Positions 1 through 64,000 of a stretch of 64,000 bases of DNA are shown in pieces. Positions within the stretch are counted from its first letter, which is position 1, and each line of letters opens with the position of its first letter. This DNA comes from Cornus controversa (lineage: Eukaryota > Streptophyta > Magnoliopsida > Cornales > Cornaceae). The DNA lies in NCBI GenBank assembly GCA_026545225.1, contig CM048845.1, positions 81,805,033 through 81,869,032 on the forward strand. Reading direction: 5' to 3'. The notes under the pieces are model-generated. The model had not been told where the DNA came from, ran no database searches, and saw only the letters and a list, made by a program, of their open reading frames with translations. Made by a program: the position numbers and the translations under genes.

Positions 1-230
1 TATCGATTTTTGTTCGATTAGGGTTTTTCAATTTTTGTTCGATTTATGTTTGATTTGTTGCATTCAACTTGTAATTCATATTTGATTTATGTTTAATTTT
101 AGAATTTATTTAATTTCGTTTGGGCAGTGGCTATGTATATTGCATGACAGACTTTGTTCCCGCTCTGATATACATACCATAGTTATTATGTATATTAATG
201 TTGGTGTTATTTGAATTTGTCACAGTTATG

Positions 231-3200
231 GCTACTTTTTATCATGATTTACATGTTCACTACAAGTCAACCATCAGAATTATTAGTCTAGTATACCCTG
301 ATAGATACTGTATGTTTGAATTCCTGGAAGACATCAAGAAAGCTGTATTTTCTGATATTGCTAGTGGTATAGGGTTTGCATATTCTATATATTGTGATGT
401 TCCTGGTTCCTTTTCTAAAATGGTGGTTAAGAGTGACTCTGAATTGTTAGACATGTTATATTTGAATAGTGGTGTAAAAGATATTAATGTCTATGTTGAA
501 ATTCAGGAAATTAAGCCCATAAATGTAACATTTGAACTGAAACATTTGAGTCAGATACTGAATTTGGTCTAGATGAGGATGTTGAAAATAATGAGGTAGT
601 GGCAGAAAATAATCAGGCAATGGGTGATGAAAACAATGAGGTTGAATATGATAGTGATGTAAAGAAAGATGATGTGTATGGTTTTAGGGAAGAAGATACA
701 AAGTGGAGGGCAGAATGTGTCATTGATTGTATTGAAACTGATAATGGTAGCTCAGATGGTAGTGATTTCGATTTTATTGAGTCAGATAGTGATGGAGATT
801 ACCATGTGGACTGTAATGATGGATTATCAGATTATGAGTCAGGTGATGATTCATTTTCTGACTCAAGTGTGGAGGTTGGAGTGAGATTAGGAAAGAGAAA
901 GATCACAAAGTAAGAATTTTGAGAAAAACATAAAAGGGAAAGCATATTAGAAAGTTAAAGGGAAAAAAATAAAGCTAGAAGAAATGTTGATGTTTGAAAA
1001 TGTGAATCATTTTAAAGAGGTATTAAGAGATTACATTGTGCAAGAAGGAGTCCAAATTGAGAAGAAAAAAAATGAAAGCACAAGGATAACTGTTGTGTGC
1101 AAAGCCCTAGGTTGTCCATGGAGGATACATGCCTCCCCACTTCCAGATAAGGTCATCTTTATGATAAAGAAGTTAAGAGAGCCACATAATTGTGTGAGGG
1201 GTGATAAAAATTCAAGTGCCAATTCTACATGGATTGCAAGAAAATTTCTGAAGAGAATTAGACAGAATCCAACTATGACTCTAGAAAGTCTGCAAGAGGC
1301 AGTTCATCAGAAATTTAAAATTGTAGCATCTTTTATGCAAGCATATAGGGCAAAAAAAAATTGTATGGATGTTATTGAGGGCATTCATGGGAAGTCATAC
1401 AGTGTATTGCCATCCTATAGAAATGAAATTAAAAGGTCAACCCTAGGGAGTGGGGTTACACTTGATTATTATGATCCTAATTTGAATGCAATTCCAAGGT
1501 TCAAGAAGATTTTCATTGCATTTGATGTTTTGAGGACTGGGTTTATTAAAGGCTACAGACCCTTTATTGGAATGGATGGCTATTTCTTGAAGGGGCCATA
1601 TAGAGGAGTGCTTTTGTCAGCTGTGGCCTTGGATGGCAATAATGGCCTGTTACCTATTACCTATGCTGTAGTGCAAAATGAAGGGAATGGGACTTGGTCA
1701 TTTTTTTGAGATAATCTGAGGGACATGCTTGGTGCAGATGCACAAACCAGACATTGGACAATTATGTCTGATATGCAGAAGGTATATTAATTATTTTTAT
1801 TTTCAATTTTAGTTACATTTTGTTATGTTACTGTTGTTTATTAATTGTATAATATGTTTCTTTAATTCTACATTTAGGGTCTTGATGTTTCTATATCTAA
1901 AATATTTCTTGAGACAACTCATAGGATATGTTGTATACACTTGTATAACAGTTTTAGGAAGAAATTCTCTGGCATTATATTGAGGAGATATTTCTGAAGG
2001 ACTGCTAGATCATGCAATCAACTTAAATTTGATGATGCAATGAGACACATATATGGGATATGTCAAGAAGCTCATGACTAGCTAATGAAGAGGCCTTTGG
2101 AAATTCGGAGTAGGGTTAGGTTTAATAAGGAATCAAAGAGTGACTATATAACAAACAACTTGACAAAGTCATTCAACAATTGGGTTGGGCACTATAGAGG
2201 TAAACCAATATTGAATATGCTTGAGTGGATTAAAATCAAAATGATGGTGAGGATCCAGAAAAAGGTATGAGAAAACTTGTTCTTGGCTTGAGACATTAAC
2301 GCCAAATGTTAGAAAAAAAATTGAATAAAGTTATTGATGATGGAAAAAACTGTAGGGTTTGTCCTGCTGGGAGGGATTTGTTTAAAATTCATGAAGAACA
2401 AGGAGTAAATGTTGTTGACCTTAATTTGAGGACTTGCTCATTTAAAGTATGACAATTATCAGAGTACCTTGTTGGCATGTAGCTGGTGTTATTTTCTAGA
2501 AAAGAGAGGATCCAGAGTCTTTCTATAATCCTTGTTATAGTAAGGAACCATATTTACTTGCCCAAGGTGGGATTATATATCCTTTAAGGGATGAGAAGAT
2601 GTTGCCACATATTCCAAGAGTGCAATTGCACCCTCCTCTACCTAAAAGATTGTCTAACAGACCAAGGAAAAATAGGAGAGAGCAAGGTGAAGGTGCCCCA
2701 AGGGCTGGACCAGCTAGAAGATTAACAACTGTTAGATGCAAGTATTGCTTACAACTTGGTCATAATATAAGGACCTGCCAGAGAGCTCCAACTACAAGAG
2801 AACTAAAAAATGCATAGAATTCAAATGTAGTGAGTACAACTTCAATTTAATTTTGTTTTTACATACAATATTTAAACTTTTCATATAACTAGGATTATAT
2901 TACTGATTCGTAACAATTTCGTGGTGATTTAGGGACAAAATGGGTCTCAAACTCAAGGATCACAAGGAGCAAGACCTTCTTGTATTACACAACAAATATT
3001 TTAAATTGATTTCTTTGTTTTGTTAATGTTTTTGTAAACATGATGTGTCTTTCAAACTGTTTTTATTTTTTTATTCTGTTGGAACTTGCCCAAGTCTCAA
3101 TCTGGAAGCACAGATGTGGGCAATGGGGTTGGAAAAGGTGGTGGTTTAAGCAGTGTGATTGGAAAGGTGTGAATGGAAGAGGGGGTGAGTGTTAGAGGTG

Positions 3201-3345
3201 GTGGTCTAAACAGTGGGGTTGGAAGAGGTATGTCTACAAGAGGCAGAGGTGCCTCACAAGCAAGTGCCAGGGGTGGCTCACAAGCAAGTGCCAAAGGAGT
3301 CTCACAAGCAAGTGCCAGAGGTGGTTTCCAAGCAATTGGCTGAGA
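231..3345 (+). pseudogene. Mutator-like (MULE/MURA-type) transposase, decayed
   Basis: This is a broken transposase of a plant Mutator-like DNA transposon. Pieces can be read in order. At 231-572 there is an N-terminal MuDR-like segment starting at ATG 231, and at 599-913 an acidic Asp/Ser-rich linker. At 984-1709 lie a FAR1/MuDR zinc-binding-like part and the MULE core (GMDGYFLKGPYRG, then LLSAVALDGNNGLLP). A probable intron follows at about 1783-1878 (GT..AG), then a segment with HRICCIHLYNSF. A SWIM-like Cys/His region sits near 2350-2500, a CCHC zinc knuckle (CKYC..GH..RTC) at 2599-2817, and a Gly/Ser/Gln/Ala repeat tail at about 3246-3345. In-frame stops and shifts separate the pieces (for example after 1709, at about 1995 and at about 2270), so no functional protein is expected. 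The family call is firm; exact exon limits are inferred. Confidence 0.85.
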
Positions 3346-4650
3346 TTGTTCCCAACTAAATGTGAGGCCTAGATTCATAGTGCCAGGGGTAAGTCTTCAA
3401 TTACCTAATATGTTATGCTTATGGATATGACTGATTAATTTAAAATGTTGTAATACATTTTTGGGATGTTATTGCAGAGTGGTAACAGTAAGTATTAGAA
3501 GATGGGCAAATGGAACTAGAAGGTGGACCACGGAATAGTGAGCAATAGGCTTCTTTTGATGTAATTGTATTTTTGTGTGTTGTGGTGGCTTATTTTGTAT
3601 GCTTCATGGTTTAAAAACTTGGATTTGTATGATGCATGAAGAACATGGAGTTAACTGACATTGATGTTTTATGTGGATGCAACTGATATTAATTTTAATG
3701 GTTAGTTTTCTGTGGATGTAACTAACATTGACCTTTCATTTAAGGACAACATATATATGATTGTATATTCTTTAATTAACATATTTCACTTAGGGACAAC
3801 ATATATGTGATTATAGATTATTTAATTAATATATTTCATTTAGGGACAACATATATTGTATACAGGGCAAACATATTTTTTGCTTCAACAAACAACAACA
3901 CTTTACATCACTTAAAGCTACAAACAGGGCAAACACAGACAAGAGAATGCATGCAAATACAACAATCTTCAAAAGGCCATTTTGTGGCTTCAAGAACTTC
4001 TAATCTTGAGCATATAACTTTTTCTTCTGCTCTGAATTCAGCAACCTCTTCAAATAATTGAACTTGATCATTAGGTAGATACTCATCACCCACAACCATA
4101 TCCATAGGATTAAACCATCCCTAATAATCACATGTTCTACTATCACAAGTATAAAATAATCTGCCTTTATTGTTGTATTCATCTGATTCGGTGACCTTAA
4201 TTCTAGCATTATTTCCACAATAACACACCTTGTTCCTGTACCTCAAAAAACCCCTACCCTCTCGCTAATATGAATTTATGTTTATGCGGGACATCACTAC
4301 AAAGAGAGGGAAATATAGAGGGAGAGATAGAGAGGAAACAGAGTAAGAAATGGTATAAGAAAGCTATTTATAGGCAATATATGGTCGTTGGACTGGGAGG
4401 GAGGAAACTCAAATTCTTTAAAAAGTTGGATATAGCCGTTGGTGGGAGAAAAGGACAAAATTGGTGTATTTGAGAGGGTAAAGTGAAAAATTATGTTTGG
4501 GGGGCATTCTGGATATATTTAATCACTTTTTGGATGATGTCAACAAAAAGATTCTCTGATGGCCTGAGACAGCAACCGGAGGGAGTCAAACTGCTCATTA
4601 TTTTATAAAGTAAGGGGTGATACTATAATTTTGCAAATGTGAGGGGGTCT
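3346..4650. other. MULE 3' part and non-coding DNA outside the GRF remnant
   Basis: Apart from the GRF remnant this stretch has no convincing gene. Around 3725-3860 there are three diverged copies of a short AT-rich unit containing the words TAGGGACAACATATAT or close variants. From about 4600 the sequence resembles the subterminal end of the Mutator-like element. No clear 9-bp target duplication can be named because the left end of the element lies outside the window. Confidence 0.4.
3908..4266 (-). pseudogene. GRF-type zinc-finger ORF remnant, opposite strand of the MULE
   Basis: Read on the - strand this gives VCYCGNNARIKV, then KGRLFYTCDSRTC, a stop, and GWFNP. This matches the GRF zinc finger pattern (CxC, G-R-F/L-F-Y-x-C, a later C, and a W near the end). 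The reading frame is open from a stop near 4267, is cut by a TAG at 4117-4119, then continues to 3908 with an acidic, Glu-rich helical tail and C-x-C-x-H-x(4)-C-x-C-x-x-C at the end. No starting ATG is seen. It converges on the transposase remnant. Plant MULEs often carry such a second ORF, so I read it as part of the same element. It is probably non-functional because of the internal stop. Confidence 0.65.
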
Positions 4651-4741
4651 CCCAAATCCTTTCCAAATAGAAAATTGGGTAATTTACATTTTCATCCCAA
4701 AAAGTGTAAATTACCAATTTTCAATTTGGAAAGGATTTGGG
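4651..4741. repeat. Near-perfect inverted repeat (foldback), 37-38 bp arms
   Basis: The left arm 4651-4688 and right arm 4705-4741 are reverse complements except for one mismatch and one single-base indel, around a 16-base loop. The right arm from about 4714 outward is ordinary host sequence, because the same words occur without the left arm at 26406-26434. The left arm is therefore an inverted copy of host sequence sitting at the edge of the MULE. Confidence 0.85.
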
Positions 4742-4977
4742 AAATATAAAATATATGATTATCCGTTTGTTTCCTCTCCTTTCCATTTTTTTTTTTTTTT
4801 GGTTCTTTTGGTTGCTAACTAATGATCAAGAAGCTAGGCTATCAAACCGTTGGAAACTGACCTGCCAAATAAGTAATCAAATTCAGCCTCACTTTTGATG
4901 GTAATTTTCTTCCCTTATTAATAATCCTCTTCAATATTGCTATCTGAGTTTCTAAGCTAGTCCATTGTAATATACTT

Positions 4978-6348
4978 TAATGTTGTTTTAAAAGTGTAAA
5001 ATAACTCGCAAGTGTACAAATCTATTAAAGTATAGATTGGCAAGAACGAGGTCGAACCCAAGGGAATGCTTTGAAAAGAAAAACTAAAACAAACTCAAAT
5101 TAATTTAAAACTAATCTAGTTTAAACAAAAGTTGGTTGATTTGAGATAAATTAAACTAACGTGCAAATAAAATAACAAAATTGAAATCAAATAGAGAAAA
5201 TAACTAAAGTTTCGGATTCCACCACCATTAAATCCATGAAACTTCTAATATTCATTTATTAATTCTCAAATTTAGAGTAGCAATCAAGAAATCAATCTAT
5301 TGCTTACTCAAAATTTAACAATAAAGCATTATGAAAAATATATCAAAAAGGTAGATTTTTCTTTGCTTCACTAGTGTAAAATTCTAAGCATCTTATGTAT
5401 CCAATTTAATGAAAAACATAAGATCAAAGATTATCACTTTTAAGAAATACAAACTCAAGGTTAGATTAATTATAATACTTTCTAACTACCATATATACAT
5501 GATATAGATGGTGAAAGAATTAAAAATAATTAATCACAAGAAGCGAAAATCATAAGCATTTAAATCATATACATGAAAATTAATTAATGAACAAAATAAC
5601 TTCACTTCATTAATGGAGGTTTCCTCCTCAACCCTAGTTGAGGAGTTTAGTTACACATGGTAAAAGAAGAAGATAACAAAATAATAAAAGACATAATGAA
5701 TAAATAAAACCCGGATTGTCTCTGTCTTCTCTCCTCTAGCCTCCACTTCTTTTCTCCTCCCCAAAAATAGCCTCCAATTCCCCACTTTATACCCCAAGAG
5801 AATACATAAAGTTCTAATCCAATTAGGAGATAATTAGGGTTTTCCCGCATCCCTAAATAGATAAATTTTTAATAACTGACGTTCAGCCCAAGTTTTGACC
5901 CAGTAGAAGTCCGATTCACAAAATTTACGTAAAATATAAAAGTGTCCAGAATCAAATTTCGTTCAGGCTTTCCAAGAATTAGATCGAATTGACACTCAAA
6001 AATAAGACTTTCGGCCCCCTTTCCAAAACGGGATTAAAATTGGATTATGTGCAGAATTGGGCTTCAGGCCCGTAATCTTCTTAAACAATTATAATGCTCT
6101 TGAACCTCTTCCTCAGGTTGATTTGAGTTGAAATATGGAGTTGAATGGACCCATTAGATGTAGGCTTCATATAACCTTCTTATATATCATCTTTAAAAGC
6201 CCAAAATCATGGTTTTATCTGAAATAATCATTAAAGCCCTGAAAAGACAGAAAACACAAAAATAGAGTAAATTTACAAATAAAGTATTACTAAGAGAATA
6301 AAATATGCAAATTAAGAGGTTAGAATGCATAACATTCAACGCCGATCA
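4978..6348 (-). mobile_element. Solo LTR of an LTR retrotransposon, copy A (TSD TACTT)
   Basis: Comparison with the empty site in the paralogous block (about 26650-26660) shows a clean insertion here. TACTT occurs once at the empty site and twice here (4973-4977 and 6349-6353), a 5-bp target duplication. On the - strand the element starts TGATCGGCG and ends CATTA (expected CATCA; one base changed). It is the same family as the 1390-bp copy at 28281-29670, which lies in the opposite orientation. No internal coding region or second LTR is present, so it is a solo LTR. Confidence 0.9.
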
Positions 6349-6696
6349 TACTTCTCAATATATTGCTTTATAACTTTTGTCAAGTTGATTATTAATTCTG
6401 ATTCTATATTCTTGCAAGCTACGCAACATTCAAGCCTACAAAAAAGAAGTGCACCAGAACTTAACCTGCAAGGTCCATCATCTTTATTGCTGAGGAAACT
6501 ATTCTGCTAATTGGTCTGCCAACAAACACCACAGAGGGTAGGAGCTTAGAGCAACTCCTCTGGGCTTAGAAAAACTTGTTACTAAGCCGTTAAGCCCCAA
6601 TTAACCTCTCCTTTTCTGGTGTACCGTATCTTCATGCATGTATCCTATGTGACTGTGCATCTTCTAGAGCTTCATGAATTTGGACTCCAATTCAAT

Positions 6697-7200
6697 GACA
6701 AGAGAAATGATATTGTGGGGATGGGATATATTGGTTTCAAGATTGCAAAAAGAATCAAACCCTTTGGCCGCAACATCGCCTACATCTGAAGGAGGAATGA
6801 GCCACATTTGCCATTTCCTTATCATGCATGCAAATCTTTGAGACCTTAGAGTTAATAGTGACATTCTTATTCTATGCTTTCCATTGACAGCTTATTGGGG
6901 TAGTCATGACAGCAATGAGAATGAAAGGTCATCATGGATGCCAGATGTGGGTCTCTCCTCATGGAAATAATCTGTACTGTTTCCAGAGCGAGATGCGATT
7001 AGAGTTGCTAGTTTGGTCCCTCTTGATGTGTTTGAAAAATGAACCTAATGTGTCAAAAGAGCTATTCAAATTGGAAACGTTGTTTTATCTCCACATAAAG
7101 GCGGTGCAACCCCAGAATCCTTAGAAGCACTGCAAAAGGTAATCATAGCCAACCTAGAGGTTTTCTTTTTAAATAAGCCTTTGCCGTCAGCTTTGAATGA
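6697..7200 (+). pseudogene. HPR3-like exon 2 pseudogene (psi-a)
   Basis: Nucleotide similarity to the intact HPR3-like exon 2 (25242-25763) is plain: the region of the Rossmann GxGxxG turn (GATATTGTGGGGATGGGATA at 6707), the stretch over catalytic Arg/Glu, and the words for FKNEPNVSKELF and ALQKVIIANLEVF. Frameshifts, a deletion in the middle and a stop (TGA about 6787) abolish coding. A diverged copy of the reductase 3' UTR follows. It is the positional counterpart of psi-c at 26990-27500. Confidence 0.8.
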
Positions 7201-7763
7201 AGGAATATCATTCTTATAATAGAATGGCTTCATATCCACAGATTCAACCTTATGTTGGCATTAACTTATTATGTTCTATAAATAAATGCTTCACTTGTAC
7301 ATCAAATGGACTTCTTCAAATAATTGTTAAATCAAAGAAGCTGATACTTTTGATGGTGTAAGATTCAGAACAGATTGAGATGGATACAGAATTGATAATA
7401 ATTAAAAGTGTGTGCGCGCGTGTGAAGCTAGTTGGACTAGTCATTATTTTGCTCGACTTTGGCAAGAATACAAATATAGAGGCATGGTCTATTTAATTGT
7501 AGTTAGGCACAAATTTTAGAATAACGCCTTGGAGTTAAATTCGATTATATTAAAGTTCACAAACTGTTCCCAATATTCTTGCTTATGGACTGGAATTGTC
7601 AGTTTTTATCTTCTTGTTACATTTTCAAATTTGGAACATTACCCTTATTCTACCATCTGGTGAAGGAACTTGTGCATGCCAATTAATGATGTGTAATCTA
7701 CTTTTAACTTTTGTTGTTTCTGTCATGGCTTGATGTTAACTTAGCTTGCTATATTGGTTCTAG

Positions 7764-7868
7764 GTTGCAGAAAGGCTCAAGGCGTTGATAACAGCGTTGC
7801 CTACCCCTCAAGGAAAAGGAAGAAGAAGCCACATGTACCATTCTATTATTATGCAAATCCCTGAGATT
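7764..7868 (+). pseudogene. HPR3-like exon 2 pseudogene fragment (psi-b)
   Basis: A short piece starting after an AG (GGTTGCAGAAAGGCTCAAGG) covers the part of exon 2 just after the dinucleotide-binding turn and the Lys/Arg-rich KKPHV segment. It ends where homology to 28066-28172 stops, so the rest of the exon is missing. It is non-coding. Confidence 0.7.
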
Positions 7869-7999
7869 TTTATCTATCTTATATTTTTAGACTTCATCCA
7901 ATAGCATGTATTAATAGTGAACCCATACAATTTAATTCATTATAAAAAAAATTATCTACTCCAAGTTTTTCTCTCCTCCTTACCCTTATTTTTTTTTTT

Positions 8000-8432
8000 G
8001 GTAAATTAATCTGACCTCCCCTGAGGTTTGAGTAATTACTCTTAAATTAAAAATTTTACAAAATTACTCTAATACCCCTGTTAGACTAATGATCCGTTAA
8101 ACAAAATCACATCTAATATACAATTACAAAAATACCCTCATATTATAATGCTTTGTGCAAAAAAAAATTTCAATTTCTAATCATTTGACTCAATTAATAC
8201 ATGTTTTATATATACATTTTATTCATCAATGTCACACCAGCACTACCGCCATCAAGGATAATTTTGGCATAATTTTATGATAATTGACTTTAAGAGAACT
8301 GACTGTCAATTAACAGTAGGAGTACTCGAAATAAAGTCAATCAAACATCAAAGGAGTTTGACCACCATATTTTAAAAACTTTAATTCAAGGGTAATTAGG
8401 CAGAATTTCAGAGGAGATCAAAGTAATTTACC
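8000..8432. mobile_element. MITE-like element with imperfect terminal inverted repeats
   Basis: Left end GGTAAATTAATCTGACCTCC and the reverse complement of the right end, GGTAAATTACTTTGATCTCC, are alike over roughly 25 bases. There is no coding capacity. Flanks are T-rich, so the target duplication cannot be called. The superfamily is not determined. Confidence 0.6.
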
Positions 8433-9991
8433 ATTTTATATTAAAACTCCTAATTTTTATCCTATTCTCTCTTCACGATTATTATTCTCCTCTGAGACAT
8501 TTTGTTCCCTCTCATCATTACCGCACTCAATAAGATGTATTAATATTGGGCTCCGAAATTATTTTTATTCATTTTATATTCATAGGCTTTAATTGTATTC
8601 ATTCACATATCACAAATAGGTTTTTTTTTTTTTCTCTCGTTAGAGACATTATTTTTTTTGTCCTCTAATCATTACAAGCTCGTATTTGGACTCACTATCT
8701 CACACCATCTAAACTCACTATTTCACTCCATCCATCTCTTATTTTCTTTATTCTCTCACATATTTTGATATTATAGGACTCTTCTATATTTGTTTCCTTG
8801 CAATTTTTTACTTTGTATGAGTATGTACCTCAACGTAAATACTCCAAAGGATTTGAAGGTAATAATTTTCTACTTTGTGTCATAACTTCACTAGAAGTTA
8901 CAAAAAAAAAAACCCTTTGTTGGAACATTGGACTGGATTTTTCTAACATTGGGTTCTATTATTCGTTAACTTAATTTCTTTTGTAATTTTATTATTATTA
9001 AATATTATTTGATATTAATATGTTAAACAAAATTACATTGAGCAGACGGTGTCTATAATTGTGTAGAATTGTATAAGATTCCATTGAGTATTCCAAAATG
9101 TATTATTGCGTAGAATTGTATAAGATTGCATGAAGTATTTTAGAGTGCAATGGAGTCATGAAGAATATGAATAGAAAACACCTTTGTAGTTTGAAAAATG
9201 TGCAAAAAAACTCCTTTCTTGTTCATTTTCCTCTCCTGTAATTTGTTTTTGGTGCAAATAAATCCTTATGGCCTGTAAAATTACTTTTATACCCCAAAAT
9301 ATTTTAGCATAAAAAATACCATAATATGTTTTATTGCAAAAAGACCAAAATGCCCATCTATATATCTTTCTGCTCACCAACCGATGCTTAATCTCTCTCT
9401 TCCCACTCATCATCATTCTCTCTCTTCTTTATTTTTCTTCTCTCTCTACTGAGATTACATAGGTTGAGAGTAAAGGAATCGTGATACTCCATAATTTTGA
9501 CTAAAGCCTCAAATTATATTAAGGAGACGGTATATATGAATAGTCTTGGTTTTTAGTTTTCTCAGTGGAAGCAATAGTTATCAAAAATTTGTCTTGGTCC
9601 GATCTACTGATCTAACCATAAAAGATTATATACCAGATCACATTAGTGGAGTATAGATAATTTCAAGTGATGTTGTACAAAGTTTTTAGGCATTAGTTTC
9701 AACTCTTGCAACACCTAGATATTAATGATGAAGAACTCTCGTGTAGAAGTTGATTTTATAGAAGCTTATTTTTGGACTAGATATAATGAATAATACAATA
9801 CTAGTGCAGATTTTTTAATGTTTCTAATGGTTGATGAAACAGATGGATATAGTACTTTGAAGAGTAACTTACTAAATTTATGTATTACCAATTCATTTTT
9901 ATTCTTGCACAACTCTCAAACATATATTTTGTGGAATACTGAAAATCAGGTTACACCAACTCCACCGACCTTGAATATATATATAAAAAAA
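8433..9991. other. AT-rich intergenic DNA, no gene seen
   Basis: No ORF here shows family similarity or codon-like structure. Around 9160-9320 there is a repeat-like stretch (words such as GTGCAAAAAAACTCC) resembling the ends of non-autonomous elements elsewhere in the window, but I could not define both ends. Confidence 0.4.
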
Positions 9992-10577
9992 GGGTAAATA
10001 TTTCTGAAGTTTGATGTATTAACACGCAATTACAATTTTGTGAATTTTCGTCACAACACCACATGTGATTTGTGTCGTATATCAAATAAACTCTCTTTTA
10101 TCAAAAGTACACTGTGTCAGAGCAGTTTTTGACGGTAAAATAATCATGATGCCCTTTAACTTCTGACCTAACTCATTTAACCATATCTAATGAACCAAAA
10201 TATCCCTTGAATACACCTATATATATATACTATAATATATGTAATCTATATATAATTATTTATTTTCATGAATAATAATGTTAACATAAAATTAAAAAAG
10301 TAATTAAATTTCTCTTTCTTTTTTCTCTATTCATCTATATATACATACACTATAATATATATAACCTAATATATATAATTATTTATTTTCATAAATAATA
10401 ATATTAACATAAAATAAAAAATTAATTGCCAATGCATATTATCATGAAGGGAATTGTGGTCATTATGCTATTATGATATTTTCATATTAAAATACATTTA
10501 AATTATCGGGGGCAATCAAGATATTTCACATATTAAAGTCAATACATCAAACCTCGGAGTGTCAGTGATATTTACCC
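9992..10577. mobile_element. MITE-like element with terminal inverted repeats and an internal duplication
   Basis: The left end GGGTAAATATTTCTGAAGTT and the reverse complement of the right end (GGGTAAATATCACTGACACT) are inverted repeats; further in, both ends share GTTTGATGTATT. A-rich flanks (AAAAAA) on both sides could be the target duplication. Inside, about 10205-10300 and 10334-10425 are two copies of one AT-rich unit containing ATAATTATTTATTTTCAT. No coding capacity. Confidence 0.6.
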
Positions 10578-11214
10578 CAAAAAAATAAAATTCAAATCTT
10601 TTGTTATTCAAAATTTGTGTTTTGATGCACCAAAGATTTATCTTGTAGTTTTTCTTTTAATTTCTAAAGTGAAGGTTTGATGTTGAATGCGTTTAGAATT
10701 TTTGAGGGCCAAAAAAAGGAAAGTTGGGGCAAACATCATGTAATTCAAGCTGGTTGAATTTTTGCAATGTGACTTATTTGCTATGATTTCTTTGTTTATA
10801 GTATGTATTTTTAAATTTCAATTACTGTTTGTACAAACATTTTCATATGTATATATATATTTTTATCAGAGCTTTTCCCTTGGATGTGTGGTATATTTTT
10901 ATCATCTTCTATACATGAAGTTTTCGAATTTCTTATTATTGTATATTCCTTGCATCAGAGTTGGATAGATTTAACCCAAAAGGAGAAAGAAAAGAAAAAA
11001 CAAACAAACAAGCTGTTGCCTTGAAACTTTATAGTAAGACACAAGCAGGGAAAAAATAAAAAATAAGAACTGTTGCCTTGAATAAGACATAAGCAGGGAA
11101 AAAATAAAACTGTTCCAAGTAATGACACAAGCAGAAAAAAAAAAAAAAACCAGTTACCGACACAAGAAGAAGAGCACCCCAATCTGATAAATCTGAAAAA
11201 AAAAAAAAAAAAAA
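10578..11214. other. Intergenic DNA with a short degenerate repeat, no gene seen
   Basis: 10980-11165 holds three or four diverged copies of a 40-60 base unit with CTGTTGCCTTGAA and ACACAAGCAGGGAAAAAATAA. A long A-run (about 11198-11216) abuts the CACTA terminus that follows. No coding signal. Confidence 0.4.
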
Positions 11215-11216
11215 AA

Positions 11217-11563
11217 CCTTTTACCGGCAGTTAACAAAAAACCGCCGATAAAAGTAATATTTTTCCGGCAGTTTGTCAAAAACCGCCAGTAATTTACCGG
11301 CGGTTCATAGGAAACTGCCGGTAAAAATAACCATTATCGGCACTTTCAGCGTATTTACTGGCGAATAAAATCGCCGGTATAATTCCAGCGGCTACAGAAA
11401 AACTGCCGGTAATTACCGGCAGTTTAGCAAAACCGCCGGTAATTCTCTAACGGCGGGACATTTTTCGGCAAATTTTTTAACCGCCGGTGAAGTTTTTTCC
11501 GGCGATTTTGAAGGCATTTTCCGGCGGTTTAAACCGCCGGTGATATAAAAAAATCTTGTAGTG
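11217..11563 (-). mobile_element. CACTA (En/Spm) transposon terminus, truncated
   Basis: Read on the - strand, the terminus starts CACTACAAGA at 11563, the hallmark of plant CACTA ends. It is followed by a subterminal array of at least ten direct and inverted copies of ACCGGCGGTTT-like words down to about 11221. No transposase and no second terminus are present; the left side ends in an A-run. This is one end of a CACTA element, probably left after deletion. Confidence 0.85.
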
Positions 11564-12304
11564 AGATTAGTCTAATTGGCAGCTGATATGCTTTAGTCAT
11601 TGCTTTCAATTAAATTTTGTGATATGGATTGCTCAGAAATGGTTGCTCTATCATTATCCTCATAACTGTATTGTCTCAGGTGGGGGTATTCAAAGCCTTT
11701 CCAGTTCGAAAACCTTGTTAAGCCTATCACAATCATATTGATTCATAAGAGTTTCATCAAATATTATTACATACTTGTAATATTCACAAGAATTTCTCAA
11801 TATAATTAAATTTATTTTTATTTCAAACTAACAATTAAAATTTATATAGCCCTTTGCTTTTATGCACTATCATCTCAATTACTAAATAATTTGGCTCTAT
11901 GCAACCGTGTATAGAGAAAGCTCTATTATTTACAAGCACGTTAATAAAAGTTCGCTTTTTCAAGCATGAGATCACATTAATTCGAGTTTGAGATTCCCCA
12001 TTTAAAGTGCAAATGATGTTAATGGCAAAAAAAAAAATGTTAAAGGTTAAGTTTATAACCAATCTGTTGATTTCAATTTTTTAACTAAGACTAATTGCTT
12101 TAATAACCTATGCAATCATGAGAAGTGAAATTAATTACAAGAGACAATAGTCTAGCAGTACTTTTTATTTTTTTAAAATAGAGGAATGAGTGTTTAAGTT
12201 ACAAAAATGAGTGCCTTATTTGATAGGAAAAAAAAAAAAAAGTGGATATTTAATTTGATTAATTAGTAAATTATTGTTTACATTTGTGTGTTTATGCATG
12301 GGAG

Positions 12305-12543
12305 AAAAACTCGGTTGCTCTCAGTGTATTGAAATAATTATAGTTCTAGGTGTAGTACACGATCGAGACCCATCACTACACTTACAGTTGTAATTCTCCC
12401 GGTGTGAGGTACACGGGGAGCAGCCAGATTTTTTTTCAATCAAGTTTTTAGGTGAGGGTCTTGTAAGAAAAAAACTTAATTGCTCTCGGTGCTGCGATGC
12501 ACCGCACACGGAGAGACTCGAGAGCAATCAAGGTTTTTTTTTT
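12305..12543. mobile_element. Small TIR element (MITE-like) in unit 1
   Basis: Ends read AAAAACTCGGTTGCTCTC and, reversed, AAAAACCTTGATTGCTCTC. Internally there are further inverted words (GCTCTCGGTG, CACCGCACACGG). The unit-2 counterpart is 21482-21719, so it predates the tandem duplication. No coding capacity. Confidence 0.55.
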
Positions 12544-13080
12544 ACCAACTAGCCACTACCATTATAAAGATAAGTAAGTTGTTCTTGCTACTCTCCCGGC
12601 CTTTCCGAGAGAAGGTTTTATTAATTAATTGGAGTACTATGTATCTTAATGAGCCTTTAAAATAGAAAAGTTTCTAACACAAGAAAAACTAATAATTCAT
12701 GTGGTCCAGCTGAGATTATAAACCTTTTAAAATATATAAATAAATAACACACCGACGAAGCCAGCCTCACATTGACCGACAAGTGGCCTAAGAAAAGTAT
12801 CCCTTATCCTTATCGATTGAAATGCTCATTCCACCTCCGAGATTATAATGTATGTAATGATTGAAATAAGATTTTAATATAACTAATTGATAAATAGTTG
12901 AAACAAATTGTCAGTTGAGAATATTATTTAAATAAAATTTTAAGAGCAGTAATGGTACAATGCTCGGTAATCCAGTGTCACATGATGTGTTGTACTAATG
13001 CAACAATATTCTTTATGCAACAACTTATTCAACAATTAAGTTATATTGCTTATGTAAAACATTAGCTCATTCGATGTATT

Positions 13081-13115
13081 ATATTATATTATATTATATT
13101 ATATTATATATTATA
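13081..13115. repeat. (TTATA)n microsatellite
   Basis: Pentanucleotide repeat upstream of exon 1 copy 1; the counterpart at about 22255-22278 is shorter, so the tract has changed length since duplication. Confidence 0.8.
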
Positions 13116-13452
13116 TAAATGATATATTGTGTTCGGTAGTCGGTACGAAGTACGTAAAGCGAAGGCAGGACGGGTGATCCTGATTCCAGCAAGACATTGG
13201 TTAAAAAGGCAAGCCGAAGTTCGTCACAAACAATGAACCAAAAATCAAACAATCGAAGTTGATGTACTGTGTACTGCTAATGAGTAATGACAAATTGACT
13301 ATGGATGCTACTCTTCATGGATACTCCATGCAACAATTCAACACTTTCCACCTAATCATATACATACAAAGAGGCCCTTTCCAAAAGACGACCAAAAGTC
13401 TTTTTTTGTAGTGCCAACTTTTGTGCTCTCTCATTCATCCCAAAACTCATCC

Positions 13453-13920
13453 ATGGCTTCTTCTTCCCAAGACCACCAACAATCCCAAGAAACCCACAAA
13501 TCAGACAACCTCCCCCTCGTTCTCATCCATCGTCTTCCCCACTTCAAGATCTTTTTCGGGGTACTCGAGACCCAGTTCCGCCTATTCGACCCTTCCGAGT
13601 CCAACCCTTCATCGCCCTTACCCGCCCAACCCCGGCTCTTGCTCTGCGTGGGTCACACGCCCGTGAACTCCGACACACTCGATCGGTACCCGTCGGTGGA
13701 GTGCGTGGTGGGCTCCACCGCCGGCCTCGACCACGTTGACCTCGCCGAGTGTCGCCGCCGCGGCGTCAGAGTCACCAACGCTGGAGACGCCTTCTCCGAG
13801 GACGTCGCCGACTGCGCCGTCGCACTCCTCGTCGACGTTCTCCGTCGGATCTCCGCTGCGGACCGGTACGTTCGAGCAGGGTTGTGGCATCTCAAAGGAG
13901 AGTATCCTCTTGGTTCTAAG
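13453..13920 (+). CDS. HPR3-like reductase exon 1, duplicated orphan copy
   Basis: This is an intact first coding exon (156 codons) of a D-isomer 2-hydroxyacid dehydrogenase of the HPR3-like type, ending in AAG followed by the donor GTCAAT. ATG 13453 is chosen because it begins the shared MASSSQDHQQ start. It is 468 bp, with six differences from the copy at 22613-23080, five of which change an amino acid (H/Q, N/D, H/P, T/S, A/S). The exon is strikingly GC- and CpG-rich compared with its surroundings. No exon 2 lies before the next exon 1, so this copy is either an orphan or could splice over 11.3 kb to the single exon 2 at 25242. Exon identity is seen in the sequence; expression is unknown. 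Confidence 0.7.
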
Positions 13921-14080
13921 GTCAATTTTGCCTTTTTCTTTAACTACACTACTAAATTGAACTTGATTCATTTTCTGATCATCAATCTCAGTTTAATTTG
14001 ATTTTCTCTGAATTGGTATTGAGCGAGTACAGTCTCTTCATATTTACTCCAAATGCTGATGAATAACAATTTTTTTTTCT

Positions 14081-14111
<31 letters not shown>

Positions 14112-14123
14112 CTTATGTATGCC

Positions 14124-14136
14124 GTGCCTACGGCAC
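14124..14136. repeat. 13-bp hairpin GTGCCTACGGCAC (older copy in the duplicated intron)
   Basis: The palindromic word recurs at 23276-23288 in unit 2 and at 14368-14380. Here the CTRR-like tetramer is not clean. It may mark an older small relative of the Helitron-like element. Confidence 0.4.
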
Positions 14137-14286
14137 TATCTCGCAAAAATTCGCAAAAAATTTAGATAGACCTTAGATAGTAAAAGACATTTTGTACTAT
14201 ATAATTAATTTTTTAATTATTTTTGACAGTTGGATTGAACATTTTCTCCTTCTTATACCAAGCTTGATATAGATATATATATATAT

Positions 14287-14336
14287 AGTTTAAACTCCAA
14301 TCCCAAGTTCTAGGACACCAATTCCAAGCTTCCAAA
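14287..14336 (+). repeat. 50-bp direct repeat, left flank of the insertion
   Basis: Starts AGTTTAAACTCC and ends AGCTTCCAAA; identical to 18813-18862 except for one base. Unit 2 has this 50-mer only once (from 23453), so the second copy arose with the insertion. Confidence 0.9.
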
Positions 14337-14647
14337 CTTGATATATATATATACTAGCGTATTACCCGTGCCTACGGCACTATAAAAAATATTATTGAAC
14401 TAAATAAAAGTTGATTTTATATAATCCAAGTATTGCTGAATCTCATCTACGCCGCCCAAATTATTTACATGCGATTATTGCCCCCTCACATAATAAACGC
14501 AACCATCATTGCATCATCAATATAACAGGTATCCATCTCGGTTCATACTTGTTTCTTTCTAAAATTGTTTAGGATACCTCATTGTGTATTTACCATTTTT
14601 CATACTCTCCTTGTACTTCTCCTCCTTATTCTTTATTTCTTGAATAA

Positions 14648-15410
14648 AATGCAAAAAAAACCTTATACTTTATCCATTTTGCAAAAAAAAAAACCCTGAA
14701 GTTAAAAAAAACCCATAAACTTTATAAAATGTGCAACAAATACAATTAAAAATAAAAAATTACAAAACTACCCATTGATGGAAATTGTCAATTTTTTTTT
14801 CTTTTTACATGTACTCTAGTTATGTTATAGACAATGAATTTTAATGCACTAATAAAAAACCTATGAAACATCAATAAACATAACTTTTGTAGTTAAATGT
14901 AATTTTTTAAACTTCACTCTAAACATATTTTAGATGTGATTTTTTTTTAATCATTTGATATATTTAATTTATAATTAAATTAAAATTTAACAAAAAAAAT
15001 TATATAAAAAGAAAATAAATGCTATTGTTGGAAAATAAAAGCAATAAACATATATAAGTTCAAGAATTAGATGTAACAGATTATCATTATAAAAAAACAT
15101 GTAATTTACTATCAATTGATAGAAGACTTGTTTGAATATAAATTTAATTCTTTGTCAACAGTCTTGTAGTTTAGAGAATATTAATAATTTATTTTTTAAT
15201 TTATAAATGTGTTAAAATGTATATAAAATATAAAACATGTATACAATTTTGCTCAAATCTTAAGGACAAAGAGTATTTTTGAAAATTTTATTTGTTATTA
15301 TGGGGAGGGGGGCTTTTGCTCAAAATGTGATAGTTAAATGGTTATTAAAAAAAAAAGATTTAGAGGAATTTTTTTATAAAATGAGTAAAGTACACTAAAT
15401 TTTTTGCATT
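14648..15410. mobile_element. MITE-like element inside the 4.5-kb insertion
   Basis: Ends AATGCAAAAAAAACCTTATA and, reversed, AATGCAAAAAATTTAGTGTA, with further matching inside (CTTTAYYCATTTT). AT-rich, no ORF. Confidence 0.5.
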
Positions 15411-16212
15411 AATTTACCCTTATTTTTTTGCAAGAGCACTCCCACACTTCCTCTGTTTTTTTCTTCTCTTATTATTATTTTTATTTTACTCATGCCCTCT
15501 TCATTCTAACTCTTCTGACCACTCTCTTTTTCTCTCTCCTCTTTTTTTCTTTAATTCTCTCTCTTCTATTCTTTTTTCTCTTCTCATTCTTTCTCCCACT
15601 TTCCCTCTCTCATAACTCCCTCTCTCTCCTCCTTTCACCTATTCTCTTTCCTCCCACTTTCTTCTTTTCTTTATTCTCTCTCCTCCCAATTTGGAAATTG
15701 CAGGAGTTTAAGAAATTACAACTCTGTTTTCACCGGTTTGGATTACAGAAGAAAGGAAAAGGGAATTATCTGGGCTTAGAACCATATAGAGCTTATACAA
15801 ACACATTTACAATTATACTAATATCTATATACATACATAACATTGAACCAAGTACAATCTAACTAAGGATATGACCAACAATTACAGAATACAAACATTG
15901 GATCGAGGTTTACAACTCAGTTTTCAGATTTTGGCCAGTCACATGTAATGTTGTTATTTTTCGCGGGAACACAAATTTGCTTACCCATCAATCATATAGC
16001 TAGATATAGTTTTATAATAGCATACTTTTATCTTAAATAATTAGTGCTCTATTTATCTAAAAATTAATTCAATGCTGTTCTGTTTTTTTTTTTTTTAAAT
16101 CATAATGGTGTTGTGTATTGTTGGACCTATTAAAGTAATTCCAATAATCAATAACTTCACCGTCAGTTGCAGCATGGGTCAAAGTTAGTAACAATATATA
16201 TATAATAGGTTT
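15411..16212. other. Pyrimidine-rich non-coding tract within the insertion
   Basis: 15430-15690 is mostly C and T; the open frame across it is only Ser/Leu/Phe low-complexity and is not a gene. The rest shows no recognisable feature. Confidence 0.5.
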
Positions 16213-16388
16213 TTAAAGAAGGGAAATGCTAAACGTCATGAAATTTTATCAATGTGGCAAGTGATAATACCATTGACATTCCGTGTATAGGGGGAATCAC
16301 ACCAATACTAACTCACCATTTAATTACCACATCATTCAAGATAAAAATTGATGAAATATTTTCATGACGTGTAAGATTACTCTTTAAA
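16213..16388. mobile_element. Short imperfect TIR element
   Basis: CTAAACGTCATGAAATTTTA near 16228 is matched in reverse by ATTTTCATGACGTGTAAGA near 16358. About 175 bp, no coding. Confidence 0.45.
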
Positions 16389-17007
16389 GAATTAGATTAA
16401 TCTTTGACCCATTAATGAGCTGACACGAACAAAAACCCAAGAAACAGGTGATAACTGAATCAAAAAGGGAAGAGAGAGATAGAGCAGTTTAGAAAATTAA
16501 AGGTGTCGTATATTAATCTTGTATTGTACTGACAGATGAGATATAAATCAGCTTTATTGATCCATGGTAAAATCTCACCCCCTCCCCCTCTCTCTCTCTA
16601 AAACACCTCTCTCTCTCTCTCTTAAAACTACTTTCTGTTCCCTCCCTTTCATTTTCTTCACTGACAGAGGAATACCTGCACACTTCATCACGCACACACG
16701 CATACTCAAAACAGAACCAGAGCCCACTCCTCCCCCTTCTCTTCTTTCTCTCTCTAAACTACACATAGACTCTCTCTCTCTAGCAATATGGATATGATAA
16801 GGACTGCAGCAGAGAGTGCAGAGAGATCAGAGAACAGAATAGGACAGGCCAAGCTCAACCTCACCACCTCGATGAAGACCCACTTCAAAAAACCGGACCA
16901 GTCCACCCGAACAATCTCAGCCCAGTTTCAACATGGAACCACCGTCACCTCTATTACTTCAACCGCCGGCCAAGGAGAAGCACCAGCCGAGAAAAGAAAA
17001 GGCAACT

Positions 17008-17286
17008 GGCAAGACAGCCAACACCAGCATTGAGGTTGTGGAAAGCAGCATGATGGGCATTGCCGTTGCGAGACTCGGTGATGGGACGCCAAACGTCCTG
17101 AGGGTTGAGCTTCATCAGGTGACAAACCTCCTCCAAATACCTCTTCATCGGCATCCCTATTGGGCTCAGAAACCGTGGCGATATGAACGAAGTAGGCGTC
17201 CACGCTGTTGACGACTTCGCCTCCTTCCTTAGTGACCTTTGACCCGATGGCGTCTTTATCTCCGGCGTCGAAGTTCGTGGCATAGT
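17008..17286 (-). pseudogene. Captured fragment of a lysine-histidine transporter-like 8 (LHT8/AATL1) gene
   Basis: The - strand frame reads STPEIKTPSGQRS, then WTPTSFISPRFLSPIG, then KLNPQDVWRPITESRNGN and AAFHNLNAGVG. This is the cytosolic N-terminal region of plant LHT8/AATL1 amino-acid permeases up to the first membrane helix, as I remember the family. The similarity stops abruptly after the HNLNAGVG motif, so all membrane helices but the start of the first are missing. In the parental family this is a plasma-membrane amino-acid transporter. Here it is a truncated, transduplicated piece; the surrounding + strand frames are its shadows. Confidence 0.75.
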
Positions 17287-17662
17287 CAGTATCAATATCA
17301 ACAACAAAAAATAACAAATTTTTCAACATTTAGACATTAATAGTTTCAGATATACCTTTAATCGGCCCAAAAATATGAGTTGAAAGCTTTTACCTCTCCA
17401 ATTTGGTCTTTCCTTCAGGTGGTCATCCAAGATAGACAACTTCAGTGGGCGGTCATGAAGCTTCAGATGTAAAGTTGGAAAGAAAAAAACAGAAGTTGCA
17501 CTTAAACACACATATGTACACCACACCTAGAGAAAGAGAGTGATATAATTCAAGGTGATGGTATGAATAAAGAAAGAAAATAAAAGAGGAGAAAGTATGG
17601 ATGAGGAAAGAGGAAAGAGAAGAAAATAAAATAAAAGAGGCTCGGCTGGAGCCCCAGAAAAG

Positions 17663-17764
17663 GTGAAGACTACTTTGAAGCTGGATCAATTGGATTGGAG
17701 CTCCCTGCAGTGGAAAGGTGCGGATGTGCTAGTGTTGGCCAAACACTGGGCACTGGTGTTGGAC
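17663..17764 (+). pseudogene. Captured fragment of a trichome-birefringence-like (TBL, PC-esterase) gene
   Basis: The + frame gives KTTLKLDQLDWSSLQW, KGADVLVL and then, after a one- or two-base slip, NTGHWCW. The string W..ADVLVF-NTGHWW is a hallmark of plant TBL/DUF231 cell-wall O-acetyltransferases. Only this internal segment is present, with a frameshift inside it. It lies on the strand opposite to the LHT8 piece about 380 bp away, so two unrelated host genes contributed to one insertion. Confidence 0.65.
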
Positions 17765-17987
17765 AAATATTATGAATGCATTTGTTTGGTGAGGAGGAGT
17801 TTATAATATAGGTCACAGTTTCAGAGCTCAGCCCTTCTTCCTTTCAGCCGAACCCAGTCCACCATACAAAACCACAGCTCGCCACCATGAGAACACGCTG
17901 CCACCTTCAACACCAGGATATGTGCACCGGCTCCAATGATTGGCATTGTTGTTCCTTTGCTACCTATTTTACATACACACAAATATC

Positions 17988-18022
<35 letters not shown>

Positions 18023-18812
18023 CGAGATTTGGGACGTTGAAGAAGGGAGTGAAGATCCTGACACTCTTACAGAGTTATATAGCCACGCATGTGAACAGGT
18101 GGATGCTTATTCGATTTCGATAACTTTAAATAGAAAAATGTCCAAGGGAGCACTTGAACAACTAACTTTTAGGTGACTATATATATATCCATACATTGAA
18201 GACAGACCCGGTGAAGTAGCTGTGGGCTTCGGCTGGTAACCGACAGTAGGTGGTCCGATCTTGGGTAGAAGCTGGTGGCTCATAGTTGAGCTTGAGCATC
18301 ACAGGCTGCTCCAGCGGTGGCCCTGCATTAAGACCAATTTGATACAAAATTATTTCTGCCACCCACATATATGATATATGATATGGATTGATTTCAAAGA
18401 AGTGCAAAAGCATAATATACATGCAAAATATAAACAGAGTATAATGCAAAAACAGAGTATACACGAAACAGAGAAAGACCCCCAAAATAACCAACCAAAC
18501 CACACAGAAGAAGAACCCAAGCAAAATAATGAAATGAAACTGAGAGAGATATGAGGAGAGAGAAAAGAAATAAAAATAATAAATGAGAGGGAGAGTGATA
18601 TAGAGATAGAGTGAGGTAGGAAAAGTTTTAAATTTGAATTTAGGTGGGAGTGAATCATGACTGTTGATCGAAGATAGGGAGAATAATTTCAGACCGTAGA
18701 TAGGCATAGATATTTTGAACCGTTAGATGGGTTTTTTAAACATTTTTGACCGTTAGATGATGAATTTTTTTGGACGGGAGATTCAAACAGCAACCTTAAA
18801 TGTAATATAGAC
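17765..18812. other. Remainder of the insertion, unassigned
   Basis: Contains a (TA)n-(GA)n tract at 17986-18022. A possible exon-like stretch on the - strand (about 18190-18323) follows TTAATGCAG and reads PPLEQPVMLKLNYEPP and further; I do not recognise it. A further open stretch near 18030-18175 is also unassigned. These may be more captured fragments. Confidence 0.35.
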
Positions 18813-18862
18813 AGTTTAAACTTCAATCCCAAGTTCTAGGACACCAATTCCAAGCTTCCAAA
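18813..18862 (+). repeat. 50-bp direct repeat, right flank of the insertion
   Basis: Matches 14287-14336 with a single C/T difference (ACTTCAA versus ACTCCAA). After it, colinearity with unit 2 resumes. Confidence 0.9.
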
Positions 18863-18971
18863 GGCGTCAGAGTTTTATAAAATTTAATTCAGTGTGTGTG
18901 TGTATATTTGTGAAAGAAAGTACACCAAGTTTCAAACAAATGAAACAAGCAGGGACTGTATTGTGCATATT

Positions 18972-18973
<2 letters not shown>

Positions 18974-19010
<37 letters not shown>
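18974..19010. repeat. (AT)n microsatellite
   Basis: Length differs from the unit-2 counterpart (about 23613-23630). Other AT runs occur at 14081-14110, 23411-23452, 31790-31819, 32408-32430 and 42955-42980. Confidence 0.8.
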
Positions 19011-19013
<3 letters not shown>

Positions 19014-20298
19014 CCTATTTCAATTCCAAAGTGCCGATTCATGATCCCAAAAGTAACAATAGTGTAGAATAGTCAAACAATTCCATCATTCTAGGATAAC
19101 ATAATGGAAATAATTTTCTCAACTGACTTCTAAATGCATATCCTATATGAATAGAAATTTAGAATGACACTGTTTACACTGGAAACATCCAAAACATGAC
19201 TGTCTTTATGCCAGTTTGACTTACTGTATCATGACAAATCATAATCAAACCAATACATCGTGCCTGTTGGGTATTGTTATATTTTATCCACTGACCCTTT
19301 TTTGAGATAATTGAACTTGAAATGGACTTTCATGGGGCAGAGTGATCTGAAAGTTAAAATGAATTCACCCACATTTACCATATTTCTTTTCTTCACCCTT
19401 AAAACAGAGTTTTTGTTCTGTGATCGGATACAAAATTGGGATTGGATTGTGGTTTTCCCTACAGAGATGAATTATAGGCACATGATCATACTATGCATGA
19501 AAGTTCCACCCCACTAATTTTTGTACGTTAATTGTAAGGTGCTCTTTGTCATCATGATTTTTAAGCGGATACTACTAGAGTCTCCAAAACACAGAAAAAG
19601 ATAAAAACAAAGCAGAATAAATTAGGTGTTCTGAAATCAGATAATGGAAATGCTATGTAGTGAAATTAATATCTTGGTTTAGCCACCTATACAATATGCG
19701 TACATTAGGAGTATCATATTACGATATAAGTTCAGTTAGGATTGGGAGATCAGTAGAAAATTTCTTTATAGAGTACATTTGCAATATTAGATTTTTGACA
19801 TTCATATGAGAGGGTGTAACTTTAATATTTAAATCCTTCAACACACCCCCTCACATATGGCCTTCTTTTGGTCCAACATGTGTTTCAATTTTAGTTATCG
19901 AGGTGACAGTGAGGTTTGAAGACAGGACCTTGCCTGCACTGAAAACATGTTAACAACTATATACTCTAAAAGCTTAAGCTATTAGAGAGGGTGTAACCTT
20001 AATATTTAAATCCTTAAATAATGTCAATCATTTTTTAAATCTTTGTGGTTGTAGCGTCAGTCGTGTTCTAAGAGTAGCAGTCGTCAATTTTGTTATTGTT
20101 GTTGTTGAAATCAATATTATTGTTATTTTTGAACGTTTATTGTTTCTGGATTTCTTAAGTGTGGTATCTAGAAAAGTATTTTAGAATCAAGAAACAAGTC
20201 CATGGATGGTTTTAAGGTATTAAATATAAAGGGGGTTGGTGTATGTAGCATTTAGTCCTTTCCAAAGTATTACATGCAGAAACCCAGGGACTAGTTAT

Positions 20299-20770
20299 GC
20301 GGCTAGACAATAGAACCTAATGCTTGTTTGACACTACATACAGCCAAGTTCTTTGTCCACTTGAGTACAGTAGGACTTAATGTTTGCTTGACACTCCGGT
20401 CAAGTTCTTTGTCTATTTAAGCCAACCTCCTTTAAATTCCTGTGGGGTTATGTAATTAAAAAAAAAAACTATGAAAAATAATCCAATTTTTTTCCAAAGC
20501 AGTTAAATATCAATGCAAAAATGACCGTTGTGCCCTATTTTATTAAAAAAAGAAAAAGAAAGAAATATCCTAAAATGTTGTGAATCGATCATTCCAAATG
20601 ACAGTGAATCGATTCAAAGGTCAAGCAAACTGAGACAACAAAAGTTTTCAATGTTACACAAATGTGTCACTCAACAAGAGATTCACTAGTACATGCCATA
20701 ACTCAAATGCATACGATAACAGTCATGAATGGACGCATTGAGCCATATATTTTGGGGTCTCTCGCAACAA
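20299..20770. other. Spacer between the tandem units
   Basis: No gene. 20320-20415 holds two diverged copies of a unit (CTTGACACT..CAAGTTCTTTGTC). The spacer is not found in the other unit and may mark the junction of the duplication event. Confidence 0.45.
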
Positions 20771-23406
20771 TAGATTAGTCTAATTGGCAGCTGATATGCT
20801 TGAGTCATTGCTTTCAATTAAATATTGTGATATGGATTGCTCAGAAATGGTTGCTCTATCATTACCCTCATAACTGTATTGTCTCAGGTGGGGGTATTCA
20901 AAGCCTTTCCAGCTCAAAAACCTTGTTAAGCCTATCATAATCATATTGATTCATAAGAGTTTCATCAAATATTATTACATACTTGTAATATTCACAAGAA
21001 TTTCTCAATATAATTAAATTTATTTTTATTTCAATCTAACAATTAAAATTTATATAGTCCTTTGCTTTTCTGCACTATCATCTCAATTACTAAATAATTT
21101 GGCTCTATGCAACCGTGTATAGAGAAAGCTCTATTATTTTTTCAAGCATGAGATCACATTAATTCGAGTTTGAGATTCCCCATTTAACGCGCAAATGATG
21201 TTAATGGCAAAAAAAAAATGTTAAAGGTTAAGTTTATGACCAATCTATTGATTTCAATTTTTTAACTAAGACTAATTGCTTTAATAACTATGCAATCATC
21301 AGAAGTGAAATTAATTACAAGAGACAATAGTGTAGCAGTATTTTTTATTTTTTTAAAATAGAGGAATGAGAGTTTAAGTTACAAAAATGAGTGCCTTATT
21401 TGATAGGATAAAAAAAAAGTGGATATTTAATTTGATTAATTAGTAAATTATTGTTTACATTTGTGTGTTTATGTATAGGAGAAAAACTCGGTTGCTCTCG
21501 GTGTATTGAAATAATTATAGTTCTAGGTGTAGTACACGATCGAGACCCATCACTACACTTACGGTTGTAATTCTCCCGGTGTGAGGTACACGGGGAGCAA
21601 CCAGATTTTTTTTCAATCAAGTTTATAGGTGAGGGTCTTGTACGAAAAAAACTTAATTGCTCTCGGTGTTGCGGTGCACCGCACACGGAGAGACTCGAGA
21701 GCAATCAAGGTTTTTTTTTACCAACTAGCCACTACCATTATAAAGATAAAATAAGTTGTTCTTGCTACTCTCCTGGTCTTTCCGAGAGTAGGTTTTATTA
21801 ATTAATTGGAGTACTATGTATCTTAATGAGCCTTTAAAATAGAAAAGTTTCTAACACAAGAAAAACTAATAATTCATGTGGTCCAACTGAGATTATAAAC
21901 ATTTTTAAAAAAATAAATAAATAAATAACACACCGACGAAGCCAGCCTCACATTGACCGACAAGTGGCCTAAGGAAAGTATCCCTTATCGATTGAAATGC
22001 TCATTCCACCTCCGAGATTATAATATATGTAATGATTGAAATAAGATTTTAATATAACTAATTGATAAATAGTTGAAACAAATTGTCAGTTGAGAATATT
22101 ATTTAAATAAAATTTTAAGAGGAGTAATGGTAGAATGCTCGCGTAATCCAGTGTCACATGATGTGTTGTACTAATGCAACAATATTCTTTATGCAACAAC
22201 TTATTCAACAATTAAGTTATATTGCTTATGTAAAACATTAGCTCATTCGATGTATTATATTATATTATATATTATATAAATGATATATTGTGTTCGGTAG
22301 TCGGTACGAAGTACGTAAAGCGAAGGCAGGACGCGTGATCCTGATTCCAGCAAGACATTGGTTAAAAAGGCAAACCGAAGTTCGTCACAAACAATGAACC
22401 AAAAATCAAACAATCGAAGTTGATGTACTGTGTACTGCTAATGAGTAATGACAAATTGACTATGGATGCTACTCTTCATGGATACTCCATGCAATAATTC
22501 AACACTTTCCACCTAATCATATACATACAAAGAGGCCCTTTCCAAAAGACGACCAAAAGTCTTTTTTGTAGTGCCAACTTTTGTGCTCTCTCATTCATCC
22601 CAAAACTCATCCATGGCTTCTTCTTCCCAAGACCACCAACAATCCCAAGAAACCCACAAATCAGACAACCTCCCCCTCGTTCTCATCCATCGTCTTCCCC
22701 AATTCAAGATCTTTTTCGGGGTACTCGAGACCCAGTTCCGCCTATTCGACCCTTCCGAGTCCGACCCGTCATCGCCCTTACCCGCCCAACCCCGGCTCTT
22801 GCTCTGCGTGGGTCCCACGCCCGTGAACTCCGACACACTCGATCGGTACCCGTCGGTGGAGTGCGTGGTGGGCTCCAGCGCCGGCCTCGACCACGTTGAC
22901 CTCTCCGAGTGTCGCCGCCGCGGCGTCAGAGTCACCAACGCTGGAGACGCCTTCTCCGAGGACGTCGCCGACTGCGCCGTCGCACTCCTCGTCGACGTTC
23001 TCCGTCGGATCTCCGCTGCGGACCGGTACGTTCGAGCAGGGTTGTGGCATCTCAAAGGAGAGTATCCTCTTGGTTCTAAGGTCAATTTTGCCTTTTTCTT
23101 TAACTACACTACTAAATTGAACTTGATTCATTTTCTGATCATCAATCTCAGTTTAATTAGATTTTCTCTGAATTGGTATTGAGCGAGTACAGTCTCTTCA
23201 TATTTACTCCAAATGCTGATGAATAACAATTTTTTTTTTTCTTGATATATATATATATATATACTTGTGTATGCGGTGCCTACGGCACTATCTCGCAAAA
23301 ATTTTAGATAGACCTTAGATAGTAAAAGAAATTTTGTACTATATAATTAATTTTTTAATTATTTTTGACAGTTGGATTGAACATTTTGTCCTTCTTATAC
23401 CAAGCT

Positions 23407-23456
<50 letters not shown>

Positions 23457-24919
23457 TAAACTCCAATCCCAAGTTCTAGGACACCAATTCCAAGCTTCCA
23501 AAGGCGTCAGAGTTTTATAAAATTTAATTCAGTGTGTGTGTGTATTTGTGAAAGAAAGTACACCAAGTTTCAAACAAATGAAACAAGCAGGGACTGTATT
23601 GTGCATATTAAAATATATATATATATATATTCCTATTTCAATTCCAAAGTGCCGATTCATGATCCCAAAAGTAACAATAGTGTAGAATAGTCAAACAATT
23701 CCATCATTCTAGGATAACATAATGGAAATAATTTTCTCAACTGACTTCTAAATGCATATCCTATATGAATAGAAATTTAGAATGACACTGTTTACACTGG
23801 AAACATCCAAAACATGACTGTCTTTATGCCAGTTTGACATACTGTATCATGACAAATCATAATCAAACCAATACATCGTGCCTGTTGGGTATTGTTATAT
23901 GTTATCCACTGACCCTTTTTTGAGATAATTGAACTTGAAATGGACTTTCATGGGGCAGAGTGATCTGAAAGTTAAAATGAATTCACCCACATTTACCATA
24001 TTTCTTTTCTTCACCCTTAAAACAGAGTTTTTGTTCTGTGATCGGATACAAAATTGGGATTGGATTGTGGTTTTCCCTACAGAGATGAATTATAGGCACA
24101 TGATCATACTATGCATGAAAGTTCCACCCCACTAATTTTTGTACGTTAATTGTAAGGTGCTCTTTGTCATCATGATTTTTAAGCGGATACTACTAGAGTC
24201 TCCAAAACACAGAAAAAGATAAAAACAAAGCAGAATAAATTAGGTGTTCTGAAATCAGATAATGGAAATGCTATGTAGTGAAATTAATATCTTGGTTTAG
24301 CCACCTATACAATATGCGTACATTAGGAGTATCATATTACGATATAAGTTCAGTTAGGATTGGGAGATCAGTAGAAAATTTCTTTATAGAGTACATTTGC
24401 AATATTAGATTTTTGACATTCATATGAGAGGGTGTAACTTTAATATTTAAATCCTTCAACACACCCCCTCACATATGGCCTTCTTTTGGTCCAACATGTG
24501 TTTCAATTTTAGTTATCGAGGTGACAGTGAGGTTTGAAGACAGGACCTTGCCTGCACTGAAAACATGTTAACAACTATATACTCTAAAAGCTTAAGCTAT
24601 TAGAGAGGGTGTAACCTTAATATTTAAATCCTTAAATAATGTCAATCATTTTTTAAATCTTTGTGGTTGTAGCGTCAGTCGTGTTCTAAGAGTAGCAGTC
24701 GTCAATTTTGTTATTGTTGTTGTTGAAATCAATATTATTGTTATTTTTGAACGTTTATTGTTTCTGGATTTCTTAAGTGTGGTATCTAGAAAAGTATTTT
24801 AGAATCAAGAAACAAGTCCATGGATGGTTTTAAGGTATTAAATATAAAGGGGGTTGGTGTATGTAGCATTTAGTCCTTTCCAAAGTATTACATGCAGAAA
24901 CCCAGGGACTAGTTATGTT
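20771..24919 (+). repeat. Tandem segmental duplication, unit 2
   Basis: The second copy, directly joined to the rest of intron 1 and exon 2 of the intact HPR3-like gene, so it is the ancestral setting. It matches unit 1 base by base over long stretches, including identical non-coding ORFs (19311 and 23929), and differs in microsatellite length and small indels. Confidence 0.9.
21482..21719. mobile_element. Small TIR element (MITE-like) in unit 2
   Basis: Counterpart of 12305-12543 with the same ends; small substitutions only. Confidence 0.55.
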
Positions 24920-25763
24920 ATGCTGTGACAATAAATAGTTGCACGTAACTTTTCCGCGTGCCTTTGCCATCAGCATTTTACATTACTTCTACATACTCAT
25001 ATGGTACATGCTGCAATCTTGTGAGTATCGAGTTCAGAAAACTCATTCTTCATCCTCCTCCATAGTATCAACATACCGAAAATAATTTTTTATTTCTATA
25101 TCTGATGTGATGTGTTGCTACCCCTGAGTGCCCCGCAGGGAACAATGTTTGGAATTGTAATATAGAGTGAGTTTCACTAATTTAGTTCTTGTGCTTGATG
25201 AATTATACCACTGCAATACTGTGACATGGATTTTATTGCAGGTAGGGACTAAAAGAATTGGGATAGTGGGGCTGGGAAGTATTGGCTCCATGATTGCTAA
25301 AAGGATGGAGGCATTTGGCTGCAGCATTGCATACAACTCGAGGAAGAAGAAGCCACATGTTCTATTTCCTTATTATGCAAAGGTCCATGAGCTTGCAGTG
25401 AACAGTGATGTTCTCATTATTTGTTGTGCATTGACAGAAGAAACCCGCCACATAATTAACAAGGATGTCATGACAGCACTGGGAAAGGAAGGTGTCATTA
25501 TTAATGTTGGGCGTGGGGCTCTTGTTGATGAGAAGGAATTGGTGCAGTTTTTGGTGCGAGGTGACATTGGAGGTGCAGGTCTTGATGTGTTTGAGAATGA
25601 ACCTAACGTGCCAAAAGAGCTATTTGCATTGGATAATGTTGTTTTGTCTCCACATAAAGCTGTTGCAACCCCCGAATCCTTTGCAGCACTGCAAGAGGTA
25701 ATCATAGCCAACTTAGGGGCTTTCTTTTCAAACAAGCCTCTGCTATCGCAGGTGGAGCCTTGA
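22613..25763 (+). CDS. HPR3: HPR3-like glyoxylate/hydroxypyruvate reductase
   Basis: Two exons, 22613-23080 and 25242-25763, joined in phase 0 (AAG/GTCAAT donor, TTTATTGCAGG acceptor), giving 329 aa, the usual size for this family. The product is an NAD(P)H-dependent D-2-hydroxyacid dehydrogenase, which reduces hydroxypyruvate or glyoxylate in a cytosolic route parallel to peroxisomal photorespiration. Visible motifs are GLGSIG at residues 166-171 (dinucleotide-binding turn), NVGRGALVDE with catalytic Arg near 247, FENEPNVP with catalytic Glu near 276, and SPHKA with catalytic His near 294. There is no signal or transit peptide. Exon 1 is GC- and CpG-rich, exon 2 AT-richer. A second first exon lies 9.2 kb upstream. 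AATAAA at 25847-25852 may be the polyadenylation signal. HPR3 is the best subfamily guess; a hydroxyphenylpyruvate reductase is possible. Confidence 0.88.
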
Positions 25764-26405
25764 ATGAAGGGAATCCATTTTTTTAATAGAATGGCTTCAT
25801 GCAAAGATTCGACGTCATATTGGCATCGAGTAATTTATTTTCCATTAATAAATGCTTCAATTTTAGATGTCAAGATCATGTGTGATGCAACATATTTTTT
25901 GAATATTTGTTGAACCGAAGAAGCTTAATCCTTTGTGCAGTTCTTGCAAATGGCAATGATTTTGGCTCCTTTTGATTGTATAAAATTTAGAATACATTGA
26001 GATGGATACAAGATGATAAGAATGGATGATATCTACATGCATTTATATGTGTCTGTGTGCATGATGGTAGTTGTGTTTGTTTGTTTTGGTGACTTCAGAA
26101 ATACTAGATAAATAGAGCATGGCATAATTGCTGTTGGCACAAATTTCAGAACAGTGCCTTGGAGTTAAATTCCTTGTACTACAGTTTATAAACCATTTGC
26201 AATATTCTTGCCAGTGTATTGGAATTGTCAGTTTTCATCTTTTTCTTGTTACATTTTCAGATTGCGACATTATCTGTATTCAGCTATTGGGGTGAAGTAA
26301 CTTGCGCATACCAATGAATGACATCTTAGTTATTTTATCCATTGTTGGCTTGTTATAGCTTGATGTTGAATTAATTCGAGTTTGGTTGGTTTTTGTTTGT
26401 AGTAA

Positions 26406-28172
26406 AATTTTCAATTTGGAAAGGATTAGGGAAATATGAAATGCTTGTCCATTTCTTTCCTCTCTTTTCCATTTTTTATTTTTTTGGTTCTTTTCATTGC
26501 TAATGATCAAGATGCTAGGCTATCAAACTGTTGGGAACTGACCTGCCAAATAAGTAATCAAATTCAGCCTCAGTTTTGATGGTAATTTTCTTCCCTTATT
26601 AATCCTCTTCAATATTGCTATCTGAGTTTCCAAGCTAGTCCGCTGTAATATACTTCTCAATATATTGCTTATAACTTTTGTCAATTTGATTATTAATTCT
26701 GATTCTATATTCTTGCAAGGTACGCAACATTCAAGCTTGCAAAAAAGAAGTGCACCAGAACTTAACCTGCAAGGTCCTTCATCTTTATTGCCGAGGAAAC
26801 TATTCTGCTGGTTGGTCTGCCAACAAACACCACAGAGGGTAGGAGCTTAGAGCAACTCCACTGGGCTTAGAAAAACTTGTTACTAAGCCATTAAGCCCCA
26901 ATTAGCCTCTCCTTTTCTGGTGTACCGTATCTTCATGCCTGTATCCTTTGTGACTGTGCATCTTCTAGCGCTTGATGAATTAGGACTCCAATTCAATGAC
27001 AGGAGAAATGATATTGTGGGGATGGGATATATAGGTTTCAAGATTGCAGAAAGAATCAAACCCTTTGGCCGCAGCATCGCCTACCTCTGAAGGAAGAAGG
27101 AGCCACATATGCCATTCCCTTATCATGCAAATTCTTGAGACATTCTTGACCTTGGAGTTAATAGTGACATTCTTATTATATGTTTTCCATTGACAGCTTA
27201 TTGGGGTAGTCAAGACAGCAATGAGAATGAAAGGTCATCATGGATGCCGGATGTGAGTCTCTCCTCATGGAAGTAATCTGTACTGTTTCCAGAGCGAGAT
27301 GCGATTGGAGTTGCCAGTTTGGTCCTCTTGATGTGTTTGAAAAATGAACCTAATGTGTCAAAAGAGCTATTCAAATTGGATAACGTCGTTTTATCTCCAC
27401 ATAAAGGCGGTGCAACCCCAGAATCCTTCAAAGCACTGCAAAAATTAATCATAGCCAACCTCTCTAGAGGTTTTCTTTTCAAGTAAGCCTTTGCCGTCAA
27501 CTTTGAATGAAGGGATATCCATTCTTGTAACAGAATCGCTTCATATCCACAGATTCAACCTTATGTTGGCACTGACTTGTTATATTCTATAAATAAATGC
27601 TTCACTTGTACATCAAATGTACTTCAAATAATTGTTAAATCAAAGAAGCTGATACTTTTGGTGGTGTAAGATTCAGAACAGATTGAGATGGATACAGAAC
27701 TGATAATAATGAAAAGTGTGTGTGAAGCTAGTTGGACTAGTCATTATTTTGCTCGACTTTGGCAAGAACACAAATATAGAGGCATGGTCTATTTAATTGC
27801 AGTTAGGCACAAATTTTAGAACAGCGCCTTGGAGTTAAATTCGATTATATTAAAGTTCACAAACTGTTCCCGATATTCTTGCTTATGGACTGGAATTGTC
27901 AGTTTTTATCTTCTTGTTACATTTTCAAATTTGGAACATTACCCTCATTCCGCCATCCGGTGAAGGAACTTGTGCATGCCAATTAATGATGTGTAATCTA
28001 CTTTTAACTTTTGTTGTTTCTGTCATGGCTTGATGTTAAATTAGCTTTTGCTATATTGGTTCTCAGGTTGCAGAAAGGCTCAAGGCCTTTGATAACAGCA
28101 TTGCCTACCCCTCAAGGAAAAGGAAGAAGAAGCCACATGTACCATTCTATTATTTTGCAAATCCCTGAGACC
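26406..28172 (+). repeat. Segmental repeat copy 2 (HPR pseudo-exon block)
   Basis: Colinear with 4714-7868 without the solo LTR of that copy. It follows directly on the intact gene. Its internal exon-2-like pieces and their 3' UTR-like tails show that exon 2 plus 3' flank had been tandemly multiplied before the block itself was duplicated. Confidence 0.8.
26995..27505 (+). pseudogene. HPR3-like exon 2 pseudogene (psi-c)
   Basis: Counterpart of psi-a. It retains GATATTGTGGGGATGGGATA, KNEPNVSKELF-coding words, and CTCCACATAAAGGCGGTGC over the catalytic His region, but has stops and a deletion between. It is followed by a diverged copy of the reductase 3' UTR with AATAAATGC. Confidence 0.8.
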
Positions 28173-29836
28173 TTGATGCTAGTAGTGACATTCTTAATAT
28201 TTGTTGTGAATTGACAAACAAAAACCACGAAATGGTTAACAAGGATAGGATGTCATGACAGCATTTTGAATGATGACTTGTGATCGGCGTTGAATGTTAC
28301 GCATTTTAGGCTCTTAATTTGCATATTTTATTCTCTTCGTAAATATATGTGATTTTACTCTGTTTTTGTATTTTCTGTCTTTTTCAGGGCCTTAATGATT
28401 ATTTCAGATAAAATCATGATTTTGGGCTTTTAAAGATGATATTCAAGAAGATTATACGAAGCCTACATCTAATGGGTCCATTCAACTCCATATTTCAACT
28501 CAAATCAGCCCAAGGAAGAGGTTCAAGAGAATTACAACTGCTTAAGAAGGTTACGGGCCTGAAGCCCAATTTTGCATTTAATCCAGTTTTAATCCCGTTT
28601 TGGAAAGTTGACCTAAAGTCTTATTTTCGAGCATCAATTCGACTTAATTCCCGTGTGGGTTGAACGAAATTCGATTCTGGACACTTTTGTATTTCACGTA
28701 AATTTCGTGAATCGGACTTCTACTGGGTCAAAACTTGGGCCTAATGTTAGCAGAAAAATATAGTTATTTTGGGCCGCGGGAAAATCCTAATTTTCTCCTA
28801 ATTGGATTAGGACTTTATCTATTAATTGGATTAGGACTTTATGTATTCTCTTGGGGTATAAAGAGGTGAATTGGAGGCTGTTTTGAGGGAGAGGAAAAGA
28901 AGTGGAGGCCAGGGCAGAGAAGACAGAGACAATCCAGGTTTTATTTACTTATAATGTCTTTTATTATTTTGTTATCTTCTTCTTCTACCATGTGTAACTA
29001 AACTCCTCAACTAGGGTTGAGGAGGAAACCTCTATTAATGAAGTGAAGTTCTTTTGTTCATTAATTGATTCCCATGTGTATGATTTAAATTCTTCTGATT
29101 TTCGCTTCTTGTGATTAATTATTTTATAATTTTTTCACCATCTATATCATGTATATGTGGTAGTTAGAAAATATTATAATTAATCTAAGCTTGGGTTTGT
29201 ATTTCTTAAAAGTGATAATCTTTGATCTTATGTTTTTCATTAAATTGGATACATAGGATGCTTAGAATTTTACACTAGTGAAGCGAAGAAAAATCTACCT
29301 TTTAATATATTTTTCATAGTGCTTTATTGTTAAATCTTGAGTAAGCAATAGATTGATTTCTTGATTGCTACTCTAACTTTGAGAATTAATAAATGAATAT
29401 TAGAAATTTCATGGATTTAATGGTGGTGAAATCCGAAACCTTATTTATTTTCTCTATTTGATTTTAATAGTGTTATTTTATTTGCATGTTAGTTTAATTT
29501 ATCTCAAATCAACCAACTTGTGTTTAAACTAGATTAGTTTTAAATTAATTTGAATTTGTGTTAGTTTTTCTTCTCAAAGCATTCCCTTGGGTTCGACCTC
29601 GTTCTTGCTGAACTATACTTTAATAGATTCGTACACTTGCGAGTTATTTAACAATTTTAAAACAACATCAACTTGCTGGAAGAGCTCTTTCGGATTGGTC
29701 AAAGTTGTTTTATCTCCAGATAGCACCATAGCAACCCATGAATCCCTTGAAGCTTTTCTAGAGATGAACATTAGAAGCTTGGAGGCACTCTTTCAAATAA
29801 ACCTTTGCTGTTGCAGATCAAACTTGAATGAGGGGG
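28066..29836 (+). pseudogene. HPR3-like exon 2 pseudogene split by a solo LTR (psi-d)
   Basis: The first half 28066-28280 (after a CTCAG acceptor-like end) covers the Lys-rich KKPHV segment and the word for VMTAF. The second half 29671-29836 covers SFGLVKVVLSP, STIATHESLEAF and FQINLCC. The halves are separated exactly by the LTR at 28281-29670 and its ACTTG duplication. Frameshifts exist also outside the insertion, so the copy was probably dead already. Confidence 0.8.
28281..29670 (+). mobile_element. Solo LTR of an LTR retrotransposon, copy B (TSD ACTTG)
   Basis: Starts TGATCGGCG and ends AACAACATCA, the canonical TG..CA. ACTTG flanks it on both sides (28276-28280 and 29671-29675). A TATAAA word at about 28857 may be the LTR promoter. 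It is 1390 bp and of the same family as 4978-6348, which lies in the reverse orientation. A roughly 20-base unit (ATTGGATTAGGACTTTAT) is doubled here and single in copy A. Confidence 0.92.
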
Positions 29837-30686
29837 TTATCCGTTGTTTTGACATATTGGCTTCTTTCACATGAGGCTTATAGATCAATGGAGCCGATGT
29901 CCTTGTGGATGTCTTTTAAATGGTGTTGTTTCAAGCTTACTTCGATGGTGTAGAATTGAGAACACCAATCAAGCTTGTGAGGTGGAAAATTGAGAAATGG
30001 TAAACTGGAATAAGAGAAGTCTGCTAGCTGTTTTTAACTGTTTTCTGGTGGCTGTGACAATATCAGGTAATAAAGAGGTATTGGTTATTCAAATGCAGCT
30101 AGCACAAATTTTAGAAGAACATGCCAGATTGAAATGCATGCGATGTTGTTCTTTTTTTTTTTATAAGAACATGCCATTTCCAAGTCGTCTCATGCTTAAC
30201 ATTGTTCTTCTGATTTTTTTTTTATTTTTTTTCCATTCCTTCTTACTTTTCATTATTTATTAATTTTTGGGCTTACTAGCTTGGGACATTAATTTTTCTT
30301 TATCAAGCTATACCTGAAGTAATGTGTTGAACCAAATTTCATGTTGATTTTCTTTTTGTTTTCCCATGTTTTATTTTCCTTATGGTACTGTCAATTTTTT
30401 TTTCTTGGCCTATATTTGATTGCCGAGGAAGTGTGAGAAGAAGAAGCACCTAAAATCCTCTGTCACGCATTATAAATATAATATATAGGCCCCAACTGAC
30501 GAAATTCAAGATCACACATTATAATAAATATAATCACCAAGATTACAACAGGAGAGAACTACAATCTTATTAGACAGGGAGGACAAATGCATATTTTTGT
30601 CGGTGCAATTAAACAGCTTGTGCTAGATATGAAAACAGAACATAAATGGGATAAATTGGCAGTGGCATCAAATGTAGCCAGAGTAC
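29837..30686. other. Intergenic DNA, no gene seen
   Basis: Poly-T runs and AT-rich DNA; the last 200 bases are the 3' flank of the - strand ANS gene. Short open frames here show no family resemblance. Confidence 0.5.
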
Positions 30687-33210
<2,524 letters not shown>

Positions 33211-33420
33211 TTACAACTTACAACTGTGTGTGTGAATATAGATATAAATATAATATATATATATGTTCCTTTGAAGCACTTTGTTGACTATTGGCCAATC
33301 TTTGTGGGCTTTTATAGAGATGTTCTTCAACTAGAATTGTATGTGCAAAGCCAATACAAAATTGGCAGACGGCATTCCAAGTTGCTCTAGAAAAATGGCC
33401 GGATGGGACGGGGTAGAGCT

Positions 33421-33456
33421 ACCAACTTAGAGAGAGAGAGAGAGAAAGAGAGAGTA
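33421..33456. repeat. (GA)n tract in the ANS 5' region
   Basis: AGAGAGAGAG run about 240 bases upstream of the ANS start codon, common in plant promoters and leaders. Confidence 0.6.
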
Positions 33457-33472
33457 AATTGTATCTGTTACT

Positions 33473-33478
33473 CACGTG
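33473..33478. promoter_or_regulatory. G-box (CACGTG) upstream of ANS
   Basis: CACGTG about 280 bases upstream of the ANS ATG, in the context TCACGTGT. In other plants bHLH and bZIP (HY5) factors act on G-boxes in late anthocyanin genes; binding here is inferred. Confidence 0.5.
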
Positions 33479-33662
33479 TTGATCGATCAGTTCTAAACGA
33501 GACCCAAAAAGATTGAATAAATAGCCAAAGAGACGATGAAAATGCATGGAAGTTGGGTTGAATGGAGGTTTAAAGCACGAGGAACCCTAACCGTCGCTTA
33601 AGAGTGATATATACTTATTATACGAATAGTTCCAGAACTCTCTTTGAACCCATCTACCAAGT

Positions 33663-33678
33663 ACCAACCAAGCACGTG
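33663..33678. promoter_or_regulatory. Composite MYB AC-element and G-box upstream of ANS
   Basis: ACCAACC (33663-33669), an R2R3-MYB AC-element, is followed four bases later by CACGTG (33673-33678), about 475 bases upstream of the ANS ATG. The close pairing suits an MYB-bHLH complex. Motifs are seen; function is inferred. Confidence 0.5.
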
Positions 33679-35963
33679 ATAGCTAACCCATTAAATTCGT
33701 TAATTCGCTTCTCCACTTGGTGTTTTCTTATTTATAAAAAAATCTCCATATTTTTAATCAATTTTGACTTCGATTTCTTATATTATCTATAGAAATGTCC
33801 ATATTTCTAATCAAATTTGACTTCAATTTTTTATAACAAAGCTTTTAATAAATATGAAATTTGAATTTTAGCAATTTTTAGCAAGCCTCAAAATTATTTT
33901 ATTTTTAGTTGACTCACTCGAAATTGTTTCATCAGTTTATTTGTATATATAATTTGAGCCTCTCCAATCTCTAAAGCACGATAATTAGTAACAACAGTCA
34001 CCACATATTAATAAGATTTCTTTTTCTTTCTTTTTTTTTGTTGACAATGATAGTATCGAACCAAGCACTCATTAATTCACTGGAATCCTTCTGTTAACAT
34101 GTGTCGAACAATTATCGGAAAAAATTTCCGGGGTGACTCCAAGAAATTTTTCTGAGATATTTCTCAAAAGTAGTAAAGACTTGCAAAAAATAATAATATT
34201 TCCATTTTAAATCTTATGATAATAGTAAAAATTTAACTTACAAGTTTGGCGCTGTGACTCAATATAAAAATCATTTGAGATTATGATTTTTAATCAATTT
34301 AGTACATCTAATTTTATACATTGAACATATTTTTTAATTGCTTTACACTCTTAAAACATATATGTGTATATGTTATTCTCGTTACCTTTACATATTGTGC
34401 ATTACATTCCTTGGAAACGAAATGCAGCGTGGACTCACTTTGTTTAGGCAAGTATCAGAGGGGAGTCCTAAAAATAAGAAGAAAATAACTTGGTGGGTGA
34501 CAATTAAGTGGTGGTTCGAGGCTCGTGATTGAGTGGTGGTTCAAAGAACTTTTGCTGGAAAGAAATAGGGTAACCAAACTTTTCCTTTTCTTTTTCTTTT
34601 TTTTTTTTTCTTTTTTTGGTAAGTAACCAAAACTTTCCCAGGGAAATGAAATGAAAAGAAAAAAATTAAATGGCAAAATATTATAAAAGAAGTTAGTCAA
34701 AAATCATCGCAACATTTTTTATTTATTTATTTATTTTTGGTCAAAAAGAACCCTTTCAATCTTGTGACATTTCTGTACATGAGGCATGTTATTTTGTTTT
34801 ATTTATTTATTTTTGATAATAAGGAACCTTTTTAACCTCTCACATTCGGTACACAAGACATGATAAATCATGAATATGTAGTCATTCACAAATCACAGAT
34901 ATCATTTAAACTCATATGTGTTTGCGCACTATGTACGCCTGAATGGCTTATGCCAAGAAACACCTTAACCATCTGATCATTCATGTGAATTTTTACAACA
35001 TAATAATTAAAAAAGAAAATGTTTAGAGTTATGGGTGTATATATATATATATATATATACACCTTGACAAGAAACTCACATATTCACTTTTTGTCTTTTT
35101 AAAAAATTGAACTCATTCAACTTTAAAAATGAAGAAGTATTACTTAAATTAAAATACTTCCTAGGTTAAATATATATTACAATTGTTAAGATGAGAGTAG
35201 AGTTTTTTTCACTTCTTTCCATAACTTTCACTTCAACCAAACAGGGTTTTCGGGATTTGAAATGCAGCCAATTAAAAAAAGTGAGCCAATCAACTAATTT
35301 TAATGGCCAAAAGCTTCTAATTTTTTATTATTATTATTATCCAGCATATATTAAGCACAAAAAAAAAACCCCTTAAAAATCAAAATTGTGTGTATATTTT
35401 TGTATGTATATATATGTGTGTGTATTATATATACTTAACTGATATTTGAGACCAATCTTTTATGCCAAAATGGTAGGGATATTTTTTTTTTACTTGTCCC
35501 GGCAAGAAACTCGATAAGGTTACCTAATTGACTATATGCACACATATTAATTGGAATTCTTTAGTAAAAGTATGGAAGTAGGTTTGGTTCGAATATTAGC
35601 CATACATGAGTTGGTGCAACGTCAGAAACTAGGGAAAGCTTGCAAGAAAGCCTGTGTGCAAGAACATTGTTTTCAATATAGATAAGAAGTCTCTGCCCTA
35701 ATTTAAGAAAATTAAATCCCAAGTCTTCTACTGAATACTCATTATTACAAAGCAAATAGGACACTTAACATCATTTAGTTTACTCTATTTTATTCCCAAA
35801 ATTTCTTACAACAAAATAATAATTTTATGCTCCGTTTGGAAGGAAGGAAGAAAGAAAATTAGATGGAAGGGAGAGAATGATGGATGAATGATACATTCCT
35901 AGAGAAGAAATTATATCATTTTCTCTTTGTTTGGTTGAAAGGAAGAAAAGAGAAGCAAATAAT
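33679..35963. other. Intergenic DNA between ANS and the Copia element, no gene seen
   Basis: AT-rich with simple repeats. 34715-34870 contains two diverged copies of a 75-base unit beginning TTATTTATTTATTTTTG. No coding ORF is recognisable. Confidence 0.5.
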
Positions 35964-36441
35964 TGTTGGAATATAATCCATACTCAACTTGTAGAAATCA
36001 AAAATACTGCAATAATTATAAAAGGAGATTTTAATTGACATACCTGAATGAAGATTAAGCTGTAGAATACCTTTTATTTCTGCAAGAGATCCTTAGAGAG
36101 CTCTACCCCCTTTCTGAGAGTTGTCATTCGATAGGGCTGAATAAGAGTTATATAACCCTTATTTATAACAACAACAATGGAGACTACTTCTCTACAAATA
36201 AAATACCTAAGTCTCATTTCCTATGATGGAGACATAGATATCAACGGTTAAAATTAAATTCCACCAAATAAAGTTGAAAAATCGCAATCCAACAGTGTAA
36301 ATATTATACTGTCAATTAGACTATAATTGACAAGTATAACCCCAACCCATCAAGTAACAATAACTACATTGCAATTCAATTTTAGAAATAGTGCATAGGA
36401 CCACAAATAAAAAATATTTTATTTATTAAAATATTCTAACA
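35964..36441 (-). repeat. 3' LTR of the Copia element
   Basis: On the + strand it starts TGTTGGAATATAATCC and ends TATTCTAACA; 478 bp. It differs from the 5' LTR by scattered substitutions and small indels. Confidence 0.93.
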
Positions 36442-37304
36442 ATCTCTCACTTGGTTCATGCACTTTAAGTTTTGTAAAATGACACTGTGGATTGGAATGC
36501 TTTAGAAAAGTCGAGTGACCACTAATTTTATTTTAGAAAAATACAATTATCGAAACAGATGGGTTGAAATTTTAAAACATTCTCTTTCATAGACTTCTTT
36601 AATAGTGGATCATGAATGCGTAGACAAGTAATATATTAGTCTAAACAATTCCATGGTCTCAAAACTGATTCCATCTAGGATTTGAGCAAATATAGGGGTT
36701 TTTACTGCATTTCATGAGATGCGCAAACTGCATGTGGTCTAAACGCACACCTCACTATCCGTCCTGCTTCATACCATCACGGTATGTCACCTGAACATAT
36801 TATAGCAAATCGCCAACTTTTTGTCCAGTGTGAGGGTTTACCGATATGGAGCCAATCTCATATCTAGCCCAAGCTATCCTCATAGAGTGTGAAACACTCC
36901 TACAGGCACTTTAATAATTATGTTTGGATTTACCAATGTGGTGCCAATTCCACATCTAATCCAAACACCCTCATAAGTGTAACATCACTCCCAGGCAAAC
37001 ATAATAGCACATGCATAAACTATATATCAATGAAGATAATAATAACGATGCATCATAACTATATTTTGCATGTATATAACTGTCACCAAAAAATGTAAAT
37101 AAACTGAAGAACAATAACTATCATCATAAGGTGTAAATAAGCTAAAAACTAACTGCAATATAACATGATGTAAAGAAAAATTAGACATCATTACACAATG
37201 ACTCTCGAACACCCATCCGGATCACGTGCTCCGTAAATAATTTCGGCTGAAGACCTTTAGTGAGAGGATCTGCAATCATCTTTTCTGTTACTATATGGGG
37301 AACC

Positions 37305-40300
37305 TCAATCACACATTCCAACCTTTTCACACAAAAAAAAATATTTTATATCAATGTGCTTATTATACTTGGCTAACCTTTCATTTTTCACATACTTTGT
37401 AACAGCTTCATTGTCAAAGAAAAGTGTCAAAGGCTTGTGTATGGAGTCCATAACCTTCAAATCTGTAATAAAATTTTTCAGCCACATGGAATGTTTAGTT
37501 GCTTCATAACAGCTAACCAATTCTGCATACATGGTAGAATCCGTAATAATGGACTGCTTAGAGTTTCTCTATGAAACAGCTCCTTGAGCTAGCATAAAAA
37601 TAAATTCAGAAGTGAATTTTCTACTACTCGAGCAACCTACAAAGTCAACATCGGAATAACCAACTATCTTTAAGCAGTCTGATTTCCTATAGATCAACAT
37701 GAACTCTTTAGTTTTCTGGAGATACCTCAAAACTTTTTTCACTACCCTCCAATAAGCAATACCTGAATTTTGTTGAAATCTTCCAAGCATACCAACCACA
37801 TAACTGATATCAGGTCTAATGCACATCATGACATACATTAGACTCCCGATTACAGATGTATATTCTTTGACATCAACTTGACTTTTCTCTATCTTATTCT
37901 TGGGACACTGTTCTTCTGAAAATATATCTCCTTTAACAACTGGAACCTCACCAGGTGCACACTTTTTCATTCCAAAAGTTTTCAACACTTTATCAATGTA
38001 TGTCTTTTGAGATAAACCAAGTGTACCTGTAGTGCGATCTCTATGGATCCTAATGCCAAGGACATACTCTACATTACCCATGTCCTTCATATCAAAGTGA
38101 CTTGAGAGAAAATTCTTAGTATCATGTATCTTATGGATGTCATTGCTAGCTAGTAAAATATCATCAACATATAAGATAAGGATAACAAAACGACTTCCAA
38201 TGACCTTGAGATATATGCATTTGTCCACGACATTCTCTTTGAACCCATAACTAGTTATTACCTGATCAAACTTCAAGTACCACTATCGCGAAGCTTGCTT
38301 AAGCCCATAAATGAATTTCTTCAATATACAAACTCGATTTTCTTGTCCCTGAACCACAAAACCTTCAGGTTGAGACATGTAAATCTCTTCCTCAAGGTCT
38401 CCATTAAGAAAAGCTGTTTTAACATCCATCTGATGTAACTCAAGATCATAATGCGCGACAATGGCAAGAATGATTCTCAAAGAGTCCTTTGATGAAACCG
38501 AAGAGAAAGTCTCAGAGAAATCAACACCTGATTTTTGCTTGAAACCCTTAGCCACCAATCTAGCTTTAAATCTATCAATATTTCCAATTGAGTCCTTTTT
38601 AGTTTTATAGACCCATTTGCACTCTACTGCCTTGCGATACACAGGTAAATCAGCAAGCTCTCATACTCCATTAACATCCATGGAGTGCATCTCATCTCTC
38701 ATAGGATCTATTCAATGAGAAGAATCACGACTCTCCATGGCCTTGTCAAATGAAGTCGGATCTTCATGCTCGCCAATATCAACCTCACTGATATATACCT
38801 CAAAATCATTAGGTATAGCAAACCTCTGAGCTCTAGTAGACCTCCTCAGCTGAACTAGATTAGTAACAGAAGAAAGAGGTTGGGAAAGAGTAGGAATGGC
38901 TGAAGGAGTGGGAATAGGAGCAATGTCAGAAACCACTAAAGAAGGTGGAATAAAAACTGAAGTAAACGGAATAGGCACTGAAAGTTGCTTTTCTCTAAAA
39001 GGGAAATTACGGTGTTCTAGGCTCCCACTGGATTCACCATTCTCAATGAATTTTGCATGACATGTCTCAACAATCTCCATAGGTCTAGAGGGGCAGTAAA
39101 TTTATAACCCTTTGACCTCTCAGGATACCCAAAGAAATAACAAGTGACTGTGCGAGGATCAAGCTTTTTAATATTTGGATTGTACAACTTTGCCTCTATG
39201 AGGCATCCCCACACGTGTAAATGTCTGAGACTTGGTTTATGACTCGTCCAAAACTTGAAAGGTATTAAAGGAGTTGCTTTACATGGTACTCTATTAAGAA
39301 TATAAACAGTTGTTTTGAGAGCTTCTCCCCAAAAACTCTCAGGTAGTGAAGAATGAATTATCATACTGTGAACAGCCTCTTAATATGTGCGATTTCTCCT
39401 TTCTGCAACTCCATTTTGCTCAGGAGAACCATGAGTGGTATACTGTGGCACAATCCCCTGCTCCTTTAGGTATCTATTGAAAGGACCATGATTCACACCA
39501 TCATGATTCATTTTCCGACAATACTCACCACCTCGGTCCGATCTTACAATTTTAACTTTTCTGCTCAATTGTTTTTCAACTTCAACCTGATAAACCTTAA
39601 ACACATCAAGTGCTTCGGACTTCTGATGGATTAGGTGTAAATAAGCATACCTTAAAAAATTATCAATAAAAGTAATGAAATACCTTTGACCTCCTCAAGC
39701 AGGAGTAGGAAATAGACCACAAATGTCAGTGTGAATAACGTCCAAAAGACCAGATGATCGACTAGCCTCAAAATTATGCTTCTTCTGCATCTTCCCCTTG
39801 ACACAGTCAATACATAAATCATAATCAAAAAAATCTAGTGGTCCAATGATCCCATCCTTGACCAAGCATTCTAGTCTCTTTTGCGAGACATGCCCCAATC
39901 TCCTATGCCATAATATAGATGAATCATCTCTCACAAAAGCACGTTTTGATCCAGAAGAAATCGAGTCCACAGAAAAACAAGAAGCAGGTATATGAGAATC
40001 ATCCAACAATAACTGATATAAACCATCAACCAAATGCCCATGTCCAACTATATTACTACCATGATGAATCATAACTGATCCGTCACCAAATAAAAAATGA
40101 AATCCCAAGGCACTAAATCTCGAAACTGAAAGTAAATTATACCTAATAGTAGGAACGTAAAAAACATCATTAAGTTCTAAAGTAAAATCAGTGTATAACA
40201 CTAGCGAAATCGTCCCAATAGCCTCGATACGAACCGCATCAGCATTACCCAACACCAATCGATCCTCAACCTTAGGATTTATCCGATTTTGCAAGCCCTG

Positions 40301-40474
40301 TAGTGAGCATGAGACATACACAGATGCACCTGAATTAATCCACCATGTATATTCAGGAACATTTATTAAGTTGAATTCAAATATCACCATAGCAGTATAA
40401 TTTGAACCATTCAATGGTTCAATCCCAGTAAATTGTTTCTGAATCGTGGAAGCGTCTATAACTGGAAAAACCAT
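37305..40474 (-). pseudogene. Copia pol pseudogene (PR, IN, RT, RNase H)
   Basis: From the 5' side: a short gag start (MVFPVIDAS..EPLNGSNY) is joined directly to the segment before protease. Protease follows (WWINSGASVYVS; the catalytic Asp of DSGA is Asn), then GAG-pre-integrase (WHRRLGHVS, CIDCVKGK) to 39695, integrase pieces 39604-39017, a Pro/Ser linker, RT (MDVKTAFLNGDLEEEIYM, YVDDILLAS) 38642-37569, and RNase H (SVIGSLMYVMM to SCYEATKH). All parts are in one frame except a shift near 39085, with in-frame stops near 39695, 39380, 38712, 38283 and 37569. The missing gag body and NSGA protease argue for long-dead coding capacity. Confidence 0.9.
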
Positions 40475-41624
40475 GTTATATCAAATAACATCACATAAAC
40501 AACATATAAATTAATATGTCACAGCTTCATGGATTATAACTTTAATTTGTGCTTAGAGTTTTAAGCCGAATTTATAAGGGTGTTTTATTATGTGCAAAAA
40601 AAATCTTCCACCTTGCGGGAAGAGGTAAAATGTCATCTAATAATCACCTTTAGACAAAATTTTAAATACATTTACTCCCCAAATATGTGATTAAATCACA
40701 TATAAACCTAATTGATTATGCTTGAATTATTACTAAACACTTCCACTACCTTCGGACAAGAGGGTTATTTAGTTCTAACCCAAACACTCTCAACTATTCT
40801 ACTCACTTATCCTACATTAAGACACTGATCACATTTGGGCAGAACTAATGCCCCAATATAGGTAAGTGTAGTGTAAGACCTTAATAAGACCAATATTTGT
40901 TTTTAAAATTTTCAAAAATAATAACCTATATGAGTGAATGTCACCTTTGGGCAGACATCACTCACTTTGGATACTACCTTGAAACGGTCACTTTACTGGT
41001 CCTCCTAAACTCCAAGGAAAGACCTAAATTTAAAATTTTCATTTTATTTAGGTTCACAAACTTCTTTATAATGCACATAAAAACAAATCCAAATATTATG
41101 AAACAATATTTGAACATAGATCAAAATAACTTGAATATAAATAAAAGAAATATATTTATAATAATCAATGCACATAATTTTTTTTTTTTTAGACATGACT
41201 TTTCTTCCCTCTTCAACTGTAATGTGTAAAGCATTTAAAAAACTCAATAATACACAATATAAAATAATTTTTAAGAAATCACTCTAGATTTCTTAAACAA
41301 TCTGTCCTTTTTTTTTCTTTCCGCATATCACTTTATAAAAAACATATAAAATTAATGGATCTATGACTGACATATATACAAACATAACGATGAACAATTC
41401 AATTGATTACAATACTTTGCCTTCACACAAACACACACACACATACCCTTATGGTCCATACCCTACCATCCTCGCCGTCCAACAAATAAGTACCCCTCTA
41501 ACAAAACACAAATTAACAATGCATATAAAAAATATATATGCAACCATTGCAGTACTACTGTTAATTAAGGACAACCATGCAAGTACAAGTTATATAACTA
41601 CTTAAATTGAAAAGAGAAACTACT

Positions 41625-41803
41625 AGATTTTGTACGTGTAATCACATGTAAACTTATGCACATAAATCGAGAACAAAATATCAGATTTTGTATGTGTAAT
41701 CACATGTATACTTATGCACATAAATCAAGAACAAAAATTATCAGATTTTTGTATTTGTTATCGCATCTAAAATCGTGCACAAAAATCGAGAGCAAGGATG
41801 TCT
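41625..41803. repeat. Three tandem repeats of 58-60 bp in the Copia leader
   Basis: Units start AGATTTTGTACGTGTAATC (41625), AGATTTTGTATGTGTAATC (41683) and AGATTTTTGTATTTGTTATC (41743), each with TTATGCACATAAATC or a diverged form (last unit). They lie between primer binding site and first ORF. Confidence 0.8.
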
Positions 41804-41916
41804 GTTTTCAACCAAAACAATTAGATACGTGAGACCGCTATAACCGCATATATACATATATAAAATAATTTATCTCTTGATTTCTATAAGAACTTTAACG
41901 TGGCTCTGATACCAAT

Positions 41917-42388
41917 TATTGGAATATAATTCATACTCAACTTGTAGAAATCAAGAATACTACAATAATTATAAAGGAGATTTTAATTGACATACCTGAA
42001 TGAAGATTAAGTTGTAGAATACATTTTGTTTCTGCAAGAGATCCTAAGAAAGCTCTACCCCTTTCTGAGAGTTGTCATTCGATAAGGCTGAATAAGGGTT
42101 ATGTAACCCTTATTTATAACAACAGGGGAGATGATTTTTCTACAAATAAAATACCTAAGTCTCCCTTCCTATCATGGAGACCTAGATATCAACGGTTATG
42201 ATTAAATCCCACCAAATAAAGTTGAAAAATCACAATCCAACGGTATAAATATTATACTGTCAATTAGACCACAATTGACAAGTATAACCCCAACCCATCA
42301 AGTAACAATAACTACATTGCAATCCAATTTTAGAAATAGTGCATAGGACCACAATAAAAAATATTTTATTTATTAAAATATTCTAACA
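41917..42388 (-). repeat. 5' LTR of the Copia element
   Basis: 472 bp, the same family as 35964-36441. The terminal TG (on +) has become TA at 41917-41918. Confidence 0.93.
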
Positions 42389-42393
42389 ATAAT

Positions 42394-42950
42394 ACCTTAT
42401 TTTGTTTATTAGGAGAGAGAGAAAGAAAAATAAGGAAAGTTTTGTAGTTTAAAACATTTATAATAGGCTTGTTTTTCTTCCTTCATGTTTTCTGTTCAAA
42501 TTTGGAGGATGACTCATCCATTCTCTTTTCTTTTTCTCTATCAAATAAAAGAAATTTACTCATTCCCTCATATCTTCCCTCCACCTCTCTTCTTTCTTTC
42601 CTACCAAACGAAGTATTAGTAATTTCTCTTACCATTGATTTGGTGTAGTGGTAATTAAGAGTGTACACAGTTTGGTTCCTTACTGTTTTTGGCAGAACCG
42701 GAACCGGAACCGAAACCGATCTCAACGGTTCTTTAATTTTGAAACCAGAACTCTTGAGTTCGATTCAGTTCTACTACGGTTCCAGTTCTATCAAATTATT
42801 TGTGCACCTCTTATATGGATGACAAAGATGCATGAAAGAGCTATGATTATATTCTTTTAATTATGCAAAAAATATATAAGTAATTACAATTTTTTCACGG
42901 TAATTATTTATTCCAGAGAGACTTCTTGCAACATAATTATATGTATATGA

Positions 42951-42981
<31 letters not shown>

Positions 42982-43780
42982 GGATGCATTGATGCTCCGT
43001 ACATTTTCAAAACTTCTAAAGTCTAAGCCTTATTAAAGCATGCACCTCCTCGCCTCCAGCTATTTGCCTCTCCTTTACTGCTCATCTCTTATTTTTTACT
43101 GGTTCTACTGTTAACTACTTGGTTTTATATATAATGAGCACGTGGCAATAAAAATTTTAGCTTCATTTTTCTAAACTCGTAATATATATAAGAAAAATGA
43201 CAAACATGAATCTCAACTTCTTTCACCTAAACCATAAATACATGAATCAACAATAGAATAAAAAAAAGGTAAACATAATCTCTTTATTTGGAAAGATAAA
43301 AGAATAAAGAAAAATAATATATATATATATATTATTTATTTTTTTTCTAACGGTTCCAATTCTAAGAAATTATTGTATAACGATTCAATTCAGTTTTAAT
43401 GGACTTGGAACTGAAACTGTGATAATATGATTATGTTAATTATACGGGTCTATTATGTTAATTGTGCAGGTCTAGCTATGTACACAGAGAGGGCATTATA
43501 ATTCACATTAACCTTTCCTTATATATATTGAGTTTATATAAAGCAGAAGGTTTTGTCACAAAATTTCTTAATTCTAAAAAATTATCAATTTTCAGAATCT
43601 AAAGTTCATGAAAAAATCAAGGGTAAAAGAGTAAGTTCATGGATAAAAGTCCATGATCCATATGATGATGAAGTATACCCAAAACAAAGAAGCCTAGCCC
43701 AACTCAAGCCAAGACCCACAAAACCAATCAATTTACCCAGACCACCAAAGTCACCATCACTTCATATGTAAAACAAACAC
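42394..43780. other. Upstream region of PGRL1 with repeat-derived DNA
   Basis: 42690-42790 has repeated AACCGG/GAACCG words in both orientations, and 43345-43420 has related GGTTCCAATTC and GGACTTGGAACTG words. These could be the two ends of an older non-autonomous element, which I could not delimit. A TATA-like TATATAAAG lies near 43532. No gene supported. Confidence 0.4.
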
Positions 43781-43814
43781 AGTGAGGCCCAAAGTTGTGA
43801 CAAACCCATGTATC

Positions 43815-43842
43815 CACGTGGGTTACACTATCCCTCCACGTG
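43815..43842. promoter_or_regulatory. Pair of G-boxes upstream of PGRL1
   Basis: CACGTG at 43815-43820 and again at 43837-43842, spaced 22 bases start to start (about two helical turns), roughly 305-330 bases before the PGRL1 ATG. Such G-boxes are typical of light-regulated photosynthetic genes; function here is inferred. Confidence 0.45.
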
Positions 43843-44064
43843 TGATCCACCCTCCGGTCTTAGATTCTGTAGCAGCTATGCTGAGTTGGCATCTTTTGTT
43901 CAGCACACAATTGATCTTGAGAAAATTGGACAAAAAGAGTTTCCATTTCCCTCCACACATTGTAGAATTGCCTTATCTCTAGTGTCTTCCCCAAAAAAAT
44001 CATCTACACTCCCACAAACTTACAATGAACCACCACATTACCCAGATATTCAAAACCCTTTTCA

Positions 44065-44096
44065 CTTCCACTTCCACTTCCACTTCCACTTCCACC
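44065..44096. repeat. (CTTCCA)n microsatellite in the PGRL1 5' leader
   Basis: Five to six units of a hexanucleotide shortly before the start codon, followed by ACC repeats. Confidence 0.75.
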
Positions 44097-44145
44097 ACCT
44101 CTCTCCACCACCACCACCACTGGTCCACCACCATCACTGCCACAA

Positions 44146-47100
44146 ATGGCCACCAAATTGGGGTTTACTCTGACAACCCCTCGTTTCTTCACTACCCCTT
44201 CTCGCAAACCCATTGTTTCTCTCTCTTCTCCTTCATCATCATCATCATCATTATCATCATCGAGGGTTCAGTCTATTCATTTCATCGGCCGTCAGTTATT
44301 GCTTCGACACAGACTCTTCAGACTTTCACCTAAAGCCACCACTGACCAGCCAGGTTAGGTTTTTATGTCTTAGTCTCTGTGTGTGTATATATAATATCTT
44401 CATTTGTATCATATTTGATTTAGCAAGTGGAATTGGATAATGTTGATCAAGAATGTCTGAATGTTATATGTCACACGACAATAACGAACTATTACTAGAA
44501 TTGTAATATAGTGAGTATTATTTGCATTCGGCCTAAGCCTGTATAGCACTGTGGTTAAATAATGTCATGGAATCTAATATGGAGGAGCGGGTTTGATTCT
44601 TACAGTTGATAAAATATTAGTATTATTTGCATGAGGTAAAGTTTAGGTCTTTATTATTTCTTATGAGAGGTAAAGTTTTGGGATTTATTGTTTCCTATGA
44701 CGGTTAGGATGATTGTAGGCTAAATTAGGTACCTTGTTATCTAGATTACGGTTGTTTTGGATGTCCTGGTGAAGTTGAATAAGTTCATTTTGCAGCTATG
44801 GAATCATTACTAGAATCTCCAGATAAATTAGAATGGAATTTTTGTATTAAATTTTAAAGTGCCAAGAAAATACCGGGTAGTTATACTGCTATTGAGAACA
44901 TAATGGACTCGTTTTGAATATATGTTGTGTACCTTGAGAGGTCTAACAGCCCACTATGGTTATGCTCTCTCTATTTCTCTCTGTCTTTGAGTTTGTTGGT
45001 TATGATGTATTATAGATCCATAATAGCTTAGTCTCCTTATTAGAAACTAGGGTTTCTAAACTCTGTTGATAAACAAGAGAGAGCATCCTATGATTGGTCT
45101 ATGGTATTAAAGCCCTGTCTAAGAAGTGAGGAACTTATGCTAATCAGACCTATATTGTTCAATAGAGCAAGTAACCATCAAAATATAATAGAGATAACTG
45201 ATAAGCAAGCGAGAAATTGTTCATAAAATTCTTAACACGTCAACAGATCATTTTATAGACCTGATGATGCAGAATGAGAGAGAAGAGAAGAAGAGTGGAA
45301 ACAAGAGAGAAGAAGAAGAAATAGGGGGAGGAAAATCTCTGAATAATCTATATAACCGTTAGTCAATAATCATCAAAATTGTCTACTCAATGTCACAAAC
45401 CAAATGGAACCCATAATCAAACTATGCAACCAAAAATAAAACTGTAAAGAAATAAGGAAAATAAAATGTAAAATATAAAATAAATCCTAAAATCATCCTC
45501 CATGCCTGCGCCTATTATAAGTAATAGATTGCTTTGCTCATCAGGTGCTCCATCAGTTCTCCCTAACTAAGAAGAACTCTCCTCCGGAGTGTAAAGCTCG
45601 TGATACTGCTCCAACAAGTCTGGATCAATAGGGCAAAACTCATTCTTTGTCACAAAACACGTCATTTGTATCCGGACAACTTCTGAATTGAGGGAAGGAA
45701 ATCTCTGAATAATCTCTTCAATAGATAGTCAATAATCATCAAAAGTGTCTACTCAATGTCACAAACCATATATTAGCATTAAAATAGAACCCTAATCAAA
45801 CTATACTGCCAAAAATAAAATCCTAAAAAAATAAGAATAAAATATAAAATAAATCCTAAAATAAGTACGTAAACCAAGTGGCTTATTAGGATCTCCATCA
45901 CCTGAATTGGAAATAATGTGAAAATGATATGGTAACTTGTCGCAATCTAGCATACAACTATATGTATTAAGTCTTCTCTCGTTAGGGGCTAAATTTAAGG
46001 AGTTAAACATTATTTAAGGGAACCCAATCAGCTACAAATTGATGGAAGAATGATGGTGGAACCAGTGTTATCAAAGGATCTAGGCGCACTAAGGCACTAA
46101 AGGTCCTTTGGAGCCTAGGCGCGAGCCTGAGTGAAGTGAGGCGCACAATTGAAAAGTTAAATTACTATAAAAAAATTCATATCTCATAATCAATATTTTT
46201 AAAATTCATATCAAACATGAAAACATAAATCCATCAACCATGTCATTCAAGAATTCAAGAACTATAAAATCAAACAAAGCACAAAAAGAGAGAGGAAGAA
46301 GAAGAGCATGTCTATCTGATTGTCTCTGCAACTCTTTACGACAAAGGTTGTTGGCATTGTGATGCGGGGTTTTGGTGCTGTTCATGTCTTGCGATCGTAA
46401 TGGGCTTCTCTCTTCTTTTATTTTTTCTTTCTTTTGAACGATACAAAAGTCCCCCTTTTGAATTAGGAAAAAGAAAAGAGAAAACAACAGTCAGGTGTGC
46501 CTAGGCACACCCGATTGACTTGTATAAGGCGCAGCCCAGGCGCTCGCCTAGTGAACAGCGCTGCGGCTGGGTTGACAACAGGCGCAATCCTTGAGCCTGT
46601 GTGCGCCTGGAGCCTAGGCGCGCCTTTAACAACCCTGGGTGGAACTTAAAGTAGGAGGAATGGAAAGAATAAAAATGATTTGAAGATTTATGTAGACGAG
46701 TGAATGAAGGAGAATGAAGAAAAAATTGCTTGGATGGTGCATCTATTTTGGTTTTTCAAGCCCTTGATCGCGATAAATTCTCCAACATACATGATTCATG
46801 TGGTTGCAAACTTGCAATATCCTGCAAGTGTCACTAATGCAGAGAGATGAGGAGGAAAAGGAATAGATAAGAAAATGAGAGAATAGGGAGAAGCTGAGGA
46901 GGGAAACAAAGAACAAGAGGACATGAGGCAGCTAGGCTTAGTTTTCTCAAATTCTTATAATGCTGATTTTGGAATATCTAGACATTTTATAAAGGGAACC
47001 TGGGAGAGTACAACCCTTATTACCCCAACTTCACCCCTTGTTTCCATTGCACAATTATCCTCGCTCTTAATTTTATTCCAAATGTTCGTGTGCAAGACAT

Positions 47101-49024
47101 GTGACAACTCAAGTGCAACAGGGAGTTGTACTTTTTACAAATGCTTTCATGTACAAGTTTCGTGACAACTTAAGTGAGTTTGGTGCCCATACAAAAAGGC
47201 CATGCTCAATACTTAATTAATATAGCATAAATGCCTGATATACAACTCACATTGCTAAAATGGAATTGCAATCACATGGGAATTGCAAAAAATATAAAAT
47301 GGGCTGAAAATTATTACCAAGAGAAACTACATTAAAGAATTCATGAGATGATTTGATCATGTTTACAATAACTGTAGCTGTGGCAAATCATGATAAAGGC
47401 CATGGAAAGGCTAAATATTAATGTGGGTGAAGGGTAGGGGTGCAACTTGGGTTGGGCAACTCGAGCCTAGCCCAATTTTTTTACGGGCTTGGACAACTAT
47501 TTTTACAATTAGGGTTGAGTTTGGGTTGAAAAACCTCAACCCGAACTTAATTAGGGTTGGGCTTGGGTTGAGGTGCCAACAACCTGAGCCCAACCCGAAC
47601 CTGAATTGTAATATTATTTTTACGCATATTTTTTATTTTAAATATATTATATATAATATTCAAATTACGATAACCTTTTTCTTTTCAACTTCCTTTATTT
47701 AAATCTTAATTTATTATATGTTAACACTTTGGATAATTAATTTCCTAAAAATTTGTTTATAATTTTTTAGAAATTTGCATTAAGTTCTTAATTTTGTGTG
47801 TGTTTAGGAGTAGTCTAATATGAAACTTATTAAAGATTACTTTAAATTTTCAACATGGAGATTGGTGATATACATAACCTGAATTAACCCAACTTTCTAA
47901 CTCGAAATCTCAACTCGAGTTGCAAACCCGAGTTTAAAAATTTAAGGATGGGTTGGGCTAGGGTGAGTAGTTAGGGTTGAAAGTAGGGTTAGGGTTGAAC
48001 ATTTCATATGTAGGGTTGAGCCCGAGTTGTACCTCTAACCCGCCCAACCCGCCCGAGTTGCAGCCCTAGTGAAGGGTGTGAGAGAACACATGTTGATCTA
48101 TCACTGAATTCATAATCTTAAATGGAATAGTGAGCTGAAACAGATTGTGTTGCTAATTCTATATAATTGGAACAATCTAGTCTGCCCTTCACCAGGAGAA
48201 AAAATGTAGAGGATAGAAAAGAGACTCAAAAAGGTAAAATTATGGATTACTGGACTTGCTGCAACCATTGAATGTTATAATTAACATTTTTCGTCACGGA
48301 TTATTTTGAAATTCCATTTACTAACTCCACTGCTGCTTTCAGGTCAGGTCCAAAAAGATGAGATTGTTGACAGTAATGTCTTGCCATACTGTAACTTAGA
48401 CAAGAAAGAGAAGAAGTCAGTGGGAGAGCTTGAACAAGAATTTCTTCAAGCGCTTCAAGTACGTACTTAAACAGATACTTTTCATTTCTTTTTCCTCATT
48501 TTCTTTTTGATCCATATATATTAGTCTTTAGAATTTTGCTCAGATTAAAGGTGTATTTCAGTTGATTGCATACTTCTGTTACATCATTGCGTTTGCAAAC
48601 AAAGTACTTTATTTTCATTTTACCAATACTGTTTCTGATGCTGTATGCATCTGCTTTTCTTCTTTTCTATGTGAGAGATACATATAATTTGTTTCTGGTT
48701 CTGCTACAGTCTTTCTATTATGAAGGAAAGGCTATCATGTCAAATGAGGAATTTGACAACCTCAAGGAGGAACTAATGTGGGAAGGAAGCAGTGTTGTCA
48801 TGCTAAGTACAGACTCGATTCTTATATGGAGCCTCCAACTCTATGTTTATGATGTTGACCTTTAATCATTTAGAGCATCTAAGATGTACGCTGCGTTACT
48901 TTTTTCGTTCATTCACAATGCAGGCTCCGCTGAACAAAAGTTTCTGGAAGCTTCAATGGCTTATGTAGCTGGGAAACCCATAATGAGTGATGAAGAGTAT
49001 GACAAACTGAAGATTAAACTAAAG
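44146..49024 (+). CDS. PGRL1: PGR5-like protein 1 (PGRL1), chloroplastic, 5' part only
   Basis: Four coding exons are visible: 44146-44353, 48343-48458, 48710-48806 and 48924-49024, with GT/AG ends and matching phases. Exon 1 encodes a Ser/Thr/Arg-rich chloroplast transit peptide (MATKLGFTL start, ATGG context). Exons 2-4 give NVLPYCNLDKKEKKSVGELE, FLQALQ, SFYYEGKAIMSNEEFDNLKE, ELMWEGSSVVML and SAEQKFLEASMAYVAGKPIM, diagnostic for PGRL1. PGRL1 is a thylakoid protein that works with PGR5 in cyclic electron flow around photosystem I. The later exons (the two membrane helices and the Cys-rich stromal end) are not between 49025 and the window end. Instead 50.5 kb onward is nested retrotransposons, so the gene is either split by a very long intron or truncated. 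Confidence 0.88.
44525..44640 (+). mobile_element. SINE-like insert (tRNA-type A and B boxes) in PGRL1 intron 1
   Basis: TAGCACTGTGGTTAA resembles a Pol III A box and GGGTTTGATTCTT about 50 bases later a B box, as in tRNA-derived plant SINEs. Ends and target duplication are not clear. It does not fold as a tRNA by eye. Confidence 0.4.
45330..45860. repeat. Diverged direct repeat in PGRL1 intron 1
   Basis: About 45330-45497 and 45692-45860 share AATCTCTGAATAATCT, GTCTACTCAATGTCACAAACC and AAATAAATCCTAAAAT in the same order, spaced about 362 bases apart. Confidence 0.65.
46063..46637. mobile_element. hAT non-autonomous element (TSD GGTGGAAC) in PGRL1 intron 1
   Basis: Ends CAGTGTTATCAAAGG and, reversed, CAGGGTTGTTAAAGG. 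The 8-bp duplication GGTGGAAC is perfect (46055-46062 and 46638-46645). The subterminal parts are GC-rich with many AGGCGC words. No transposase. Confidence 0.88.
47435..48068. mobile_element. hAT non-autonomous element (TSD GTGAAGGG) in PGRL1 intron 1
   Basis: Ends TAGGGGTGCAAC and, reversed, TAGGGCTGCAAC. The 8-bp duplication GTGAAGGG is perfect (47427-47434 and 48069-48076). The subterminal repeats GGGTTGGGC/AACCC occur in both orientations. No coding. Confidence 0.9.
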
Positions 49025-50506
49025 GTTTGCATTATTGGTTTATGTACAAACTTAGATGAACAATATGCATCTAGTTTAACTTAGAATGATCGTTACTTTC
49101 AAAGTTAGAGAGGATATAGATATATAGTATTGGACGTTATTGTAACGTAGGAACACATTAAGCTCTATTTTCTTTGCCCATTCACTTTTAACATACTAAT
49201 TATGATGTTCAAATGATAATTTTGGAAAATTACTTATAAAAAATATATAAAATTCTCCATGGCAATGTACATAGCCAAAGGATTTCTTTCTTTGTGGATC
49301 AAATTGATGTCATCGGTGCCTTTGATTTTTATATGATAGGTACTCACCAATTAATTTAGTACTTAAAGATTCCATGGTGCAAAAATGATATGTAAAGAGG
49401 GACAAAACGAATCTCATTGTAATGTTGGCTTATTTTAGTTCTATTAAAATATTTCTAATCACTTCAATTTTTGGCCTGAGTCTGTCTAGTTGGGGTTGAC
49501 TCTTTCTAGGCTTCTATTTAGTGGGTGTACTTATTAGTTCGTTAGTTTAATGGATCTTATGTAGTTAACTGTGTTTCGTTTCTAGAAAAAGCTTGGTTTC
49601 TCTTCCAAGTTAGAGACTACAGAGTGGTGTGTGTGTGTATGTGACGCTGTCAGATCGTTTGATGAATGAAGAGATTTTTTGAAGCCAAGTCTTTGAGTGC
49701 ATGGGTTTAGCATGCCATGTATGGAGTTAGGGTAATAATTCTGAAAAATTTGCCCCTGTATGTACATTTTCCTGAGACTTCTCGCTTTTCGAATAAACAA
49801 ATTGATGTTATTATCAGTGCCTTTAGATTATTATTTTTTTTGTATAGAGTTGCTGATAGTCAATTAATTTAAGTCTCCTAAATATTATGGCACTGTGCTA
49901 TATTAATAATTTATTTCTGCTTAAGGAAGGGGGAAATAATTGTTTACTATGATGTTGGCTGGATCTTTATTCTAATGCAATTGTGTGTGTTTGTAAAAGA
50001 CAACAATTGCAGGCTTATAGGGTGGTTGCTTTTTTAATTCTACATTTTAAGTGAACAATTTATTGAGATGTAAATTGAATAATTGGCTAAAGATGTACAT
50101 AGGCTGGTGGCAAGCAATATACCAAAGTGCAAGGAGGTGGGAAAGTTTTATAAGTTACTTTTTGATTAATGGATGATGACCCAGCAAGGACAATCTATAG
50201 ATGCTACTTATCAGCATTAGCATCATCCTTGTCTTAATCTCATATGAATGGGGTTGACCACATGAATTCTATGTCTCCAATCTTTTATATCACATGCCAT
50301 TTCACCTACTATATTTAACTTTTTAAAGTTTTTTTTAATAACTTCATCCCATGTTATTTTTTGATCACCCTCTCTGTCTCTTACCTTTTATGACAACTAG
50401 TATTCCTCGTTTGACTGTGTCTAAACCATCTAAATCTACTCTCTCAAATTTTCTCACTAATAGGTGCCACTCCTAATTTTTTTCTTACACTTTCATTAAT
50501 GACTAT
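49025..50506. other. PGRL1 intron 4 or 3' flank, no exon seen
   Basis: I looked for the next PGRL1 exon (usually coding a SE-G-PRCSLR-like stretch) and did not find it. AT-rich DNA with a short (TG)n at 49625-49640. The Copia fragment starts at 50507. Confidence 0.5.
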
Positions 50507-50820
50507 TGTGACAAACAACCGCGAACCAAGTACAATCACGAAACACGACAGAAAACGAAACAAGCACCACACACAGAATACAAGAATTTATATGATTCGG
50601 CGATGTGCCTACGTACATGACGAAATTCCAGCAAAAGTTTTCACTATGCGAAAATTAGGAGATTACAAGTTTCAACCCCAAACCCTATCTCTCTCTTTTT
50701 GCTATTTACAGTGTTTTCTCTCTTAATCCCACTAAAAACCCTAGATGTCCTTATACTGGGCTACAATAGAGTCCTAATTAGGGTTCAAAATCGGACCGAG
50801 ATAAAATTTGGGCCACAACA
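50507..50820 (-). repeat. 3' LTR of a truncated Copia element
   Basis: On + it starts TGTGACAAAC and ends GGGCCACAACA. The adjacent - strand purine tract AAGGTGGAGAT (about 50828-50838) is the expected Copia polypurine tract. ACTAT (50502-50506) is a candidate target duplication; its partner would be beyond the window. Confidence 0.8.
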
Positions 50821-50906
50821 TAATAAATCTCCACCTTGGCTCGAATTCCACCAAGCTTTGCAATCCCAACTACTCCTTTCGCCTCCTTCGCATGCCCTTA
50901 AGGGCC

Positions 50907-52319
50907 TCAATAAATGCAAACACAAATCAAGCCCAAACAGTGTATGAACTTGATAGTAGGAATGACCTCAGTCATCATATCTACCGAATTCTCTGCTGTC
51001 CCAATCTTCCTCACTGTAGCACCCTGTGCAATCACATCTATGATGAAGTGCAACCTGACATCAATATGCTTGGTCCTCTCATTGAACATCTGATTTTTAG
51101 TCAGATGTATAACACTTTGACTGTCATAAAACACAGTCAAATCATCCTACTGCCAGCCTAGATCACTAACTAAACCTCTAAGCCATATAGCTCACTACCT
51201 CTATGGCTGCCATGTATTCAGCCTTTATAGTAGACAATGCAACTGTAGACTGCAAAGTCGCCTTCTAATTGATCACACTCCTACAAGAGTAAAGACATAC
51301 TCTGTCAAGGACCTCCTATCAAGATCTTTAGCATAGTCCGAATCAACATATCCAACAACACTCCTAAACGTGTCATTGCCTCTGTCATAGACTAATCCAA
51401 CATCTGCAGTGCCCGGCAAGTACCGCAATATCCATTTCACAACTTGCCAATGGACTTTCCCAAGTCTATCCATGTATCTGCTCACTACACTAATCGCATG
51501 TGAAATGTCTGGCCTATTGCACACCATAGCATACATGATGCTACCACCTGCACTAGCATAAGGAACACAAGACGTGCTCCACCTCCTCGATTTGTGTTGA
51601 CTATTATGTCGAAAGTCTAAAATGGGCTGCCAATGGAGTACTCACAGGCTTTGATGTTTGCATAACGAAGCATTCCAGCGCATGCTCAATGTATTTCTTC
51701 TGTGAAAAATACAATATGTCCGCTCCTCTGTCCTTGTAAATCTCCATACCCAAAATCCTCTTCGCGGCACCTAGATCTTTCATCTCAAATTCACCACTAA
51801 GTTGAGCCTTCAATATGTTGATTTCTAAGATGTTTCTGCAAGCTATCAGCATGTCATCAACATAGAGCAACAAGTACAAATACGAACCATCTGAGAGTCT
51901 CCTGTGATACACACAATTGTTGAACTCACTTCTATAGCAGCCACTCCAACCATAAAGGTGTCGAATTGCTTATACCACTCTCTAGGTGACTCTTCAACCC
52001 ATACAAGGACTTCTTCAGTAGGGAAACACGGTCTTCTTTTTACAAAATCTTAAACCACTCAAGCTGATGTATATAAATTTACTCTTCCAACTCTTTATGC
52101 AAGAACGCAATCTTGACATCAAGCTGCTCAAGCTCCAAGTCATATAGAGCAACCATAGAAAGTAACACCCTGATTGAGTTATGTTTCCCTACAGGAGAAA
52201 AAACTTCATTGAAGTCGACCCATTCCCTCTGTATATAGCTCTTTGCTACCAAGCTTGCCCCATTTACAGCCCACAATCTTCTGGCTCTTAGGCTTCTCGA
52301 CTAACTCTTAAGTCTGTGA
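50907..52319 (-). pseudogene. Copia RT-RNase H pseudogene, 5'-truncated
   Basis: From the 5' side: VAKSYIQREWVDFNEVFSPV with LEQLDVKIAFLHKELEE (RT, from 52276), YLLLYVDDMLIACRN and FEMKDLGAAKRILGMEIYKD (51912-51604), then RPDISHAISVVSRYM and VVKWILRYLPGTA (51536-51273), and RNase H VFYDSQSVIHLTKN..RTKHIDVRLHFI (51140-50907). Frameshifts and stops separate the parts. Everything upstream of RT is missing where the Gypsy LTR begins at 52320. Confidence 0.88.
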
Positions 52320-52674
52320 TGTAGGATAGTTTTAGTAGGTTTCATATTATATATATCTATATATATATTTAATGTTTTTTTTAGAGAGAGTTTAATTTTG
52401 GGTACTAATTTTCTTTTATTTTAGTTTCGTTTTGCAAATAGATTTATTTTTTCTGTTAGGATTAGGATTTCTACAAGTTTCCTTTTGTTTTTAGGTTTCC
52501 TAGTGCTATTAGGTTTATGATTTTTGTACTATAAATATATGTATTGCCATAGGGTAGAAATCAATCAATCAATTTATCAATAATATACCAATTGCTTTGC
52601 AATTTTCTTTAACTTTGTGGATTCAAAGTTGTTTACTTGTTTGTGCTCGAATGTTCATAGCTTCCGCTCCATCA
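52320..52674 (+). repeat. 5' LTR of a Gypsy-type fragment
   Basis: Starts TGTAGGATAG and ends CTCCATCA. TATAAATA at 52530-52537 is a plausible LTR promoter. Just after the end, TTGGTATCAAA resembles a diverged tRNA-Met primer binding site. TGTGA (52315-52319) is the candidate target duplication. Confidence 0.7.
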
Positions 52675-52779
52675 GTTGGTATCAAATTTTTGATTTACCT
52701 TGATTTGATGGCAATTGGTTGTTTTGGTAGCACCCACTTTGTTAACAATGATCACAGAGTGAAGGCCCCTTGGGCAACC

Positions 52780-53457
52780 ATGCAATCTCGGGAACAACAA
52801 TTTGGACGGATGGAACGCATGTTGCAGGATTTCCAACAAGCTGTCGCTAGACTTGGGATTGCTGGCAAACAGGCCTGTGAACTAGTTCGGGTTCGTGCCA
52901 ACGATGTTTCTCGCGGCCAACTGAACATGGGAGATGTTCCTATATATCCGCGTAGGCCTCCAGCCTATGAGGATTATTTCGATGATGAAGAGTTTGGATT
53001 CAGAGGAGTTACGATTGATCGATGTGGACGTGACAGAGTCTGTAGATATCCAGACAATCATGAGTTTCAAAGAAAACTTGACCTACTATCTTTTCGTGGA
53101 AGTTTTATTACTGAGGAAGTCTTGGATTGGCTTGAAGAAGTTTAAGAATTTTTTGAGTATTTTGATGTACCCAAAAACAAGCAAGTTCTGCTTGTAGCCT
53201 TCAAGTTTAAAGGATGTATTTCAACTTGGTGGGATCAGACACAAACTAACCGGATGTGGCAAGGAAAATAACGTGTGCGATCGTGGTATAAGATGAAAAG
53301 GTGGATAAAAGCTAAATTCCTACCCCCAAATTATGAACAGATGATCTACAACAAATATCAGAATTGTAAGAAAGAAAGTTGGTTTGTCAATGAATGCACA
53401 AAGGAGTTTGATGGTAATTTTGTTGAAGCAACGAGTGATTTTATTGAGATGGATTAG
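52780..53457 (+). pseudogene. Ty3/Gypsy gag pseudogene fragment
   Basis: The frame MQSREQQFGRMERMLQDFQQ leads to PDNHEFQRKLDLLSFRG and EEVLDWLEEV. After a stop it continues with EFFEYFDVPKNKQ, FKFKGCISTWWDQ, RSWYKMKRWIKAKFLPPNYE and NKYQNCKK, typical of the Gypsy gag core. It carries at least two in-frame stops and is cut short by the start of the Tat element near 53.5 kb. No pol part is seen. Confidence 0.8.
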
Positions 53458-53499
53458 AAGCAAAATTCTGTTGTTTTGCCTCTTGTAATTGAAGAGAAT

Positions 53500-54631
53500 G
53501 AAATTGTGTGGATAAGTACATTACAGAGCAAGGAAAGAAGGAATGGGACAGGAAGTATACATAGACCCACGCGGGGGCATCCTCCCCGCGTATGGGATAA
53601 TCCCGCGGGGGACATGCACCCGCGTGGTTAACCCATGCGCGGGCAGCATCTCCCCGCGCAGGGTCAGCCTTTTCCCGCGGAGGGATGGTCCTTTCCCCGC
53701 GTAGGGATATTTACATAAAAGGAATTCTTATTCCCCAGGAAGGGGTTAGCAAAGCATACAAGAGCACAGGGAGTGAGAAGATTGGGGGCAATCCTCTCTG
53801 ACGGGCATGTTATGTTTGCTAATTAGATTGTGTTTTCTGGAACCAACTCTGAAAGAAGTATGATTCTATAAAACACTTCTAAATTAACAAACATGGCATA
53901 CTCTCAAGGGTTACAAGGAACCATGGATGAATGGGCCATTGTGTGGCTTAACCAGCCCACAATCCCGAGTGGTTATCCTTGTAGCAGGGGCTATGTAGAT
54001 GACTATTAATTCTTCTCTTCAATATGGAAAGTAATTTGTCGCGACGTTACTTCTAGTATTGAGGAGTGGGAATTAGTATGAGGCTACGGTGTCTCACAGA
54101 CCATTTTAGGCACAGGTACAGGCTGTGATATGGTCTGGGCGATCATGGTGTCATGATAGAGCATATGGCGTCATGGTCCCAGGCGGGAAGGTGGGTTGAG
54201 TGTGGTATGGAGGATTGAGAGGAAGGCTCGTTGGGCCATGGGTATCTAAAGGTTGTGCTAGTGTGACTCTATACGGGCACCATCACAACGTTTCTCGCGG
54301 GTATGACCAAGCCCGCGAGGGGTATAGGCTCATGGTTACAACCGGGAGTGGTAAAGGAAGGGATACGCGGCCAAGTGCCACGTAGGATGACAGCTGTCAT
54401 AAGCCCCATGCCTGAGGTCTATAAATACCCCATGGCGTGGTGACATGTGGATCATTCTGGTGCCCCCTCCCTCTCTGAATCACTCTTGCTTTCTCTCTCT
54501 CCCACCTAGCACCCAGCTCACATTCCTATTATTGTTTCCTGGTTACTTCATCAGCTTGATCCTATTCAGTTCTTACAACTCAGTCCTGTGATAGTCATTC
54601 CTCATAGCAGAACTCTTCTACCTATTTACAA
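53500..54631 (+). repeat. 5' LTR of the Tat-lineage Gypsy element (left edge approximate)
   Basis: The right edge is fixed by the primer binding site at 54633. TATAAATA at 54420-54427 is a good LTR TATA box, giving a leader of about 180-200 bases to the primer site. The left edge lies somewhere at 53.46-53.57 kb; the other LTR is outside the window, so I cannot align them. 53570-53702 is a CCCGCG-rich tract. Confidence 0.65.
53570..53702. repeat. Cluster of CCCGCG/CGCGGG words in the LTR
   Basis: Eight GC-rich words (such as CCCCGCG, CCCGCGGGG, CCCGCGTGG, CCCGCGGAGGG) sit 13-22 bases apart in otherwise mixed DNA. They share a CGCG core and G or C runs on one or both sides. This is the densest cluster of a motif that recurs across the element. 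Confidence 0.85.
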
Positions 54632-54632
54632 T

Positions 54633-54650
54633 TGGCGACTCCACTGGGGA
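54633..54650 (+). promoter_or_regulatory. Primer binding site of the Tat-lineage element
   Basis: TGGCGACTCCACTGGGGA directly follows the LTR. It ends in the TGG complement of a tRNA CCA tail; Ogre/Tat elements are reported to use tRNA-Arg, which may apply. The tRNA identity is not verified. Confidence 0.75.
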
Positions 54651-54664
54651 GGATTGCCTTTCAC

Positions 54665-57600
54665 ATGGCTGGTCAGCAGAATGTTAAGCGGAAAGGGAAG
54701 CAAGCTGCACCAAGTTCTCAGAGAGCTGATCAAAATCCAGATCCGGCCAATCCTGTCAATTCAGGTGTTCCTCAACAAAGGCGTAAAATACAAAGAAGGC
54801 AGAATCCACCAATCACTGTGACTCCTCCACAATCTCAAGATAATATACCCCCAATGATGCTCCAAGTACTAGCAAACATCCAAGAAACTCAAGTGCAGAT
54901 CCTACAGTTTTTGCGAACTCAGCAGTCTAGTCCCAGAACAGAGCGATCACCTGTTCCCGGTCGAGGACAATCACTTCAGATAACAGCTCCGGATGTGACA
55001 GAAAATCCTGGCCGAAAGGAATCTGACAATGATATCCAGCACAATGTTAATGCCTCGTTCGTAACCATTGAGCAATTACAAGCAATTCTTAATTCCAAAA
55101 AGAATACAACTGTTGATATTGAGGTCCCACCGCCTTATGATCCCGCCATATTATTAATGCCATATCCGGAGGGATATTTTTCTCCAAAATTCAGACAGTT
55201 TGACGGTAGGGAAGGAGATGCAAGGGAGCATATCGCGCGATTTGTGGACGCGTTAGGTGCCTACAGAAATGATGAACAGCTTAAGCTCAGGGAATTCTCA
55301 AAATCCCTTACAGGAAGAGCTTACACCTGGTACATGAATTTAGTGCCAGGAACAGTGTTAACTTGGGCAGAAATGCTGGCTAAATTCTACGAAAAATTCT
55401 TCACCACTGAGGAGCGAGTCACAATGCTGTCGTTAACTCGGCACAAGCAAAAGTTGGGCGAAGAAGTAGTCACATATGTCAAACGTTTCCGTGAGATGTC
55501 ATTGGAATGCTTTGAGCCGACCTCAGAAGAGCAACTTATAAAAATATGCGTGGATGGTATGTTGAGAGAGTATCGGGTGCATTTAGTTAATCATGAGATA
55601 AAAACCTTCTCTGGCCTAATGAATAGTGCCAGGCGTTTGGGAGAAATTATTCCACCTCCAGCCAAGGGAAATGTCTTCCCGCGGAGGGCCACTGTTGCGG
55701 CAACTCCGAGTCAGATAAGCAGTAATACAGGGAGAGTCCGACGGCCAGAACCCGCACCTTTGCCATTTGGTATCAAGGAGGCAATATCATTATTGACTCA
55801 GTGGATCAAGGATGGTGTTGTTACCTTACCCGCGGTAGAAAGACTTCCTAGCAGAGAAGAAAAGGCAAAATCGAACTACTGCCCCTTTCACCGAGCTGTA
55901 CGACATTGTCTAACTGATTGCTGGGCATTCAGGGGAATAGTACATAAAAAGATCGCTGAAAAGAGCATAGATATTGCTGGAAACAATGTTGTCAACAATC
56001 CATTCCCTCAGCATGCAGCAACCGTTGGTGTAACTGATCCAATGGATGAAGGAGAATATCAAGCCACGAATACAGATACAGAAGCTCATATACATTGCTT
56101 CTTCAATGATCTTTCAATTCCAGAACAGATCAAGGAATTCTTAATAAATCAGACCGTAGCCGCTTTGGTTCACACTCGCAACGAATCATCTATACAAGAT
56201 GCGACCAAGCAAGGAGAGATTGTCTTTTCAATGGCAGATAAGCAAGTTCCTTTCCCTCACAATCGGCCGCTGTATGTGCCAGTTACAGTCAATGGTCGAG
56301 ATTTAAAAAGAGCTTTCCTTGATAGCGGGGCTTCAGTAAATATCATGCCATTGACCACTTTAAAGGCAATACAATTCCCTTAAGCGAAGATTGTACACCA
56401 ACCTATAAGCGTTACAGCTTTCAATGGGGAACAACAAGCTACAATCGGATATGCAACGGTCGATCTAAAAGTAGGGAAAATCAGAGCCCCTACCAAGTTC
56501 CATGTCATAAAAGGTGAACCATCTTATCAGTTGTTGTTAGGCAGACCTTGGATGCATGCTTACGGGGTGGTCCCATCCTCTTATCATTAAGTTATGAAGG
56601 CTAATTGGGGAAAGGGCACTATGACGCTCCAGGCTTCTAAAGACCCTTTTTGCCCTTCGGAGGCTCATTTTGCCGATGCAATTTTCTTTAATGAATATAC
56701 GGATGAAATGGCCAATGATGAGGTTCAGGCCATTCCACTTCCTAGATGGGAGGAACTACAAGCAAGAGTATCCCCTAAAAGGCCCGCAGAGAAGGAAGTA
56801 AACTGGACTAAGGTAAAAATGGCAGATGGAAGGGTTGTATACAAGTTATGACGGGGCGCGGGGACAGGGCTCCCACCTGAAGCTCGTGTCCCCAATACTG
56901 CCGAGGTTCTCATATGTGCGGATGCCATAAGACTTTCAGAGGAAGATGCTGCAAGTTTTCTAATAGAAGAAGAGCTGGAAGAAGTAGATATTGGAGATGG
57001 GGTCTCTCCGCGGCCCACATTGATCAACAAGAAACTTGATTCAAACTTAAAAATGGCCATTATACAGTTATTGAAAGAGTACCAGGATGTGTTTGCATGG
57101 GCATATGATCAGATGCCCGGACTTGATCCCAACCTAGTTGCTCACCAGCTTAACATAAATCCTTCCGCGGTGCCTGTCAAGCAGAAACAGAGGGCCTATC
57201 GTCCGGATTTGGAGATACGGATCAAAGAAGAAATCCAGAAGCTACTCAAAGCAGGGTTCATAAGACCCACTCAGCATCCCACATGGCTTGCTAACATCGT
57301 GCCTGTACAAAAGAAAAATGGTCAGATTCGGATATGTGTTGATTATCGAGATCTCAACAAGGCTTGTCCAAAAGATGAATTTCCGCTTCCAAATATTGAC
57401 ACAATGGTGGATGCCACGGCAGGTCACGAGTTGTTTTCATTAATGGATGGATTCAGTGGATATAACCAAATAAAGATGGCCCCTGAAGATGCAGAGAAAA
57501 CAGCCTTCCGAACACCAATTGGAAACTTTCATTACACAGTCATGCCCTTCGGATTGAAGAATGCAGGCGCTACTTACCAACGGGCTATGACAGCAATTTT

Positions 57601-60535
57601 TCATGACATGATCCACCATGAAGTAGAAGATTATGTAGATGATTTAGTTGTGAAATCAAAGAAATGCATGGACCACATACGAGATTTAGAGAAGGTTCTC
57701 CGTAGATGCCGTGAATATAACCTGAAGATGAACCCGATGAAGTGTGCCTTCGGTGTCCAACAAGGAAAATTTTTGGGATGTATAGTCCACAGGCAGGGCA
57801 TTGATTTAGATCCCAGCAAGGCTAAAGCAATAATCGAAATGGATCCGCCGCGGACAAGAAAATTATTGCGGGGTTTCATGGGGAAAGTATCATACTTAAG
57901 GCGTTTTATCCCAGCACTGGCAGAAGTGACTCATCCTTTAATCCCGTTAATGAAGGATAAAATTCCTTATGAATGGAGTGCCGAACATCAGGTGGCATTT
58001 GAGAAGGTGAAGGGAATCCTGACATCACCACAGACAATGACGGCTCCGACACCGGGAAAAGGATTGATCATGTATTTGACTTCTACTGAGAAATCTATCG
58101 GTGCTCTGTTGGCCCAGGAACATGAGCAAATGGAAAAACCTGTGTACTATATTAGTAGAGTACTTCGAGGAGCAGAGGTGCGTTATACACCGATAGAAAG
58201 ACACTGTTTATCCCTGGTCTTCGCAGCGCAGAAATTTAGGCACTATCTGTTGGCACATCCAGTTGAATTGATTACAAAGAGCGATCCCGTTAGGTATTTG
58301 TTGTCAAAACCACTGTTGTCAGGAAAATTGGCTCGCTGGTTGCTCGCCCTATCCGAATATCAGATTACATGCTCCAATCCCAAGGCAGTAAAAAGTCAAG
58401 CTCTCGCTGATTTATTGGCTATGTTCCCGCGGGGGGAGTCAGAACCAAATAGCATCTTTGATGTTGCAATTTGTGATGAAATTTCATCGGAAGAAACAGA
58501 TCTTTGGAAATTGGAATTTGATGGATCCTCCACAGAAAGAGGAAATGGTGCTGGCTTCATAATGACCAATGAAAAGACAAAAGAGGAAATTGCTATGTCA
58601 TACAGACTAGACTTCCCTTGTACTAATAACATGGCCGAATATGAGGCGTTGATACTAGGTCTATCCGCAAGCTTGGCAGCAGGAATACAGAAAATGGTGG
58701 TCTACGGTGACTCTAACTTGATAATCAAGCAAATCAGAGGAGAATACTCGGTAAAAGAGCCTCGCCTTGCTACCTATCGGGATATTGTGCAAGAAATGAT
58801 GAAGAATTTTCAATACATAAAATTCGAGCACAAACCCCGAGCAAGTAACAGGCGATCTGATGCATTGGCAACTTTGGGGTCTCAATTGGAATTAAGAGAA
58901 AATATGACAATGGTCAATCTTCTTCGTCGAACTCAGCCCGCGACAATATTTTACGATCACCCAGAAGAGGAAGAAAGTGATTGGAGGAAGACAGTTATAG
59001 AAAAACTCAAACAGTTGGGTGGGGTTAAAGATATGGCATTAGAAAAGCAGTACCAACTGGTTGCTAATAGACTCTATCATCGCGGGCCAGACGGGGTATT
59101 GTCAAGATGTCTCGGGCCCAAAGAGGCTGAAAAAATATTGACAGAAGTACACAAGTCTTCTTGTGAAACGACAGATATTAGCCTGTACCGAAGATTACAA
59201 AGACAAGGGTACTTCTGGCCGACAATGAAAAAAGAGGCAGTAAAAGTACAAGAGGCATGCTCAGGCTGTTGCTGTCTTACTGCGCACACTGAAACAAATT
59301 TTGTTGAGATCTCAGACTGGAGAGACCAATATGTGGAATACTTGCGAGAACAAACTCTACCTAGAGACAAAAAGGAGGCTTTCCGTCTACAAAGAAGAGC
59401 GAAGAGATTTTTTGAGGAAAATGGGGTATTATATCGAAAAGGGTTTAATGGTCGACCTTTGAGATGTTTGAAAGAAGAAGAAGCCCAGGAAGTCCTAAAA
59501 CAAACGCATGATATGGGACATCAAGGAGGACACAAACTCTTCCACCAATTGGTCGCGGCGGGGTATTACTGGCCTACCATGGAAAAAGATTCTTTGGATT
59601 ACACGAAAAAATGTCATATTTGCCAAATCCATGGGTCAATGATAAATGCCCCCGCGGCAAGCTTGCACAGCCTGGTAACTCCATGGCCGTTTCACACTTG
59701 GGCATTGGATATTGTTGGACCAATTACACCGGCATCGCGGGGGTATACATGGCTTTTGGTAGCTACAGAATTATTCTCAAAATGGGTAGAGGCTACTCCA
59801 TTAAAAAAAATTGTGGCAGTTAATGTGGCTAGATTCATAAAGGAAAACATTATTTGCCGATTTGGAATACCAAAGGTATTACTTTCGGACAATGGTACAC
59901 CATTTGTTAACTCAACAGTTAGAGAATTATTGGGCAACTATATGGTGTCCCATCACAGATCAACGCCTTACTATCCAAAGGGGAATGGACAAGCCGAGGC
60001 CAGTAATAAAACACTCATTCGGATTCTAAGTCGTTTGGTTCACGAAAAGCAAAAAGAATGGGTCGAACAGCTACCAATCGCATTATGGGCATATAGAATT
60101 ACTCGGAAAAATTCCATAGGAGAAACACCCTACGCGTTGGTATATGGCGCAGAAGCAGTGCTTCCCGCGGAGCTTCAAATTGAGGCAATAAGATTGGTAG
60201 GGAGGAGCGCAGATACTCAGAGACTAAGCCAATTAGAAGCCCTGGATGAAAGGAGGGAAAAGGCCCAAAACCATCACAAGGTTTATTTGGCAAGTCAGTC
60301 ACGACACTATAACAAGAAAGTACACCCGCGAGAATTTAAAGTTGGAGAATTGGTGCTAAAAGTGGTACCTGCAATTATGAGAGGGCAAGGGGTTCAGAAA
60401 TTTCAACCAAAATGGGAGGGACCTTTTGAAATAAGGGAAGCAAATGAAAGTGGTTATTACAAGCTTGAAGAGTTGGGAACCAATTTTAAGACAGGGCCTA
60501 TAAATGTCAAATGGATAAAGAAATATTTAGCTTAG
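54665..60535 (+). pseudogene. Tat-lineage Ty3/Gypsy gag-pol, one frame with three in-frame stops
   Basis: A single frame from ATG 54665 (MAGQQNVKRKG) to TAA 60535, broken at 56381-56383, 56588-56590 and 56849-56851. Order: gag core (FDGREGDAREHIARFVDAL, WYMNLVPGTVLTWAEM) and a YCPFH..H..C knuckle-like site; protease (FLDSGASVNIM); RT (YVDDLVVKS); Gypsy RNase H (IGALLAQE..YYISRVL..ERHCLSL); a second, archaeal-type RNase H (LEFDGSSTERGNGAG, MAEYEALILGL, VYGDSNLIIKQ). Then come integrase with zinc site (H..H..CHIC) and DDE core (LDIVGP, LSDNGTPF, GQAEASN), and a C-terminal domain (WEGPFEI). Two RNases H mark the Tat clade. From 57020 on, 1171 codons are open. There is no frameshift; the stops separate PR from RT. 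Confidence 0.95.
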
Positions 60536-60651
60536 AAATATTTGTTACTTGTACTACAAAAGAGTTCAATAAAAGTAAAGGAAGTGCAGCTACAATGTAC
60601 TGGTGGATTACAATCCAAAAGCCTGAGTCATCAAAAGAAAAAAAAACAAAG
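60536..60651. other. Convergent gap between pol and the antisense gene
   Basis: Only 116 bases separate the pol stop from the antisense stop codon. Sense and antisense transcripts would overlap in their 3' parts. No clear terminator is seen. Confidence 0.6.
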
Positions 60652-63600
60652 TTACAGAATATCCTTAAAGATTAGGTCCGAGGGGATGACACCACAGGAG
60701 GACACTTTTTTCGAAATGATATCCATAAGATCTGCTGCCTTCACTTTATTCGCGGCAATACGGTCCTCCAAAAATGATAAGTGCTGGCGAGTAGTATCTG
60801 CTTCGGCTTCATCCTTTGCAAGATCTGAAGTTAAGAGAGCATGCTGGTCATTCAGGACTTGTATCTCATGACTATGAACCGTATCTTGTAGGCGAGAATC
60901 CAGCCAAGGAAGTGATAGGCCAACAGCTTGCCAGTCACTAATACGTCTTTGGAGGCTCGGGACTGTCGCAGGATTAATACTAGATAATGGCTGATCATCA
61001 AGGGAGATAAGAAAGTCAGCCACAGCATCCAAAAAGAAACGCTGATACAAAGGATCTTGAAAAGCAAAATTAGCAAAAGTTTCAGGATAACGACGATAGA
61101 TCCTATTAAGCATCCCCACATTACGAAAGCTACAAGAAAAGGAGCGCCATTCAACGGGGTCATCAGGCTTTAAATTCTGAGGATTCAGAAATACTTCGAG
61201 GTCTGAACGCAAACCCTCGCTAAAAACAGAATCAGAATCCATAACGGAGGTCTGGGGATCATACTCTACAAAACAGGAGGGAGATTGTCAGAAAAATTGG
61301 ATGAAAGTATATATATATGGAGAAAATTACAGAAAAATATAGCGAATACCTGGCCCGGGGGAAGGCTTATCAGTAGTATCAACATTAGGCATATGAGCCG
61401 CGGGAAGAGGGCAGGATAAGGCAGGTGGCTGACTAGCTTCACCCGCGGAAGGAATATCATCACCTTCGAAAATTTGGAGATCGTCACCCGGACGCCCAAA
61501 GATTTCTTTGGATAAAAGGGCAGTATCCTTACTCACCGCGGCCAGCTCGCCTGCAACATCTGAAACATCACCCTCGGTCGCGGGCAAATTCTCAGCCTCA
61601 AGTTCCGACATCATAAGATCTACTAATGGATCTTGGCTGGAGACAGGCTCTGTCCTGTCTACAGGTTCGCTATCTTGCGAAGAAAAAAGTAAGTGACCGG
61701 CATCATGTCTAATGCGAGCCAAGGGGTCATCATCATCCGCGGGTGCAGAAGGGGAAGGAACTGATAAAATAGGGGTAGACTGTGATTGTGGGACAGTGGG
61801 CACAGGAAAGGCAGTTGGTTTGCGAAGGGATAGTAAGACCGAGATGGGAAGTTGGTCATCTTCGTCCACTGTCATCATGGTTATATGTTTTGAGGGAGAA
61901 AGGGGGGAAGAGCCCACAGAGGGTTGAACGAGATCACCAGAGGCCGTATGATGACCCTCCGCGGGAAGGTTTTGGCCTGAGTCATCCTCCGCGAAGGGAA
62001 TGACATTGGGCAGAACAGGGTGACCTTCCGCGGGGGGATCAGTATGAGAAGCAATCCCCTCCGCGGAACCTTCTGTGTCCATGGCTTGGTCAAAAGCTAA
62101 AATAAGATTGCCTGGTTCTGTTGAGCGTAGAGGATCGCTTCCAGAGATAGAAGTTTCCTTGTATGTAACTGGCTTCCGCGGACGAAGAGCCTGTGTTGGA
62201 TAAAAATATAGAAATGTGTTAGGTTTGAGTCATAAAGAGTAAAAATGAGGGATTTACACAATAAAAAATGTACCATCCGGACTTTCTTTTTGATAGGTTC
62301 GGAATCAACGATCGTGTCCGGCTCATGATCAGCAACGGAAGAAGCTTCGACATCCAGGGGTAAAGTGGCACGGGCCAAGCGCTTTCCGCGGGGAGCCTTC
62401 TTCAATAGGCAACTTGTATACAAACGAGCCGTATGGACTTGAGGACATTTCAGCGTAAAATCATCCTTGTAGACTAAAGCTGTTTCGGGAATAGATGGTG
62501 GACTCTCGACAAAATCTTTGAGAATTGTATGCATATGCTCCAAATACCGCAAGTAACTTGCTGAACAATGACCTCTCCGGTGTACGGATGGAATCTCTAC
62601 ATACGAAGAAAACCGCCGATTCACTAGTTCGCATTTCTTCCGATAGAAAAGCAATGAAGCATCAAAGGTTTCTTCCCAGACGAAGTTGACAGAAGGGATG
62701 TTCTGGTCATAGCCCAATTGACGTGCCGCTCGCATTGGGTAGTAGCCAGTCCTTTTGAGGCGTGTTTCACTCACAGCACAAAACATCATCTGTGACATGT
62801 TCGGTTTATCCTCCTCAACAATAATAGTCTCCTCTGGATAAAATAATGGAAATTGAATACCATCATACTGAATGGTATAAGGACGGAATTCGAACAATTC
62901 TTCGCAGTCTATTGAATCGCCAATATCTCCGACCCAACCAATATTGTGCCACCGCATGGCCTGACCATTATCTAAGAGAGCGCCGTTGACATCAAAGAGG
63001 TCAAACTCACAAGGTTTATTAGCATACCGAGGGAACCGCTCGAAAAGGAAAAGCATCAAAAAAAGAGAAGAAACATGGCTACTAATCTCGTAGCGACCTT
63101 TAGAACGGGGATAGTCAGAAACAATGTCATCTAGGCGATTATACAGAGTGCCCAAGAACATAGGGGCCAAGGGAAGTGTGTCACCCTTAGCCAAAACAGT
63201 TGCAAGAAGGAAGGTGTCCCTGTCGGGGCCATCTTGAGGTCGACCCTCAAAAATAAATCTGTCCAAAAAGTAAACAAGGAAAGCTGCCAGTTCATAGCCT
63301 TTACCAAATTCCAGACCATCCACATACTGTCGAGCACGTTGACTCTCACGAAGGTCTTTGGTCCTCTTCTCGTAATCCCGAAAAAAATAGCGGAACCAAG
63401 AAGTATAAGTAAGTTTCGGGGATTTTACCTTAGGGCGGGTCTTCAATTTTTTAGAACCCTTGAAAATAGTGTCCAAACGCATGGCCTCATCCGCGAAGGC
63501 ATTCAGAGAGTCACGAAGGGACAAGACTTCTGGTGAAGCTATGGGAGCAGCAACTTCTCCAGAGCATAGAATAGGAAGTCTACAAAGCACCGCCACGTCT

Positions 63601-63980
63601 TCTAAAGTAGGGGTAAATTCACCCCAAGAAGTCACAAAAGTATGATGCACCGAGCTCCATCGTGAAATAACAGATGTAAGTCCCTCTGCATCCCTCTTGA
63701 CAGAGAGTTCAGAAAAAAGCTTAACAGATTGAAACACCTTGGCTCGGTGGAGAGTCTCACAGTACTCAGGAACTCCAAGAATATAATGTGACCATTCAGT
63801 CCATTCTGCAGTGGCACCCATATGTGATTCATATTCAGTAAAACTAAAAGGATAGTCCCCCCGTTCCAGTCGAAGACGAGGGATGGATTCGGGAACAATG
63901 GTAAAACTCTCCATACTATCATCTGTGCTAAGTATTACGAGGTCACCGGATACCTCCATATCGGGTATAAATTCTTCCAT
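60652..63980 (-). CDS. Antisense plant mobile domain (PMD) protein of the Tat element, three exons
   Basis: On the - strand: exon 1 63980-62274, intron 83 bp (GTACAT..ACACAG), exon 2 62190-61350, intron 84 bp (GTATTC..TTGTAG), exon 3 61265-60652. Phases (0, then 1) fit exactly and give 1053 aa with no stop. Residues about 50-450 look like the plant mobile domain (PF10536): WTEWSHYILG, then FVTSWGEFTPTLEDVAVLCRLPI, WFRYFFRDYEKR, and YELAAFLVYFLDRFIF. The middle is a low-complexity Pro/Ser/Asp/Glu-rich, NLS-flavoured part (KKKVR). Exon 3 is helical and perhaps coiled-coil (LAKDEAEADTTRQHLSFLED). PMD proteins of the host (MAIN, MAIL1) act in gene expression and transposon silencing; retrotransposon versions are known. 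The role here is unknown. ATG at 63978-63980 is 20 bases from the window edge, so an upstream exon cannot be excluded. Confidence 0.85.
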
Positions 63981-64000
63981 GGAACTCCAGAAGTGATCAT

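Follow-up and report, generated by a model that had tools for sequence, protein, structure and literature searches.

The window, by which we mean the whole 64,000-nucleotide stretch analysed here, ends in most of one copy of a Ty3/gypsy retrotransposon of the Tat clade and Ogre type (its last 10.5 kb, from 53507). The − strand of this copy, between pol and the 3′ LTR, raises two questions: whether three open frames that look separate there are one spliced gene, and what such a gene would do for the element.

The element and its antisense gene

The backbone of the element shows the following features.

53507 to 54630, + strand: 5′ LTR (TG..CA), about 1.12 kb, flanked by the 5-bp target duplication AATTG
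53570 to 53701, no strand assigned: U3 array of eight CGCG cores, spaced 17, 17, 17, 17, 17, 21 and 22 bp
54608 to 56383, + strand: gag and start of the protease (Pfam)
54634 to 54651, + strand: putative primer binding site TGGCGACTCC..., after the 5′ LTR, possibly of the tRNA-Arg type
56852 to 60535, + strand: pol, with reverse transcriptase, RNase H, a second RNase H (RVT_3) and integrase (Pfam)

The second RNase H between RNase H and integrase, a hallmark of Ogre elements, is present, with Pfam placing RT_RNaseH at pol residues 402-503, RVT_3 at 556-674 and H2C2/rve at 875-1042, and tRNA-Arg is the primer type given for Ogre elements in the parts of PMC9289625 consulted here. The 3′ LTR falls beyond the window, and over 1125 aligned bases the two LTRs show a single mismatch, indicating that the insertion is recent. 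Despite these near-identical LTRs, the gag-pol frame (54608-60535) holds three in-frame stops, at 56381, 56588 and 56849, and this copy may therefore have moved with help, or the stops may lie inside an intron-like region. Elsewhere, the window contains long duplicated segments of 93-94% identity (11564-14336 with 20772-23502, and 6348-7866 with 26650-28170).

On the opposite strand, the gene reads as follows, in the direction of its own transcription.

62274 to 64000, − strand: exon 1, whose frame extends beyond the window; its start (MTKKK) precedes the ATG at 63980 by 39 codons
62685 to 63725, − strand: plant mobile domain (PMD, PF10536), residues 86-432 counted from 63980, E=3.5e-27
62274 to 62291, − strand: basic cluster KKKVRM at the end of exon 1, presumably NLS-like, basic in nearly all copies
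62191 to 62273, − strand: intron 1, 83 bp, GT-AG
61350 to 62190, − strand: exon 2, an acidic/proline-rich linker without Pfam match, with eight CCGCGG sites
61266 to 61349, − strand: intron 2, 84 bp, GT-AG
60652 to 61265, − strand: exon 3, a conserved C-terminal domain of 203 aa without Pfam match
60694 to 60909, − strand: predicted 72-residue helix within exon 3, likely a coiled coil (single-sequence model)

The exons 63980-62274, 62190-61350 and 61265-60652 join in phase and without a stop into 1053 codons, in agreement with the sequence-only reading, which had proposed one spliced gene. Its start codon at 63980 did not stand: the true start lies 39 codons further upstream, giving 1092 codons, and this MTKKKQ... 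start is present in all 12 copies examined for it. The window copy lacks nine exon-1 codons that other copies have. G+C content is 28% and 30% in the two introns versus 43-52% in the exons. As had also been proposed, the introns lie antisense to the genomic RNA and the gene converges on pol, with 116 bp separating the two stop codons.

A search of the exon-1 protein against its own genome (772 Mb, 61 contigs) returned at least 79 matches, and among the 79 matches listed 33 are stop-free inside. Our exon tables cover 21 copies that all carry the family's gene, namely 20 fetched with their flanks (the window copy among them) plus L030; L029 was also fetched and aligned, and is excluded from these tables as a member of a sister family. 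All 21 copies keep the exon order 1-2-3 with short gaps, with L018 showing a frame-split exon 2 and L027 an exon 3 that matches only partly. Intron 1 has its GT in 20 copies and its AG in 20, intron 2 has its GT in 20 and its AG in 21, and the lengths of exons 1, 2 and 3 leave remainders of 0, 1 and 2 when divided by three in 20 of the 21. Intron lengths are free across the 21 copies, with any remainder (82-108 bp for intron 1, 56-97 bp for intron 2). The damaged cases for splice sites or phase are L018 and L028. GT-AG borders at both introns together with the absence of an internal stop are seen in 11 copies, and 10 fail this test.

The same exon-intron layout is thus found in other copies in the genome, with the order kept in all and the phases in nearly all, and the outcome that the sequence-only reading had named as speaking against it, related copies with unconserved introns and broken frames, was not found. 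Chance joining of frames is ruled out by the conservation in 21 copies. In L025-L027 intron 1 measures 84 bp and is in frame (open frames of up to 947 aa), so that a transcript retaining it would still encode a long protein. Three PMD-exon copies at C1:64509400, 64526422 and 64543612, 94-95% identical and about 17 kb apart, are likely a tandem array of elements. No relatives were found among the viral contigs and plasmids searched.

Selection, domains and distant relatives

With respect to selection, dN/dS was computed by NG86 for seven representatives (21 pairs; L018 was excluded for its frame-broken exon 2). Values are 0.04-0.23 for exon 1 in the six of 21 pairs with computable dS, the other 15 being saturated, 0.04-0.28 for exon 3 in 15 of 21 pairs, with six saturated, and 0.23-0.41 for the exon-2 linker in all 21, so that exons 1 and 3 are read as constrained domains and exon 2 as a looser linker. 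For the 3′ part of pol, the 10 pairs of five representatives range over 0.08-0.17. Furthermore, exon-1 codon positions 1+2 differ by 6-16% and third positions by 40-57% in nine of 10 pairs; the exception is L025-L028, a close pair (2.5% at positions 1+2, 13% at position 3). Purifying selection acts on the exons and the introns drift, and the antisense gene is almost certainly real and selected.

The exon-1 protein matches PF10536, as the sequence-only reading had expected from a plant mobile domain, with a score of 95.9 bits versus a Pfam cut-off of 34.9. Pfam returned only this domain on exons 1-3, leaving exons 2 and 3 empty. The helical tail was likewise borne out, since the exon 3 model gives the 72-residue helix. 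This single-sequence model is weak overall (mean pLDDT 63), with values of 80-91 over most of the helix, and exon 3 is best described as a conserved, predicted mostly helical domain. The corresponding model of exon 1 is unusable (pLDDT 32). A search of solved structures found none for exon 1, and the single match for exon 3, at E=0.14, was dismissed as chance-level.

The exon-3 domain is matched at least 150 times in the genome, down to 25-27% identity, and the distant families that have it also carry an adjacent PMD and are Ogre-like. L031, which has an integrase on the other strand, carries PMD, linker and tail in an antisense gene whose single intron sits at the place of intron 1; an intron at this place is readable in both distant families L031 and L034. 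Intron 2 is absent in L029, L031 and L034, with the L029 frame being open across the intron-2 site, and L032:1773-4676 (C2:12602800-12607800) holds an intronless PMD-linker-tail frame of 967 aa, with a second match 4.8 kb away, and may be either an element or a retained gene. This distribution across distant loci indicates that intron 1 is old and intron 2 lineage-specific, and the intronless L032 and intron-2-less L029 and L031 indicate that splicing is no fixed need of the protein. A precise loss of intron 1 by retroprocessing in L029 was considered and rejected: compared by eye with L034, the change is a deletion reaching into exon 1. At C2:46775447-46787418 and in L033, head-to-tail matches with about 1.46-kb spacing are made up of fragments from the linker and tail of an L031-type antisense gene, a satellite-like amplification.

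Divergent cassettes, promoter block and CCGCGG sites

We compared the window copy with 12 others in 150-bp bins along the locus. The close copies L011, L012 and L013 are 92-100% identical throughout. In the nine divergent copies, identity per bin is 83-100% in pol and 81-99% in the LTR interior, and 47-98%, mostly 60-90%, in the gene. The drop in identity starts at the pol stop codon and its other edge lies near or inside the LTR, with similarity beginning at LTR position 60-63 in nine copies and at position 1 in ten. Between copies with 92-97% identity in pol, exon 1 reaches only 70-74% and its silent sites are saturated; for L009 versus L025 the values are 96.8% in pol and 71.2% in exon 1, again with saturated silent sites. 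Breaks also occur inside the gene (between L017 and L022, exon 3 is 98.7% identical and exon 1 73.6%). Old, diverged antisense genes are thus carried as cassettes on a recently spread backbone, a pattern whose simplest cause is recombination between elements, probably by template switching.

The sequence-only reading had reasoned that the gene needs a promoter of its own, and a conserved TATA block is indeed found upstream of its start. About 100 bp ahead of MTKKK, a TATATA box lines up in every one of the 12 copies (that of L030 was placed by alignment, its upstream slice being shorter than the others'). Across six cassettes (15 pairs), the 105-bp block ending in TATATA is 71-96% identical; for 13 of the pairs, identity is 43-57% in intron 1, 34-56% in the 5′ UTR and 41-47% at exon-1 third positions, with the remaining two, close pairs being higher. 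Judged by this conservation, the block looks like a core promoter. The sister loci L029 and L032 show no TATATA in the 300 bp that precede the start, and the TATA promoter is therefore not general.

A second feature is the palindrome CCGCGG, of which 19 of the window's 22 occurrences lie within 53540-64000. Enrichment was assessed with shuffles that preserve protein and codon usage, bearing in mind that look-alike linker repeats could multiply a word without selection. The antisense reading frame has nine sites versus 0.71 expected and gag-pol, on the opposite strand, has eight versus 0.57, with none of 2000 shuffles reaching either count. Five divergent cassettes have five to ten sites each, and none of 500 shuffles reaches the count in any of them. 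Among hexamers, CCGCGG ranks first in five of eight sequences, second in two and fourth in one. Some sites are common to cassettes, and several arose separately in different cassettes. In the U3 array, five to eight cores keep the spacing in eight of eight other copies.

The sister families differ in this respect. Sister pol is 72% identical (719/999), and at the four of six pol sites that can be compared there is no CCGCGG, the residues being the same or similar and encoded by other codons. CCGCGG was absent from 30.1 kb of sister-family loci (L029, L031, L032, L034-L038), with similar G+C where measured. The L029 family has a perfect 16-bp GC-rich palindrome of its own, GCGACCCGTGGGTCGC, repeated four times at 31-bp spacing upstream of the PMD gene (L037:2673-2781), which is not enriched in the coding parts of that family. 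No convincing coding-part motif was found in the sister families (GCGACC in the L029 family, 5 versus 1.76, reached by 14 of 500 shuffles; best word in the L031 family at z 4.5).

What reads these sites, if anything does, admits three answers. To the first, that a host transcription factor of the CAMTA type binds CCGCGG/CGCG and drives the LTR without involvement of the PMD protein, we give appreciable, if less than even, weight. All eight U3 cores fit VCGCGB, the consensus of the CAMTA CGCG-box, and the antisense promoter block also contains CGCG cores; set against this, CCGCGG is the only NCGCGN word that no shuffle reaches in seven of seven coding sequences, and such sites would be unexpected inside gag-pol and the linker. 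The second, that the motif is an unselected by-product of a short GC-rich unit duplicating in linker and LTR, seems unlikely: four linker sites do fall within look-alike SAEG/PAEG/FAED units and the U3 array is a tandem repeat that has diverged, but the eight gag-pol sites are at unrelated places and several exon-1 sites are of separate origin in different cassettes. The third, rather improbable as a whole, is that a dimer of the PMD protein would bind the family's CCGCGG sites (densest in the U3 array and scattered over gag, pol and its own linker) and avert silencing. Cassettes would then be kept and swapped since silent-site divergence aids evasion of homology-dependent silencing under continued constraint on the protein, and the palindrome array of the L029 family would be a second specificity.

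Possible role and known systems

Gene structure, selection, promoter block, cassette and motif can be read from the DNA itself, and the role of the gene is proposed from them. On balance, we favour as the best overall explanation that this is a genuine accessory gene of the element. Transcription would start from the gene's own TATA promoter, immediately internal to the 3′ LTR, and proceed in the direction of pol, and the two introns would be spliced from the antisense RNA. The introns would survive replication and be copied faithfully because they are antisense to the genomic RNA and invisible there to the spliceosome. In the product, the PMD would be followed by a flexible linker and a tail that is helical and probably dimerises, and the protein most likely enters the nucleus, given the basic KKKVRM at the exon junction. 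There it would act in trans on the chromatin or transcription of its own family, and we lean somewhat towards a regulator of the element's own expression. Counter-silencing would be its most likely mode of action, and as a particular role we propose it tentatively, at well under even probability.

The basic cluster at the exon 1/2 junction would also suit a protein with a part in replication or integration, such as bringing the pre-integration complex into the nucleus, and not in regulation. We know of no replication or integration role for PMD proteins, and a separate opposite-strand promoter is easier to reconcile with independent regulation than with joint production of the protein and Gag-Pol. 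The gene is retained in recently active copies (LTR pair with 1 mismatch/1125 bp), and the excerpts used of the review PMC7264820 include an accessory-factor proposal for some retroviral accessory proteins; taken together, we consider this role quite improbable. Very unlikely, in our judgement, is that the antisense transcript matters and not the protein, forming dsRNA with the genomic RNA and so limiting copy number. The genes do converge with 116 bp between stops, and tea PMD genes give phased siRNAs according to the parts consulted of PMC10673657, but the strong protein-level constraint seen at codon positions and the kept splice phases argue against it. A neutral passenger, in which old frames persist through the youth of the copies, as the 10 of 21 aligned copies failing the intact test might suggest, is refuted for the gene family by dN/dS and has next to no probability, since saturated silent sites with a protein still 72-78% identical and splice sites kept need long purifying selection.

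The regulatory reading of this accessory gene can be set beside several known systems, beginning with the extra ORFs (eORFs) of Ogre elements. In the sections consulted of Neumann et al. 2019 (PMC6317226), the PMD is reported in the eORFs of 57% of Ogre elements, and a PMD ORF as such is therefore not new; PMC9289625, also consulted in part, reports it in Gypsy consensuses of ten plant species, or 40 with a looser filter. The eORFs of Neumann et al. are like the present gene in the second RNase H between RH and INT, the PMD extra ORF and the 3′ reverse classes, and differ in being intron-unaware getorf calls of at least 250 codons; the same sections of PMC6317226 describe no spliced gene, C-terminal domain, promoter, cassette exchange or motif. 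Grande has an antisense gene with its own promoter and a nuclear product (Gomez-Orte 2013, via excerpts of PMC11963269 and PMC7264820), and TRP28 antisense ORFs occur in 97% of Retand clusters (Vicient 2025; PMC11963269, in the same excerpts). Maize Grande gene23 and Retand TRP28 thus resemble our gene in lying antisense between pol and the 3′ LTR, with their own promoter, and in being old and conserved, and they differ in encoding a Transposase_28 domain, not a PMD; neither PMC11963269 nor PMC7264820 uses the word "intron". The search for antisense and spliced transcripts is called for in the latter, a 2020 review.

Host MAIN/MAIL1 with PP7L (PMC7156037) likewise are PMD proteins, the host ones functioning in silencing, and differ in that the linker and tail are undescribed in the part of that account considered. 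The sequence-only reading had called the element's protein a relative of MAIN/MAIL1, and by our comparisons this relationship amounts to the shared Pfam domain only: exon 1 shares 24-26% identity with two of the genome's strongest host-like PMD loci, and the PF10536 matches of these host-like loci are far stronger (E down to 1.4e-117 versus 3.5e-27 for exon 1). The genome's strongest PMD matches form a cluster at C8:6640444-6921794, mostly open frames and probably host PMD genes.

The most similar motif system appears to be that of VANDAL/VANC, with any binding here being only putative. Like our family, VANDALs have a family-specific short motif within the element, arrayed sites and motifs that differ by family (Hosaka 2017, PMC5735166; Sasaki 2023, PMC10398659, both consulted in part), and unlike it they are DNA transposons whose motifs are non-coding and in one orientation. 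Concentration of the motif in the element is found here as well (19/22 in the window; 0 in the 30.1 kb of sister loci), whereas our motif is palindromic and also present in coding parts of both strands, and by Pfam, which gives only the PMD, the protein shows no homology to VANC. A spliced antisense gene is also known from HTLV-1, namely HBZ, which is alike in being an antisense retroelement gene that regulates its element, as proposed here, and different in its unrelated protein, its animal retrovirus and its LTR promoter.

In a literature search that was not exhaustive and is no proof of novelty, we found no report of a spliced antisense PMD gene, of cassette exchange or of the CCGCGG motif. 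The cassette and motif results are new and go beyond the earlier finding. Extra genes of plant retrotransposons have been catalogued for years without known function; here the extra gene is a complete spliced gene, with a promoter block, two constrained domains, exchange as a unit and silent-site saturation, and ORF callers blind to introns split such genes in three. The antisense gene may be the element's control over its own silencing, and the cassette and the CCGCGG palindromes offer testable handles on the question of whether sequence-specific anti-silencing exists in retrotransposons, as it does in the VANDAL DNA transposons.
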